Shown: piece by piece, positions 1-64,000 of the stretch
Layout of the letters: every line of letters begins with the position of its first letter
How positions within the stretch are numbered: the first letter of the stretch is position 1
Source: Brachybacterium halotolerans
GTDB lineage: Bacteria; Actinomycetota; Actinomycetes; Actinomycetales; Dermabacteraceae
Assembly: GCF_016623465.1 (NCBI RefSeq)
Contig: NZ_JAEDAJ010000001.1
Span: 152,227-216,226 of the forward strand
Direction of reading: 5' to 3'
Length of the DNA stretch: 64,000 bases
Notes under the pieces: model-generated
Databases searched by the model: none
Told to the model about the DNA's origin: nothing
Seen by the model: the letters and a program-made list of their open reading frames with translations, nothing else
Position numbers and translations under genes: made by a program

Positions 1-85
1 CCCCGCACCCCCCCCCCCCCCCCCCCGGGGGGGGCGGGGGGGGGGGGGGGCGGGCCCCCCCCCCCCCCCCCGCGTCCCTGTCACT
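1..85. repeat. C/G homopolymer block at window edge
   Basis: Nearly pure C runs (8-26 and 55-71) flank a nearly pure G run (27-54, interrupted by C at 35 and 51), so the G core could fold onto either C arm. The block sits exactly where the first codons of guanylate kinase should be, and coding-quality sequence resumes at about 71. It resembles a contig-end or sequencing artefact more than biology. I see no other feature in it. Confidence 0.8.
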
Positions 86-634
86 GTGCTCGCCGGCCCC
101 ACGGCCGTGGGCAAGGGCACCGTCTCCGCGGCGATGCGCGAGCGCTATCCCGACGTGTGGCTGTCCGTCTCGGCGACCACGCGCGCCCCGCGCCCCGGTG
201 AGATCGACGGCGTGCACTACTCCTTCGTCAGCGACGAGGAGTTCACCCGCCTGGTCGAGACCGGTCAGATGCTCGAATGGGCGATCGTCCACGGGCGCAA
301 CCGCTACGGCACGCCCCGCGGCGCGGTCGAGCAGCGCATCGCCGACGGCCGCCCCGTGCTCCTGGAGATCGACCTCGCGGGAGCGCGGCAGGTCCGCGAG
401 ACCATGCCCGAGGCACTCTTCGTCTTCCTCGCCCCTCCGGACTGGGAGTCGCTCGTCGAGCGGCTCGTCGGCCGCGGCACCGAGGACGCCGAGGAGCGCG
501 AGAGGCGCCTGGCCACCGCGCGCGTCGAGCTCGCCGCCGAGAGCGAGTTCGACGTCACCATCATCAACGACACGGTCGCCGACGCCACCGATCGTCTGGC
601 CGCCCTCATCGGCGTCGCCCCGCAGCGCGGCTGA
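71..634 (+). CDS. gmk: Guanylate kinase, 5' end replaced by homopolymer
   Basis: Guanylate kinase phosphorylates GMP (and dGMP) with ATP to GDP in purine nucleotide synthesis; cytoplasmic. The P-loop GPTAVGKGT begins four residues after the GTG at 86, followed by the GMP-binding region ([19 protein letters not shown]) and the lid/C-terminal part ending in [14 protein letters not shown]. From 86 the protein has 182 residues. Homologues have a short extra N-terminus, and the frame stays open leftwards through RVPVT into the C/G block, so the true start is missing or corrupted; GTG 86 is probably an internal codon. It is followed by rpoZ, the usual actinobacterial neighbour. Identity is certain; only the start is unresolved. 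Confidence 0.93.
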
Positions 635-722
635 CCCCGATCCGGCGAGGGCTGCGCGCCGACCGCGCACGGGCGTGACGCAGCCCGCCCGCCCACCGCT
701 CGCCAGCGTGGGGATCAGGGCG

Positions 723-728
723 TATTCT
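723..728 (+). promoter_or_regulatory. Candidate -10 hexamer for rpoZ
   Basis: TATTCT lies in the 180-bp gap between gmk and rpoZ and would give a leader of about 80 nt. No convincing -35 is visible. This is inference from the hexamer and its position. Confidence 0.35.
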
Positions 729-814
729 GGGTGGTCGCATGCGGCGCGCCCCGCGAGCCCAGCTCACCGCCGGCCCGGCAGCGCCGTGCACATCGTCAAT
801 CGAAGGGACCTTCC

Positions 815-1180
815 GTGTTCGGAACCGTCGCCCAGCCCGAGGGCATCACGAACCCGCCGATCGACCGCCTCCTCGAGGACGTCGACTCGAAGTACGCGCT
901 CGTGCTCTACTCCTCGCAGCGCGCCCGCCAGATCAACGCCTACTACTCGCAGCTCTCCGAGGGCCTGCTCGAGTACGTCGGCCCCCTGGTGGACGTCGAG
1001 AACCAGGAGAAGCCGCTCTCCATCGCCCTGCGTGAGATCGACGAGGGCCTCCTGGTCGCCCGCGAGATCGACGAGGCCGAGCTCGAGGCCAAGAAGCAGG
1101 CCGAGTCGGAGTCCTCGCTGGCCCCGCTGCAGCTCGGCGAGGACGCGCCCGAGCCGCCGTCCACCGACTTCTCCTTCTGA
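815..1180 (+). CDS. rpoZ: RNA polymerase omega subunit
   Basis: Omega assists folding and assembly of the RNA polymerase beta' subunit. The 121-residue product carries the actinobacterial omega core: [12 protein letters not shown], then [17 protein letters not shown] and a helical segment, ending in an acidic tail ([14 protein letters not shown]). I chose GTG 815 because an AAGGGA Shine-Dalgarno lies a few bases upstream (803-808) and the protein then begins [11 protein letters not shown] as in relatives; the frame is open further upstream to GTG 731, but those residues are not omega-like. It lies between gmk and coaBC, the classic order. Length is normal for Actinobacteria. Confidence 0.95.
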
Positions 1181-1236
1181 GCGCACTCGGGGGAGTCCCC
1201 TCGAGATCCGCCGAGCATCGCGAGGATCCTGCTGAG

Positions 1237-2541
1237 ATGACCCAGATCGCCGATGGGATCCGCGGAGCCCGCGTCCTGCTGGGCGTGAGCGGCGGGATCG
1301 CCGCCTACAAGGCCGCGCACGTGGTGCGCGGCCTTGTCGCGTCCGGAGCCGACCTCCGCGTGGTCCCGACCGCCTCCTCCCTCGAGTTCGTGGGCGCTGC
1401 GACCTGGGAGGCCCTCAGCCACCACCCGGTCACCACGAGCGTCTTCGAGGACGTCGACGAGGTCGCTCATGTGCGGCTCGGCCAGGAGGCCGACCTCGTG
1501 CTGGTCGTCCCCGCGACGGCCGACCTGCTGGCGCGTGTCCGCGGCGGACGGGCCGACGACCTGCTGAGCGCGACCCTGCTCATGGCCGGCCCCCGGGCCC
1601 TCCTCGCGCCGGCCATGCACACCGAGATGTGGGAGAACCCGGCGACCCGCGAGAACGTGGCGGTTCTGCGCGAGCGCGGCGTGCGGGTGCTCGAGCCCGC
1701 CGTCGGCCGGCTCACCGGCCCCGACAGCGGCCCCGGCCGCCTCCCCGAGCCCGAGGCGATCCTCGACGCCGCCCGCGCGCAGCTCACCGCCCCGCGCGAC
1801 GAGCGCGGCGCCGTCGTGCCGGACCTCGAGGGCGCGCGCGTGCTGATCAGCGCCGGCGGCACCCGCGAGGAGATCGACCCCGTCCGCTTCCTCGCCAACC
1901 ACTCGTCCGGGAAGCAGGGCTTCGCCCTCGCCCACGCGGCCCTCGCGCGCGGAGCCGAGGTCACGCTGATCGCCGCGAACGTCGACCTCGAGACGCCGCC
2001 CGGCGCCCGCCGCGTCGACGTCACGAGCGCCGCCGATCTCGCCTTCGCCGTCGCCGCCGAGCGCGAGGGCGCCGATGCGCTCGTGATGGCGGCCGCCGTG
2101 GCAGATTTCACCCCTGCCCAGCGCGCCGAGGCGAAGATCAAGAAGACCGGTGAGGTTGACGTCCCCTCGCTCGCGCTGCGTCGCACCCAGGACGTGCTCG
2201 CCGCGAGCGTGTCGGACCGCCGGGAGCGTCGCGACCAGGCCGCGGCGTCCGCGGGAACCCGCGTGAACCCGCATGTCATCGTCGGATTCGCCGCGGAGAC
2301 CGGGGGAGAGGGCCGCACATCCCTCGAGCTCGCGCGCGAGAAGGCGCGCCGCAAGCAGGCCGACCTCCTGGTGTTCAACGACGTCAGCCGCGGGGTCTTC
2401 GGCGCCGAGGACACGGCGATCGAGATCCTCGACGCCGAGGGCGCGGACGTGGCCCGCGCCGAGGGGTCCAAGACGGCGGTCGCCCACGCTGTGCTCACGC
2501 AGGTCGCGAGCAGGCTGGGCAACGTACGCTGGACCCCATGA
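1237..2541 (+). CDS. coaBC: Phosphopantothenoylcysteine decarboxylase / phosphopantothenate-cysteine ligase
   Basis: Bifunctional coenzyme A enzyme: CoaB joins 4'-phosphopantothenate to cysteine using CTP, and CoaC decarboxylates the product with FMN. The N-terminal flavoprotein half (about residues 10-185) has [12 protein letters not shown], the active-site His in [11 protein letters not shown] and the substrate-clamp motif [13 protein letters not shown]. The C-terminal half (about 195-434) has [30 protein letters not shown] and the lysine-rich KIKK. The E. coli cysteine in the clamp region is absent ([12 protein letters not shown]), as in other actinobacterial CoaBC. At 434 residues it is full length. 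Its last bases overlap the metK start (ATGA), and a candidate metK promoter lies within its 3' end. Confidence 0.96.
2525..2530 (+). promoter_or_regulatory. Candidate leaderless -10 for metK
   Basis: TACGCT inside the coaBC 3' end, 7 nt before the metK ATG. A transcript starting about 7 nt after this hexamer would begin at the ATG. One of twelve such arrangements in this window. Confidence 0.45.
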
Positions 2542-3746
2542 CATCGCACGACCTGCGCAGCTTCACCTCCGAGTCGGTCACCGAGGGGCACCCCGACAAG
2601 ATCTGCGATCAGATCTCCGACGCCATCCTCGACGACATGCTCGGCCAGGACACCGGCGCGCGCGTCGCCGTCGAGACCATGGTGACCACGGGGCTCGTGC
2701 ACGTCGCCGGAGAGGTGCGCACCTCGGGGTACACCGACGTGCAGCGGATCGTGCGCGACGTGATCCGCGAGATCGGCTACGACTCCTCCGCGAAGGGCTT
2801 CGACGCCGACAGCTGCGGCATCGAGGTCTCCATCGGCTCCCAGAGCCCCGACATCGCCGCGGGTGTCGACACCTCCTGGGAGCAGCGGGACGGCGGCTCC
2901 GCCGAGCGCTTCGGCGACCTCGGCGCGGGCGACCAGGGACTCATGTTCGGCTATGCGTGCTCGGACACTCCGACCCTCATGCCGCTGCCGATCCACGCCG
3001 CCCACCGCCTCTCCTCGAACCTCTCCGAGGCCCGTCGCAGCGGGGTCCTGCCCTATCTGCGGCCCGACGGGAAGACCCAGGTCACCATCGGCTACGACGA
3101 GAACGACGTCGCGCGCAGCGTCGAGGCGGTCGTCGTCTCCACCCAGCACGACGAGGACGTCGACATCGCCGCGCAGCTCGATCCCGGCATCCGCCAGGTC
3201 GTCATCGCACCCGTCCTGGAGGAGCTCGAGGGCATCGGCCTGGACACCTCCGAGGTGCGCTTCCACATCAACCCCTCCGGTCGCTTCGTCATCGGCGGCC
3301 CCAAGGGCGACGCCGGCCTCACGGGCCGCAAGATCATCGTCGACACCTACGGCGGGATGGCCCGCCACGGCGGCGGCGCATTCAGCGGCAAGGACCCCAG
3401 CAAGGTCGACCGCTCGGGCGCCTACGCCATGCGCTGGGTCGCCAAGAACGTCGTCGCCGCGGGGCTCGCGAAGCGCTGCGAGGTCCAGGTCGCCTACGCG
3501 ATCGGCGTGGCCGCGCCCGTGGGCCTGTACGTCGAGACCTTCGGCACCGGCACCGTGCCCGACCACCAGATCGCCCGCGCCATCGAGAAGGTCTTCGACC
3601 TGCGCCCCGCCGCGATCATCGACGCCCTGGACCTGCTGCGCCCCATCTTCACCCTGACCTCGGCCCACGGCCACTTCGGCCGCGAGCTGCCCGAGTTCAC
3701 CTGGGAGCGCACGGACCGGGCCGACGAGCTCGCGAGGGCGCTGTGA
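2538..3746 (+). CDS. metK: S-adenosylmethionine synthetase
   Basis: Makes S-adenosylmethionine from methionine and ATP, releasing phosphate and diphosphate; cytoplasmic tetramer in the known family. The 402-residue sequence shows the hallmarks: [17 protein letters not shown] at the N-terminus, the ATP-binding [12 protein letters not shown] segment (about 130-142), and the P-loop-like [16 protein letters not shown] (about 275-290). Length is as expected. The ATG overlaps the coaBC stop by 4 bp, no Shine-Dalgarno is evident, and a -10-like hexamer is 7 nt upstream, so both translational coupling and an internal leaderless promoter are plausible. hisI follows with a GTGA overlap. Confidence 0.97.
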
Positions 3747-4222
3747 ACGACGGCCCCGCGCTGGACCCGGCGATCGCGCAGCGCCTCACCCACGACGCCG
3801 CGGGCCTCGTGCCCGCCGTCATCCAGGACCACGAGGACGGCCGCGTGCTCATGGTGGGCTGGATGGACGACGAGGCCCTGCGCCGCACCCTCACCGAGGG
3901 CCGCGTGACGTTCTGGTCCCGTTCGCGCCAGGAGTACTGGCGCAAGGGCGACACCAGCGGGAACGTGCAGTACGTGCGCTCGGCCGCCCTCGACTGCGAC
4001 GGCGACACGCTGCTCGTCGAGGTCGACCAGATCGGCCCGGCCTGCCACCGCGGCACCGCCACCTGCTTCGTGGGCGGAGAGCTTCCCGTCCGGGTGCTCG
4101 GCCCGGACGATCGCGCCCCTGCTGCCGACGCCGCCGCGCCCAGCGCGCCCGCCGGCGCGCCCACGGTGCCCACCGCCGAGACCGCCGTCGAGAACCGCCC
4201 CGAGGAGGACACCGAGGGATGA
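3743..4222 (+). CDS. hisI: Phosphoribosyl-AMP cyclohydrolase
   Basis: Third step of histidine biosynthesis: opens the adenine ring of phosphoribosyl-AMP. The 159-residue protein contains the metal and substrate motifs of His[17 protein letters not shown] (about residues 54-69), [13 protein letters not shown] (about 80-92) with the three Mg-binding aspartates, and the zinc cysteines in [10 protein letters not shown]. It lacks the HisE pyrophosphohydrolase domain, so HisE must be encoded elsewhere. A 35-residue Ala/Pro/Glu-rich tail follows the fold. GTG 3743 overlaps the metK stop (GTGA) and the 3' end overlaps trpE (ATGA), so it is translationally embedded in the coaBC-trp run. Confidence 0.95.
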
Positions 4223-5844
4223 CCACGACCGATCAGCCGCACCCGGAGCGGACCCGCCCGTCGGCCCCCGAGGGCGCGAGCGCCGCAGCCTCCTACCCGG
4301 AGCTCATCGGCGGGATCGAGGGCGATGCCCTCGGGGTGATCCAGCCCGATCGCGAGACCTTTCGAGCGCTGGCCGCCCAGCAGCGGATCGTCCCCGTGAC
4401 CCTCCGCGTGCTCGCCGACGAGGACACCCCGCTCACGCTCTACCGGCGCATCGTCGACCAGGAGGACCCCCGCGGCACCTTCCTGCTCGAGAGCGCGGGG
4501 GAGGGCGAAGCATCCCGCTGGTCGATCATCGGCGCCCGCGCCCGCGCCGTCCTCACCGAGAAGGACGGCCAGGCCCATTGGATCGGCGACGTGCCCGCGG
4601 GGGTCCCCGAGGACGGGGACCCGATGCAGGCCCTGGACTCCGTCGCCGACGCCTTCCGCTCCGCGCGCCTCCCGCAGCTGCCGCCCTTCACCGGCGGCCT
4701 GGTCGGGTTCGTCGCCTACGACGCCGTGCGCCACTGGGAGAAGCTGCCCGACGCCCCGCCCGACGAGATCGGCGTCCCCGACCTCTCGATGTTGCTCGCC
4801 CAGGACGTCGCCGTGCACGATGCGCACGACGGCACCGTGCTGCTGGTCGCCAACGCCCTCAACCTCGACGGCACCGACGAGCGCGTCGACGAGGCCTACG
4901 ACGACGCCCTCGCGCGCCTGGACGCGCTGCGCGCGGCGCTGCACCGCCCGCTGCCCGCCCGCGCCGCCGTCTACGACACGGTCCGGGAGGTCGAGCCCAA
5001 GGCCCGCACGGCCGAGCTCGAGTACCAGCAGTCCGTGCGCGAGGCCGTCCGCGACATCGTCGACGGCGAGATCTTCCAGGTCGTGCCCTCGCAGCGCTTC
5101 TCCCTGCCCACCGCCGCGGATCCGCTGGACGTCTACCGGGTGCTGCGGCGCATGAACCCCAGCCCGTACATGTACCTGCTGCGGACCGTGGACGGCGACG
5201 GCGCGCCGATCCACGTGGTGGGCGCGAGTCCCGAGGCCCTCGTCACCGTGCGCGGGCGCACCGCCGGCACGCACCCGATCGCCGGCTCCCGGCCGCGCGG
5301 CGCGAGCCCTGAGGAGGACTCCCGCCTCGCGGAGGAGCTGCTGGCGGACCCCAAGGAGCGCAGCGAGCACCTGATGCTCGTCGACCTCGCGCGCAACGAC
5401 CTGCAGAAGGTCTGCGAGCCCGGCAGCGTCACCGTGCGCGACCTCATGCACATCGAGCGCTTCAGCCACATCCAGCACATCTCGAGCGATGTCACCGGCA
5501 CCCTGCGCGCCGACGCGAGCGCCTACGACGCCCTGCGCGCGACGTTCCCGGCCGGCACCCTCTCCGGGGCGCCGAAGCCGCGGGCGATGCAGATCATCGA
5601 CCGGCTCGAGCCGGTGCGCCGCGGGGTCTACGGAGGCACCGTGGGATACATCGACTTCGCCGGGGACATGGACATGGCCATCGCGATCCGCACCGCCGTG
5701 ATCAAGGACGGCACCGCGCACGTGCAGTCCGGGGGCGGGATCGTCGCCGACTCCGACCCCGTGGCCGAGCACCGCGAGTCCCAGACCAAGGCAGCCGCCG
5801 CCCTGCGCGCGGTCGCCTCCGCGCAGACGGTGCGCGACGCATGA
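4219..5844 (+). CDS. trpE: Anthranilate synthase component I
   Basis: Converts chorismate to anthranilate, the committed step to tryptophan, using ammonia supplied by TrpG; no trpG lies in the window. The 541-residue protein has the feedback-site LLESAG segment (about residue 90), the substrate-binding [10 protein letters not shown] (about 352-361), the [15 protein letters not shown] core (about 449-463) and the C-terminal [12 protein letters not shown] motif. It starts at the ATGA overlap with hisI and ends in another with the next gene. An N-terminal extension of about 25 residues precedes the usual start of homology. No leader peptide with tandem Trp codons is visible upstream, since the gene is embedded in hisI. 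Confidence 0.96.
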
Positions 5845-6494
5845 GGGCGCTGCTGACCCGGCGCAGCCTCGTGCTCGCCGCCCTCGTCATGTCCCTCGCG
5901 CTCGCGGGGATGACCCGCGCGACCTGGGCGACGGCCCTGGCCGCCGGCTTCACGGGCGCCAAGCAGAGCATCGACGTCACCGGGCAGGACGCCGCCCCCG
6001 CCGTGCTCGCCCTCGCCCTCGTGGGCGGCGCCGCCGCGGTCGCGACCACGCTCGCCTCGCGCTGGGTGCGCTTCATCACCGGACCGGTGCTGGTCCTCGC
6101 GGGCATCGGCGCCGCCGTCTCCGCGATCACCGTGCGGGCCGACGCCGTGAGCGGCTCGACCTCGGCGGTCGCCGAGGCCACGGGCGTGGTGGGCGGGTCG
6201 ATCGACGCGGAGGCGAGCATCTGGCCGCTCGTCGCGCTCGTGCCCGCCGTGCTGCTCGTGGTCATCGGCGTGCTGGTGCTGGCCGTCGGCGGGCGCTGGC
6301 CCCGTCGCCGCTCCCGCTACCAGCGCGACGCCTCCCGCGAGGTCGCGCCCGCCGAGCTCGACCCCTCCGACGACCCGGCGGCCGCTTGGGACGCGCTGAG
6401 CCGCGGGGAGGATCCGTCCGACGACCCGGCTGATGACCCGGCCGACGACACACGGACCGAGCCGCCGGGGGACTCCGGGCGCGTGGCAGAATAG
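5841..6494 (+). CDS. Tryptophan-biosynthesis-associated membrane protein
   Basis: A 217-residue membrane protein of the family regularly found next to trpE in Actinobacteria (TIGR02234/TRP-associated type). Function unknown. Four hydrophobic segments are visible: LVLAALVMSLALAGM near residue 10, AAPAVLALALVGGAAAVAT near 50, FITGPVLVLAGIGAAVSAIT near 78 and IWPLVALVPAVLLVVIGVLVLAV near 130. A charged cytoplasmic tail follows, ending in acidic Pro/Asp repeats (DPSDDPADDPADDT). ATG overlaps the trpE stop by 4 bp. Family assignment rests on position, topology and the N-terminal RRSLVLAAL-type sequence. Confidence 0.85.
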   Translation: MRALLTRRSLVLAALVMSLALAGMTRATWATALAAGFTGAKQSIDVTGQDAAPAVLALALVGGAAAVATTLASRWVRFITGPVLVLAGIGAAVSAITVRADAVSGSTSAVAEATGVVGGSIDAEASIWPLVALVPAVLLVVIGVLVLAVGGRWPRRRSRYQRDASREVAPAELDPSDDPAAAWDALSRGEDPSDDPADDPADDTRTEPPGDSGRVAE

Positions 6495-6527
6495 GACCCA
6501 TCCGCCCCCGCACACGAGAGGTCACCC

Positions 6528-6767
6528 ATGCCCCGCACGTACGCCGTCCCGCCGCCGCCCCCGCACAACGAGGGCAGCACCGTCGCCGCCTGGGTGAACA
6601 CCGTCGGCTGCGTCCTCGGTGCGATCGTCGCGGCGCTCGGCATCGTGCTCGGCGACATGCCGATCATCATCGGCGGCGTGGCCGTCGTGGTGATCACGAT
6701 GATCGTGAGCTTCGTCCTGCGCCTCGCCGGCTTCGGCCAGAAGCGCACCCGGGCCTCGGCGCAGTGA
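6528..6767 (+). CDS. Small membrane protein, divergent HGxxPAAW type
   Basis: A 79-residue protein with a proline-rich N-terminus (PPPPPH), then a motif HNEGSTVAAWVN and two hydrophobic segments (about residues 22-39 and 43-63) ending in a basic tail. In many Actinobacteria a small HGxxPAAW protein sits between the Trp-associated membrane protein and trpC. Here the motif is degenerate (H-x-x-G-S-T-V-A-A-W), so I assign it by position and overall form. Function unknown. An agaggtcaccc stretch before the ATG provides a plausible ribosome site. The 3' end overlaps the next gene by GTGA. Confidence 0.8.
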   Translation: MPRTYAVPPPPPHNEGSTVAAWVNTVGCVLGAIVAALGIVLGDMPIIIGGVAVVVITMIVSFVLRLAGFGQKRTRASAQ

Positions 6768-7192
6768 CCCGGCGGGCCGGCGCCCGGGGAGCGGTGCTGC
6801 CGCTCGCCCTGGCGGCGGCCGCCGCCGCGGCGGCGATCGGGGTGCAGGCGGTCTTCGACCCCTTCACCCAGGACGTGCCGCTGTGCCCCCTGCACGCGCT
6901 CACCGGCCTGGACTGCCCGGGCTGCGGCGCCACCCGCGCCGTGCACGCGCTGCTCGCGGGCGATCCGCTGCTGGCCCTGCACAGCAACGCGCTGATCGTG
7001 CTCGCCGTGCCCGTCGTGCTCGCCCTCTACGTGCGGTGGATCGTCGATCGCGTCCGCGGACGCGATCGCATCATCGACCCGCCCAAGAGCGTGCTCATCG
7101 CCCTGGGCGCCCTGGTGGCCGTGTTCACGATCGCCCGCAACCTCCCGGGCCTGGAGCTCCTCTCCGCGCCCTCGCTGGTCCCCGGGGCCTGA
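6764..7192 (+). CDS. DUF2752 membrane protein
   Basis: A 142-residue protein with the DUF2752 signature [19 protein letters not shown] (about residues 43-61), preceded by an Ala-rich transmembrane segment and followed by two more hydrophobic segments ([15 protein letters not shown] and [15 protein letters not shown]). The paired Cys residues (C-x8-9-C-x2-C) suggest metal or disulfide chemistry at the membrane face, but the role is unknown. GTG overlaps the previous stop. The coupling to its two upstream neighbours and the position before trpC argue for a shared function connected to aromatic metabolism or simply a conserved cluster. Confidence 0.88.
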
Positions 7193-7217
7193 GCCCCGCG
7201 AGGCCGGCACGCAGCAC

Positions 7218-7251
7218 CGGCGCCGAACGGGCACGCGGCCCGTCGGCGCCG
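7218..7251 (+). terminator. Strong hairpin between DUF2752 gene and trpC
   Basis: Arms 7218-7231 and 7239-7251 pair over 13 bp with one bulged A, around a 7-nt loop. There is no T-run and no Trp-codon leader ORF in 7193-7304. It may be an intrinsic terminator, attenuator or processing site that separates expression of trpCBA-lgt from the genes upstream. Confidence 0.4.
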
Positions 7252-7304
7252 CATCCGCATCGTCCGCGCAGACCAGGCTCCACGAGCCGGGACCAGGAGG
7301 GTCC

Positions 7305-8180
7305 GTGACAGCGACAGGCACCGTCCTCGACAGCATCATCGAGGGGGTCCGCGAGGACCTCGCGACGCGCCGCGCGCAGCTCCCGCGCCCCGCCCTCGAG
7401 CGCCTCGCCGCCCAGACCGCCCCCGCCCGCGACGCCCGCGCGAGCCTGGAGGGCGACGGCAGCACGCTGGGCCTGATCGCCGAGGTCAAGCGACGCAGCC
7501 CCTCGAAGGGCGACCTCGCCGAGATCGCCGATCCCGCCGCGCTCGCCCACATCTACGCGGGCGCCGGTGCGAGCGCGATCAGCGTCCTCACCGAGCAGCG
7601 CCGCTTCGGCGGCAGCCTCGCCGACCTCGACGCGGTCCGCGATTCCGTCGACGTCCCCGTGCTGCGCAAGGACTTCACCGTCGAGGACTACCAGGTGCTC
7701 GAGGCCCGCGCCCACGGGGCGGACCTCGTGCTGCTCATCGTCGCGGCCCTCGACGACGCCCTCCTGAAGGACCTGCACGACCTCACCCGCGAGCTCGGCA
7801 TGCAGGCGCTCGTGGAGACCCATACCGCTGCGGAGCTCGAGCGCGCCCTCGCCCTTGACGCCGCGATCGTGGGCGTGAACGCGCGCGACCTCACCACCCT
7901 CGACGTGCACCTGGACCGGGCGACCGCCGTGCTCGGCGACATCCCCTCGGGGATCCTCGCGATCGGGGAGTCCGCGGTCGCCTCGGTCGCCGACGTCGAG
8001 TCCTACGCCCGCGCCGGGGCCGACGCCGTGCTCGTGGGCGAGGCCCTCGTGACGGGGCCCGACCCCCGCCGCAGCGTCGAGGAGTTCCGATCCGTCCGCC
8101 GGATCGGCCGCGCCGGCGGGGATGACGCGAGCAGCGTCGGCACGAGCACCACGAGAACGACTCCCGGAGGCGACGCATGA
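7305..8180 (+). CDS. trpC: Indole-3-glycerol phosphate synthase
   Basis: Closes the indole ring by decarboxylating CdRP to indole-3-glycerol phosphate. The beta/alpha barrel motifs are clear: [14 protein letters not shown] (about residues 57-70, with the catalytic Lys), [12 protein letters not shown] (about 119-130), [10 protein letters not shown] and AIGESAV. A perfect AGGAGG at 7295-7300 sits 4 nt before GTG 7305, fixing the start. At 291 residues it exceeds the usual 260-270 because of a Ser/Thr/Gly-rich tail that runs into the trpB start (ATGA overlap). There is no fused TrpF; many Actinobacteria use the bifunctional HisA/PriA instead, but that is not in this window. Confidence 0.96.
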
Positions 8181-9592
8181 GCCAGAGCCTGTTCCCGCGC
8201 CCGGACACCCCGCTGCGCAGCGAGGCCGGCCCCTACTTCGGCGACTTCGGCGGGCGCTTCCTGCCCGAGGCGCTCGTGCCCGCGCTCGACGAGATCCGCG
8301 AGGCCTACGAGAAGGCGATCGTCGACCCCGACTTCATCGCCGAGCTCCAGCGCCTCTCCCGCGAGTACACGGGCCGCCCGTCCCTGCTCAGCGAGGCGCC
8401 GCGGTTCTCCGCCCTCGCCGGCGGCGCCCGCGTGCTGCTCAAGCGCGAGGACCTCAACCACACCGGCAGCCACAAGATCAACAACGTGCTGGGCCAGGCC
8501 CTGCTCACCCAGCGCATGGGCAAGACCCGTGTGATCGCCGAGACCGGTGCCGGCCAGCACGGCGTCGCGACCGCGACGGCGGCGGCCCTGTTCGGCCTGG
8601 ACTGCACGATCTACATGGGCGAGGAGGACACCGAGCGCCAGGCGCTGAACGTGGCCCGCATGCGCCTGCTGGGCGCCGAGGTCGTCCCCGTGACCCACGG
8701 CTCGCGCACCCTGAAGGACGCGATCAACGAGGCCTTCCGCGACTGGGTCACGAACGTCGAGACCACCCACTACCTGCTGGGCACCGTGGCCGGCCCCCAC
8801 CCGTTCCCGGTGATGGTTCGCGACTTCCACCGGGTGATCGGCGAGGAGGCCCGCGAGCAGGTCCTCGAGCGCACGGGCGCCCTGCCCGACGCTGTCGTCG
8901 CCTGCGTGGGCGGCGGCTCCAACGCGATGGGCATCTTCCACGCCTTCCTCGACGACGCCGACGTCCGGCTGATCGGCTGCGAGGCCGGCGGGGACGGCGT
9001 CGCCACCGGCCGCCACAGCGCGACCATCGGCGGCGGCAGCCCGGGCGTCCTCCACGGCGCCCGGAGCTTCGTCATGCAGGACGACGACGGCCAGACCATC
9101 CCCTCCCATTCGGTGAGCGCGGGCCTGGACTACCCGAGCGTCGGCCCCGAGCACGCCTGGCTCGCCGAGATCGGCCGCGCCGAGTACCGCGCGATCGACG
9201 ACGACGCGGCCATGGACGCCTTCGCCCTGCTCTCCATGACCGAGGGCATCATGCCCGCGCTCGAGTCCGCGCACGCCCTCGCCGGGGCGCTCGCGCTGGG
9301 CCGCGAGCTCGGCGAGGGCTCCACCGTCCTGGTGAGCCTCTCGGGACGAGGCGACAAGGACGTGGACACCGCCTCCCGCTGGTTCGGACTCCTGGACGAT
9401 CCGTCCGACGGGTCCGACGGGTCCGACGGGTCCGACGGCGCCGCCGCTCCTCGCGGCGATCTCGCCGCCCTGCGCGACCTCGCCCGCAGCACCCTGCCGA
9501 CCGACCGCGCCGCCAGCCCGGAGACCGCCGGTCCGGAGACCACCGCCGCGGCCGATCCCGCGACGCCCCTCACCGAGGAGGAGAACCGATGA
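8177..9592 (+). CDS. trpB: Tryptophan synthase beta chain with extended acidic tail
   Basis: PLP enzyme that joins indole and serine to give tryptophan. The PLP lysine lies in [11 protein letters not shown] (about residues 94-104); [15 protein letters not shown], the phosphate-binding GGGSNAMG and the C-terminal SGRGDKD motif are intact. The catalytic domain ends near residue 405; the remaining 65 residues are a low-complexity tail containing four in-frame copies of a 9-bp repeat (Ser-Asp-Gly) at 9404-9439, then Thr/Pro/Glu-rich sequence up to the trpA start. ATGA overlaps join it to trpC and trpA. Total 471 residues against about 400 in the family. Confidence 0.96.
9404..9439 (+). repeat. 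9-bp tandem repeat in trpB tail
   Basis: Four head-to-tail copies of TCCGACGGG (the last ends in C), in frame, encoding Ser-Asp-Gly units. Copy-number change would alter tail length without a frameshift. Confidence 0.9.
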
Positions 9593-10467
9593 GCACCACT
9601 GCGCGGCTGCGGGCCGGAGACGTCCTCGAGCGCACGCGCGCGGAGGGCCGCCCCGCGCTCGTCGGCTACCTGCCCGTCGGCTTCCCCGACCAGCAGCGCT
9701 GCATCCAGGCGGCGCGCACCCTGGTGGACAACGGCGTCGACGTGCTCGAGCTGGGACTGCCCTACTCCGACCCCGTGATGGACGGGCCCGTCATCCAGCA
9801 GGCCGCGACCGCGGCGCTGGCCGGCGGCACCCGCACCCACCACGTCCTCGAGGCCGTCGAGGCGCTGAGGGGGAGCGGCGCGGCCGTCCTCGTGATGACC
9901 TACTGGAACCCCGTCCTCGCGCAGGGCGTCGCCTCCTTCGCGCAGCGCCTCGCCGCCGCGGGCGGCGCCGGGCTCATCACCCCCGACCTCATCCCCGACG
10001 AGGCAGGGGACTGGCTCACCGCGAGCGAGGAGGAGGAGCTTGACCGCGTGTTCCTCGTGGCCCCCAGCTCCCCGCGCGAGCGACTCTCGCACGTCGTCTC
10101 CCACGCCTCCGGCTTCGTGTACGCCGCCTCGACCATGGGCGTGACCGGCACCCGCGACTCCGTCGGCGAGGCCACCCGAGGGCTCGTCGAGCGCACCCGC
10201 GCCGCGGGCGCTCGCAACGTCTGCGTCGGCCTCGGCGTCTCCACCGGGACCCAGGCGGCGGAGGTCGGCGCCTACGCCGACGGCGTCATCGTCGGCTCGG
10301 CCTTCGTCAAGGCGCTCATGGAGGACCTCGCCGCGGCGGGAGCCGACGGAGCGGACCCCGGGGCGGAGGCCTCCCTCGATGCCGCTGTGCCCATGCCACG
10401 CCTCGCGGCGAAGGCGCGAGAGCTGCGCGAGGGCGTCGAGAGCGCCCGGAGCGGAGTGCGCGCATGA
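9589..10467 (+). CDS. trpA: Tryptophan synthase alpha chain
   Basis: Cleaves indole-3-glycerol phosphate to indole and glyceraldehyde 3-phosphate, passing indole to TrpB. The two catalytic acids fall in [19 protein letters not shown] (about residues 52-70), with [12 protein letters not shown] near residue 22 and the phosphate-binding [14 protein letters not shown] and GLGVSTGTQ motifs later. The 292-residue length is slightly long because of an Ala/Gly-rich insertion before the C-terminal helix. ATGA overlaps on both sides (trpB, lgt). GAGGAGGAGAA just before the ATG also provides a ribosome site. Confidence 0.96.
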
Positions 10468-11468
10468 TCCTCGCCGACATCCCCAGCCCCACGATCTCCG
10501 CGATCCACCTGGGTCCGCTCGAGATCCACTTCTACGCCCTGTGCATCCTCGCCGGCATCGGCGTCGCCCTCTGGTGGGCCACCAAGCGCTGGGAGTCCCG
10601 CGGGGGCACGGGCGAGGACATGTTCGACATCGTCTTCGCCGCCGTCGTCGCCGGCATCATCGGTGCGCGCATCTGGCACGTGCTCTCCTCTCCCGCTCCC
10701 TACTTCGGGGCCGACGGGAACCTCCTGGACGTGCTCAAGATCTGGCAGGGCGGCCTCGCGATCTACGGCGCCGTCGCCGGCGGGGCCGTGGCCGTGTGGT
10801 TCATGGCCCGCCGCAAGGGCATCTCCTTCGTGGCGCTCGCGGACACGATCGCACCGACCCTCATGGTCGCCCAGGCGATCGGCCGTCTGGGCAACTGGTT
10901 CAACCAGGAGCTCTACGGCCCGCGGACGTCCCTGCCCTGGGGACTGGACATCTCCTGCATCCAGAACGGCGGGACCATCCCCGGTTGCGTGCCCGGCACC
11001 TACCACCCGACGTTCCTCTACGAGCTTCTGTGGAACCTCGTCGGCGTGGTCGTGCTGCTCGCGATCGCGAAGCGCCTGCAGCTGGGCGGGGGCCGCGTGT
11101 TCTGGCTCTACGCCGCGATCTACTCGGCGGGGCGCGCCTGGATCGATGCCATGCGCACCGAGCCCGTCGCGATGATCGGCCCGCTGCGCATCCACACCGT
11201 GCTGGCCATCGTCGTCCTCGTGGTCGCGATCGTCGTGCTCGTGGTGCTCACCCGGCGCAGGCGGCGGCGCGGGGGAGAGGTCCTCGCGGCCGACGGCTCG
11301 TGGACCCTGGCCGTCGCGTCGCCCGCGGGCCCGTCCGCCTCCGCGGAGGGGTCGGCCCCCGCGGACCCGTCCGCCCCTGACGGCCACGACGGTGTCGACG
11401 GTGTCGACGGTGTCGAGCGGACCGTCGCCCCCGATGCGCGCCGCGGCCGCCGTAGGCGCCGCGACTGA
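10464..11468 (+). CDS. lgt: Prolipoprotein diacylglyceryl transferase
   Basis: Integral membrane enzyme that transfers diacylglyceryl from phosphatidylglycerol to the lipobox cysteine of prolipoproteins. The Lgt signature AIGRLGNWFNQELYGPR is present near residues 137-153, preceded by HFYALCILAGIG and GARIWHVL; about seven hydrophobic segments are visible. It is translationally coupled to trpA, a common actinobacterial linkage. The tail after the last membrane segment (from about residue 268) is charged, then Ser/Pro/Ala-rich and contains three in-frame copies of the 9-bp repeat GACGGTGTC (11388-11414). A lipoprotein substrate candidate is encoded at 20577-21932. Confidence 0.96.
   Translation: MILADIPSPTISAIHLGPLEIHFYALCILAGIGVALWWATKRWESRGGTGEDMFDIVFAAVVAGIIGARIWHVLSSPAPYFGADGNLLDVLKIWQGGLAIYGAVAGGAVAVWFMARRKGISFVALADTIAPTLMVAQAIGRLGNWFNQELYGPRTSLPWGLDISCIQNGGTIPGCVPGTYHPTFLYELLWNLVGVVVLLAIAKRLQLGGGRVFWLYAAIYSAGRAWIDAMRTEPVAMIGPLRIHTVLAIVVLVVAIVVLVVLTRRRRRRGGEVLAADGSWTLAVASPAGPSASAEGSAPADPSAPDGHDGVDGVDGVERTVAPDARRGRRRRRD
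11388..11414 (+). repeat. 9-bp tandem repeat in lgt tail
   Basis: Three in-frame copies of GACGGTGTC encoding Asp-Gly-Val units near the C-terminus of Lgt; same size class and reading phase as the repeat in the trpB tail. Confidence 0.85.
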
Positions 11469-11555
11469 CCGACCCGGCGCCCTCGCGGGCGCACGCTCGG
11501 CGGACGGGCGTCTCACGATGCGACTGCTGAGATCCCGCACGACGGACGCAGGCAG

Positions 11556-11561
11556 TAGTCT
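11556..11561 (+). promoter_or_regulatory. Candidate -10 hexamer for gltBD
   Basis: TAGTCT about 107 bp upstream of the gltB ATG, in the 199-bp gap after lgt. No clear -35 is seen. Positional inference only. Confidence 0.35.
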
Positions 11562-11667
11562 GTCTCGACGGCAATCGGGGCCCCGGGTGGCGCCATGCCC
11601 TCCGGGACCCGCGTCACGGCCCCTGTGCGGGCCACGGTCCACAGCACCGGCCCCGGAAGGAACGCCC

Positions 11668-14600
11668 ATGATCCCCCTGCGTTCGCGGTTCTCCGCGCAG
11701 CCCCCGGCCACCGGCCTGTACAGCCCCGAGGACGAGCACGACGCCTGCGGCGTCGCCATGATCGCCACCACGCGCCGCACCCCCGGGCACGACATCATCG
11801 AACACGCCCTCACGGCGCTCGAGAACCTCGACCACCGGGGAGCCGTCGGCGCCGAGGAGACCACGGGCGACGGTGCGGGGATCCTCCTGCAGGTACCTCA
11901 CCGCTTCCTCGCCGACGTGGCGGCCGAGGCCGGTGCCGAGCTCCCCGCGCCGGGCGCCTTCGCGGTCGGCCAGGCCTTCCTCGCCCAGGATCCCGGGGCG
12001 CGCGCCCTCGAGGTGGAGCGCGTCGAGCGCATCGCCGAGGACGAGGGTCTGCGCGTGATCATGTGGCGCGACGTGCCCGTGGTCGACGGCCTCGTCGGCC
12101 CCAGCGCGCGCGCCGCGCAGCCGCATTTCGCGCAGGTCGTCCTCGAGGACGCCGCGCACGAGCGCGCGGGCCTGGACCTCGAGCGGGCCGCCTTCGCCGT
12201 GCGCCGCCGGGTCGAGCACTCCACGGGCGCCTACTTCGCGAGCCTGTCCGCGCGCACCCTCGTGTACAAGGGCATGCTCACCACCACGCAGCTCGGCGAG
12301 TTCTACCCGGACCTGCGCGATCCGCGGCTCGAGTCGACCGTGGCGATCGTCCACTCGCGCTTCTCGACCAACACCTTCCCGGCCTGGCCGCTCGCGCATC
12401 CCTTCCGGATGCTCGCCCACAACGGCGAGATCAACACGGTGATCGGCAACCGCAACCGCCTGCGCGCGGCGGAGGGGCGTCTGGCCTCGCCCCTGTTCGG
12501 CGAGGACCTGGGCCGCCTGTTGCCCGTGAACTCGCCCGGGGCCTCGGACTCCGCGAGCCTCGACGAGGCCCTCGAGCTGCTGAACCTCGCCGGCCGCTCC
12601 GTGCCCCACGCGATGATGATGCTGGTCCCGGAGCCCTGGGAGAACGACACCTCGATGGACCCCGACCTGCGGGCGTTCTACGAGTTCCACGCGATGATCC
12701 AGGAGCCCTGGGACGGCCCTGCCGCGCTCGTCTTCAGCGACGGCGACATGGTGGGCGCGAAGCTCGATCGCAACGGCCTGCGGCCCCTGCGCTACTGGGT
12801 GAGCGACGAGGGTCTCGTGGTCCTCGGCTCCGAGGCCGGCATGATCGAGATGGAGCCCGAGCACGTCGCGCGCAAGGGACGCGTCGCCCCCGGCGAGATG
12901 TTCGCCGTCGACCTGGTCGGCGGCCGCGTGCTCACCTCGCAGGAGGTCAAGGACGAGGTCGTCGCGAGCAGGCCCTGGAGGCGCTGGCTCTCCGAGCAGA
13001 AGGTCGACATCGCCGATCTCCCGCAGCGCGAGCCGATCTGGCACTCGCGCTCCTCCGTGGTGCGCCGCCAGCAGACCTTCGGGTACTCCGAGGAGGAGCT
13101 GCGGATCCTGCTGGGCCCGATGGCGGCCAAGGGCGCCGAGCCCATCGGCGCGATGGGCACCGACACCCCCACGGCCGTGCTCTCGGACCGCCCCCGCCTG
13201 CTCTTCGACTACTTCACCCAGCAGTTCGCCCAGGTCACGAACCCGCCGCTCGATTCGATCCGCGAGGCAGTGGTCACCAGCCTGGGCGTCGCGATCGGCG
13301 AGTCGCGCAACCTGCTGGACGCGACCGCACTGCACGCGCGCCAGCTGTCCCTGCCCGCGCCGGTCATCGACAACGAGCAGCTGGCCCGGATCCTCACCAT
13401 CGACTCCGATCCCGGGACGGCGGACTTCCACACCACCCGCCTGCGCGGCCTCTACCGCGTGAGCGGGGGAGCCTCGGCTCTCGAGGAGCGGATCCAGGAG
13501 ATCTGCGAGGAGGCGGTGCGCGCGATCGACGACGGCGCGACCTTCCTCGTGCTCTCCGACCGCGACTCCAACGCCGAGCTCGCCCCGATCCCCTCGCTGC
13601 TGCTCACGAGCGCCGTCCAGCACCACCTCATCCGCACCGGCCGGCGCACCCGCGCCGCCCTCCTGGTCGAGGCGGGCGACGTGCGCGAGGTCCACCACGT
13701 CGCGCTGCTCATCGCCTACGGCGCGAGCGCCGTGAACCCCTACCTGGCCATGGAGAGCGCCGAGGACCTCGTCAGCCGCGGTGTCGTCGGCGACATCAGC
13801 GGCGAGCAGGCGGTCGCGAACCTCCTCCAGGCCCTCGCCAAGGGCGTCCTGAAGATCATGTCGAAGATGGGCATCTCGACGGTCGCCTCCTACCGCGGCA
13901 GCCAGCTCTTCGAGGCCGTGGGCCTCTCGCGCGAGCTCGTCGAGCGCTTCTTCCCGGGCACCACCAGCCGCATCGACGGCATCGGGCTCGACGTCATCGC
14001 CGAGGAGAACGCCTCCCGCCACGCCCTCGCCTATCCGCGCGACGGCCTGCGCAACGCGCACCGCCGCCTCGACGTCGGCGGCGAGTACCAGTGGCGCCGC
14101 GAGGGCCCGCCGCACCTGTTCACCCCCGAGACAGTGTTCCGCCTCCAGCACTCCACGCGCTCGCGGCAGTACGAGGAGTTCCGCCGCTACACCGAGCTCG
14201 TCGACGACCAGTCCACGCAGCTGATGACCCTGCGCGGCCTCATGCGCCTGCGCACCGACGAGGTCTCCCCGGTGCCGCTGGAGGAGGTCGAGCCGGTCTC
14301 CTCGATCGTCACGCGCTTCATGACCGGCGCCATGAGCTACGGCTCGATCTCCCGGGAGGCCCACGAGACCCTCGCGATCGCCATGAACCGCCTGGGCGGC
14401 ATGTCGAACTCGGGGGAGGGCGGAGAGGAGCCCGACCGCCTCCACGACCCGGAGCGCAACAGCGCCATCAAGCAGATCGCCTCGGGCCGCTTCGGCGTGA
14501 CCAGCGAGTACCTGACCTTCGCGCGCGACATCCAGATCAAGATGGCGCAGGGCGCGAAGCCCGGCGAGGGCGGCCAGCTGCCCCCGGAGAAGGTCTACCC

Positions 14601-16236
14601 GTGGATCGCCCGCACCCGGCACTCGACGCCCGGCATCGGCCTCATCTCCCCGCCGCCGCACCACGACATCTACTCGATCGAGGACCTCGCCCAGCTGATC
14701 CACGACGCGAAGTCCGCGAACCCCGCGGCCCGCGTCCACGTGAAGCTCGTGTCGCGCTTCGGCGTCGGCACGGTCGCCGCCGGCGTCTCCAAGGCCCACG
14801 CCGACGTCGTCCTCGTCTCCGGGCACGACGGCGGGACCGGCGCGAGCCCCCTGAACTCCCTCAAGCACGCGGGCACCCCTTGGGAGCTCGGCCTCGCCGA
14901 GACCCAGCAGACCCTGCTGCTCAACGGGCTGCGGGACCGCATCACCGTGCAGGTGGACGGCCAGATGAAGACCGGGCGCGACGTCATCATCGGCGCGCTC
15001 CTGGGCGCCGAGGAGTTCGGCTTCGCGACCGCCCCGCTCGTGGTCTCCGGCTGCATCATGATGCGCGTGTGCCACCTGGACACCTGCCCCGTGGGCGTGG
15101 CCACACAGAACCCCGAGCTGCGCGCCCGCTTCACCGGGCAGGCCGACTTCGTGGTCACCTTCTTCGAGTACATCGCCGAGCAGGTCCGCGAGCACCTCGC
15201 CTCGCTCGGCCTGCGCTCGCTCGACGAGGCCGTCGGCCGCATCGACCTGCTCGACGTCGAGGACGCCCGCCGCCACTTCAAGCAGCAGGGCCTCGACCTC
15301 GCGCCGGTGCTCGCCGCCCCCGAGGTCTTCGCGGGCGACCACGTGCGCCGCATGCGCGGCCAGGACCACTCCCTGGAGAAGGCGGCCGACATCCCCTGGA
15401 TCGCCGCCGCCGAGCCCGCGCTCGAGCGCGGCGAGGCCGTCGTCATCCGCGACCGCGTCCGCAACATCCAGCGCACCGTCGGCACCCAGCTGGGGCACGA
15501 GGTCACCCGGCGCCACCGCGCCGAGGGCCTGCCGGAGGACACCATCCGCCTCGAGCTCGAGGGCACCGGCGGCCAGTCGCTCGGCGCCTTCCTGCCGCGC
15601 GGCATCACCATGGAGCTCACGGGCGACGCCAATGACTACGTCGCCAAGGGCCTCTCCGGCGGCGTGCTCGCAATCGGCCACGGCGAGGGCACCCCGTCGT
15701 CGCTGACCTCCGCGACCATCGCCGGCAACACCTGCGGCTACGGCGCGACCAGCGGCAAGCTGTTCCTCGCCGGCGCCGCGGGGGAGCGCTTCGGCGTGCG
15801 CAACTCCGGCGCCACGATGGTCGTCGAGGGCATCGGCGACCACGGCGCCGAGTACATGACCGGCGGCGCCGTCGTCATCCTCGGCGCGACCGGCAGGAAC
15901 CTCGGCGCCGGCATGAGCGGCGGCACCCTGTTCGTCCTCGACCTCGACGAGAGCGACCTCAACCCCGCCGACGCCCCGACCTTCGAGATCACGCCCGTGC
16001 GCGAGGACCACCGCGAGTTCGTGCTCGAGGCCGTGCGCGAGCACGCCCGGCGCACCGGCTCCGACCGGGCCCATGCGCTCCTGGCGGACGAGGACGACCT
16101 GATCTCGCGCCTCGTCGAGATCGCCCCCCGCGCGTTCCTGCGCGTCACCGAGATCCGAGACCGCGCCCAGGAGGCCGGCATCGACCCCGATTCCCACGAG
16201 GTGTGGAACGAGATCCTGGAGGGTTCCCATGGCTGA
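11668..16236 (+). CDS. gltB: Glutamate synthase large subunit
   Basis: Large subunit of NADPH-dependent glutamate synthase: releases ammonia from glutamine, channels it, and makes glutamate from 2-oxoglutarate. The 1522-residue product begins with a short propeptide; the predicted catalytic cysteine is Cys27 in EHDACGVAMIA, the class II amidotransferase nucleophile exposed after processing. The central and FMN-binding synthase domains include GAMSYGSISREAHETLA and the 3Fe-4S cysteines in CIMMRVCHLDTCPVGVATQ (about residues 1130-1148). The C-terminal GXGXG beta-helix (GGVLAIGHGEG, GNTCGYGATSG) follows. ATG 11668 has GGAAGGA 7 nt upstream. gltD overlaps its end by 8 bp. Confidence 0.97.
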   Translation: MIPLRSRFSAQPPATGLYSPEDEHDACGVAMIATTRRTPGHDIIEHALTALENLDHRGAVGAEETTGDGAGILLQVPHRFLADVAAEAGAELPAPGAFAVGQAFLAQDPGARALEVERVERIAEDEGLRVIMWRDVPVVDGLVGPSARAAQPHFAQVVLEDAAHERAGLDLERAAFAVRRRVEHSTGAYFASLSARTLVYKGMLTTTQLGEFYPDLRDPRLESTVAIVHSRFSTNTFPAWPLAHPFRMLAHNGEINTVIGNRNRLRAAEGRLASPLFGEDLGRLLPVNSPGASDSASLDEALELLNLAGRSVPHAMMMLVPEPWENDTSMDPDLRAFYEFHAMIQEPWDGPAALVFSDGDMVGAKLDRNGLRPLRYWVSDEGLVVLGSEAGMIEMEPEHVARKGRVAPGEMFAVDLVGGRVLTSQEVKDEVVASRPWRRWLSEQKVDIADLPQREPIWHSRSSVVRRQQTFGYSEEELRILLGPMAAKGAEPIGAMGTDTPTAVLSDRPRLLFDYFTQQFAQVTNPPLDSIREAVVTSLGVAIGESRNLLDATALHARQLSLPAPVIDNEQLARILTIDSDPGTADFHTTRLRGLYRVSGGASALEERIQEICEEAVRAIDDGATFLVLSDRDSNAELAPIPSLLLTSAVQHHLIRTGRRTRAALLVEAGDVREVHHVALLIAYGASAVNPYLAMESAEDLVSRGVVGDISGEQAVANLLQALAKGVLKIMSKMGISTVASYRGSQLFEAVGLSRELVERFFPGTTSRIDGIGLDVIAEENASRHALAYPRDGLRNAHRRLDVGGEYQWRREGPPHLFTPETVFRLQHSTRSRQYEEFRRYTELVDDQSTQLMTLRGLMRLRTDEVSPVPLEEVEPVSSIVTRFMTGAMSYGSISREAHETLAIAMNRLGGMSNSGEGGEEPDRLHDPERNSAIKQIASGRFGVTSEYLTFARDIQIKMAQGAKPGEGGQLPPEKVYPWIARTRHSTPGIGLISPPPHHDIYSIEDLAQLIHDAKSANPAARVHVKLVSRFGVGTVAAGVSKAHADVVLVSGHDGGTGASPLNSLKHAGTPWELGLAETQQTLLLNGLRDRITVQVDGQMKTGRDVIIGALLGAEEFGFATAPLVVSGCIMMRVCHLDTCPVGVATQNPELRARFTGQADFVVTFFEYIAEQVREHLASLGLRSLDEAVGRIDLLDVEDARRHFKQQGLDLAPVLAAPEVFAGDHVRRMRGQDHSLEKAADIPWIAAAEPALERGEAVVIRDRVRNIQRTVGTQLGHEVTRRHRAEGLPEDTIRLELEGTGGQSLGAFLPRGITMELTGDANDYVAKGLSGGVLAIGHGEGTPSSLTSATIAGNTCGYGATSGKLFLAGAAGERFGVRNSGATMVVEGIGDHGAEYMTGGAVVILGATGRNLGAGMSGGTLFVLDLDESDLNPADAPTFEITPVREDHREFVLEAVREHARRTGSDRAHALLADEDDLISRLVEIAPRAFLRVTEIRDRAQEAGIDPDSHEVWNEILEGSHG

Positions 16237-17707
16237 TCCCCGCGGCTTCCTGAAGACCCGCGACCGCGAGCTGCCCGCGCGTCGTCCCGTGCCCCTGCGC
16301 CTCATGGACTGGCGCGAGGTCTACGAGTCCCGCGAGCAGGGTCGGCTCGGCGTCGTCTCCCGCCAGGCGGGCCGCTGCATGGACTGCGGCATCGCCTTCT
16401 GCCACCAGGGCTGCCCGCTGGGCAACCTCATCCCCGAGTGGAACGAGCTGGTTTACCGCGAGGACTGGCGGGACGCCTCCGAGCGCCTGCACGCGACCAA
16501 CAACTTCCCCGAGTTCACCGGGCGCGCCTGCCCCGCGCCCTGCGAGTCCAGCTGCGTGCTCGGCATCAACCAGCCGCCCGTGACCATCAAGAACATCGAG
16601 GTCTCGATCATCGATCGCGCCTTCGACGAGGGCTGGGTGACGCCCCAGGAGCCCGAGCGGCAGACCGGTCGCTCGGTCGCCGTGGTCGGCTCCGGGCCCG
16701 CGGGCCTCGCCGCCGCGCAGCAGCTCACGCGCGCCGGCCACTCCGTGGTCGTCCTCGAGCGCGACGACCGCATCGGCGGGCTCCTGCGCTACGGCATCCC
16801 CGAGTTCAAGCTCGAGAAGCGCCACGTCGACCGCCGCCTCGAGCAGATGCGCGCCGAGGGCACCCGCTTCCGCACCGGCGTGGACGTGGGCGGCAGCGGC
16901 GAGGGCGCGATCAGCATGGAGCAGCTGCGCCGCCGCTTCGACGCGGTGGTGCTCGCGACCGGTTCGCAGATCCCGCGCGAGCTGCCCGTGCCCGGCCGCG
17001 AGGCCGCGGGCATCCACCCCGCCATGGAGTACCTCACGCAGGCGAACCGCCGCGTCGAGGGCGACGAGGTCGCCGACCAGATCAGCGCCGAGGGCAAGGA
17101 CGTCATCGTCATCGGCGGCGGCGACACCGGCGCCGACTGCCTGGGCACCGCCCTGCGCCAGGGGGCCCGCTCCGTCACCACGCTCGCGATCGGCTACCAG
17201 CCGCCCACAGAGCGCGACGAGGCCCACCCCTGGCCCACGCACCCCGTGCTCTTCGAGGTCTCCGGCTCCCACGAGGAGGGGGGCGAGCGCAGCTACCTCG
17301 CTTCCACGACCGGCTTCGAGGTCGGCGAGGACGGCGAGGTCACCGGAATCCGGGTGGCGCGCACGAGCGTCGAGGACGGCCGCCGCGTCCCCACGCCGGG
17401 CACCGAGAAGGTGCTGCCCGCCCAGCTCGTGCTCATCGCGATGGGCTTCACCGGCCCGCGCCGCGAGGGCGCACTCGAGCAGGCCGACGTCGAGCTCGAC
17501 GACCGCGGCAGCATCGTGCACGACGAGTCCTGGCGCACGAGCGCCGACGGAGTGTTCACCGCGGGCGACTGCGCCCGCGGGCAGAGCCTCATCGTCTGGG
17601 CGATCGCCGAGGGCCGCTCCTGCGCGGCCGCCGTGGACGCCCACCTGATGGGGTCCACGGCCCTCCCGCAGCCCGTCGAGCCCCACGCCCGGGCCCTCTC
17701 CGTCTGA
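16229..17707 (+). CDS. gltD: Glutamate synthase small subunit
   Basis: The 492-residue FAD- and NADPH-binding subunit that feeds electrons to GltB. N-terminal Fe-S cysteines are in CMDCGIAFCHQGCPLGN (about residues 47-63) and GRACPAPCESSCVLG (about 98-112). The FAD Rossmann motif is VVGSGPAGLAAAQQL near residue 152 and the NADPH motif VIGGGDTGADCLGTA near 294. A second conserved stretch near the C-terminus, GVFTAGDCARGQSLIVWA, completes the FAD site. The start overlaps gltB by 8 bp with GGAGGG just upstream, indicating tight co-expression. Confidence 0.97.
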   Translation: MADPRGFLKTRDRELPARRPVPLRLMDWREVYESREQGRLGVVSRQAGRCMDCGIAFCHQGCPLGNLIPEWNELVYREDWRDASERLHATNNFPEFTGRACPAPCESSCVLGINQPPVTIKNIEVSIIDRAFDEGWVTPQEPERQTGRSVAVVGSGPAGLAAAQQLTRAGHSVVVLERDDRIGGLLRYGIPEFKLEKRHVDRRLEQMRAEGTRFRTGVDVGGSGEGAISMEQLRRRFDAVVLATGSQIPRELPVPGREAAGIHPAMEYLTQANRRVEGDEVADQISAEGKDVIVIGGGDTGADCLGTALRQGARSVTTLAIGYQPPTERDEAHPWPTHPVLFEVSGSHEEGGERSYLASTTGFEVGEDGEVTGIRVARTSVEDGRRVPTPGTEKVLPAQLVLIAMGFTGPRREGALEQADVELDDRGSIVHDESWRTSADGVFTAGDCARGQSLIVWAIAEGRSCAAAVDAHLMGSTALPQPVEPHARALSV

Positions 17708-17763
17708 GCCGGAGGCGGTCGGCGGCCGGTCGTCGCCGGCCGTCGCCGGCCGCCCGCCGTTCT

Positions 17764-17782
17764 GCGACCGGTGGCCGGTCGC
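17764..17782 (+). terminator. Candidate terminator after gltD
   Basis: A perfect 8-bp stem (GCGACCGG / CCGGTCGC) with a 3-nt loop, 56 bp after the gltD stop, with no T-run. It is preceded by two direct copies of GTCGCCGGCC in a very GC-rich stretch. Confidence 0.4.
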
Positions 17783-17808
17783 CCTGCCCGGCTCCGCCGC
17801 GCGGACAG

Positions 17809-17814
17809 TACACT
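17809..17814 (+). promoter_or_regulatory. Candidate -10 hexamer for pyk
   Basis: TACACT followed by GGACGG. The rpsA upstream region has a near-identical arrangement, TACTCT then GGACGG. It would give a leader of about 100 nt before pyk. Confidence 0.4.
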
Positions 17815-17921
17815 GGACGGCGACGGATCACAGCGGTGCGACCCGTGGCAGCGCGTTGCCCGGATGCACCCCGCTGCGACGGGGATGCGCGCCCCCACTT
17901 ACCTCCGATAGATGGGTTGAC

Positions 17922-19394
17922 ATGCGAAAAGCCAAGATCGTCTGCACACTCGGCCCGGCGACGAGCTCGTATGAGCAGATCCGCACGCTGATCGACGCCG
18001 GGATGAACGTGGCCAGGATGAACCTGAGCCACGGCACCCACGACGACCACGAGAAGGTCTACGCGAACATCCGCCGCGCAGCCGATGACCTGGGACGCAA
18101 CGTCGCGGTCCTCGTCGACCTCCAGGGACCCAAGATCCGGCTCGGGAACTTCGCGGACGGCCCCCACCAGCTCGCCGTGGGCGACGAGTTCACCATCACC
18201 ACCGAGGACGTCGAGGGCACCAAGGAGCGCGTCTCCACGACCTTCAAGGGCCTGCCCGGCGACTGCCGCCCGGGCGACGTCCTCCTCATCGACGACGGCA
18301 AGGTGTCGGTGCGCGTGACCGACGTGTCCGACACCGAGGTACGCACCGTCGTCGAGGTCCCCGGCCCCGTCTCCAACCACAAGGGCATCAACCTGCCCGG
18401 CGTGGCCGTCTCGGTCCCCGCCATGAGCGAGAAGGACATCAACGATCTGCGCTGGGGCCTGAACCTCGGTGCCGATCTGATCGCCCTGTCCTTCGTGCGC
18501 GACGCGCACGACATGGACGACGTCCTGCGGATCATGCAGGAGGAGGGGCGCCGCGTCCCGGTCATCGCCAAGATCGAGAAGCCCCAGGCCGTGCGCGCGC
18601 TGCGCGCGATCGTCGGCGCCTTCGACGGCATCATGGTCGCCCGCGGCGACCTCGGCGTCGAGCTGCCGCTCGAGCAGGTCCCGCTCGTGCAGAAGCGCGC
18701 GATCGAGCTGGCTCGCCGCAACGCCAAGCCCGTGATCGTGGCCACCCAGGTGCTCGAGTCGATGATCGAGAGCCCGCGCCCCACCCGCGCCGAGGCCTCG
18801 GACTGCGCCAACGCCATCCTCGACGGGGCCGACGCGGTCATGCTCTCGGGCGAGACCAGCGTGGGCAAGTACCCCTTCGAGGCCGTGCGGACGATGGCGC
18901 GCATCGTCACCAACACGGAGGAGAACGGCGCCGACCGCATCCTCCCGCTGGGCACCATCCCGCACACCCGCGGTGGCGCCATCACCCGCGCGGCGTCGGA
19001 GATCGGCAGCCAGCTGTCCGCCCAGTACCTGGTGACCTTCACCGAGTCCGGGGACACCGCGCGCCGCCTCGCGCGCCTGCGCCCGTCCATCCCCCTGCTC
19101 GCCCTCACCCCCTACGAGCACGTGCGCCATCAGCTCGCGCTCTCCTGGGGCATCGAGGCGCACCTCGTGCCGATGCAGAAGAACACGGACGAGATGGTCC
19201 TCGTCGTCGACGAGCTGCTGCGCGAGCACAAGGGACTGCAGAAGAACGACCTGGTGATCGTCGCCGCCGGCTCGCCCCCCGGCGTCCACGGCTCGACGAA
19301 CACCCTGCGCGTCCACCGCATCGGCGACCTCGACGGCGCCGAGTCCGCGCGGATCGAGGCCGACCGCATCGCCGCCGGCACCCAGGAGTCCTGA
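17922..19394 (+). CDS. pyk: Pyruvate kinase
   Basis: Final glycolytic step: phosphoenolpyruvate plus ADP to pyruvate plus ATP. The 490-residue enzyme starts MRKAKIVCTLGPATSS, has the substrate/K-binding MNVARMNLSHGTHDDH (about residues 27-42), the LVDLQGPKIRLG segment, the catalytic VIAKIEKPQAV (about 208-218), GIMVARGDLGVELP and TSVGKYPFEAV. I chose ATG 17922 because family homology begins there; the frame is open back to 17856 but the added residues are not pyruvate-kinase-like. The Shine-Dalgarno is weak (GATGGG). It ends at a strong bidirectional terminator shared with a tRNA gene. Confidence 0.96.
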   Translation: MRKAKIVCTLGPATSSYEQIRTLIDAGMNVARMNLSHGTHDDHEKVYANIRRAADDLGRNVAVLVDLQGPKIRLGNFADGPHQLAVGDEFTITTEDVEGTKERVSTTFKGLPGDCRPGDVLLIDDGKVSVRVTDVSDTEVRTVVEVPGPVSNHKGINLPGVAVSVPAMSEKDINDLRWGLNLGADLIALSFVRDAHDMDDVLRIMQEEGRRVPVIAKIEKPQAVRALRAIVGAFDGIMVARGDLGVELPLEQVPLVQKRAIELARRNAKPVIVATQVLESMIESPRPTRAEASDCANAILDGADAVMLSGETSVGKYPFEAVRTMARIVTNTEENGADRILPLGTIPHTRGGAITRAASEIGSQLSAQYLVTFTESGDTARRLARLRPSIPLLALTPYEHVRHQLALSWGIEAHLVPMQKNTDEMVLVVDELLREHKGLQKNDLVIVAAGSPPGVHGSTNTLRVHRIGDLDGAESARIEADRIAAGTQES

Positions 19395-19479
19395 GACCCG
19401 GGTCGCCGGAGGCACCCGCGGGGCGTCCGGCCGCACCCCGGGCGCCCCGCGACCGGAGGCGCATCCGTCGCGCAGCACG

Positions 19480-19528
19480 AAGGGCCCCGTTCCCGGATCC
19501 GATGCTCGGATCCGGGAACGGGGCCCTT
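19480..19528. terminator. Bidirectional terminator, pyk and tRNA-Leu
   Basis: A perfect inverted repeat: 23-bp arms 19480-19502 and 19506-19528 around a 3-nt loop, with an AA start and TT end. It lies between convergent pyk (+) and tRNA-Leu (-), so it can serve both. Confidence 0.88.
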
Positions 19529-19541
19529 CCGCGTCCTCGTG

Positions 19542-19624
19542 TACCGGGTGCGGGACTCGAACCCGCACGCCCTTGCGGACAGCGCATTTTGAGTGCGCCG
19601 CGTCTACCATTCCGCCAACCCGGC
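19542..19624 (-). tRNA. tRNA-Leu (anticodon CAA)
   Basis: An 83-nt class II tRNA. Acceptor arm 5' GCCGGGT pairs with 3' ACCCGGT (terminal G-U wobble), discriminator A73. The D-arm is GCG..CGC. The anticodon stem GCGCA/TGCGC encloses loop CTCAAAA, giving anticodon CAA, which reads UUG. A long variable arm (GTCC/GGGC) and the T-arm GCGGG-TTCGAGT-CCCGC follow. CCA is not encoded. It is transcribed against pyk and ends at the shared palindrome. Confidence 0.96.
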
Positions 19625-19722
19625 GCGCCCGTGGGGGAGAGGGGCATGGGAGCTCCCGTGACCCTGCTCGCCGTGCGGACCCGCGTGACCGCTCACGACG
19701 GGCCCTCGCGGGACAGCTGGTC

Positions 19723-19728
19723 TAGGAT
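19723..19728 (+). promoter_or_regulatory. Candidate -10 for the ANTAR regulator gene
   Basis: TAGGAT followed by AACGCG, about 98 bp upstream of the response-regulator ATG. No obvious -35. Confidence 0.45.
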
Positions 19729-19825
19729 AACGCGTGTGCGACGCGCGCCGAGCGGGCGTCGCGACCGCATGCATCAGCGCTCCGGCCAGCACCGGAGCGA
19801 GCCACAGGAAGTGAGCGCGTACCCC

Positions 19826-20485
19826 ATGAACGATGTCACCCCCGACGAGGTCCCCCTCGATCTCGATGCCAAGGCTCCCGAGGAGGAGGCCCCTGCGAAG
19901 GGCCGTCGCACCGCCGTCGTCGCGGAGGACGAGAGCCTGATCCGGATGGACATCGTCGAGACCCTCACCGAGGCCGGCTTCGACGTCGTGGCGGCCGTGG
20001 GCGACGGTGTGAGCGCCGTCGAGAAGACCCGCGAGCTGCGCCCCGACATCGTCGTGCTCGACGTGAAGATGCCCAAGGCCGACGGCGTCACCGCCGCGGA
20101 GAAGATCGGCGAGGACAGCCTCGCGCCGGTCGTCATGCTCACCGCCTTCTCGCAGGGCGAGCTCGTCGAGCGCGCGCGCGACGCGGGCGCCATGGCCTAC
20201 GTCGTCAAGCCCTTCACCGCGGCCGATCTGCTGCCGGCGATCGAGATCGCGATCTCCCGCCACGCGCAGATCGTCGAGCTCGAGAACGAGATCGAGGACC
20301 TCGGCGAGCGCTTCGAGACCCGCAAGCGCGTGGACCGCGCGAAGGGCCTCCTGCAGTCCAACATGGGGCTGAGCGAGCCCGAGGCCTTCCGCTGGATCCA
20401 GAAGACGTCCATGGATCGTCGTCTGACCATGCGCGAGGTCGCCGACGCCGTCGTCGATCAGCTCGGCGGGCGCGGGAAGGACTGA
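19826..20485 (+). CDS. pdtaR: ANTAR-domain response regulator, PdtaR-like
   Basis: A 219-residue two-component regulator that probably acts on RNA. The receiver domain (about residues 28-145) has the acidic pocket VVAEDES, the phosphoacceptor Asp in DIVVLDVKMPK, the Thr of VVMLTAFS and the Lys of YVVKPF. The C-terminal ANTAR domain (about 155-215) has RKRVDRAKGLLQSNMGLSEP and AFRWIQKTSMDRR, the family that antiterminates by binding hexaloop hairpins. The closest known type is mycobacterial PdtaR. The N-terminal 25 residues are acidic and variable. ATG 19826 is about 15 nt after AGGAAG; an in-frame GTG at 19811 is an alternative. No partner kinase is nearby. Confidence 0.9.
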   Translation: MNDVTPDEVPLDLDAKAPEEEAPAKGRRTAVVAEDESLIRMDIVETLTEAGFDVVAAVGDGVSAVEKTRELRPDIVVLDVKMPKADGVTAAEKIGEDSLAPVVMLTAFSQGELVERARDAGAMAYVVKPFTAADLLPAIEIAISRHAQIVELENEIEDLGERFETRKRVDRAKGLLQSNMGLSEPEAFRWIQKTSMDRRLTMREVADAVVDQLGGRGKD

Positions 20486-20493
20486 CGAGGTCC

Positions 20494-20523
20494 TCACGGT
20501 CCGCCGTCCGCGGCGGTCCGTGA
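20494..20523 (+). terminator. Terminator after the ANTAR regulator gene
   Basis: Stem TCACGG/CCGTGA plus CCGCC/GGCGG separated by a T-T mismatch, loop GTCCGC, starting 9 nt after the stop codon. No T-run. Confidence 0.55.
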
Positions 20524-20576
20524 TCCCTCCTGCTCGCCCACGACCCCGCAGCCCGAGTCGCGAGAGAGGCCGCCGC

Positions 20577-21932
20577 ATGAGCATCTCCCGGCGCGCCCTC
20601 GCGCGCTCGCTCGTCGCGGGCGCCCTCGGCACGACCGTCCTCGCCGGCTGCAGGATCGGGCCCCTGGTCCGGGGCGATGCGACGACGCCCGCCGCGGGCG
20701 ACCCCTCCGAGTCCGTGCCGGACGAGCCCCTGCGCATCGGCGCGATCCTCACCACCGCCGGTCCCGTCGGCCAGACGCATCCGCAGGTGATCGCCGCGAT
20801 CAACCAGGCGATGCGCGAGATCAACTACGACGGCGGCGTGTTCGGGCGCGAGGTGGAGCTGATCGAGCCGCGCATCGTCGAATCGGCCGACGACGACCTC
20901 GGCGCGATCGCCGAGGAGCTCGCTGCCGCCAAGGCCTCCGGCCTCGTGCTCTCGGTGGACGACGCCCAGCTCGCGAAGCACCTCGCGGCGATCGCCGACA
21001 CCGGGATGGCGCTGGTCTCGCCGACCTCCAGCTCCACGCGCGTGCGCTCGGGCTCCGCCGGCTCCGGTCTGCTGACCCGCCTGGCGCCGACGCAGGAGGC
21101 GATCGCGCGCCACCTCGTGGAGGAGTCCGTGGGCCTGCACCCCCAGAAGGGCGGCGCACCGGGCACGATCGCGTTCCTGGGCACGAAGGACGAGGCGTCG
21201 GAGAACCTCCGCGACCAGCTCACCACCCAGGGCCGGCCCCGCGGGGCGAAGCTCGTGCTCGAGGGGACCTACCCCTTCGGGAAGCTCGGCGACGCGAAGG
21301 CCTGGGCGAAGAAGATCGCGAAGGCGAAGCCCGCGATGCTCGTGCTCACGGGCGGCGAGGAGACCGGGACCCTGTTCGGCGCCCTCCACGACGAGCTCGC
21401 CGACGACCAGGGCCGGCCCCGCTTCGACATCGCCGTGCGCCTTGCGGGCCTCGGAGCCCGCGACCACGCGGGCGAGCACCTGCCGAAGGAGGCGCTCGAG
21501 GGGGCGCAGGCGATCCAGGCCGGTGGCGAAGTCTCCGAGACCTTCCGCCTGATGATGCTCAACGCGGACTCGGACCTGGTCGAGCTCGGGCCGCCCGCCA
21601 TGGGCGCCGCCACCCAGGCCTTCGACGCCGTGGCGCTCATCTGCCTCGCGGCGCAGCAGGCGCTCTCCCTCGAGGGGACGACGATCGCCGCCGCCATCCC
21701 GGACCTGCTCGTGGGGGAGACGGAGTGCGCCGACGTCAGCGAGTGCGTCGAGCGGCTCCGCGCGAGCCTGCAGTACGACGAGACCGCCTCGATCGCCTAC
21801 GCCCTCGCGACCGGCGATCTCGCCCTCGGCAAGGACGGCGACCCCGTCTCCGGGGGCCTGCGCACCTTCACCTTCTCCGATGACGGGGCGATATCGGCGC
21901 CCACCACGGACAGCTTCGACCTCTCCGAGTAG
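20577..21932 (+). CDS. ABC-type solute-binding lipoprotein, LivK-like
   Basis: A 451-residue secreted lipoprotein. The N-terminus MSISRRALARSLVAGALG is a signal peptide with a lipobox LAGC (cleavage before Cys25), so it should be anchored outside the membrane by Lgt/LspA. The mature part resembles type 1 periplasmic binding proteins of branched-chain amino acid transporters: EPLRIGAILTTAGPVG, AAINQAMREINYDGGVFGR, and VSPTSSSTR in the ligand cleft. No permease or ATPase genes adjoin it, so the ligand and partner are unknown; it may be an orphan receptor. ATG 20577 is preceded by GAGAGG. It follows the ANTAR gene but a candidate terminator separates them. Confidence 0.85.
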   Translation: MSISRRALARSLVAGALGTTVLAGCRIGPLVRGDATTPAAGDPSESVPDEPLRIGAILTTAGPVGQTHPQVIAAINQAMREINYDGGVFGREVELIEPRIVESADDDLGAIAEELAAAKASGLVLSVDDAQLAKHLAAIADTGMALVSPTSSSTRVRSGSAGSGLLTRLAPTQEAIARHLVEESVGLHPQKGGAPGTIAFLGTKDEASENLRDQLTTQGRPRGAKLVLEGTYPFGKLGDAKAWAKKIAKAKPAMLVLTGGEETGTLFGALHDELADDQGRPRFDIAVRLAGLGARDHAGEHLPKEALEGAQAIQAGGEVSETFRLMMLNADSDLVELGPPAMGAATQAFDAVALICLAAQQALSLEGTTIAAAIPDLLVGETECADVSECVERLRASLQYDETASIAYALATGDLALGKDGDPVSGGLRTFTFSDDGAISAPTTDSFDLSE

Positions 21933-21976
21933 CAGGGGCGAGCAGGGGAGGAGCGCCTCTCTCGCTCCCCCCCGGG

Positions 21977-22432
21977 TCAGCCTCGCGGCGGCAGCAGCAT
22001 GGTCGAGACCTGGATCGTGGACAGCAGCCTCTCCTGCTCGTCGACGACCTCGACGAGGTACGAGGCGACCTGCCGACCCAGGTGCTGGGCCCGGCAGTGC
22101 GCGGTGACGACCCCGCTGCGCCCCGAGCGGTGATGGGTGGCGGAGATCGAGGTGCCTACCGCCTGCGCCCCTTCGCCGTGGACGGCGCGCGCCTGCAGCA
22201 GGGCGGCCATCGAGCCGATGGTCTCGGCCAGGGCGATCGTCGCGCCGCCGTGGAGGAGCCCCGCCGGCTGCAGGTTCCCCTCGACGGGCATCGTCATCTC
22301 GCCGCCGTCGGGCCCCAGGCGCACGCAGCGCATGCCCATGGTCTCGCTCAGGGTGCCGCGCAGCGCGCCCGCGGCGAGCTCGGCGGCGGGCAGATCGGCG
22401 GCGGCTGTCTCGTGGGGATCCGTGGAGGTCAT
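21977..22432 (-). CDS. Hotdog-fold thioesterase, PaaI/YbdB type
   Basis: A 151-residue acyl-CoA thioesterase-like protein. The family's catalytic stretch is visible: NLQPAGLLHGGATIALAET (about residues 51-69), where the HGG and acidic residue belong to the PaaI/MenI/YbdB group, followed by the beta-strand core VGTSISATHHRSG. The substrate cannot be told; hydroxybenzoyl-CoA, DHNA-CoA and phenylacetyl-CoA thioesterases share these motifs. I chose ATG 22432 because a -10-like CACTCT is 6 nt upstream and homology starts soon after. It is divergent from polA with only 59 bp between the two starts. Confidence 0.85.
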   Translation of the reverse strand: MTSTDPHETAAADLPAAELAAGALRGTLSETMGMRCVRLGPDGGEMTMPVEGNLQPAGLLHGGATIALAETIGSMAALLQARAVHGEGAQAVGTSISATHHRSGRSGVVTAHCRAQHLGRQVASYLVEVVDEQERLLSTIQVSTMLLPPRG

Positions 22433-22438
22433 GGGGCC

Positions 22439-22444
22439 AGAGTG
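22439..22444 (-). promoter_or_regulatory. Candidate leaderless -10 for thioesterase gene
   Basis: CACTCT (minus strand) 6 nt before the ATG at 22432. Confidence 0.4.
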
Positions 22445-22479
22445 CCACAGCGCCGCGCGCGTCCGGGGGCGGCCCGTGC

Positions 22480-22485
22480 GAGACT
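22480..22485 (+). promoter_or_regulatory. Candidate leaderless -10 for polA
   Basis: GAGACT 6 nt before the polA ATG; no Shine-Dalgarno is present. Back to back with the thioesterase promoter. Confidence 0.4.
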
Positions 22486-22491
22486 TGACCC

Positions 22492-25212
22492 ATGACCTCG
22501 AGCGAGCATCCCGGCAGCGACCAGGCACCCGTCCGCCTCCTCCTCATCGACGGGCACGCGATGGCGTTCCGCGCCTTCTTCGCGCTGCCCGCGGACGGCT
22601 TCACCGACGGACGCGGCCAGTCGACGAACGCCGTCTACGGCTTCGCGCGGATGCTGTTCAACGTGGTCGCCTCCGAGCGGCCCACCCACGTCGCCGTCGC
22701 CTTCGACATGGCGGGCGGCACCTTCCGCGATCGCATCTACGACCAGTACAAAGCCGGTCGCGACGAGACCCCCGCGCAGTTCATCGGGCAGATCGCGCTC
22801 ATCCAGAAGACGCTCGACGCCCTCGGCGTGACCTGGCTCGAGGTGCCCGACTTCGAGGCCGACGACATCATCGCGACCCTCGCGACCCGCATGCGCACCC
22901 GCGAGCAGGAGGCGCTGATCGTCTCCAGCGACCGCGACGCCATCCAGCTCGTCGGCCCCGGGGTCACCCTGCTGCAGCCCGTCAAGGGCGTCACCGAGAT
23001 GCGGCGCATGGACCCCGCGGCCGTCGAGGAGAAGTACCAGGTCACCCCCGAGCACTATCCGGATCTCGCGGCGCTCGTGGGGGAGAGCGCCGACAACCTC
23101 CCGGGCGTTCCCGGCGTCGGCCCCAAGACCGCCGCCAAGTGGATCGGGAAGTACGGCGACCTCGAGAGCCTCCTGGAGCACGCGGAGGAGATCACCGGCA
23201 AGGCCGGCCAGTCCCTGCGCGACCACGTCGAGGACGTGCGCCGCAACCGGGTGATGAACGCCGCCGTCACCGATCTGGAGCTGCCGGACGACGAGGTCGT
23301 CTTCACGCTGGGCCGCGGCGACCGCGCCGCCGTCCATGATGTCTTCGACGACCTGGCCTTCGGCGCGACCATCCGCCGCGACCTCCCCGCCGTCTTCCTC
23401 CCTGAGGGCGAGGACGGGACGGACGCGGCGGCCGACGAGCAGGCGGCCGAGCTGCCCGAGATCACCCGTCCCGAGGGCAAGGACCTCGCGGCGGCGCTGC
23501 GGGGGCCCTTCGCGGACGGTGCGGCGCTCGCGATCGACGGCACCTGGGAGCTCGGGCTCGGGGAGGCCCGCCGGATCGCCCTCTCCACCGAGTCGGCTCT
23601 GGCCGTCATCGATCTCGAGCGCCTCGACACCGACGGGGAGCGGGCCCTCGCGGCGTGGCTCTCCGACGCCTCCGTCCGCAAGGACGCGCACGACGCGAAG
23701 CTCGCGGTGCACGAGCTCTCCGCCCGCGGGCTCGACGTCGAGGGCTGGGGCACCGACCTCTCCCTCGCCGAGTTCCTGTGCCGCCCGGACCAGAGGCCGA
23801 CGGACCTCGCGGGCCTGGCCATGCGCCATCTCCAGGAGGAGCTCGAGGCCGAGCAGGCCGCGCCCCAGCAGACCCTGGACCTCGAGGGGGACGACGGCGC
23901 GGCCGACGAGAGCCTCGCCCGCGCGGCCGACGCCGTGCGTCGCCTCGTCCCGCTGCTGCGCACGGATCTCGAGGAGCACGAGGCGACCGCCCTCCACGAC
24001 GATCTCGAGCTGCCGCTCGCGACGGTCCTCGGGGAGATGGAGGCCGTGGGCATCCAGGTCGAGGACGAGGTGCTCGCGGATCTCGACGCCGAGCACGAGC
24101 GCCGGCAGACCGAGGTCGCCGAGGCCGCGTTCTCGGAGATCGACGGGGAGCGCATCAACCTGGGCTCTCCCAAGCAGCTCCAGGAGGTCCTCTACGAGAG
24201 GCTCGGCATGCCCAAGGGCCGGCGCACCAAGACCGGCTACAGCACCAACGCCGAGACCCTCACGGACCTCTTCGAGAAGACCCAGCACCCCTTCCTCGCG
24301 CATCTGCTCGCCCACCGCGACGTCACCAAGATGCGGCAGATCATCGAGACCCTGCGGCGGTTCATCGCCGAGGACGGGCGCATCCATACGACCTTCCACC
24401 AGAACATCGCCGCGACGGGCCGGCTCTCCTCGAACAACCCGAACCTGCAGAACATCCCCATGCGCACCGAGGATGGGCGGCGCATCCGCAGCGCCTTCGT
24501 GGTCTCCGAGGGGTACGAGCAGCTGCTCACCGCCGACTACTCGCAGATCGAGATGCGGATCATGGCGCACCTCTCCGAGGACGAGGGCCTCATCGAGGCC
24601 TTCCGCTCGGGCGAGGACCTGCACCGCTTCGTCGCCTCCCGCGTCTTCGACGTCGCCCCCGAGGACGTGAGCGCGGCGATGCGCTCGAAGACCAAGGCCG
24701 TCTCCTACGGACTCGCCTACGGGCTCAGCGCCTTCGGCCTCGCCCGCCAGCTGCACATCTCGCAGGCGGAGGCCACAGGTCTGCGCGACGGGTACTTCGA
24801 GCGCTTCGGCGGCGTGCGCGACTTCCTGCGCGAGAGCGTCGAGCAGGCGAGGAGCACCGGGTACACCGAGACCATCCTGGGCCGCCGCCGCTACCTCCCC
24901 GACCTCACGAGCGACAACCGCCAGCGCCGCGAGAACGCCGAGCGCGTCGCCCTGAACTCGCCGATCCAGGGGAGCGCGGCCGACATCATCAAGCTCGCCA
25001 TGCTGCGTGTCGCCGCCGACCTGCGGGAGGCCGGGCTGCGCAGCCGCGTCCTGCTCCAGGTCCACGACGAGCTCGTCCTCGAGATCGCCCCGGGCGAGCT
25101 CGAGCAGGTCCGGGACCTCGTCGTCACCGGGATGGGCGACGCCTACGAGATCTCGGTGCCCCTCGAGGTCGGCGTCGGCGTCGGACGCACCTGGCTCGAC
25201 GCCGCGCACTGA
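22492..25212 (+). CDS. polA: DNA polymerase I
   Basis: Repair and Okazaki-processing polymerase, 906 residues. The 5'-3' exonuclease (about 1-300) has LLIDGHAMAFRAFFALP, FEADDIIATLA and SSDRDAIQLV, and the helix-hairpin GVPGVGPKTAAKW. The middle 3'-5' exonuclease-like domain (about 310-510) lacks the expected acidic catalytic set, as is usual in Actinobacteria. The polymerase motifs are intact: A, LTADYSQIEMRIMAHL (about 681-696); B, RSKTKAVSYGLAYG, with Tyr at the Klenow Phe762 position; C, QVHDELVLE. It probably has a leaderless start and lies divergent to the thioesterase. A second family-A enzyme is encoded at 38079-39881. Confidence 0.97.
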   Translation: MTSSEHPGSDQAPVRLLLIDGHAMAFRAFFALPADGFTDGRGQSTNAVYGFARMLFNVVASERPTHVAVAFDMAGGTFRDRIYDQYKAGRDETPAQFIGQIALIQKTLDALGVTWLEVPDFEADDIIATLATRMRTREQEALIVSSDRDAIQLVGPGVTLLQPVKGVTEMRRMDPAAVEEKYQVTPEHYPDLAALVGESADNLPGVPGVGPKTAAKWIGKYGDLESLLEHAEEITGKAGQSLRDHVEDVRRNRVMNAAVTDLELPDDEVVFTLGRGDRAAVHDVFDDLAFGATIRRDLPAVFLPEGEDGTDAAADEQAAELPEITRPEGKDLAAALRGPFADGAALAIDGTWELGLGEARRIALSTESALAVIDLERLDTDGERALAAWLSDASVRKDAHDAKLAVHELSARGLDVEGWGTDLSLAEFLCRPDQRPTDLAGLAMRHLQEELEAEQAAPQQTLDLEGDDGAADESLARAADAVRRLVPLLRTDLEEHEATALHDDLELPLATVLGEMEAVGIQVEDEVLADLDAEHERRQTEVAEAAFSEIDGERINLGSPKQLQEVLYERLGMPKGRRTKTGYSTNAETLTDLFEKTQHPFLAHLLAHRDVTKMRQIIETLRRFIAEDGRIHTTFHQNIAATGRLSSNNPNLQNIPMRTEDGRRIRSAFVVSEGYEQLLTADYSQIEMRIMAHLSEDEGLIEAFRSGEDLHRFVASRVFDVAPEDVSAAMRSKTKAVSYGLAYGLSAFGLARQLHISQAEATGLRDGYFERFGGVRDFLRESVEQARSTGYTETILGRRRYLPDLTSDNRQRRENAERVALNSPIQGSAADIIKLAMLRVAADLREAGLRSRVLLQVHDELVLEIAPGELEQVRDLVVTGMGDAYEISVPLEVGVGVGRTWLDAAH

Positions 25213-25235
25213 CCCCGGCCCGACACGATCCTGAT

Positions 25236-25318
25236 CGACCCGTCCCGACCCGTCTCGACCCGCCCTCGGACATGCCCTCGTCCGGCCGCGCCCGGACCGC
25301 GCCCGGACCGCGCCCGGA
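25236..25318. repeat. Two short tandem arrays upstream of rpsA
   Basis: Three degenerate 10-bp units CGACCCGTCC/CGACCCGTCT/CGACCCGCCC (25236-25265), then three perfect 11-bp units CCGCGCCCGGA (25286-25318), in the polA-rpsA gap about 70 bp upstream of the candidate rpsA promoter. Confidence 0.75.
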
Positions 25319-25386
25319 CCGTCGGGCGTCGCGCAGAACACTCCCGACAGCCCGGATCCCGGGTCGCGCCCGAGGCTGCGTGCTGG

Positions 25387-25392
25387 TACTCT
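25387..25392 (+). promoter_or_regulatory. Candidate -10 hexamer for rpsA
   Basis: TACTCT followed by GGACGG, giving an rpsA leader of about 75 nt. No convincing -35. Confidence 0.45.
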
Positions 25393-25471
25393 GGACGGGT
25401 CTGTGCGCACCTGCGCCCGGGCACCAGATCGTCCACCCACTCATATCTGTCCCTACGGAGTTCCGACCTAC

Positions 25472-26962
25472 ATGACCGACACCACGACCCCCCAGATCGC
25501 CATCAACGACATCGGCGATGCCGATGAGCTCATGGCCGCCATCGACTCGACCATCAAGTACTTCAACGATGGCGACATCGTCGAGGGCACCGTGGTGAAG
25601 GTCGATCACGACGAGGTCCTGCTCGACATCGGCTATAAGACCGAGGGCGTCATCCCCTCGCGCGAGCTCTCGATCAAGCACGACGTCGACCCCGGCGAGG
25701 TCGTCGAGGTCGGCGACGAGATCGAGGCGCTCGTCCTCCAGAAGGAGGACAAGGAGGGTCGCCTGATCCTGTCCAAGAAGCGCGCCCAGTACGAGCGCGC
25801 CTGGGGCACGATCGAGCAGATCAAGGAGGACGAGGGCGTCGTCACCGGTCACGTCATCGAGGTCGTCAAGGGCGGTCTCATCGTCGACATCGGCCTGCGC
25901 GGCTTCCTCCCGGCCTCCCTCGTCGAGATGCGCCGCGTGCGCGACCTGCAGCCGTACGTCGGCCAGGAGATCGAGGCGAAGATCATCGAGCTCGACAAGA
26001 ACCGCAACAACGTGGTCCTCTCCCGTCGCGCCTACCTCGAGGAGACCCAGTCCGCGGTCCGCTCGGACTTCCTGCAGACCCTGCAGAAGGGCCAGGTCCG
26101 CGAGGGCGTCGTCTCCTCGATCGTCAACTTCGGCGCCTTCGTCGACCTGGGCGGCGTGGACGGCCTCGTGCACGTCTCCGAGCTGTCCTGGAAGCACATC
26201 GACCACCCGAGCGAGGTCGTCGAGGTCGGTCAGAAGGTCAAGGTCGAGGTCCTGGACGTCGACATGGACCGCGAGCGCGTCTCCCTGTCGCTGAAGGCGA
26301 CCCAGGAGGACCCGTGGCAGCTCTTCGCCCGCACCCACGCCATCGGCGAGGTCGTGCCGGGCAAGGTCACCAAGCTCGTCCCCTTCGGCGCGTTCGTCCG
26401 CGTCGAGGACGGCATCGAGGGCCTCGTCCACATCTCCGAGCTGGCCCAGCGCCACGTCGACCTGCCCGAGCAGGTCGTGTCGGTCGACCAGGACGTCTTC
26501 GTCAAGGTCATCGACATCGACCTCGAGCGTCGCCGCATCTCGCTGTCGCTCAAGCAGGCCAACGAGGGCGTCGACCCCGAGGGTGACGACACCACCTTCG
26601 ACCCGGCGCTGTACGGCATGGCCGCCGACTACGACGAGAACGGCGAGTACAAGTACCCCGAGGGCTTCGACCCGGAGACCAACGAGTGGCTCGAGGGCTA
26701 CGAGTCCCAGCGCGAGGAGTGGGAGGGCCAGTACGCGGCCGCCTACGAGCGCTGGACCGCCCACAAGGCCCAGGTCGCCGAGGCCATCAAGGCCGACGAG
26801 GAGTCCGCGAGCCAGGGCGGCGGCCAGCAGGCCACCACCAGCACCTCCTCGCCGGCCCCCGCCGCCGCTGCGCAGTCCTACCAGTCGGCGTCCTCCGACG
26901 AGGGCACGCTGGCCTCGGACGAGGCGCTGGCCGCGCTGCGCGCGAAGCTCACCGGCAACTGA
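25472..26962 (+). CDS. rpsA: 30S ribosomal protein S1
   Basis: The 496-residue S1 protein helps mRNA bind the 30S subunit. Four S1/OB-fold repeats are visible, starting near residues 32 (GDIVEGTVVKVDHDEVLLDI), 118 (GVVTGHVIEVVKGGLIVDI), 205 (VREGVVSSIVNFGAFVDLG) and 290 (GEVVPGKVTKLVPFGAFVRV), which is the four-domain actinobacterial form. An acidic, Tyr-rich stretch and a Gln/Ala/Ser-rich tail complete the C-terminus. I chose ATG 25472 because ACGGAG lies 11 nt upstream and homology begins with TDTTTPQIAIND. Its codon usage looks highly biased, as expected for a highly expressed gene. Confidence 0.97.
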   Translation: MTDTTTPQIAINDIGDADELMAAIDSTIKYFNDGDIVEGTVVKVDHDEVLLDIGYKTEGVIPSRELSIKHDVDPGEVVEVGDEIEALVLQKEDKEGRLILSKKRAQYERAWGTIEQIKEDEGVVTGHVIEVVKGGLIVDIGLRGFLPASLVEMRRVRDLQPYVGQEIEAKIIELDKNRNNVVLSRRAYLEETQSAVRSDFLQTLQKGQVREGVVSSIVNFGAFVDLGGVDGLVHVSELSWKHIDHPSEVVEVGQKVKVEVLDVDMDRERVSLSLKATQEDPWQLFARTHAIGEVVPGKVTKLVPFGAFVRVEDGIEGLVHISELAQRHVDLPEQVVSVDQDVFVKVIDIDLERRRISLSLKQANEGVDPEGDDTTFDPALYGMAADYDENGEYKYPEGFDPETNEWLEGYESQREEWEGQYAAAYERWTAHKAQVAEAIKADEESASQGGGQQATTSTSSPAPAAAAQSYQSASSDEGTLASDEALAALRAKLTGN

Positions 26963-27025
26963 TCGGCTGATCACCGGCCCGGGCCGGCAGGGCACCGCCC
27001 CGCCGCTCCCGGATCCCGGAAGCCC

Positions 27026-27061
27026 ACGACGGGCGTCACCCCCACGGGTGGCGCCCGTCGT
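27026..27061 (+). terminator. Terminator after rpsA
   Basis: A 16-bp stem (27026-27041 with 27046-27061, one G-T wobble) and a 4-nt loop, 63 bp beyond the rpsA stop. No T-run, as is common in high-GC genomes. Confidence 0.7.
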
Positions 27062-27108
27062 CGCATGCCGGGGCACGCCGGCCACTGCGGGGGAGCCGCA
27101 GGACAGGG

Positions 27109-27114
27109 CACACT
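27109..27114 (+). promoter_or_regulatory. Candidate leaderless -10 for HAD gene
   Basis: CACACT 6 nt before the ATG at 27121. Confidence 0.4.
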
Positions 27115-27120
27115 AGGGGC

Positions 27121-27951
27121 ATGACCACCGCTCTCGAAGACCATCCCGTCCACACCTGGCTCACCGACATGGACGGCGTCCTCGTCCACGAGCAGTCGGC
27201 CCTGCCGGGAGCCGCGGACTTCATCGCCGCCCTCCAGCAGTTCGACCGGCCCTTCCTGGTGCTCACGAACAACTCGATCTTCACGCCCCGGGACCTGCGG
27301 GCACGGCTCTCGCGCAGCGGCATCGAGATCCCCGAGGAGGCGATCTGGACGAGCGCGCTGGCCACCGCGCGCTTCCTCGCCGAGCAGGCACCCGGCTCCT
27401 CGGCGTACGTGATCGGAGAAGCAGGACTCACGAGCGCCATGCACGAGGAGGGCTTCATCCTCGCCGACACGGACGTCGAGTTCGTGGTGCTGGGGGAGAC
27501 CCGCACGTACTCCTTCGAGTCGATCACCCGGGCGATCCGCCTCATCGACAAGGGCGCGAAGTTCATCGCCACCAACCCGGACGTCTCCGGGCCGAGCGCC
27601 GAGGGCCCGCTGCCGGCCACCGGCTCGGTCGCCGCCATGATCACCGCCGCCACGGGCATCCACCCGTACTACGTGGGCAAGCCCAATCCGCTCATGATGC
27701 GCACGGCCCTGAACCGCATCGGCGCCCACTCGGAGACCTCCGTGATGATCGGCGACCGCATGGACACCGATGTGAAGTCCGGCCTCGAGGCGGGCATGCG
27801 CTCGGTGCTCGTGCTCACGGGCTCGACGGCGCAGCGGGACATCGCGAAGTACCCGTACCGGCCGACGACCGTGCTGCCCGGCATCTCCGATCTGGTCCCG
27901 CTCATCGAGCAGCTCACGCCGCACGAGGCCGTCGAGCTCGACGAGGACTGA
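27121..27951 (+). CDS. HAD-family phosphatase, NagD-like (subfamily IIA)
   Basis: A 276-residue haloacid-dehalogenase-superfamily hydrolase. The four HAD motifs are present: I, TDMDGVLVHE (about residues 15-24, nucleophile Asp); II, VLTNNS (about 47-52); III, the Lys in YYVGKPNP (about 182-189); IV, MIGDRMDTDVKSG (about 208-220). The large C2 cap between motifs II and III is that of NagD/4-nitrophenylphosphatase (IIA) enzymes, which dephosphorylate small sugar or nucleotide phosphates. The physiological substrate cannot be told. It is a single gene between rpsA and aroC. Confidence 0.9.
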   Translation: MTTALEDHPVHTWLTDMDGVLVHEQSALPGAADFIAALQQFDRPFLVLTNNSIFTPRDLRARLSRSGIEIPEEAIWTSALATARFLAEQAPGSSAYVIGEAGLTSAMHEEGFILADTDVEFVVLGETRTYSFESITRAIRLIDKGAKFIATNPDVSGPSAEGPLPATGSVAAMITAATGIHPYYVGKPNPLMMRTALNRIGAHSETSVMIGDRMDTDVKSGLEAGMRSVLVLTGSTAQRDIAKYPYRPTTVLPGISDLVPLIEQLTPHEAVELDED

Positions 27952-28013
27952 GGGGACGGATCCCTCGGGCCGGACCCTCTGGGACGGCGCGACCCGAGCC
28001 CGCCTGCACGTGA

Positions 28014-28019
28014 GAGGAT
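28014..28019 (+). promoter_or_regulatory. Candidate leaderless -10 for aroC
   Basis: GAGGAT 7 nt before the aroC ATG, which has no separate Shine-Dalgarno. Confidence 0.4.
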
Positions 28020-28026
28020 CGGGGTC

Positions 28027-29268
28027 ATGCTGCGCTGGCTCACGGCCGGGGAATCCCACGGCCCCTCCCTCATCTCCCTGCTCGACGGCGTCCCCGCCGG
28101 GATCGAGCTGACCAGTGACGATCTGCGCTCCGCTCTCGCGCGCCGCCGCCTCGGCCACGGCCGCGGCAGCCGCCAGAAGTTCGAGCAGGACGTGGTCGCG
28201 ATCCACAGCGGCCTTCGCCACGGCCTCACCCTGGGCTCCCCGCTCGCGATCGAGATCGCGAACTCCGAATGGCCCAAGTGGGAGAAGGTCATGTCGGCCG
28301 ACCCCGTGCCGCGCGAGGACCTGCTGATCGACGCCGGCACGGGCGACGAGCGCGAGATCGCGCGCAACCGTCCGCTCACGCGGCCGCGCCCGGGCCACGC
28401 CGACCTCTCCGGCATGCTCAAGTACGGCTTCGAGGACGCCCGCCCGGTGCTCGAGCGCGCGAGCGCCCGCGAGACCGCCGCACGGGTCGCCGCCGGGCGC
28501 GTCGCCGCGGCCCTGCTCGAGCAGGCCGCCGGCATCCGCCTGGTCTCCCACACCCTGGCCGTGGGCGCGGTGCGCGCCCCCGAGGACGCCGAGCTCCCCC
28601 AGCCGGCCGACTCCTCGCGCCTGGACGAGGACCCCCTGCGCTGCTTCGATCCCGCCACATCGGAGGCCATGGTCGCCGAGGTCGACGCCGCGAAGGCCGA
28701 CGGCGACACCCTGGGCGGGGTCGTCGAGGTCCTCGCCTACGGGGTGCCTGTGGGCCTGGGCTCCCACACCCAGTGGGACCGCAAGCTCGACGGCCGCCTC
28801 GCGCAGGCGATCATGTCGATCCAGGCCATGAAGGGCGTCGAGATCGGCGACGGCTTCACGACCGCCGCCCGTCGCGGCTCCCGCGCGCACGACGAGATCC
28901 TTCCCGCGCAGGACGCAGGGGAGGACCGCGAGTACCCGCGCGTGACCAACCGGGCCGGCGGCCTCGAGGGCGGCATGAGCAACGGCCAGGTCATCCGCGT
29001 GCGCGGGGCCCTCAAGCCGATCTCGACGGTCCCGCGCGCCCTGCGCACCGTGGACGTCACCACGGGCGGCGAGGCCACCGCGAACCACCAGCGCTCCGAC
29101 GTCTGCGCCGTCGCCCCCGCCGCGGTGATCGCCGAGGCCATGGTCGCACTCGTCCTCGCCGACGCCCTGCTCGAGAAGACCGGCGGCGACAGCGTCGAGG
29201 AGATCCGCGCCCACCTCGCCGAGACCGTCGCCCAGCAGTCGCGCCTCGGCGGCGCCCCGTCGGCGTGA
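28027..29268 (+). CDS. aroC: Chorismate synthase
   Basis: Last shikimate step: EPSP to chorismate with reduced FMN. The 413-residue enzyme starts [16 protein letters not shown] with the conserved GESHG, continues with [17 protein letters not shown] (about residues 39-55), and has the FMN/substrate segments [11 protein letters not shown] and [16 protein letters not shown] (about 347-362). Length is slightly above the 360-400 typical, with one insertion near residues 195-205. Chorismate feeds trpE in this window and tyrA (63597 on) via prephenate. It is followed by aroK with a GTGA overlap. Confidence 0.97.
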
Positions 29269-29879
29269 GCACGGTGTCCACGGACCCGAGCCCGTCGACC
29301 CCCGCACCCGGCGCAGAGGATCCCGCCCCGACGCCCTCGGGCGGCGGCCCGCGCCTGGTGCTCATCGGCCCCATGGGCGCGGGGAAGACCACCATCGGCC
29401 GCGAGGTCGCGCGCCGGCTCGGCGTGCCCTTCGCCGATCTCGACGAGCTGATCATCGAGGCCGCCGGTCGCAGCATCCCCGAGATCTTCGCCGCCCAGGG
29501 CGAGAGCGCCTTCCGCGACCTCGAGGCGAGAGTGCTCGCCCTCGCGCTCGAGGCGCACACGGGAGTGCTCGCCCTGGGCGGCGGCGCCGTCGTCGCCGAG
29601 GGCTCGCGCGCGCTCGTCGCCGCCCGCCCCGCCGTGCTGCTCGAGATCGACGAGGAGACGGCCCGGTCCCGCGTGGGACGGGGCCGGGGCCGGCCGATGC
29701 TCGGCGGCGAGGACCCGCTGGGCCGCTGGCGCACCCTCACCGACGCGCGCATGCCGCTGTACCGCGAGGCTGCGCGCTGGAGCATCGACGCGACCCACGG
29801 CGGGATCGACCAGATCGCCCGCCGCATCATCGAGACCCTGGAGGGCGCCGAGCCGCCCGCACCGAAGGAGCACGCATGA
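29265..29879 (+). CDS. aroK: Shikimate kinase
   Basis: Phosphorylates shikimate at O3 using ATP. The 204-residue protein has a 28-residue Pro/Ser-rich leader, then Walker [12 protein letters not shown] (about 34-44), the shikimate-binding DLDELI and [17 protein letters not shown] (about 103-110) and the lid arginines in [12 protein letters not shown] 29265 overlaps the aroC stop (GTGA); a second in-frame GTG at 29274 is an alternative. The 3' end overlaps aroB (ATGA). The order aroC-aroK-aroB is the standard actinobacterial one. Confidence 0.95.
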
Positions 29880-31006
29880 GCCCCGAGAACCCTGCCGACA
29901 CAGAACCCGCCGGCACCGACGCCCCGGACACCACCGTCATCCCCGTGGGCACACCCACGGGCGGCTACGACGTCGTCGTGGGCCGCGGTCTGCTGGCGGG
30001 CCTGCCGCAGCGCATCCCCGCGAACGCCCGCCGCGTCGTCATCGTCCACCAGCCCAGTCTCCGCACCGTCGCCGAGGAGCTGCGCGAGGCCGTCGCCGCG
30101 ACCGACCGCTCCGCGTTCCTCGCGGAGATCCCCGACGGCGAGGAGGCGAAGACCGTGCAGGTCGCGGGCTTCCTCTGGCAGGTGTGCGGACAGGCGGAGA
30201 TCTCCCGGAGCGACCTCGTGATCGGACTCGGCGGCGGCGCCGCGACCGACGTCGCGGGCTTCATCGCGGCGACGTGGCTGCGCGGCATCGACGTGCTGCA
30301 GGTGCCCACCACGGTCGCCGCGATGGTCGATGCGGCCGTCGGCGGGAAGACCGGCATCAACACCGCCGAGGGCAAGAACCTCGTGGGCTCCTTCCACCCG
30401 CCGATCGCCGTGATCGAGGACCTCGACGTGCTCGCCGGGCTCGGCGCGCACGACGTCGCCGCCGGCCTCGCCGAGGTCGTCAAGGCAGGCTTCATCGAGG
30501 ACACGCGCATCCTCGAGGTCGTCGAGGCCGACCCCGCCGCCGTGCTCGACATCTCCACCCCCGCCTTCCGCGAGATCATGGAGCGCGCGATCCGCGTGAA
30601 GGCCCGAGTGGTCTCCGCCGACCTCACCGAGACCGGTGAGCGCGAGATCCTCAACTACGGCCACACGCTGGGCCACGCCATCGAGCACAACGAGCGCTAC
30701 CAGTGGCGCCACGGCGCCGCGGTGTCCGTGGGAATGATGTTCGCGGCCGAGCTCGCGCACCTCGCCGGCAAGCTCTCCGAGGCCGACGTGGACCGTCATC
30801 GCGACCTCCTCGTCTCTCTGGGACTGCCCACGACCTACCGCGGCCGCCAGTGGCCCAAGCTCGAGGAGGCCATGAAGCGCGACAAGAAGTCGCGCGCCGG
30901 CCTGCTGCGCTTCGTCGTCCTGGACCGCATCGGCAAGGTCTCGCGCCTCGAGGGGCCTGACCCGGCCCTGCTGCTCTCCGCCTACTCCGCGATCGCCGAG
31001 GACTGA
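29876..31006 (+). CDS. aroB: 3-Dehydroquinate synthase
   Basis: Second shikimate step: DAHP to 3-dehydroquinate, NAD- and metal-dependent. The 376-residue enzyme has the NAD-binding GLGGGAATDVAGFIAATW (about residues 116-133), VPTTVAAMVDAAVGGKTGIN (about 143-162), EGKNLVGSFHPP, and the metal ligands Glu in GLAEVVKAGFI and His residues in YGHTLGHAIEH (about 260-270) and RHGAAVSVG. The first 25 residues are a Pro/Thr/Ala-rich extension. ATGA overlap with aroK. aroD follows after 5 nt. Confidence 0.97.
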   Translation: MSPENPADTEPAGTDAPDTTVIPVGTPTGGYDVVVGRGLLAGLPQRIPANARRVVIVHQPSLRTVAEELREAVAATDRSAFLAEIPDGEEAKTVQVAGFLWQVCGQAEISRSDLVIGLGGGAATDVAGFIAATWLRGIDVLQVPTTVAAMVDAAVGGKTGINTAEGKNLVGSFHPPIAVIEDLDVLAGLGAHDVAAGLAEVVKAGFIEDTRILEVVEADPAAVLDISTPAFREIMERAIRVKARVVSADLTETGEREILNYGHTLGHAIEHNERYQWRHGAAVSVGMMFAAELAHLAGKLSEADVDRHRDLLVSLGLPTTYRGRQWPKLEEAMKRDKKSRAGLLRFVVLDRIGKVSRLEGPDPALLLSAYSAIAED

Positions 31007-31011
31007 GAGGG

Positions 31012-31842
31012 ATGGGGCCGACGGGGGACGCCGCGCGCGCCGACGGCGACCGGTCCGGCGGCGTCGTGCGCGTGCGGGGGATCGAGCTCGGCGCCGGCCG
31101 CCCGGAGATCATCGTCCCGCTCACCGGAGCGGACGAGCGCAGCGTGCTCGCCCAGGCCGAGCGCGCGCGCACGGCGCCGGCGCGGATCATCGAATGGCGC
31201 GCCGATCTCCTCGCCCCGTCGGCCCCTGGCGCCGAGCACCGCGAGCGCGTGCTCGGCGCCCTGCCCGCCCTGCGCGAGGCCCTCGCCCCCGAGCAGGCGC
31301 TCCTGCTCACGGTCCGCACCGCCGCCGAGGGCGGAGGGCGGGACCTCCCGGACACGGACCTCGCTGAGCTGCTGCGCGCCGGGATCGCCCTGCGCGGCGC
31401 GGACGGCGGCCCGCTCGTCGACCTGGTGGACGTGGAGACTGCTCGCGCACCGGAGGCCGTCGGCGCCGTGATCCGCGGGGCGCACGAGGCGGGCCTCGCG
31501 GTGGTCGGCTCCTTCCACGATTTCGCCGCGACGCCCTCGCGGGAGGACATCCTCGCGACGCTGCGCGCGCAGCGTGACCTCGGAGCCGACGTCGCGAAGA
31601 TCGCCGTCACCCCGCGCACCGCGGAGGATGTGCTGGTCCTGCTCGCGGCGAGCCTCGAGGCCGCCCGCGACGGGGCAGGCCCCCATCTGGCGATCTCGAT
31701 GGGATCCCTGGGGGCGGTCAGCCGCGTCGCGGCCGAGGTGTTCGGCTCCTGCGCGACCTTCGCGACGGCGGGCGAGGCCTCCGCTCCCGGTCAGCTCGGG
31801 GCCGACGAGGTCTGCCGCATGCTCGCGGCGCTGCGCCCCTGA
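31012..31842 (+). CDS. aroD: 3-Dehydroquinate dehydratase, type I
   Basis: Third shikimate step by the type I Schiff-base mechanism. The 276-residue protein has EWRADLL (about residues 61-67), the catalytic His in GSFHDFAAT, the Schiff-base Lys in ADVAKIAVTPR, and SMGSLGAVSRVAAEVFGSCATF (His and Lys about 50 residues apart at roughly 169 and 198). Many Actinobacteria instead use the unrelated type II enzyme (AroQ), so this is a notable but not unique choice. GAGAGG precedes the ATG. The gene completes the aroCKBD group; its stop is 6 bp from the convergent TRIC gene. Confidence 0.93.
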   Translation: MGPTGDAARADGDRSGGVVRVRGIELGAGRPEIIVPLTGADERSVLAQAERARTAPARIIEWRADLLAPSAPGAEHRERVLGALPALREALAPEQALLLTVRTAAEGGGRDLPDTDLAELLRAGIALRGADGGPLVDLVDVETARAPEAVGAVIRGAHEAGLAVVGSFHDFAATPSREDILATLRAQRDLGADVAKIAVTPRTAEDVLVLLAASLEAARDGAGPHLAISMGSLGAVSRVAAEVFGSCATFATAGEASAPGQLGADEVCRMLAALRP

Positions 31843-31848
31843 GGGTCC

Positions 31849-32874
31849 TCAGCGGCGCTCGTCGTCCTCGGGGTCCCCGGGCGCACGGTCGTCGTCCGCG
31901 GGCGTCTCCCGCGACGCGGGCGGTGCTGGAGACCCGGGCGACTCCGGGGTCGAGTCGTCCTTGGGCGTCGGGGTCGGCTCTCCGCCCGCGGTGGCGATCG
32001 GATACTCGATCGGGTCCTCCGGCGGGAGGGTGGTTCCGGCGCTCTCCTCGTCGCCGAGAGCGCGGCGCTGGAACTCCGCGGCGTCGTCGTCCGGGATCGT
32101 GGAGTCGTCCGCGAAGTCGTCGTTCGTCTCGTCCACCACCGGGATCGCGCCCGTCTCGAGAGCCACGCGATGCCGCTCGTCCTTGCGCACGCGGCGCACG
32201 AGCGACTTCATCTGCGAGGCCGAGAGCGTCACCTGCCACTCGCCGTGGGAGGGCAGGTGCCAGCGGCGCCAGGCCGCCAGTCCCGCGAGGAGAGCACCCA
32301 GCGCGACGGCAGCCAGCACCCAGGCGGAGGGCAGCCCCAGCGCCACGACGCCCCAGGTCGCGACGGCCGTGACCAGCGCGCCTGTCGCGTACAGAGGGCC
32401 TCCGCCGAAGATCGCCGGGACGCGCCCCACGAGCACGTCGCGGATCACGCCGCCGCCCACGGCGCTGGTGACGCCCAGCAGGACCGCCGGCAGCGGCTCG
32501 AGGCCGTATCCGATCGATTTCGCGGTCCCGGTCGCCGCCCACAGCGCCATCGCCAGGATGTCCAGACCGGTGACGGCGCGTCGCCACCAGGTGGCCTCTG
32601 CCGCGATCAGGTAGGAGAAGGTGGAGCCGGCGAGGGCGCACGCGAGATAGAGGGGGCCGTCGAACGCCGCGGGCGGGTCGACGCCGATGATGAGGTCGCG
32701 GACGATGCCTCCGCCGAGACCGGCGACGATGCCGATGATCGCGAAGCCCACGGCGTCGAAGTTCAACCGCGAGGCCAGCGCCCCCGCCGCGACACCCATG
32801 ATGAACACGCCTGCGAGGTCCAGCCCGCGGAGGAGGTCGTTGGTGACCAGCAGTTCGAGGGGATCCACGGGCAC
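31849..32874 (-). CDS. TRIC-type cation channel family membrane protein (UPF0126/YadS)
   Basis: A 341-residue membrane protein with two homologous halves of about 80 residues, each with three hydrophobic segments and a matching motif: GLGGGIVRDLIIG in the first and AVGGGVIRDVLVG in the second. This duplicated UPF0126 form is the bacterial relative of trimeric intracellular cation channels. After the last membrane segment (about residue 205) comes a long soluble tail, about 130 residues, first basic (RRVRKDERHR), then strongly acidic and Pro-rich. I chose GTG 32874 because CATACT ends 6 nt upstream; GTG 32868 is an alternative. Ion specificity is not readable from sequence. Confidence 0.85.
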   Translation of the reverse strand: MPVDPLELLVTNDLLRGLDLAGVFIMGVAAGALASRLNFDAVGFAIIGIVAGLGGGIVRDLIIGVDPPAAFDGPLYLACALAGSTFSYLIAAEATWWRRAVTGLDILAMALWAATGTAKSIGYGLEPLPAVLLGVTSAVGGGVIRDVLVGRVPAIFGGGPLYATGALVTAVATWGVVALGLPSAWVLAAVALGALLAGLAAWRRWHLPSHGEWQVTLSASQMKSLVRRVRKDERHRVALETGAIPVVDETNDDFADDSTIPDDDAAEFQRRALGDEESAGTTLPPEDPIEYPIATAGGEPTPTPKDDSTPESPGSPAPPASRETPADDDRAPGDPEDDERR

Positions 32875-32880
32875 GACCGT

Positions 32881-32886
32881 AGTATG
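32881..32886 (-). promoter_or_regulatory. Candidate leaderless -10 for TRIC gene
   Basis: CATACT (minus strand) 6 nt before GTG 32874. Confidence 0.45.
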
Positions 32887-32955
32887 CGCGGGCGCCCGGG
32901 GCGATGGGTCGCGGACGGGATGTGACGGCGATGACCGGCCTCGTGCCGCGCACCG

Positions 32956-32961
32956 TACGAT
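32956..32961 (+). promoter_or_regulatory. Candidate leaderless -10 for coaE
   Basis: TACGAT 7 nt before the coaE ATG. A GGAG in the spacer ends only 1 nt from the ATG, too close to act as a ribosome site. Confidence 0.45.
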
Positions 32962-32968
32962 CGGGAGC

Positions 32969-33763
32969 ATGGACAGCCCGACCACCGGCACGGCCTCCGC
33001 GCGCACCGACGCCGCGGCCGGCGCCACCGGCACCGCTGCCGCCGACACCTGCCGCGATGCCGCTCCCGGGCTCGTCCGCCTCGGCCTGACCGGCGGCATC
33101 GGCGCCGGGAAGTCGAGCGTCGCGGGGATCTGGCGCGATGCCGGGACCGCCGTCATCGATCTCGACGCGCACTCCCGCGCCGTGCTCGACGTGCCCGGCG
33201 AGGGCGTCGAGGAGGCCGTGGCCCGCTTCGGCGAGGAGTACCGCGCGGCCTCGGGCACGATCGACCGGGCGGCCCTCGCCCTTCTCGTCTTCGCCGACGC
33301 GGCGGCCCGCGCCGACCTCGAGGAGATCGTGCTGACGAGGGTCGACGCCGCCGTCGAGGAGGCGGAGCGCGAGGCGGCCGCGGCGGGGGAGCGCCTCGTC
33401 GTGCACGACAGCCCGCTGCTGCTCGAGAAGCACCACGAGGACGAGTACGCGCGCGTGGTCGCGGTGCTCGCCCCTCGCGAGGAGCGGATCGCCCGCGTCG
33501 TGCGCGACCGAGGTCGCGACCGCGCCTACGTCGAGTCCGTGATGGCGGCGCAGGCCACGGACCTCGAGCGGATCCGGCGGGCGGACCGCCTGCTGCTGAA
33601 CAACGCCGACGCGGGCACCCTGCGCACGCGCGCGCTCACCCTCCTCGAGGACCTGCGTCGGGAGCTGCTCGGCGGACCCGCCGAACCCATCGGGCCCGCT
33701 TGCGCCGCTTCACGGACAGCACGCGTCCGCTCTCACACGCGGGATGTCCGGCCCGGGACGTAG
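32969..33763 (+). CDS. coaE: Dephospho-CoA kinase
   Basis: Final CoA step: phosphorylates the 3' hydroxyl of dephospho-CoA. The 264-residue protein begins with about 30 low-complexity Ala/Thr residues, then Walker A LGLTGGIGAGKSSVAG (about residues 38-53), the substrate motif VIDLDAHSRAV and DSPLLLEK in the lid region (DxPLLxE variant). Neighbour to uvrB, as in other Actinobacteria. Its last codon TAG (33761-33763) is the first half of the candidate uvrB -10 hexamer TAGGCT, so the two genes abut with a shared signal. The C-terminal 25 residues are an Arg/Ala-rich extension. Confidence 0.94.
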   Translation: MDSPTTGTASARTDAAAGATGTAAADTCRDAAPGLVRLGLTGGIGAGKSSVAGIWRDAGTAVIDLDAHSRAVLDVPGEGVEEAVARFGEEYRAASGTIDRAALALLVFADAAARADLEEIVLTRVDAAVEEAEREAAAAGERLVVHDSPLLLEKHHEDEYARVVAVLAPREERIARVVRDRGRDRAYVESVMAAQATDLERIRRADRLLLNNADAGTLRTRALTLLEDLRRELLGGPAEPIGPACAASRTARVRSHTRDVRPGT

Positions 33764-33766
33764 GCT
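33761..33766 (+). promoter_or_regulatory. Candidate leaderless -10 for uvrB
   Basis: TAGGCT 6 nt before the uvrB ATG; its first three bases are the coaE stop codon. Confidence 0.5.
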
Positions 33767-33772
33767 CGTCCC

Positions 33773-35881
33773 ATGCGCCCCGTCACCGACCTCACCCGCT
33801 CCGTCAACCCCTTCGAGGTGGTCTCCGAGTACCGGCCGTCGGGCGACCAGCCGCAGGCGATCGACGAGCTCGCGCGCCGGATCAACGGGGGAGAGCAGGA
33901 CGTCGTGCTGCTGGGCGCGACCGGCACCGGCAAGAGCGCGACGACGGCCTGGCTGATCGAGAAGCTGCAGCGGCCGACCCTCGTCATGGCGCACAACAAG
34001 ACCCTGGCCGCGCAGCTCGCGAGCGAGTTCCGCGACCTGCTGCCGCACAACGCCGTCGAGTACTTCGTCTCCTACTACGACTACTACCAGCCGGAGGCGT
34101 ACGTCCCGCAGTCGGACACCTACATCGAGAAGGACTCCTCGATCAACGCGGAGGTCGAGCGCCTGCGCCACAGCGCCACGAACTCCCTGCTGACCCGGCG
34201 TGACGTGGTCGTGGTCTCCTCCGTGTCCTGCATCTACGGCCTGGGCACGCCGCAGGAGTACGTGGACCGCATGGTGCGGCTGAAGCGCGGCGACGAGGTC
34301 GATCGCGACGACCTGCTGCGGCGCTTCGTGGACATGCAGTACGACCGCAACGACGTCGAGTTCGTGCGCGGCACCTTCCGGGTGCGCGGGGACACCGTCG
34401 AGATCATCCCGATGTACGAGGAGCTCGCGATCCGCATCGAGTTCTTCGGCGACGAGATCGACGCGATCTACACCCTGCACCCCGTCACCGGCGAGGTGAT
34501 CCGCGAGGAGGAGGACATCCACATCTTCCCCGCCTCCCACTACGTCGCCGGTCCCGAGAGGCTCGCGAAGGCGATCGACTCGATCGAGAGCGAGCTGGGG
34601 GAGCGGCTCACGGAGCTCGAGGGGCAGAACAAGCTGCTCGAGGCGCAGCGCCTGCGCATGCGCACCGCCCACGACCTCGAGATGCTGCGCCAGGTGGGCA
34701 CCACCAACGGCGTCGAGAACTACTCGCGCCACCTCGACGGCCGCGGCCCCGGCACCCCGCCGAACACCCTCATGGACTACTTCCCCGAGGACTTCCTGCT
34801 GGTCATCGACGAGTCCCACGTGACCGTCCCGCAGATCGGGGCGATGTACGAGGGGGACCGCTCGCGCAAGCGCACCCTCGTGGACTTCGGCTTCCGCCTG
34901 CCCAGCGCCCTCGACAACCGCCCCCTGACCTTCGGCGAGTTCACAGAGCGCACCGGCCAGACCGTCTACCTCTCGGCGACGCCCGCCGACTACGAGCTGG
35001 GCCGCAGCGACGGGGTGGTCGAGCAGATCATCCGGCCGACGGGCCTCGTCGACCCCGAGGTCATCGTCAAGCCCGTCAAGGGTCAGATCGACGACCTGCG
35101 CGCCGAGATCGAGAAGCGCGTCGAGCGCGATGAGCGCGTGCTCGTCACCACGCTCACCAAGCGCATGGCCGAGGACCTCACCGACTACCTGCTGGAGAAC
35201 GGCGTGCGCGTGCAGTACCTGCACTCCGACGTCGACACCCTGCGACGCGTCGAGCTGCTGCGCTCCCTGCGCCAGGGCGAGTACGACGTGCTGGTGGGTA
35301 TCAACCTGCTGCGCGAGGGCCTGGACCTCCCCGAGGTCTCCCTGGTCTCGATCCTCGATGCCGACAAGGAGGGGTTCCTGCGCTCGCGCACCTCCCTCAT
35401 CCAGACCATCGGCCGCGCGGCCCGCAACGTCTCCGGTCAGGTGCACATGTACGCCGACACCGTCACGGACTCCATGCGCGAGGCGATCGACGAGACCAAC
35501 CGCCGACGCGAGAAGCAGATCGCGTACAACACCGAGCACGGCATCGACCCGACGCCGCTGCGCAAGAAGATCGCCGACGTCACCGACATGCTCGCCCGCG
35601 AGGACATCGACACCGACACGCTGCTCGCGACCGACTACCGCTCCGGCAAGGAGCGCGTGAATCGCGACCGCGCCCGGGCGAACGTCGTGGACGCGGTCTC
35701 CGCGCGCACGGTGGACCTGGGCGACGACCCGGTGGGCGCGCTCAGCGAGATGATCGACGAGATGACGGCCCAGATGCACCAGGCCGCGGAGACCCTGCAG
35801 TTCGAGGTCGCGGCACGCCTGCGCGACGAGGTCCAGGAGCTCAAGAAGGAGCTCAAGCAGGTCCAGCGCAGCGCGTCCTGA
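33773..35881 (+). CDS. uvrB: UvrABC excision nuclease subunit B
   Basis: Damage-verifying helicase-like subunit of nucleotide excision repair. The 702-residue protein has Walker [15 protein letters not shown] (about residues 44-57), the damage-clamp beta-hairpin [18 protein letters not shown] (about 100-117), DEAD-like [18 protein letters not shown], the helicase motif VI region QTIGRAARN and the C-terminal UVR domain (about 650-690) that contacts UvrC. Full length. uvrA and uvrC are 5-8 kb downstream, with an unusual polymerase gene between. No SOS-box palindrome is seen upstream. Confidence 0.97.
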
Positions 35882-35989
35882 GCCCGGACCCGTCCGCCGG
35901 GGCCGGGACGTGGGCCGCGCGGCGGGCACCGCGTGATGGCAGCTGTGCCGCGGGCTCGGACGTCCCGCGGACTCAGCGGTGCCGCGGAC

Positions 35990-36724
35990 TCAGACGCCCT
36001 GCAGCCAGGCGGCGATGCGCCCGGGCTCGCGCACCGCGAGATCCCGGGCGTCGGCGCGGCGCGCCACCCAGCCGCGATCGACGAAGGCCTCCGCGACCGC
36101 GGCGCCCAGTCCGCCGGCGAGGTGGTGGCGCTGCTCGGTCCAGTCCGAGCACACCCGCAGCAGCGGGCGACGCCGCCGCTCGAGGTCCGCGAGGTCGATG
36201 CCCAGGGCACCGAAGGCATCGTCGGCGCGCGGTCCGAGCGCATAGGGGGCGCGGGGGACCGGAGCGCTCAGAGGATCCCCGTCGGACCGGCCGGAGCCCT
36301 CGTGGCCGTCGGTCCGCAAGAGCGCACCGCCCTCGACGAGGCCCGCGAGCACGTCGGTGCCCAGGGTCCCCGCGAGATGGTCGTAGCAGGTGCGCGCGAC
36401 CCGCAGCCTCTGCCACCGCATCGAGGAGCGCAGGCCCACGGCGGAGGGTGTCTCGGACAGCGCCAGCAGCGCCTCGAGGAGGACGACCACCTGCGGATCG
36501 GCGATCCGGAACCGGCGGTGCCGCCCCTCGCGGCGCACCTCGACGAAGCCCGCATCCTGCAGCCGCGCGAGATGCGCGCTCGCGGTCGAGGCGGAGACGG
36601 ACGCCGCCTCGGCGAGACGGCTCGCCGGCCTCTCGCTGCCGTCCACGAGCTCCATGAGCATGGCGGCGCGCGACGCGTCGGCGACGAGCTCGGCGACGGC
36701 GGCGATGTCGGGCAGCGGGTCCAT
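35990..36724 (-). CDS. ArsR-type winged-helix repressor
   Basis: A 244-residue regulator. The N-terminal winged helix (about residues 1-85) reads AAVAELVADASRAAMLMELVDG, then the recognition helix SVSASTASAHLARLQDAG and wing EVRREGRHRRFRI. The long C-terminal part holds conserved Cys/His-containing segments RTCYDHLAGTLG and LLRVCSDWTEQRHHLAGGLG, a ligand- or thiol-sensing domain seen in ArsR-like proteins beside exporters; the ligand is unknown. It is divergent from an MFS exporter with 64 bp between starts, containing a perfect palindrome. ATG 36724 lies 6 nt after CACACT, so a leaderless start is likely. It probably represses itself and the exporter. Confidence 0.88.
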   Translation of the reverse strand: MDPLPDIAAVAELVADASRAAMLMELVDGSERPASRLAEAASVSASTASAHLARLQDAGFVEVRREGRHRRFRIADPQVVVLLEALLALSETPSAVGLRSSMRWQRLRVARTCYDHLAGTLGTDVLAGLVEGGALLRTDGHEGSGRSDGDPLSAPVPRAPYALGPRADDAFGALGIDLADLERRRRPLLRVCSDWTEQRHHLAGGLGAAVAEAFVDRGWVARRADARDLAVREPGRIAAWLQGV

Positions 36725-36730
36725 GGAGAC

Positions 36731-36736
36731 AGTGTG
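36731..36736 (-). promoter_or_regulatory. Candidate leaderless -10 for ArsR gene
   Basis: CACACT (minus strand) 6 nt before the ATG at 36724. Confidence 0.45.
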
Positions 36737-36742
36737 CCCCGA

Positions 36743-36770
36743 GGACGCTTCGCCGGCCGTCGAAGCGTCC
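36743..36770. promoter_or_regulatory. Palindromic candidate operator of the ArsR/MFS pair
   Basis: Perfect 10-bp arms GGACGCTTCG (36743-36752) and CGAAGCGTCC (36761-36770) around CCGGCCGT. It lies between the two outward -10 hexamers, within the likely -35 zone of both, so a bound repressor would silence both genes. Confidence 0.65.
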
Positions 36771-36776
36771 CGCACG

Positions 36777-36782
36777 CAGACT
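36777..36782 (+). promoter_or_regulatory. Candidate leaderless -10 for MFS gene
   Basis: CAGACT 6 nt before the MFS ATG. Confidence 0.45.
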
Positions 36783-36788
36783 CGCCCC

Positions 36789-38051
36789 ATGACCGGAGAG
36801 CCGCGACCGCCCGCCCCCGACATCCCGATCCATGACCGCACGGGCCCGTCCCGGCTGCTGCTGCCCACGCTGTGCACCCCGATGTTCCTCGTCCTGCTGG
36901 ACGTGATGGCCATGAACGTCGCGATGCCGTCCCTCGGCCGCGCCCTCGGCGTCGGCCCCGCCTCCTGGCCGCAGGTCGTCGACGCCTATACGGTCCCGCT
37001 CGCCCTCGCGCTCGTGCCGGCGGGCCTGCTCGTCGACCGACTCGGGCCCCGGCGCTCCCTGCTCGCGGGCCTGCTGGTCTGCCTGCTGGCCTGCGTGCTC
37101 GGCGGCATCGCGGGCAGCTGGGGGACGGTGCTGCTCGCGCGCCTCGTCCAGGGGATCTCCGCGGCCGTCATGCTCCCCGCCGATCTCGCCGCGCTCACCC
37201 TCACCTGGACCGAGCCCGCCCCGCGCGCCCATGCGCTGGGCCTGTGGTCCGCCGTGAGCGCGATCGCGACGGCGATCGGACCGGGCGTGGGCGGACTGCT
37301 CGTGGGCGCGGTGGGGTGGCGAGCCGTGTTCTGGGTGAACGTGCCCCTCCTGCTGCTCGCCCTCGTGGGCACCGCTCGCCTGCTCCCCGGCTTCCGCTCC
37401 GGGGCCGGGAGCGGCAGCCGGGACGTCGGAGGAGAGGCCGACGCTCCGGCCTCCGCCTCCGGCGCACCCCCGGCCCTCCGGCCGCTGCTGGTCTCGATCC
37501 TGGTCGCGGCGATGATGACGAGCGGCGCGAACGGCACGCTGCAGGCGATCACCGTTTATCTCCAGCATTCGCTGCGGCTGGCGGCCGCCCCGGCCGGAGC
37601 GGTGCTCCTGCTCGCGACCGCCCCGTTCGTCGTGCTCGGTCCGCTCTCGGGTCGTCTCGTCGCCGCGCGGGGCCGACGGGCGACGGCCGCCGTCGGACTG
37701 GTCCTGGGAGGCTGCGGCCTGCTGACCCTCGGTCACCTCGGCACCGGTGCGGACGTGGTCTCGCTCGTGCCCGCACTGCTCGGCATCGGCGTCGGCCTTG
37801 GGCTGATGACCTCGGCGATCGTGGGGGAGACGATGGCCGCGTGGCCCTCCCGTCCTGGGCTCGCGGGCGGGCTCAACAATGCGCTGCGGCAGGCGGGCAC
37901 GAGCCTCGCCGTCGCCGTCGGCGGCGCGATCGCGGCGCGCAGCGCCGGAGCGGGGATGCTCGCGCGCGTGGGCGGCGCGGCGGGCACGTGGTGGCTGCTC
38001 GGGGCCGTCCTCGTGCTCTGCGCGTTCACGCGGGGGAGCAGGACGCGATGA
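36789..38051 (+). CDS. MFS multidrug-type exporter
   Basis: A 420-residue major facilitator with about 12 hydrophobic segments. Motif A-like VDRLGPRRSLLAG follows segment 2, and GPGVGGLLVGAVGWRAVFWVN is the drug/H+ antiporter motif C plus segment 5-6 link. This points to a drug:H+ antiporter; DHA2 members usually have 14 segments, so it is closer to a 12-segment form. Residues about 202-228 form the central cytoplasmic loop (Gly/Ser-rich). It is divergent to the ArsR-type gene and presumably induced by the compound it exports. The substrate is unknown. It ends 27 bp from the convergent polymerase gene. Confidence 0.88.
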   Translation: MTGEPRPPAPDIPIHDRTGPSRLLLPTLCTPMFLVLLDVMAMNVAMPSLGRALGVGPASWPQVVDAYTVPLALALVPAGLLVDRLGPRRSLLAGLLVCLLACVLGGIAGSWGTVLLARLVQGISAAVMLPADLAALTLTWTEPAPRAHALGLWSAVSAIATAIGPGVGGLLVGAVGWRAVFWVNVPLLLLALVGTARLLPGFRSGAGSGSRDVGGEADAPASASGAPPALRPLLVSILVAAMMTSGANGTLQAITVYLQHSLRLAAAPAGAVLLLATAPFVVLGPLSGRLVAARGRRATAAVGLVLGGCGLLTLGHLGTGADVVSLVPALLGIGVGLGLMTSAIVGETMAAWPSRPGLAGGLNNALRQAGTSLAVAVGGAIAARSAGAGMLARVGGAAGTWWLLGAVLVLCAFTRGSRTR

Positions 38052-38078
38052 CCGGACCGTCGGCCGGACCGTGGGGCG

Positions 38079-39881
38079 TCACTTCTCCGCGGAGCGCTCG
38101 ACGATCTGCAGGTCCAGCAGGAAGTCGACGTCGCTCGCGGGGAAGAGCAGTCGGCCCGCCGTGTCGGCCGCCTCCTGCACGGCCCGCGCCGCCGCCTCCG
38201 CCTGCGCGGCGGGGGCGTGGACGATGACCTCGTCGTGCAGGAAGTAGGCGAGGTGCGCTCGGCGCGCGAAGGCCGGGCCCGACGGCGTCGCCGCCTGCTC
38301 GGGCTCCACCGGGTCGAGCGAGGCGAGGGCGAGCCGCAGCCCCGCCATCCAGGCGAGCGCCCATTCGGCCGCCGTGCCCTGCACGACGAAGTTCCGGGTG
38401 AACCGTCCCCGATCGCGGGCCGCGCGGCGCGAGCGCTCCTGCTCGCCCTCCTGCGCATCGGGCGAGTTCGCCCGGAGCTGGGCCTCGGACCAGGCCGGGT
38501 CGGGAGGTGGCGAGGAGCGTCCCAGCCAGGTGGTGACGGTGCCGCCGCGCTCCCCGGTCGCGGCGGCGTCGTCGACCAGCCGCATGGCGCGGGGGAAGCG
38601 CTCGCGCAGGCGCGGCACCACCCGGGCGCTGTCCCCGGTGGTGCCGCCGTACAGGGCGCCGAGCACGCCGATCTTCGCCTCCTGGCGGGTGGCGACGATC
38701 CCGGCGTCGACGATGCCCGAGTAGAGGTCCTTCCCCGCGCCGGCCGCGGTCATCGCCCGGTCGTCGGACATGGCGGCGAGCACGCGCGGCTCGAGCTGGG
38801 AGACGTCGGCGCTGACCAGCCGCCACCCCGGGTCGGCTCGGAGGGACGGGCGCAGGCGCCGCGGGATCTGCAGGGCCCCGCCGCCGCTGCTCGCCCAGCG
38901 CCCGGTGACCACTCCGCCGGGCACGTACACGGGCCGGTAGCGCCCCTCGTGCACCCACTCCTCGAGCCAGTGCCAGCCGTTGGCCGTGAGCAGCCGCGAC
39001 ATCTTCTTGTACCGCAGCAGCGGCTCGATCACCGGATGATCGATCTCCTGGAGCTCCCATTGGGATGTCGAGGAGACGTCGATGCCGGCGCGTCTCAGCG
39101 CGCGCAGCAGGCGCGGCGGGGAGTCGATGCTCAGCAGCGGGTCGCCCAGCGCGGTGCGGACCTCGGCGGCGGCCTCCGCCATCCGCACGGGCACCTGGTC
39201 GCGTCGCGGGCGCGGTCCCAGGGCCTCGGCGAGGATTCGGTCGTGCTCGACGACGTCCCAGGGGATGCCCGCGGCGTGCATCTCCGCGGCCACGAGCGCG
39301 CCCGCGGACTCGGAGGCGAGGAGGAGCCGGAGCCGCGAGGGGTCGGCGCTGCCCGCGACCGCCGCGCGCTGGCGGCCGTGCTCGGCGAGCACCTCGTCCA
39401 CGCCCTGGGGGACGCCGCCCGTGCGGCCCGCCGCGTCGAGATCGAACAGGGTCGCCCCGGAGCCGCGGCCCTCCCGCTCCGCCCCGACGAGGTCCTCGGG
39501 GGTCTCCCAGGCACGGGCCTCGATCAGCGGCGCCGCATCCGTCTCGCGCACGAGCGCCGAGCGGGAGAGGACCGTGTGGGCGAGGCGCAGGTCGTGGCAG
39601 CGACGCAGGCGCACCCCGGCGCGCAGCAGCGCCGGGCACCAGGTCGCGGCATCCGGCACGACCCAGCGCGGGGACGACGGAGGTCCCAGGGCGGCGTGGT
39701 CGTCCCCTGTCCCGCCGATCTCGATCCCGCGCGCGCGGCGCGGCCAGTCCTCGGCGGCGACCGTCTCGAGGCCCGTCTGCTCGCCCTTCGCGTCGAGCGC
39801 GACGAGCGCGATCCGGCCGTCGGCCCCGCGCGCGACGAGGATCGACGCAGGAGGGGCTCCCTCGGGGACCGGCGTGCTCAC
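38079..39881 (-). CDS. Divergent family-A DNA polymerase (exonuclease-like/polymerase)
   Basis: A 600-residue protein of the actinobacterial group annotated as bifunctional 3'-5' exonuclease/DNA polymerase; cellular role not established. The polymerase domain keeps key residues: motif [19 protein letters not shown] (about residues 353-370; catalytic Asp and steric-gate Glu present, Tyr replaced by Val), motif [16 protein letters not shown] (Arg, Lys, Tyr kept; Klenow Phe762 position is Leu), motif [11 protein letters not shown]. The N-terminal third is exonuclease-like in placement but shows no DEDD set, and there is no 5'-3' exonuclease. GTG 39881 overlaps the upstream hydrolase stop (GTGA). 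It sits between uvrB and uvrA. Confidence 0.88.
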
Positions 39882-40627
39882 CAGCCCCGCTCGCGCCAGT
39901 CGCCGAGCTGCGGGCGCTCAGCGCCCAGGGTGGTGTCGTCCCCGTGGCCGGGGTAGACCCAGGTGCTGTCCGGCAGCACGTCGAAGATGCGGTGCTCGAC
40001 GTCGTCGAGCAGCGAGGTGAAGCGCTGGGCATCGCCCTGGGTCGCGCCGACGCCGCCGGGGAACAGGGAGTCGCCCGTGAACAGGTGGTCGCCGTCCTCG
40101 CCGCCGCGCCACAGCAGCGCGATCGAGCCGGGGGTGTGGCCGCGCAGACCGATCACGTGCAGGTCGTTCACGCCCACGCGGATCAGCGCGCCGTCCTCGA
40201 GGGGCTCGTCCGTCGGCGTCGCGATCTCGGGCGCATCGGCCGCCCCCGCGAAGGTGCGGGCGCCGGTGGCCGCCACGAGCTGGGCGAGCGCGCCCACGTG
40301 GTCGTGGTGGCTGTGGGTGGTGACGATCGAGTCGAGGCGGCTCGAGGGGGAGCCCTCGCGCACCAGGCGCAGCAGACGCGGGAGGTCGGCCGCGGCGTCC
40401 ACGAGGAGCTGCGCGCCGGAGACCCGGCAGGTCAGGAGGTAGCTGTTGTTGTCCATCGTGCCCACGGACGCCTTGCGGATCACGAGGGTCGTCATGCGGC
40501 GGGTGGCCGTGGGGCCGTCGACCTCGACGTGGCCGTCGTAGGCGGTGCCGGCGTGGCCACCGGTCGCGGAGACGACGTCCTCGTCCAGCGTCGGGGTGCG
40601 GTTCTCGGGCGCGGGGTGCTCGCTCAT
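39878..40627 (-). CDS. Metallo-beta-lactamase-fold hydrolase, glyoxalase II-like
   Basis: A 249-residue MBL-fold enzyme. The metal motif THSHHDHVG (HxHxDH, about residues 105-113), the further ligands in LRGHTPGS (His about 160) and FTGDSLFPG (Asp about 180), and the C-terminal YPGHGDDT are all present, so it should bind two metals. The pattern fits glyoxalase II or related thioester/ester hydrolases; the substrate is unknown. The first 45 residues are variable. ATG 40627 follows CATACT by 7 nt. The 3' end overlaps the divergent polymerase gene (GTGA), so the two are co-translated; a functional link is not established. Confidence 0.88.
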
Positions 40628-40634
40628 GCTCCTC

Positions 40635-40640
40635 AGTATG
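40635..40640 (-). promoter_or_regulatory. Candidate leaderless -10 for MBL hydrolase gene
   Basis: CATACT (minus strand) 7 nt before the ATG at 40627; identical to the TRIC gene hexamer. Confidence 0.45.
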
Positions 40641-40782
40641 GCGCGCCGCGCGCGCCGCTCCCATCTCGCGCCTCGCCACGCGAGAATCGGCCGACGGCGT
40701 CAGCGGACATGCGCGTGTCCGCGGAGCGCGGAATCGGGGTGGCAGCGGACTCACCGGGCCCTCGCGCGTCGGTTCCCGCTCG

Positions 40783-40788
40783 TAGGAT
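40783..40788 (+). promoter_or_regulatory. Candidate leaderless -10 for uvrA
   Basis: TAGGAT 7 nt before GTG 40796. Confidence 0.5.
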
Positions 40789-40795
40789 GGGACGT

Positions 40796-43645
<2,850 letters not shown>

Positions 43646-43654
43646 CCGTCCTCC

Positions 43655-45544
43655 ATGGCTGACCCGTCGACCTACCGTCCCGCGACAGGGACCATTCCGA
43701 CCTCCCCGGGCGTCTACCGCTTCCGCGACGCCGACTCCCGGGTGATCTACGTCGGCAAGGCGAAGAACCTGCGGGCGCGGCTGTCGAACTACTTCCAGGA
43801 CCTCTCGGCCCTCCACGAGCGCACCCGGCGGATGGTCACCACGGCGACGGGCGTCGAGTGGACGGTGGTGCGCACCGAGGTCGAGGCGCTGACCCTCGAG
43901 TACACGTGGATCAAGGAGTTCGATCCGCGGTTCAACGTGAAGTTCCGCGACGACAAGTCCTACCCCTACCTGGCCGTGACCATGGGGGAGGAGGTGCCGC
44001 GCGTCCACATCACGCGCCGGCCCCGCACCAAGGGCGACCGCGTCTTCGGCCCCTACACGCAGGTGTGGGCGATCCGCGAGACCCTCGACCTGATGCTCCG
44101 CGTGTTCCCCGTGCGCTCCTGCACCGCCGGCGTCTACCGGCGCGCCGAGCGGTCCGGACGGCCCTGCCTGCTCGGCTTCATCGGCAAGTGCTCGGCGCCG
44201 TGCGTCGGCGACATCTCGGTGGAGGACCACCGCCGCCTCGCCGAGCAGTTCAGCGACTTCATGGCCGGCAACACCGGCGCCTATCTGCGGCGCATCGAGA
44301 AGCGCATGCGCGAGGCCGCCGCCGCCCAGGACTACGAGACCGCCGCCGGGCTGCGCGACGACCTGCAGGCGCTCGAGAAGGTCATGGAGAAGAACTCCGT
44401 GGTGCTCTCCGACGCGACCGACGCGGACCTCGTGGCCCTCGTCCAGGACGAGCTCGAGGCCTCCATCCAGGTCTTCCACGTGCGCGGCGGGAGGATCCGC
44501 GGCCAGCGCGGCTGGACCGCCGAGATCCTCGACGAGTCCGGCCCCGGCGACCTCATGGAGCGGGCGCTGGCGACCCTGTACACCGACGGGGAGGCCCCCG
44601 CCGAGGTGCTCGTGAGCGAGATGCCGACCAACGCGGACCAGGTGCAGGAGCTCGTCGGCCGGCGCGTCGACCTGCGCGTGCCCCGCCGCGGGGAGAAGAA
44701 GGAGCTGCTGGAGACCGTCGGCGCCAATGCGGAGGAGGCCCTGCGCCTGCACCGGCTGCGCCGCACGGGCGACCTCACGGCCCGCACCAAGGCCCTCGAG
44801 GACCTCGGGGAGGCGCTGGACCTCGCGGAGCCCCCGCTGCGCATCGAGTGCTTCGACATCTCCCACTCCCAGGGGACGAACGTCGTCGGCTCCCAGGTGG
44901 TCTTCGAGGACGGGCTGCCCAAGAAGAGCGAGTACCGGCGCTACTCCGTGACGGGGGAGGCCGCGCGCGACGACACGGCCTCCATGTACGACGTGATCCG
45001 CCGGCGCCTCCAGCGGCACCTCGATCCCGCCCCCGCCGACGACGAGGACTCCCGCCGCTTCGCCTACCCGCCCGCGCTGATCCTCGTCGACGGCGGGCAG
45101 CCGCAGGTCGCGGCCGCGCAGCGGGCCTTCGAGGACCTTGGCGTCACCGACATCGCCCTCGCCGGCATCGCCAAGCGGCTCGAGGAGATCTGGCTGCCCG
45201 GCGACGACTACCCGGTGATCCTGCCCCGCACCAGCGAGGCGCTGTTCCTCGTCCAGCGCCTGCGCGACGAGGCCCACCGCTTCGCGATCTCCTACCACCG
45301 CTCCAAGCGCGGCCGCGCCATGCAGGCGAGCGCCCTGGACGGCGTGCCCGGCCTGGGGCCGGCCCGTCGGCGGGCGCTGCTCGACCGCTTCACGACGGTC
45401 GCGAACATCCGTGAGGCCGATGCGGAGACCCTCCAGGAGGTCCAGGGCATCGGCCCGCAGCTCGCCGCGCAGGTGCTCGCGACCCTGCGCGGGGAGGAGC
45501 CCGGCCCGGCGGTCGACATGGCGACGGGCGAGATCCTCGAGTGA
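43655..45544 (+). CDS. uvrC: UvrABC excision nuclease subunit C
   Basis: Dual-incision nuclease of excision repair, 629 residues. The N-terminal GIY-YIG domain reads [20 protein letters not shown] (about residues 14-33); a four-Cys-like region [21 protein letters not shown] follows; the UVR motif (about 205-240) contacts UvrB; the RNase H-like nuclease has CFDISHSQG and [11 protein letters not shown] (about 475); and two helix-hairpin-helix motifs close the protein ([23 protein letters not shown]). It begins 9 nt after uvrA and belongs to its transcript. Full length. Confidence 0.97.
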
Positions 45545-45602
45545 CCCGCGGGGCGTCCGGGCGATCCTCACCACGGATCCCTCGGCGTCCATCCGCGGGC
45601 GG

Positions 45603-45608
45603 TACCCT
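45603..45608 (+). promoter_or_regulatory. Candidate -10 hexamer for rapZ
   Basis: TACCCT about 88 bp upstream of rapZ, after uvrC. Weak, positional inference. Confidence 0.3.
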
Positions 45609-45625
45609 TCACCAGCACGAGGACG

Positions 45626-45667
45626 ATGACGACGGCCCTCGACCCCGAGCTCGACCCCGACCCCTGA
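45626..45667 (+). CDS. Possible 13-codon upstream ORF before rapZ
   Basis: ATG 45626 with GAGG nearby (45619-45622) encodes MTTALDPELDPDP and stops 28 nt before the rapZ ATG. It sits in a GACCCC-rich, partly repetitive leader. Asp-Pro-rich nascent chains can slow ribosomes, so a regulatory uORF is possible, but chance cannot be excluded. Confidence 0.25.
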   Translation: MTTALDPELDPDP

Positions 45668-45695
45668 CCCCGACCTCGACGAAGGAGCAGCATCC

Positions 45696-46631
45696 ATGTC
45701 GCAGGACAGCAGCGTCCCGGAGTCCGCGCCCGCCGAGGGCGCGCCGGAGCCGGAGCCCGATCGGGCGGCGCCGCCGGGCGACGTCGTGATCATCACGGGC
45801 CTCGCAGGCGCGGGGCGCGAGACGGCCGCCCACGCCCTCGAGGACCTGGGCTGGTACGTCGTCTACAACATCGCGCCGCAGCTGATCCCGCGCCTCTACG
45901 AGCTCCAGCAGCAGGCCGAGGGCCGCGAGACCCGCTTCGCCGTGGTCGTCGACCCCCGCTCCGGCCCGTTCTTCTCCGAGCTGTCCCAGGTGATCGAGCA
46001 GATGCGCGCCTCCGAGATGCGGGTGCGGCTGGTCTTCCTCACCGCCGACGAGCACACGCTCGTGCGCCGCTTCGACTCCGTGCGCCGCCCCCACCCGCTG
46101 CAGGGGGAGGAGGGCGTGCTCGAGGGCATCCGCCGCGAGCGGGAGATGCTCGCGCCCTACCGGCGCCTCGCCGACGTCGCGATCGACACGTCCCCGCTGA
46201 ACGTGCACCAGCTGACGATGAAGATGCGCACCACCTTCGGCTCGCACAGCGAGCAGGCGCTCACCGTGAACGTCATGTCCTTCGGCTTCAAGTACGGGAT
46301 CCCGATCGAGGCCGATCACGTCAGCGACGTCCGCTTCATCCCCAACCCGTACTGGGTGCCCGAGCTGCGCTCCCAGCGCGGCACCGATCCGGCGGTCGCC
46401 GAGTTCGTGCTCGCCGACCCCAACGGCGCCGAGTTCGCCGCCCGCTACCTCGACATGATCCGTCCCGTGCTGCGCGGTTACTCGGCGGAGAACAAGCACT
46501 TCACGACGATCGCGATCGGCTGCACGGGCGGCAAGCACCGCTCGGTCGCGATGGCGGAGAAGATCGGGGAGGACCTGCGCCAGGCGGGCTTCGCGGTGCG
46601 CGTGCGCCACCGGGATCTGGGGCGCGAGTGA
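45696..46631 (+). CDS. rapZ: RapZ/YvcJ-family protein with degenerate P-loop
   Basis: A 311-residue RapZ-type protein; family members bind nucleotides or RNA and, in enterobacteria, control GlmS synthesis through small RNAs. The N-terminal Walker A is altered: ITGLAGAGRETAAHALEDLG has Arg for Lys and Glu for the following Ser/Thr, and VVYNIAPQLI replaces the usual VVDNLP. The C-terminal domain is intact: NVMSFGFKYGIPIEADHV, FIPNPYW and GCTGGKHRSVAMAE. A 27-residue acidic leader precedes it. GAAGGAG lies upstream of the ATG. It overlaps yvcK (GTGA), and rapZ-yvcK-whiA is the conserved gram-positive trio. Confidence 0.93.
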   Translation: MSQDSSVPESAPAEGAPEPEPDRAAPPGDVVIITGLAGAGRETAAHALEDLGWYVVYNIAPQLIPRLYELQQQAEGRETRFAVVVDPRSGPFFSELSQVIEQMRASEMRVRLVFLTADEHTLVRRFDSVRRPHPLQGEEGVLEGIRREREMLAPYRRLADVAIDTSPLNVHQLTMKMRTTFGSHSEQALTVNVMSFGFKYGIPIEADHVSDVRFIPNPYWVPELRSQRGTDPAVAEFVLADPNGAEFAARYLDMIRPVLRGYSAENKHFTTIAIGCTGGKHRSVAMAEKIGEDLRQAGFAVRVRHRDLGRE

Positions 46632-47686
46632 CCGCCGCCGGACTGCCCCCGCACCTGCGACGCGGTTCGCGCAGCGGCCCCCGCCGCGCCCTGTCCTCGC
46701 CGCGCCGCGCGGTCGCCCTCGGCGGCGGCCACGGGCTCGCCGCGAACCTGCGGTCCCTGCGCCTGCTGGTCGACGACATCACGGCCGTGGTCACGGTCGC
46801 GGACGACGGCGGCTCCTCGGGGCGCATCCGCGCCGAGCTGCCCGTGCTGCCCCCCGGGGACCTGCGGATGGCGCTCGCGGCGCTGTGCGAGGACTCCGAC
46901 TGGGGCGCCTTCTGGCACGACGCCGTCCAGCACCGCTTCGTCACCGACGGCGACCTCGACGGCCACGCCCTCGGGAACCTCATGATCGTGGCCATGTGGC
47001 AGATCCTCGAGGACCCGATCGCGGGCCTGGACCGGATCGGCGAGCTGCTCGGCGCCCGCGGGCGCGTCCTGCCCATGGCGCTGGACCCCCTGGACATCGA
47101 GGCGCAGGTGGCCTTCGCGGACGGCACCCGCGGCACGGTGCGCGGCCAGGCGCAGGTCGCGAAGGTCCCCGGGCGGGTCGAGTCGATGCGGCTGATCCCG
47201 GAGCGGCCCCGGGTGCCCGAGGAGGTGCTGCGCGCGATCGCGGAGGCCGACTGGGTGATCGTCGGCCCCGGCTCCTGGTACACCTCGGTGCTGCCGCACC
47301 TGCAGATCCCCGAGATCGCGGAGGCCCTGCGCACCACCCGCGCCCACCGCTGCGTGGTCATGAACCTCTCCTCGGGGGGCGAGGAGATCGAGGGGATGCG
47401 CAGCACGGACCTGCTGCGCGTGCTGCTGGACAGCGCGCCCGAGACGAGCTTCGACACCGTGATCGCCGACCCGACGGCCCTCGAGGACGCGGTGGAGCTC
47501 GCGGAGTTCGCGCGCACACGAGGAATACGTACCCTGCTGAGGCAGGTGAGCGTGGGCGGCGGGGTGCCGGTCCACGACCCCGTGCGGCTCGCCGCCGCCT
47601 ACCGCGACGTGTTCGACGGCGTGTACGGGGATGTCGAGGGGACGCAGGACGAGGAAGAGGGGACTCAGCATGGCATTGACCGCTGA
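46628..47686 (+). CDS. yvcK: YvcK/CofD-like gluconeogenesis factor
   Basis: A 352-residue member of the YvcK family, which binds UDP-sugars and is needed for cell wall and carbon balance in other bacteria (CuvA in mycobacteria). Motifs: [14 protein letters not shown] (about residues 29-42), [14 protein letters not shown] (about 56-69), GHALGNLMI (near 116), [14 protein letters not shown] (about 215-228). Overlap GTGA with rapZ and 17-bp overlap with whiA. The first 28 residues are basic and low complexity. Possible regulation by Ser/Thr kinases is known for relatives, not visible here. Confidence 0.94.
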
Positions 47687-48653
47687 CGCCAAGGAGGAGC
47701 TGTCGCGGATCGACGTGGCGCGCCCGTCGGCCCGGAAGGCGGAGGCCGCGGCGATGCTGCGCTTCGCCGGCGGCCTGCATCTGCAGGGCGGGCGCGTGGT
47801 GATCGAGGCCGAGGTGGACAGCACCGCGACCGCGCGGCGGCTGCGCGCGATCATCGCCGACGTCTACGGGCACGGCAGCGATATCGCGGTGCTCGCACCG
47901 TCGGGGATCCGGCGCTCGACGACGTACATCGTGCGCGTGCACGGCGACGGCGCGGTGCTCGCCCGCCAGACGGGCCTGCTGGACGCCCGCGGCCGTCCCG
48001 TGCGCGGGATGCCGCCGGCCGTCGTCGGCGGCGCCGCGGTGGACGCCGAGGCTGCCTGGCGCGGCGCGTTCCTCGCCCGCGGCTCCCTCACCGAGCCGGG
48101 CCGCAGCTCCGCGCTCGAGCTCGGCTGCCCGGGGCCCGAGGTCGCGCTCGCGATGGTGGGCGCCGCCCGGCGCCTGGGCATCGCCTCGAAGGCCCGCGAG
48201 GTCCGCGGCGGCGACCGCGTGGTGCTGCGCGACGGCGACGCGATCGCCGCCCTGCTCACGCGCATGGGCGCCCATCAGACCGTCCTGGTGTGGGAGGAGC
48301 GGCGCACGCGCCGCGAGGTCCGCGCGACCGCCCACCGCCTGGCGAACTTCGACGACGCCAACCTGCGTCGCTCGGCGCGGGCCGCGGTCGCCGCGGGGCA
48401 GCGCGTGGAGCGCGCGCTGGAGATCCTGGGCGACGAGGTCCCCGAGCACCTGCGCGAGGCCGGACGCCTGCGCGTCGAGCACCGTCAGGCGAGCCTCGAG
48501 GAGCTCGGCCGCCACGCCGATCCGCCGATGACCAAGGACGCGGTCGCCGGTCGCATCCGCCGCCTGCTCGCGATGGCCGACAAGCGCGCCGAGGAGCTCG
48601 GCGTCCCCGGCACCGACGAGGTCAACGAGGGCGGCGAGGACGCGCGCTCCTGA
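47670..48653 (+). CDS. whiA: WhiA sporulation/division regulator
   Basis: DNA-binding protein found in nearly all Gram-positives; in Streptomyces it controls sporulation septation, elsewhere cell division and chromosome segregation. The 327-residue protein has an N-terminal domain related to LAGLIDADG homing endonucleases ([23 protein letters not shown], about residues 128-150) and a C-terminal helix-turn-helix (about 260-315; [21 protein letters not shown]). ATG 47670 is preceded by GGAAGAGGGG. It overlaps yvcK by 17 bp. It is followed by the gap promoter region. Confidence 0.95.
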
Positions 48654-48713
48654 GCCGGGAGCCGCGCTGCGGTCCAGGGAGCGGACCCGTTCCGACGTGA
48701 CCCAGTGCATTGA

Positions 48714-48719
48714 TAGACT
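48714..48719 (+). promoter_or_regulatory. Candidate gap promoter (-10)
   Basis: TAGACT with a TTCCGA hexamer 18 nt upstream (48690-48695), giving a gap leader of about 115 nt. This is one of the better promoter candidates because both elements are present. Confidence 0.45.
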
Positions 48720-48721
48720 GA

Positions 48722-49843
<1,122 letters not shown>

Positions 49844-49868
49844 CCCTCTCCCTCACGGAGAACGGGTC

Positions 49869-49924
49869 CGACGGAGCCCGTCCGGCGCCGCCCCTGCGAG
49901 GCGCGGCCCGGGCGGGCTCCGTCG
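49869..49924 (+). other. Long hairpin in the gap-pgk spacer
   Basis: Perfect 12-bp arms CGACGGAGCCCG (49869-49880) and CGGGCTCCGTCG (49913-49924) enclose a 32-nt GC-rich loop with its own short stem. It could stabilise the gap 3' end, partially terminate, or mark a processing site, allowing gap to exceed pgk-tpiA expression. Confidence 0.5.
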
Positions 49925-49954
49925 CACGCACCCCTCGACACTAGGAGCCACCCC

Positions 49955-51157
49955 GTGCTGAAGACCATCGCGTCGCTCGGCGACCTGCGCGGCAAGCGGG
50001 TCATCGTCCGCGCCGACCTCAACGTGCCGCTGGACGGCACCACGATCACCGACGACGGCCGCATCCGCGCCGCCCTGCCCACGATCTCGACGCTCACAGG
50101 CGCCGGTGCGCGCGTCGTCGTGATCTCCCACCTCGGCCGCCCCAAGGGCGTGCCCGAGGAGAAGTACTCGCTGCGCCCCGTCGTCGGGCGGCTGTCCGAG
50201 CTCCTCGGCGCCGACGTCGCCTTCGCGACCGACACCGTGGGCGACAGCGCCCGGCAGACCGTGGACGCCCTCGCCGATGGCCAGGTCGCGATCCTCGAGA
50301 ACCTCCGCTTCAACCCGGGGGAGACCGCGAAGGACGAGGCCGAGCGCCGCGCCTTCGCCGAGCAGATCGCCGCGCTCGGCGACGCCTTCGTCTCCGACGG
50401 CTTCGGCGTCGTCCATCGCAAGCAGGCCTCCGTGTACGAGCTCGCGCAGATTCTGCCCTCGGCCGCGGGCGAGCTCGTGACCAGCGAGGTCGAGGCCCTG
50501 CGCAAGGTGACCGACGACCCGGAGCGCCCCTTCGTCGTGATCCTCGGCGGCGCCAAGATCGCCGACAAGCTCGGCGTCATCGAGAACCTGCTGACCAAGG
50601 CCGATCGGATTCTCATCGGCGGCGGCATGGCGTACACCTTCCTCAAGGCCCAGGGCCATGAGATCGGCAAGTCCCTGCTGGACGCCGAGCGCGTCGACAC
50701 CGTGCGCGAGTACCTCGAGACGGCGCAGCGCAACGGCGTCGAGCTCGTGCTGCCCGTGGACACGGTCGTCGCCCGGGAGTTCTCGGCCGACGCGGAGCCG
50801 ACGACGGTCCCCGCCGACCAGATCCCCGCCGACCAGGAGGGCATGGACATCGGCCCGAGGACCGCGGAGCTGTTCGCGGAGAAGATCGCCGATGCGCGCA
50901 CGATCTTCTGGAACGGCCCGATGGGGGTCTTCGAGTTCGAGACCTTCGCACGGGGCACGAAGGACGTCGCGACTGCCCTCGCCGACGCCGACGGCTTCAC
51001 CGTGATCGGCGGCGGCGACTCCGCGGCCGCCGTCCGCACCCTGGGCTTCGACGAGTCCGCGTTCTCGCACATCTCGACCGGCGGCGGTGCGAGCCTCGAG
51101 CTGATCGAGGGCAAGGAGCTGCCGGGCATCGCCGTCCTGGAGGAGGACCACGCATGA
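49955..51157 (+). CDS. pgk: Phosphoglycerate kinase
   Basis: Transfers phosphate from 1,3-bisphosphoglycerate to ADP. The 400-residue protein has [13 protein letters not shown] (about residues 16-28), [29 protein letters not shown] (about 110-121), [14 protein letters not shown], and the nucleotide-binding [15 protein letters not shown] and [13 protein letters not shown] (about 352-364). GTG 49955 is preceded by AGGAGC. The 3' end overlaps tpiA (ATGA). Confidence 0.97.
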
Positions 51158-51933
51158 GCACCACCCGCACCCCGCTGATGGCGGGCAACTGGAAGATGAA
51201 CCTCGACTGGAAGCAGGGCCTGTCCCTCGTCGAGGATCTGGGCGACGCCCTCAAGGGCCTGGACACCTCCGCCGTCGAGGCGGCCGTGCTGCCCCCGTTC
51301 GTGGACCTGCGCACCGTGCAGACGGCCGTGGACGCCGGGAAGCTCCCGATCTCCTACGGGTCCCAGGACGTGTCGGAGCACGAGTCCGGCGCCTTCACCG
51401 GAGAGGTCTCGGCCTCCATGCTCACGGCCCTCGGCGCGACCTACGCGACCATCGGCCACTCCGAGCGCCGCCAGTACCACGGTGAGACCGAGCAGATCAC
51501 CAACGCCAAGGTGAAGGCGGCCCTCGGCGGCGGTCTGACCCCCATCCTCTGCGTCGGCGAGCCGCTCGAGGAGCGGAAGGCGGGCACGCAGGTCGAGTAC
51601 ACGCTCGCGCAGCTCGAGGGCGGCCTCGAGGGCGTCGACGCCGCACAGGTCGGCTCCCTCGTCGTCGCCTACGAGCCGGTCTGGGCGATCGGCACCGGCG
51701 AGGTCGCGACCCCGGATGACGCCCAGGAGGTCTGCGGAGCGATCCGCGACTGGGTGCGCACTGCCCACGGCGAGGCCGCGGCCGACGCCGTGCGCGTCCT
51801 CTACGGCGGCTCCGTGAAGTCCTCGAACGTCGCCGAGCTGATGACGAAGCCCGATGTCGACGGCGCCCTCGTGGGCGGGGCCTCGCTGAAGGCCGACGAG
51901 TTCGCCAAGATCGTCCGCTACCAGGACGCCTGA
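51154..51933 (+). CDS. tpiA: Triosephosphate isomerase
   Basis: Interconverts dihydroxyacetone phosphate and glyceraldehyde 3-phosphate. The 259-residue barrel has [11 protein letters not shown] (Lys near residue 14), the electrophile His in [12 protein letters not shown] (about 101-112), the catalytic Glu in [15 protein letters not shown] (about 171-185) and the phosphate-binding [13 protein letters not shown] overlap with pgk. A strong hairpin downstream separates it from secG. Confidence 0.97.
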
Positions 51934-51973
51934 GCGGCACGACCGGACGAGGAGCCGAACGGCTCACATCCGG

Positions 51974-52003
51974 CGGGGCGGGTCCGGCGACGGATCCGCC
52001 CCG
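51974..52003 (+). terminator. Terminator after gap-pgk-tpiA
   Basis: A 13-bp stem (51974-51986 with 51991-52003, one G-T wobble), loop GCGA. It is followed within 6 nt by the candidate secG -10, so termination and re-initiation adjoin. Confidence 0.65.
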
Positions 52004-52008
52004 TGTCG

Positions 52009-52014
52009 TATCCT
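52009..52014 (+). promoter_or_regulatory. Candidate -10 hexamer for secG
   Basis: TATCCT about 33 bp upstream of the secG start, directly after the tpiA terminator stem. Confidence 0.4.
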
Positions 52015-52046
52015 GGCGCAGTTCCAACGTCCCGTGAGGAGTGTCC

Positions 52047-52295
52047 GTGGACCTCAACCTGCTCAAGCTGATCCTGCAGATCGTGCTGGCGATCACCGGC
52101 ATCGCAGTGATCCTGCTGGTGCTGCTGCACCGCGGCAAGGGCGGCGGCCTGTCCGACATGTTCGGCGGCGGCGTGTCCTCGTCCGCGAGCGCCTCCGGCG
52201 TCGCCGAGCGCAACCTCGACCGCCTCACGGTCACCCTCGCCGTCGTCTTCGGCGCCGCGGCCGTGGGTCTGGGAGTGCTCGAGCGCTTCATGTGA
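52047..52295 (+). CDS. secG: Preprotein translocase subunit SecG
   Basis: An 82-residue membrane subunit of the SecYEG channel. It has two hydrophobic segments, LILQIVLAITGIAVILLVLL (about residues 7-26) and VTLAVVFGAAAVGLGVL (about 61-77), around a loop with the SecG-typical HRGKGGGLSDMFGGG stretch. I chose GTG 52047 because GAGGA (52036-52040) gives suitable spacing; GTG 52041 adds two residues but abuts that Shine-Dalgarno. secG after tpiA is the usual order; rbpA, often next in Actinobacteria, is absent here. Confidence 0.95.
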   Translation: MDLNLLKLILQIVLAITGIAVILLVLLHRGKGGGLSDMFGGGVSSSASASGVAERNLDRLTVTLAVVFGAAAVGLGVLERFM

Positions 52296-52331
52296 TGCTC
52301 CGGCGCGCGGCGCGCGCATGAGTCAGCCGTC

Positions 52332-52368
52332 CGAGAGGCCGGGAGGATGCGATCCTCCCGGCCTCTCG
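52332..52368 (+). terminator. Terminator after secG
   Basis: A perfect 17-bp stem (52332-52348 / 52352-52368) with loop GCG, 36 bp after the stop. The gap then continues to the convergent opcA-pgl gene. Confidence 0.82.
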
Positions 52369-52450
52369 CATTCCCGGAGGGACAGGGTGCCCGACGAGGC
52401 GATGAGGCTCGCCGTCGCACAGCGGGTCACACAGCGGGACAGCGCACAGA

Positions 52451-52491
52451 GAGAGGGCCCGACCGCGCCACGTGCGCGGTCGGGCCCTCTC
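52451..52491 (-). terminator. Terminator after the opcA-pgl fusion gene
   Basis: A perfect 18-bp stem (52451-52468 / 52474-52491) with loop CACGT, 37 bp beyond the fusion stop on the minus strand. With the secG hairpin it isolates two convergent units. Confidence 0.82.
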
Positions 52492-52527
52492 GGTGCTCCG
52501 GGCGGTCGTCCCGGTGCGGCCTGCTCG

Positions 52528-54228
52528 TCAGCCCTTCCGCAGGCCCGTCGCCGAGGACTCGTCGAGGTACCAGGTGGTGGACTCGAGCCCGCGCACCGAG
52601 GAGGCCGGGACCTCCCACGGGTCGATGCCCTCGTGGGCGCGCGCGACCGCCTCGGCCTTCTCCTCGCCGGCGGCGAGCAGGCCCACGTGGCGGGAGGAGT
52701 TCAGCACGGGCCAGGTCAGCGACACCCGCAGCGGCGGCGGCTTGGGGGAGTCGACCACGGCCACGGCGCTCGCGCCGTCGAGCTGCTGCGCCGGATGGCG
52801 CGGGAACAGCGAGGCCACGTGGCCGTCGGGGCCGACGCCCAGCAGCAGCACGTCGAAGAACGCCTCGCCGCGGGTGCGGAACGGACGGTCGCCGCCCGCG
52901 CGGTCCAGCTCCTGGCCGTACCAGGCGGCGGCCTCGTCCAGGGACATGCCGCTCGAGGTCGAGGGGACCGGATGCACCTTGCCGGGCGCGAAGGCGATCT
53001 TCTCGAGGAAGCCGACGCGCACCGCCTGGTCGTTGCGGTCCTCCGAGTCGGCGTCGACGAAGCGCTCGTCGCCCCACCACACGTGCACGGCGGCCGGGTC
53101 GACCTCGTGCTCGACGAAGGCGATGGGAAGGGCATCGGCGGTGGCGGTGCCGATGGTGCCGCCGGTGACCACGAGGTGCGCCTCTCCGCGTGCGGAGATC
53201 GCCTCGGCGAGGCGGGAGGCCACGTCGTCGGCGGCGCGCACGGCGGCGGCCTCGAGGGACTCCGAGACGGCGTCCGTCGGCTCCGGCTTGCCCTTCGCGA
53301 AGGTGGAGGCGTCCTCGACCTTGGAGAAGGCGTGGGCGAGGACCTCGCCGTAGACCTCGTCGGGATCGAGGCGGCGCAGCTCCTCGGCGAGCAGCTCGTA
53401 GAGGGAGCTGGCGGGCACGGGGACGCGCTGGTCCTCCTGGTCGCCGGGCAGGGAGATGATGACGCTGTCGCCGTCGCCGCGGCGCAGGGCCACGGTCCCG
53501 TCCTCGCGCTCGAAGACGAGGGACTGGGGGCCGGCGGGGCAGCCGTCGACGGTCTCGATGTCGACCTCGAGCCCGAGCTCGAGGGCGAGCCACGCGGCCA
53601 GCAGGCGCACCGAGGGATCGCCCGCGGGTCCGGCGACGCTCACGCTGCGCGGGAGGGAGATCGGCGGGGTCTCGTAGGCCGTGGCGGCCAGTCCGCGCCA
53701 GCGGGTGATGCGGGCCCAGGAGAGGTCGGAGTCGCCGCTGGAGTAGCCGCGGCGCAGGCGCTTGAGCGTCGCGTCGGGGTCGCTCGAGGAGGCTGCGTCG
53801 GTGATGCGGCGCTGGGAGATCGACCCCAGGACGTCGTGGACCGGGGACGAGGGAGCGTCCTCGGGCCACCAGGTGACGATCGGGGCGTCGGGAAGCAGCA
53901 GCGGGGTGATGAGCGTGTCCAGGCTGGACATGACCTCGCCGCGGGCGCGGAGGATGACGATCTCGCCGGCTCCCGCGTCGCGGCCCACGCGGATCTCCGC
54001 GTCCAGTCCGGTCTCGGCGTCGGTGTCGGCATCGACCACGATGACCCGCGAGGGGTGCTCGTGGCTGGCCTGCACGGCGGCCTGCAGGGGCTGATCGATG
54101 TCCTCCCCGGTCGCGACGATGATCAGCGTGAGCACGCTGCCCACGGTGGTCGCGCCGAAGGTCTCGCGCATCTGCGTCATCTTCTTGTCGACGGCGGATG
54201 CGGTGGTGTCGTTCAGGGTGGTGATCAC
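52528..54228 (-). CDS. OpcA-6-phosphogluconolactonase fusion
   Basis: One uninterrupted 566-residue frame holding two normally separate proteins. Residues about 1-300 are OpcA, the glucose-6-phosphate dehydrogenase assembly/activation factor: TRETFGATTVGSVLTLIIVA-like N-terminus, PIVTWWPEDAPSSPVHD (about 116-132), SLSYGSS-like GYSSGDSDLSWARITRWRG (about 161-179). Residues about 325-566 are 6-phosphogluconolactonase (SOL/DevB): HLVVTGGTIGTA (about 351-362), VHVWWGDERFVD (about 381-392), LLLGVGPDGHVASLFP (about 461-476). Linker 300-325 has no stop and no convincing internal ribosome site. ATG 54228 overlaps the zwf stop (ATGA). It supports the first two oxidative pentose phosphate steps. Confidence 0.93.
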   Translation of the reverse strand: MITTLNDTTASAVDKKMTQMRETFGATTVGSVLTLIIVATGEDIDQPLQAAVQASHEHPSRVIVVDADTDAETGLDAEIRVGRDAGAGEIVILRARGEVMSSLDTLITPLLLPDAPIVTWWPEDAPSSPVHDVLGSISQRRITDAASSSDPDATLKRLRRGYSSGDSDLSWARITRWRGLAATAYETPPISLPRSVSVAGPAGDPSVRLLAAWLALELGLEVDIETVDGCPAGPQSLVFEREDGTVALRRGDGDSVIISLPGDQEDQRVPVPASSLYELLAEELRRLDPDEVYGEVLAHAFSKVEDASTFAKGKPEPTDAVSESLEAAAVRAADDVASRLAEAISARGEAHLVVTGGTIGTATADALPIAFVEHEVDPAAVHVWWGDERFVDADSEDRNDQAVRVGFLEKIAFAPGKVHPVPSTSSGMSLDEAAAWYGQELDRAGGDRPFRTRGEAFFDVLLLGVGPDGHVASLFPRHPAQQLDGASAVAVVDSPKPPPLRVSLTWPVLNSSRHVGLLAAGEEKAEAVARAHEGIDPWEVPASSVRGLESTTWYLDESSATGLRKG

Positions 54229-55760
54229 GGTCGCCTCCAGGCGCGTCCGTCGCGCGTGAGCATCTCGTTGGCGGTCTCCGGGCCCCAGGTGCCGGGGCGG
54301 TACGGAGCGGGCGGAAGGTTCTTCGCCCAGTAGTCGGTGATCGGGTCGAGGATCTCCCAGGACAGCTCGACCTCCCGCTGGCGCGGGAACAGCGGCGGGT
54401 CTCCCAGGAGCATGTCCAGGATCAGCCGCTCGTAGGCCTCGGGCGATTCCTCGGTGAACGAGGACCCGTACTGGAAGTCCATGTTCACGTCCCGCACCTC
54501 CATCTGGGTGCCGGGGACCTTGGAGCCGAACCGCATGGTCACGCCCTCGTCGGGCTGGACGCGGATCACGATCGCGTTCTGGCCGAGATCCGCGGTGTCC
54601 GTGGAGGAGAACGGCAGGAACGGCGCGGACTTGAAGACCACGGCGATCTCGGTGACGCGGCGGCCCAGGCGCTTGCCCGCGCGCAGGTAGAACGGGACGC
54701 CCGCCCAGCGGCGGGTGTTCACGTCCAGGCGCATCGCGGCGAACGTCTCGGTCGTGGAGTCGGCGGGGATGCCGTCCTCCTCGAGGTACCCCTTGACCTC
54801 CTCGCCGCCCTGCAGACCCGCGACGTACTGTCCGCGGGCGGTGTGCAGGGAGAGGTCCTCGGGCAGGGAGATGGCCTCCAGGACCTTCTCCTTCTCCGTG
54901 CGCAGCTCCTTCGCGTCGAAGGAGATGGGCTCCTCCATCGCGGTCAGCGCGAGCAGCTGCAGGAGGTGGTTCTGGATGACGTCGCGCGCGGTGCCGATGC
55001 CGTCGTAGTAGCCCGCACGCGAGCCGATGCCGATGTCCTCGGCCATCGTGATCTGCACGTGGTCCACATAGTTGGCGTTCCAGATCGGCTCGAACATCTG
55101 GTTCGCGAAGCGGAACGCGAGGATGTTCTGGACCGTCTCCTTGCCCAGGTAGTGGTCGATGCGGAAGACGTCCTCCGGGCGGAAGACCTTCTCCACGACG
55201 TCGTTGAGCTCCTTCGCGGAGGCCAGGTCGTGCCCGAAGGGCTTCTCGATGACCACTCGCCGCCAGGAGCCGTCCCGCGGGGTGTTCAGTCCCGAGTTCG
55301 CCAGCTGCGAGCAGACCTGCGGGAACGCGTCCGGCGGGATCGAGAGGTAGAAGGCGTGGTTGCCGCCCGTGCCGCGGGTGCGGTCCAGCTCCTCGACGAC
55401 CTCGGTGAGCTTCTGGAAGGCGGCCGTGTCGTCGAAGGTGCCGGTGACGAAGCGCAGACCGCCGCGCAGCTGCTCGAAGGTCGACTCGTCGAACTCGGTG
55501 CGGGCGTGCTCGGTCACGGACGTGCGCACGTAGTCGGCGAAGTCGTCATGGCTCCAGTCGCGGCGGCCGTAGCCGACCAGGCCGAAGCTCGGCGGCAGCA
55601 GACCCCGGTGGGCCAGGTCGTAGATCGCGGGAAGGAGCTTCTTGCGGGCGAGGTCTCCGGTGACGCCGAACATCACCATCGAGCTCGGCCCCGCGATCAG
55701 CGGCAGACGCCGATCACGGGGATCGCGCAGCGGATTGCGCGGAGTGGGGGTCGTGTTCAC
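54225..55760 (-). CDS. zwf: Glucose-6-phosphate dehydrogenase
   Basis: First step of the oxidative pentose phosphate pathway: glucose 6-phosphate to 6-phosphogluconolactone with NADP. The protein is about 511 residues. The NADP motif GVTGDLARKKLLPAIYDL is near residue 32 and the active site RIDHYLGKETVQN near 197-209; VVIEKPFGHDL precedes it. I chose GTG 55760 because GGAAGG then lies 6 nt upstream; with ATG 55766 that Shine-Dalgarno would abut the start, so the alternative adds only two residues. Its stop overlaps the opcA-pgl start, so the enzyme, its assembly factor and its lactonase are translated in series. Confidence 0.96.
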   Translation of the reverse strand: MNTTPTPRNPLRDPRDRRLPLIAGPSSMVMFGVTGDLARKKLLPAIYDLAHRGLLPPSFGLVGYGRRDWSHDDFADYVRTSVTEHARTEFDESTFEQLRGGLRFVTGTFDDTAAFQKLTEVVEELDRTRGTGGNHAFYLSIPPDAFPQVCSQLANSGLNTPRDGSWRRVVIEKPFGHDLASAKELNDVVEKVFRPEDVFRIDHYLGKETVQNILAFRFANQMFEPIWNANYVDHVQITMAEDIGIGSRAGYYDGIGTARDVIQNHLLQLLALTAMEEPISFDAKELRTEKEKVLEAISLPEDLSLHTARGQYVAGLQGGEEVKGYLEEDGIPADSTTETFAAMRLDVNTRRWAGVPFYLRAGKRLGRRVTEIAVVFKSAPFLPFSSTDTADLGQNAIVIRVQPDEGVTMRFGSKVPGTQMEVRDVNMDFQYGSSFTEESPEAYERLILDMLLGDPPLFPRQREVELSWEILDPITDYWAKNLPPAPYRPGTWGPETANEMLTRDGRAWRRP

Positions 55761-55780
55761 GATCATCCTTCCGGCACGTG

Positions 55781-55810
55781 GCGGAGCCGACCCGTCGGGG
55801 GCGGCTCCGC
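55781..55810 (-). terminator. Weak candidate terminator between tal and zwf
   Basis: A 9-bp stem GCGGAGCCG/CGGCTCCGC with a 12-nt GC-rich loop, about 20 bp before zwf and 100 bp after tal on the minus strand. It could also be a zwf leader hairpin. Confidence 0.35.
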
Positions 55811-55909
55811 CGTGTGCTCGATGGAGTGAGGGCCGCGGCCCCTCCTCTCCGCGCGGCGTCGCGGGCGGCGCTCAGGAGCGGACGGGGGAGGGGAGGCGGC
55901 GGGGTGGGG

Positions 55910-57022
55910 TCAGGCCGAGGCCGAGGCGATCTGCGCCGCGACGGTCTCGAGCAGCTCGTTCCAGGCCTTCTCGAACTTCTCGACGCCCTCGCGCTCGAGG
56001 ACGGCGTAGACGTCGTCGAGGTCGACGCCCGCGGCGGAGATCTTCTCGAGGTCCGCGGCCGAGGCCTGCGCGGCCTCCGCGTCCAGCGCCTTCCCGGGCT
56101 CGGAGTGGTCGGCGACCGCGTCGAGCGTCTTCTCCGGCATCGTGTTCACGGTGGGGGAGGCGACCAGCTGGTCGACGTACATGGTGTCGGCGTACTCGGG
56201 GTTCTTCACCCCGGTGGAGGCCCACAGCGCGCGCTGCACGTGGGCGCCCTTCGCGGCGAGCTTCTCGAAGCGCTCCGAGGAGAACTTCTCGAGGTACACG
56301 CCGAAGGCCACGCGGGCGTTCGCCACGCCGGCCTTGCCGCGCAGCTCCAGGGCGTCCCCGCCCAGCTTCTCGAGGCGCGCGTCGATCTCGGTGTCGAAGC
56401 GCGAGACGAAGAAGGAGCCGACCGAGCGGATGGTCGAGAGGTCGATGCCGGCGGCGTCGGCCTTCTCGAGGCCCGCCAGGTAGGCGTCGATGACCTCGCG
56501 GTAGCGGTCCACGGAGAAGATGAGCGTCACGTTGACGCTGATGCCAGCGCCGATCACCTCGGTGATGGCCGGCAGGCCCTCCTTGGTGGCGGGGATCTTG
56601 ATCATCACGTTGCTGCGGTCGACGACCTCGCTGAGGTGGTGGGCCTGCGCGATCGTCTTCTCGGTCTCGTGCGCCAGGCGCGGGTCGACCTCGATCGAGA
56701 CGCGGCCGTCCTGGCCCTCGGTGGCCTCGGCGACCGGGGCGAAGAGGTCCGAGGCGGCGCGCACGTCGTCGGTCGTGAGCTTCTCGACGACCGCGTCGAC
56801 GTCCTTGCCGGCCTTCGCGAGCTCGGCGATGTCAGCGTCGTAGTCCTGGGCGCCGGAGATCGCGGCCTGGAAGATCGAGGGGTTGGTGGTGACGCCCACG
56901 ATGTTCTTCGTGTCCACGAGCTCCTGGAGGTTGCCGGAGGTCAGGCGGCCGCGGGAGAGGTCGTCCAGCCAGATCGACACGCCGGCGTCGGAGAGGGCCT
57001 GGGTGCGGGTGTTCTGGGTCAT
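55910..57022 (-). CDS. tal: Transaldolase
   Basis: Non-oxidative pentose phosphate pathway: moves a dihydroxyacetone unit between sugar phosphates. The 370-residue enzyme has [27 protein letters not shown] (about residues 43-55), the Schiff-base Lys in [16 protein letters not shown] (about 139-154) and [15 protein letters not shown]. This is the longer actinobacterial TalB-like form. ATG 57022 has GAGGAAGGA 8 nt upstream. It is transcribed after tkt but separated from it by a strong hairpin. Confidence 0.96.
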
Positions 57023-57159
57023 GAGGGGAATCCTTCCTCGGCGCGCGCGGCGCCGATCAGATCATGGGGAGTCGGAGACGGACGGTCGTCGTGGATGCGC
57101 GGGGCAGGTCCGGGGCCCGAGGGCCGACGGCGGGCTCCCGCGCGGGCACGGCGAGAAGA

Positions 57160-57188
57160 GGGGGCGGGACCTCTGGGGTCCCGCCCCC
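57160..57188 (-). terminator. Terminator after tkt
   Basis: A perfect 12-bp stem GGGGGCGGGACC/GGTCCCGCCCCC with a 5-nt loop, 9 bp beyond the tkt stop on the minus strand, within the 175-bp tkt-tal gap. Confidence 0.75.
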
Positions 57189-57197
57189 GTCGGCGGA

Positions 57198-59297
57198 TCA
57201 GCTGCGTGCGGCCTCGATGGATTCCTTCGCGGCGGCCACCACCGCGTCGGCCGTGAAGCCGTACTCTCGGAAGAGCGTGGCCGCGTCCGCGGAGGCGCCG
57301 TAGTGCTCGAGGCTGACGGCGCGGCCCGCGTCGCCCAGGTACTTGAACCAGGACTGGGCGATGCCCGCCTCGACGCTCACCCGGGCGCGGACGCCGCGGG
57401 GGAGGACCGACTCGCGGTAGGCCTCGTCCTGGTCCTCGAACCACTCGACGGACGGCATGGAGACCACGCGGGTCGGCGTGCCGGCCTCCTCGAGCTGCTT
57501 CTGCGCCTCGACGGCGTACTGCACCTCGGAGCCGGTGGCGATGAGGATGACCTCGGGCTCGCCGCTGCCGGCGTCCTTGAGGACGTAGCCGCCCCGGGCG
57601 ACGCCGTCGGCGCTCGCGTACTCGCCGCGGTCCAGCGTCGGCAGGGCCTGGCGGGAGAGGATCAGGCCGATCGGGCGCTCGCGGCGCTCGATCGTCGCCT
57701 TCCAGGCGGCGGCCGTCTCGTTGGCGTCGGCCGGGCGGACGACGTCCAGTCCCGGGATGGCGCGCAGCGCGGCGAGGTGCTCGACCGGCTGGTGGGTGGG
57801 GCCGTCCTCGCCCAGGCCGATGGAATCGTGGGTCCACACGTAGATGTTGTCCACGCCCATCAGGGCCGAGAGGCGCACGGCGCCGCGCATGTAGTCCGAG
57901 AACTGCAGGAACGTGCCGCCGTAGGCGCGGGTCAGCTCGTCGAGGTTGATCCCGGAGAGGATCGCGCCCATGGCGTGCTCGCGGATGCCGAAGTGCAGCG
58001 TGCGGCCGTACTCGTCGCCCGAGAACTCCTTGGTGGAGCGCTCGGCGGGGATGAAGGAGGGCTCGCCGTCCATGGTGGTGTTGTTCGAGCCGGCGAGGTC
58101 GGCCGAGCCGCCCCAGAGCTCGGGCAGCACGGGGGCGAGGGCGTTGAGCACCTTGCCGGATGCGGCGCGGGTGGCCAGGCCCTTGGCGTCGGCCTCGAAG
58201 ACGGGCAGGGCGTCGGCCCAGCCGTCGGGGAGGTCACCGGCGACGAGCCGGTCCAGCAGCGCGGCGCGATCCGCGTTGGCCTCGCGCCAGCTCGCGAGCT
58301 TCTCGTCCCAGGCGGCGTGCGCCTCCTTGCCGCGCTGCACGAGCTCGCGGGTGCGGTCGAGGACCTCGGCGGGGACGTCGAAGGTCTTCTCGGGATCGAG
58401 CCCGAGCGCCTTCTTGAGGCCCGCGACCTCCTCGTCGCCCAGGGCGGAGCCGTGGGAGGCGCCGGTGCCCTGCTTGGTGGGGGCGGGCCAGGCGATGACG
58501 GTGCGCAGGGCGATGAAGGACGGCTTGTCGGTGACCTTCTTGGCGTCCTCGATCGCGGCCTTGAGGGCGGCGACGTCCTCGACGTACTGGGTGCCGCCGT
58601 TGGTCCAGTCGACGCGGTGGACGTCCCAGCCCAGCGCCTCGTAGCGGGCCGCCGTGTCCTCGGTGAAGGCGATGTCGGTGTGACCCTCGATCGAGATGTC
58701 GTTGTCGTCCCAGAGGACGATGAGGTTGCCCAGCTCCTGGGTGCCGGCGATCGAGGAGGCCTCGTTGGTGACGCCCTCCTGCATGTCGCCGTCGGAGGCG
58801 ATCGCGAAGGTGAAGCGGTCGAAGGGGCTCTCGCCCGCGGGGGCCTCGGGGTCGAACAGGCCGCGCTCGCGGCGCTGGGCCATGGCCATGCCGACGGCGG
58901 TCGCGAGGCCCTGGCCGAGCGGGCCGGTGGTGGTCTCGACGCCCTTGGTGTGGCCGACCTCGGGGTGACCCGGGGTCTTCGAGCCCCAGGTGCGCAGGGA
59001 CTCGATGTCCTCGAGCTCGAGGCCGAAGCCGCCGAGGTAGAGCTGGATGTACTGGGTGAGGCTCGAGTGACCCGCGGAGAGGACGAAGCGATCGCGGCCC
59101 AGCCACCCGGTGTCCGAGGGGTCGTGGCGCATGATGTCCTGGTACAGCAGGTAAGCGGCCGGGGCGAGGCTGATCGCCGTCCCCGGGTGGCCGTTCCCGA
59201 CCTTCTGGACGGCGTCCGCCGCGAGGGTGCGCACCGTGTCGATCGCGCGCTTGTCCACGTCGGTCCAGCCGTCGATTCCCTTGAACGATTCGCTCAC
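57198..59297 (-). CDS. tkt: Transketolase
   Basis: Thiamine-diphosphate enzyme that moves two-carbon units in the pentose phosphate pathway. The 699-residue protein has [20 protein letters not shown] (about residues 33-52), [15 protein letters not shown], the ThDP motif [18 protein letters not shown] (with [11 protein letters not shown] following) and the C-terminal-half [20 protein letters not shown] (about 484-503). GTG 59297 ([11 protein letters not shown]) is preceded by GGAAGGA. tkt-tal-zwf-opcA-pgl is the typical actinobacterial order except for the fused last pair. It is divergent from ctaB. Confidence 0.97.
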
Positions 59298-59379
59298 GAG
59301 TTGTTCTTCCTTCCGTCAGGAGCTGCAGGAGCGGCTCGCGTCGCCCGGGTCCCGGGGCGCGCCGCTCAGCGACTATTCG

Positions 59380-59385
59380 ATCCTA
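59380..59385 (-). promoter_or_regulatory. Candidate -10 hexamer for tkt
   Basis: TAGGAT on the minus strand, about 83 bp upstream of tkt. Confidence 0.4.
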
Positions 59386-59581
59386 TCGCCCCGCCCCGTG
59401 GCCAGGGGTTGCCGCGACTTCTCGTGGGACGCGCATCCGGTGAGCCATGTCATGCGAGGTCAGGGACTCTCACGTCCCGAGCAACGGATCGGGCGGTCGC
59501 GAAGATGTCCCGAGGTGACGAGAGGCACGCGGTGTGGCGCGTCGAGCATCGCGGCGGCGGTCCGCAGGGCCGCCCGCCGGG

Positions 59582-59587
59582 TAGTAT
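59582..59587 (+). promoter_or_regulatory. Candidate -10 hexamer for ctaB
   Basis: TAGTAT, an extended match to actinobacterial TANNNT, 60 bp upstream of ctaB. Confidence 0.5.
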
Positions 59588-59646
59588 CGGGCCCGTTCGC
59601 CCCCTCGGCGCAGACGCGTCGGTCGCAGCAGGAAGGACGGTGGACG

Positions 59647-60666
59647 GTGACCGCTCCCCACGGCACCCCCGCTCCCGGGACCGCCCGGCGCACCCCGCAG
59701 ACGTCGCAGACCCCCGGGTCGGAGCCGGCCCCGGCCGCCTCGACCGCCCCGGCCCCGTCGGGCCCCGCGGGCCGCCGCGGCATCGGCCGCACCGTGCGCG
59801 CCTACGTCGCGCTCACCAAGCCGCGGATCATCGAGCTGCTGCTGATCACGACGATCCCCACCATGTTCCTCGCGGCCGGGGGCTTCCCGCACCCGCTGCT
59901 GATCCTCGCGACGATGATCGGCGGCTACCTCGCCGCCGGCGGCGCGAACACGCTGAACATGTACCTGGACCGCGACATCGACGCGAAGATGAAGCGGACG
60001 AAGAACCGTCCGATCGTCACCGGTGAGGTCTCCCCGCGTGCGGCCGTCGTCTTCGGCGTGGTGCTGTCGATCGCCTCCGCCCTCTGGCTGGGCCTGCTCG
60101 TGAACTGGGCCTCGGCCGTGCTCGCGATCGCCGCGATCCTGCTGTACGTCCTCTTCTACACGATGTTCCTCAAGCGCCGGACCTCGCAGAACATCGTCTG
60201 GGGCGGGATCGCCGGCTGCATGCCCGTGCTGATCGGCTGGTCGGCCGTCACGGGGACGGTCTCCTGGACCGCGTTCCTGCTGTTCCTGGTCATCTTCTTC
60301 TGGACGCCGCCGCACTACTGGCCGCTCGCCGAGAAGTTCACCAAGGACTACGAGACCGCCGGCGTGCCCATGCTCCCCGTGGTCAGCTCCCGCACGAACG
60401 TCGCCCACCAGATGGTGCTGCACAGCGTGCTCATGGTCGCCTCGAGCCTCGCGATCATCCCGCTGGGGCACACCGGCTGGGTCTACGCGGTCGCCGCCGT
60501 GGCCTCGGGCGCCTGGTTCCTCTTCCTCGTCATCCGCTACGCGGTGCGCACGCACAAGGGTCTGACCGGGAAGAAGCTCGGCCCGATGGTCGTCTTCCAC
60601 GGCTCGATCACGTACCTGACGCTGCTGTTCGTGGCGCTCGCGATCGACCCGTTCGTCCGCTTCTGA
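59647..60666 (+). CDS. ctaB: Protoheme IX farnesyltransferase
   Basis: Membrane prenyltransferase that makes heme O for cytochrome oxidase. The 339-residue product has a 45-residue Pro/Thr/Ala-rich leader, then [20 protein letters not shown], the Asp-rich motif [19 protein letters not shown] (about residues 106-124), [17 protein letters not shown] and [12 protein letters not shown]. About eight to nine hydrophobic segments follow. GTG 59647 is 9 nt after GGAAGGA. ctaA is not adjacent. The next gene, xerD, starts 17 nt downstream, an unusual pairing. Confidence 0.95.
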
Positions 60667-60683
60667 GCAGCTGGGCCGAGCCC

Positions 60684-61661
60684 GTGGTCGCCACCGACGC
60701 CGACCCCGCCGAGGTGCGCACGGGCGACGCCCGCGACCTCGAGCAGTACCTGAGCCATCTGCGCGTCGAGCGCGGCCTGTCCGAGAACACGCTGGCCGCC
60801 TACCGCCGCGACCTCACCCGCTACCTGCGCCACCTCGCCCGCGAGGACCGGGCGCTGCACGCGATGACCCCGGAGGACGTCTCGGCCTGGCTGCGCACGG
60901 TCCGCTCGGGGGCCGACGGGGGATCGGCGCTCGCGGCCTCGAGCGCCGCACGCGCGCTGGCCGCCGTCCGCGGCCTGCACGCCTTCCTCGACGCCGAGCG
61001 CACCTCGAGCACCGGCGACCCCACGCGGCTGCTGCCCGCCCCGAGCCGTCCGCGCACCCTGCCCCACCCGATCACGATCGACGAGGCCGCCCGGCTCGTC
61101 GAGGCCGCGGGTCGTCCCGGCACAGGTGCTCTCTCCGCCGAGCGCGCCCTGCGGGACCGGGCCCTGCTCGAGGTGCTCTACGGGCTCGGCGCACGCATCT
61201 CCGAGGCGATCGGCCTGGACGTCGACGACGTCGATCCGCTCGAGCGCGCGGCGGTGCTGCGCGGCAAGGGGGACAAGCACCGCGTGGTGCCCGTCGGGCG
61301 CTTCGCCCTCGAGGCGCTGGAGGCGTATCTCACCCGGGCCCGGCCCTCCCTCGCCTCCCGGGGACGGGGCACCCCGGCGATCTTCCTGGGCTCGCGCGGC
61401 ACCCGTCTCACCCGGCAGGCGGCCTGGCAGATCGTGCAGCGCGCCGCGGCCGACGCGGACCTCGAGGGCGCGATCGGCCCGCACACCCTGCGCCACTCCT
61501 TCGCGACCCACCTCCTGCACGGCGGCGCCGACGTCCGCGCGGTCCAGGAGCTGCTGGGGCACGCCTCGGTCACGACCACTCAGCTCTACACCCAGGTGAC
61601 GGTCGACTCCCTGCGCGAGGCCCACGCGGCCGCCCATCCGCGCTCCCGCGACCGGACCTGA
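60684..61661 (+). CDS. xerD: Tyrosine recombinase XerD
   Basis: Site-specific recombinase that resolves chromosome dimers at dif. The 325-residue protein has an N-terminal SAM-like core-binding domain (LEQYLSHLRVERGLSENTL, about residues 19-37) and the catalytic set: Arg in YGLGARISEAIG, Lys in GKGDKHRVVPV, His-x-x-Arg in GPHTLRHSFATHLLHGG (about 266-282), His in LLGHAS, and nucleophile Tyr in TTTQLYTQV. This matches XerD (rather than XerC) by its usual linkage to parA. GTG 60684 is near the ctaB stop, probably with weak coupling. Confidence 0.93.
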   Translation: MVATDADPAEVRTGDARDLEQYLSHLRVERGLSENTLAAYRRDLTRYLRHLAREDRALHAMTPEDVSAWLRTVRSGADGGSALAASSAARALAAVRGLHAFLDAERTSSTGDPTRLLPAPSRPRTLPHPITIDEAARLVEAAGRPGTGALSAERALRDRALLEVLYGLGARISEAIGLDVDDVDPLERAAVLRGKGDKHRVVPVGRFALEALEAYLTRARPSLASRGRGTPAIFLGSRGTRLTRQAAWQIVQRAAADADLEGAIGPHTLRHSFATHLLHGGADVRAVQELLGHASVTTTQLYTQVTVDSLREAHAAAHPRSRDRT

Positions 61662-61739
61662 GACGGGGCCGAGCGCCCGCGGGAGCGGCGTCGCGGCTCC
61701 GCCGGGCGGGACCGGCGGTCCCGGGGAACCCATGGGGCT

Positions 61740-61745
61740 TAGACT
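61740..61745 (+). promoter_or_regulatory. Candidate -10 hexamer for parA
   Basis: TAGACT in the xerD-parA gap, giving a leader of about 150 nt that begins with a strong hairpin. Confidence 0.45.
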
Positions 61746-61758
61746 TGCGGGGCGATCC

Positions 61759-61786
61759 GCGGCTCCGCCACGTGCGGCGGAGCCGC
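61759..61786 (+). other. 5'-leader hairpin upstream of parA
   Basis: A perfect 11-bp stem GCGGCTCCGCC/GGCGGAGCCGC with a 6-nt loop (ACGTGC), near the expected 5' end of the parA transcript. It may be a stability or regulatory element, or a late terminator for xerD. Confidence 0.5.
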
Positions 61787-61900
61787 CCCGCGTCCGCCGC
61801 GCGCACCGCGGCGGGACCCGAGCAGCGGGTCCCGATCGGCAGGATCGGCGCAGCAGCGCAGCAGTACGACGCCCGGACGAGCAGACGACAGGAACACCAC

Positions 61901-62773
61901 GTGAGCGACTCCTCCAAGTTGACCCTGGACATCGACCTGGGACCCACGGGTCTCCCGCGGCCCGATTTCCCCGAGCCCCCGGCGCTGGAGAGCCACGGCC
62001 CCGCGCGCGTGATCTCGATGGTCAACCAGAAGGGCGGCGTCGGGAAGACCACGAGCGTCATCAACCTCGGCGCGGCGCTCGCGGAGATGGGCCGCAAGGT
62101 GCTCCTCGTGGACCTCGACCCGCAGGGCGCGCTCTCCGCCGGCACCGGCGTGAACCCCTACGAGCTCGACATCACCGTCTACAACCTGCTCATGGACCGC
62201 AGCCACGACGTCCACGACGTCATCCAGTCCACGAGCACCGACGACCTCGACGTGCTCCCGGCGAACATCGACCTCTCCGCGGCCGAGGTCCAGCTGGTCA
62301 ACGAGGTCGCCCGCGAGATGGCGCTGGCCCGCGTGCTGCGCCCCGTGATGGACGAGTACGACGTGATCATCATCGACTGCCAGCCCTCGCTGGGCCTGCT
62401 CACCGTGAACGCGCTCGCGGCCAGCCACGGTGTGATCATCCCGCTCGAGGCCGAGTACTTCGCCCTGCGCGGCGTCGCCCTGCTCGTGGAGACCATCGAG
62501 AAGGTGCAGGACCGCATCAACCCCCGCCTCGACATCGACGGCATCCTCATCACGATGTTCGATCCGCGCACGCTGCACGCCCGCGAGGTGAGCCAGCGGG
62601 TCGTCGAGGCCTTCCCGGACCGGGTCTTCCGCACCACCATCAATCGCACGGTGAAGTTCCCCGACGCGTCCGTGGCCGCGGAGCCGATCACCTCCTTCGC
62701 CTCCTCCACCAAGGGCGCGGAGTCCTACCGGCAGCTCGCGCGGGAGCTCGTCGCGCGCGGCTGCGCCGCCTGA
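61901..62773 (+). CDS. parA: ParA-family ATPase (Soj-like, at the xerD locus)
   Basis: A 290-residue Walker-type ATPase. The deviant Walker A is MVNQKGGVGKTTSVINLG (about residues 37-54), Walker A' LLVDLDPQGALSAGTG, Walker B VIIIDCQPSLGLLTVNAL (about 156-173). In Actinobacteria this paralogue sits between xerD and scpA-scpB-rluB and is distinct from the origin-linked parA. GTG 61901 has AGGAAC 8 nt upstream. Its stop overlaps rluB by one base (TGATG), so scpA and scpB are missing here. Role: probably chromosome or cargo segregation; not proven. Confidence 0.9.
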   Translation: MSDSSKLTLDIDLGPTGLPRPDFPEPPALESHGPARVISMVNQKGGVGKTTSVINLGAALAEMGRKVLLVDLDPQGALSAGTGVNPYELDITVYNLLMDRSHDVHDVIQSTSTDDLDVLPANIDLSAAEVQLVNEVAREMALARVLRPVMDEYDVIIIDCQPSLGLLTVNALAASHGVIIPLEAEYFALRGVALLVETIEKVQDRINPRLDIDGILITMFDPRTLHAREVSQRVVEAFPDRVFRTTINRTVKFPDASVAAEPITSFASSTKGAESYRQLARELVARGCAA

Positions 62774-63600
62774 TGGCCGAGCGCCGCCGCAGCGCCTTCA
62801 CCCCGCCGCGCAGCGTCCGCCTGCGGGACAGCGACGGACGGCCGGCGCCCGCCGCCGAGTCCGCCCCGGCCAGCGGCGAGCGCCTGCAGAAGGTCCTCGC
62901 CCGCGCGGGGTTCGGCTCCCGGCGCGCCTGCGAGGCGATCATCGCGCAGGGGCGCGTGAGCGTCGACGGCGAGACCGTGCTCGAGCAGGGCGTGCGCATC
63001 GACCCGGCGCGGCAGGTCGTGCACGTGGACGGCCGCCGCCTCCAGCTCGACGGGGGCAAGCGCACCGTCGCCCTGAACAAGCCCCGCCACGTCGTCAGCG
63101 CCATGTCCGACCCGGAGGGCCGTCGCGACCTCACCGAGTTCGCGGAGCGCTTCCCGGAGCGGCTCTACCACGTGGGCCGCCTCGACTTCGAGACAGAGGG
63201 CCTGCTCCTGCTCACCAACGACGGCGAGCTCGCCCACCGCCTCACCCACCCGAGCTTCGACGTCGAGAAGACGTACGTGTGCCGCTTCCCGCTCACCGGG
63301 GCCTTCCCGCGCGGCCTGCTCAAGGCTCTGCGCGAGGGCGTCGAGCTCGAGGACGGCCCCGCCCGCGCCGATCGTGCGCGGCTCGTCGCCCACGATGGGC
63401 GCGAGGCTGTCGTCGAGGTCACCCTCCACGAGGGCCGCAACCGCATCGTGCGCCGGATGTTCGCCTCCCAGGGCCACGAGCTCACGGCCCTCGTGCGCAC
63501 CCGCATCGGCCCGATCCTGCTCGCGGACCTCGCGCCCGGCCAGACCCGCGAGCTCGAGCCGAAGGAGCTCGGCACGCTGATGGCGGAGGTCGGCCTGTGA
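62773..63600 (+). CDS. rluB: 23S rRNA pseudouridine synthase, RluB family
   Basis: A 275-residue enzyme that makes pseudouridine in 23S rRNA. An S4 RNA-binding domain is at about residues 37-85 (RLQKVLARAGFGSRRACEAII), and the catalytic Asp lies in HVGRLDFETEGLLLLTNDG (about 135-153), followed by THPSFDVEKTYVC and EGRNRIVRRMFASQGHEL. The N-terminal 35 residues are basic and variable. Its ATG overlaps the parA stop (TGATG) and its stop overlaps tyrA (GTGA). Confidence 0.95.
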   Translation: MAERRRSAFTPPRSVRLRDSDGRPAPAAESAPASGERLQKVLARAGFGSRRACEAIIAQGRVSVDGETVLEQGVRIDPARQVVHVDGRRLQLDGGKRTVALNKPRHVVSAMSDPEGRRDLTEFAERFPERLYHVGRLDFETEGLLLLTNDGELAHRLTHPSFDVEKTYVCRFPLTGAFPRGLLKALREGVELEDGPARADRARLVAHDGREAVVEVTLHEGRNRIVRRMFASQGHELTALVRTRIGPILLADLAPGQTRELEPKELGTLMAEVGL

Positions 63601-64000
63601 GCGAGGCGCCCGCCGCTCACGACGCGCCCCTGCTGCCGAGCCCGGTCCTCGTCATCGGCACCGGCCTGATCGGCGGATCCCTCGGACTCGCCCTGGGCGG
63701 CGCGGGCGTCGAGGTCCACGTGCAGGACGTCTCCCCGGGCACCACCTCGCTCGCGGTCGAGCTCGGCGTGGGGCGAGTCCGGCGTGCGGACGACGCCGAC
63801 CCCGCGCTCGTCGTCGTCGCCGCCCCGCCCGACGTCGCCGCAGCCCTCGTCGCCCAGGCGCTCGAGGCCCACCCCGAGGCCCTCGTCGTCGACGTCGCGA
63901 GCGTCAAGCGCGTGGTCCTCGAGGACCTGCGCGCTCGCGCCGCCGCCGGGGAGCTCACCGCCGACGACCTCTCCCGCTACCTCGGCACCCATCCCATGGC
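63597..64000 (+). CDS. tyrA: Prephenate dehydrogenase, cut by window edge
   Basis: First step of tyrosine branch: prephenate to 4-hydroxyphenylpyruvate with NAD(P). Only the first 134 codons lie in the window. The dinucleotide-binding motif VIGTGLIGGSLGLALGGAG begins near residue 19, with VVDVASVKRVV near 101 and the substrate-site YLGTHPMA at the edge. GTG 63597 overlaps the rluB stop. It draws on chorismate made by aroC in this window. Confidence 0.93.
   Translation, partial: MSEAPAAHDAPLLPSPVLVIGTGLIGGSLGLALGGAGVEVHVQDVSPGTTSLAVELGVGRVRRADDADPALVVVAAPPDVAAALVAQALEAHPEALVVDVASVKRVVLEDLRARAAAGELTADDLSRYLGTHPM

Follow-up and report, generated by a model that had tools for sequence, protein, structure and literature searches.

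Why should OpcA and 6-phosphogluconolactonase (6PGL) be made as one polypeptide? The question is raised by the opcA::pgl gene of Brachybacterium halotolerans, which lies in a stretch of 64,000 nucleotides (contig NZ_JAEDAJ010000001.1, positions 152,227 to 216,226) called the window in the following (Table 1). In Synechocystis OpcA binds the glucose-6-phosphate dehydrogenase (G6PDH) tetramer (PDB 9EMM; PMC12892837, PMC13071761). The G6PDH product is hydrolysed by 6PGL, and without 6PGL the delta-lactone turns into a gamma form, for which there is no spontaneous hydrolysis (PMC3148214). The pentose phosphate pathway supplies NADPH and is therefore relevant to industrial actinobacteria.

The model which we favour, and which we find fairly probable, postulates one bifunctional protein. 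The OpcA half would attach to the Zwf oligomer encoded by the preceding gene and activate it, while the C-terminal half, an active 6PGL, would ride along as cargo on OpcA. The docked 6PGL would then remove the delta-lactone faster near Zwf. Docking through OpcA is proposed by homology to the 9EMM complex. A point against the model is that a G6PDH tetramer of Synechocystis carries a single OpcA, which would leave some active sites without a lactonase. The reading of the earlier note, that the fusion could tether the lactonase to the Zwf-OpcA complex and channel the lactone, thus has partial support.

Table 1. Features of the opcA::pgl locus (window coordinates).
Feature	Position	Strand	Remarks
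opcA::pgl fusion gene	52528..54228	-	single ORF, GTG start, 566 codons, about 60.0 kDa
OpcA half, residues 1-300	53329..54228	-	OpcA_G6PD_assem + OpcA_G6PD_C
structural join, residues 301-314	53287..53328	-	alignment and predicted model
6PGL half, residues 315-563	52540..53286	-	TGGTIGTA, WWGDERFVD, GVGPDGHVASLFP
zwf, glucose-6-phosphate dehydrogenase	54225..55766	-	TIGR00871 653.4 bits, over cut-off
tal, transaldolase	55910..57022	-	TIGR00876 over cut-off
tkt, transketolase	57198..59297	-	TIGR00232 over cut-off
strong hairpin directly 3' of opcA::pgl	52440..52500	-	RNA folding

The gene and its neighbourhood

An earlier note on this DNA described an uninterrupted minus-strand frame holding OpcA-type sequence followed by complete 6PGL motifs, and the single ORF, its profile matches and the presence of three 6PGL motifs bear this out. 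In Pfam, OpcA_G6PD_assem covers residues 52-160 (120.6 bits, cut-off 27.9), OpcA_G6PD_C residues 165-297 (119.7 bits, cut-off 27.7) and Glucosamine_iso/6PGL residues 326-553 (206.3 bits, far over the cut-off). In NCBIfam the fusion protein passes the pgl model TIGR01198 with 187.1 bits (cut-off 124.45) and stays under the cut-off of the OpcA equivalog TIGR00534 (214.7 bits against 256.25), and we therefore speak of an OpcA domain and not of an OpcA equivalog. Seven stand-alone OpcA proteins encoded at zwf-opcA loci served as a control for TIGR00534: six of them likewise stay under the cut-off (206-254), and the seventh passes with 278 bits. The motifs TGGTIGTA, WWGDERFVD and GVGPDGHVASLFP occupy residues 355-362, 384-392 and 464-476; the latter two we take to be the active-site motifs of 6PGL, with a catalytic role.

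The predicted model of the protein (AlphaFold2, pTM 0.74) has the 6PGL fold in its second half, and its first half shares the fold of the OpcA solved with G6PDH according to VIA-align, which did list OpcA; Foldseek by itself did not have OpcA among its best 50 matches.

PF01182 matches two more proteins in the same genome, a NagB which is over its cut-off and a protein of the 6PGL/NagB fold which is under every NCBIfam cut-off. PF10282 matches another two, L286 (G000 C18:230571-231605) with 167.5 bits and L287 (G000 C5:6422-6700), a weak partial match, with 27.0 bits. These could be further lactonases; the stronger one reaches 54-68 bits against 6PGL equivalog cut-offs of 370-500, which is far under. 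Among the proteins scored, only the fusion passes a curated 6PGL cut-off.

The TGA stop of zwf and the GTG start of opcA::pgl share the four bases GTGA (54225-54228), where the earlier note had read ATGA. An overlap of four bases between zwf and opcA is found in 206 of 258 loci when the nearest start codon is chosen. The hairpin behind opcA::pgl has a folding energy of -52.2 kcal/mol, with z -7.05 relative to 200 shuffled sequences, and may mark where the transcript ends; a scan for consensus terminators gave no match at the end of opcA::pgl and did not list it. It is long, has no T run and sits between opcA::pgl and a convergent triosephosphate isomerase gene.

Distribution in the family

The search of relatives for the two-domain architecture which the earlier note proposed has found it within the family and in groups outside. 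The full-length fusion is present in 43 of the 47 genomes of the GTDB family, presumably Dermabacteraceae, and in all 43 loci both domains lie in one ORF; that of G341 (L026) ends 12 profile positions short of the end of the 6PGL profile. An assembly or sequencing artefact is refuted by these family data and can practically be dismissed. Among the best 80 of 257 relatives the named fused loci of the family belong to Brachybacterium, Dermabacter and Helcobacillus, and the window protein is 98% identical to the fusion of B. subflavum (L032). An even sample of the order (30 loci, 74 genomes) gave fused genes in 5/5 loci of the own family and separate genes in 25/25 loci of other families.

A divergent genus of the family, represented by L127 (G304) on a long branch, has separate opcA and pgl genes with a GTGA overlap, and this two-gene layout is probably the older arrangement in the family. 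It also fits the strongest rival of our model, which postulates that a small indel joined overlapping genes and that the fusion is neutral, or that equal amounts of the two proteins matter at most, with 6PGL free of Zwf. Opportunity is plentiful, since 109 of 180 separate opcA-pgl loci overlap by 4 bases, so that a small indel suffices (choosing the nearest start codon favours overlaps in this count). A partial control comes from the tight junction of zwf and opcA, where 256 of 258 loci have separate genes and the other two are the same frameshifted Demequina locus, counted twice; this speaks against the neutral reading, with the reservation that the loci include repeats and that fusion at that junction may be structurally impossible. 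Stover et al. voice the same caution for eukaryotic fusions (PMC3148214). On balance we consider a neutral or dosage fusion somewhat unlikely.

Other fused groups and number of origins

Within the class from which relatives were sampled, a second fused group is a clade around Ornithinicoccus which includes Ornithinicoccus halotolerans (L057), and a third fused case is one Kocuria MAG (L055), a single assembly on which the Kocuria fusion rests. The order, OpcA and then 6PGL, is common to all three. A recurrent fusion is a classic, though inconclusive, sign of two proteins acting together, and three fused groups with one order are more than expected from neutral joining.

In trees built from both domains with the linker removed (117 rows; 54 rows with a mixture model) the label fused or separate requires three changes, a count which by itself cannot distinguish gain from loss, and the well-supported branches by themselves force three changes in both, support being SH-like or SH-aLRT only. 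Of the distinct rows, the larger tree holds 34 of 57 fused and 83 of 161 separate ones, and the rows of the smaller one were hand-picked from it. Interrupted loci (L054, L059, L139, L231, L164, L166) and repeats or a cut piece (L124, L137, L138, L140) were left out. Holding two fused groups together worsens the fit, and the AU test speaks against each such union, with p-AU 0.023 for the own family with the Ornithinicoccus group, 2.25e-5 for the own family with the Kocuria MAG and 1.5e-5 for the Ornithinicoccus group with the Kocuria MAG; the groups were chosen after viewing the 117-row tree and the p-values are thus optimistic, 0.023 most of all. The fusion seems to have been gained three times; as every fused group nests among separate ones, this is the most economical interpretation. 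What can be read directly from the genomes is one ORF with whole domains, conserved throughout the family, and three fused groups of equal order.

In the genomes G764 and G804-G826 (n=24) the fusion is one ORF in 13 and has an interrupted frame in 3; 5 have OpcA without adjoining 6PGL, 2 matched OpcA only in the genome search and 1 matched nothing. None of the 29 loci (L170-L198, of 79 genomes) sampled from the wider family of G764 holds the fusion, 26 having separate genes and 3 OpcA alone. That kin of Ornithinicoccus carry OpcA without adjoining 6PGL is in favour of a neutral fusion.

Five OpcA proteins near Ornithinicoccus (L168, L169, L235, L236 and L237 in G815, G821, G825, G808 and G814) have a linker-like C-terminal tail. 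No 6PGL lies beside them, and the whole-genome search matched OpcA only. Either the tail is what is left of a fusion which lost its 6PGL half, or it predates the fusion, and these genomes count against our model in that a lineage can lose the union of OpcA and 6PGL or do without it. Long C-terminal tails on OpcA, often rich in Ala and Lys, are also seen at L174, L177, L190, L197 and L226 of the wider Ornithinicoccus family.

Further candidates (G834, G870, G068, G082, G952, G923, G926, G928, G940) were rejected: equal open-frame lengths for OpcA and 6PGL were misleading, and a stop lies between opcA and pgl at L225, L226, L224, L270, L271, L284, L283, L279 and L285. More fusions may exist outside the named groups, as the searches give the best matches and a long-linker fusion shows up in them as two separate hits.

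The join between the domains

The earlier note counted a linker of 25 residues. By the Pfam edges (297 to 326) this stands, while structurally the join is only about 14 residues long: in the predicted model the match to the solved OpcA extends as far as residue 309, and 313-317 is where the fold of 6PGL begins. Across 43 distinct family sequences (equal to the number of fused genomes by coincidence) residues 298-325 form 28 gap-free columns. The majority pattern of the join is F-S-x-I-x-D-x-x-x-F-A-x-G-K, then P315; A311, K314 and P315 are invariant, D306 is found in 95%, P317 and D319 in 88% and G313 in 86%. Taken as a whole, the join falls behind both domains in conservation, with a mean top frequency of 0.66 where they reach 0.77 and 0.75. 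Its third-position excess is weak, with 0.302, 0.299 and 0.373 at positions 1-3 (OpcA 0.183, 0.133, 0.362). Both points count against our model. So the join is a loosely constrained stretch in which the length and a few residues are fixed. That it is free of gaps and has invariant residues across the family is more than would be expected of a neutral fusion.

The linkers of the Ornithinicoccus group, on the other hand, vary from 24 to 83 residues, and the one modelled is predicted to be disordered (42 residues by profile edges, pLDDT <50 at 304-325, pTM 0.70), which speaks for a neutral fusion. The family join is predicted to be ordered, with mean pLDDT of 74 for 301-310 and 91 for 311-320, a comparison in which confidence in the family join is favoured because the alignment used for structure prediction had many family members and few kin of Ornithinicoccus. 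OpcA and 6PGL may have a fixed geometry in the family.

One could also imagine that the open frame yields two proteins, either through an internal start at a GTG around codons 320-330 or through cleavage of the join by a protease. A start-type codon occurs somewhere in 300-331 in 40 of the 43 family sequences, GTG at codon 321 in 25, and an SD-like stretch ahead of such a codon in 15; the overall figure for in-frame GTG is 14% (155/1145), counted per codon and not per sequence. Against this, none of the start-type codons keeps its position across the 43 sequences, and valine is most often encoded by GTG in these genes (1147/2125). In the window gene, codons 301-329 include none of the start type, and initiation at GTG 330 would remove the first strand of the 6PGL fold (residues 318-322). 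We regard two separate products as very improbable.

The model of a single bifunctional protein can be extended to make OpcA a general docking platform which brings 6PGL to Zwf in Actinomycetes, in most species in trans. In the family, the join, with its fixed length and A-x-x-K-P, would in addition have evolved into a rigid element which points the lactonase at the active site of Zwf, and the delta-lactone would be handed over without first escaping. If true, the repeated fusions would reveal a Zwf-OpcA-6PGL complex; the extension is a doubtful one, and we find it unlikely.

Comparison with known systems

Fusions of G6PD and 6PGL are known already in eukaryotes, in chordate H6PD, Plasmodium and Giardia/Trichomonas, with three independent origins (PMC3148214; PMC6165198), and the benefit proposed here for OpcA-6PGL has also been suggested for them. 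Both there and here a gene fusion couples 6PGL to the step with which the pentose phosphate pathway begins. In the eukaryotic proteins 6PGL is on the dehydrogenase, whereas in Brachybacterium it is on the partner OpcA and zwf is a separate ORF; opcA::pgl is thus not a member of the G6PD::6PGL enzymes, but may function alike. A search of open-access papers, a collection outside which most subscription papers lie, brought up none that describes an OpcA-6PGL fusion; domain databases may list the architecture.

The cluster of Corynebacterium glutamicum, tkt-tal-zwf-opcA-devB(pgl) (PMC2230225), has the same five functions in identical order as the window, but opcA and devB are two genes there (cg1779, cg1780) and one in Brachybacterium. 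The mycobacterial 6PGL (PDB 4tm7, 3oc6, 3ico) is likewise stand-alone, whereas the Brachybacterium domain follows OpcA in one frame. Cyanobacterial OpcA is longer than the OpcA described here, with 445 residues in S. elongatus, and is controlled via cysteine pairs (PMC12892837, PMC13071761). The fusion protein has one cysteine in its 566 residues, at 230, which makes a disulfide within the protein impossible and sets it apart from the redox-switched type.
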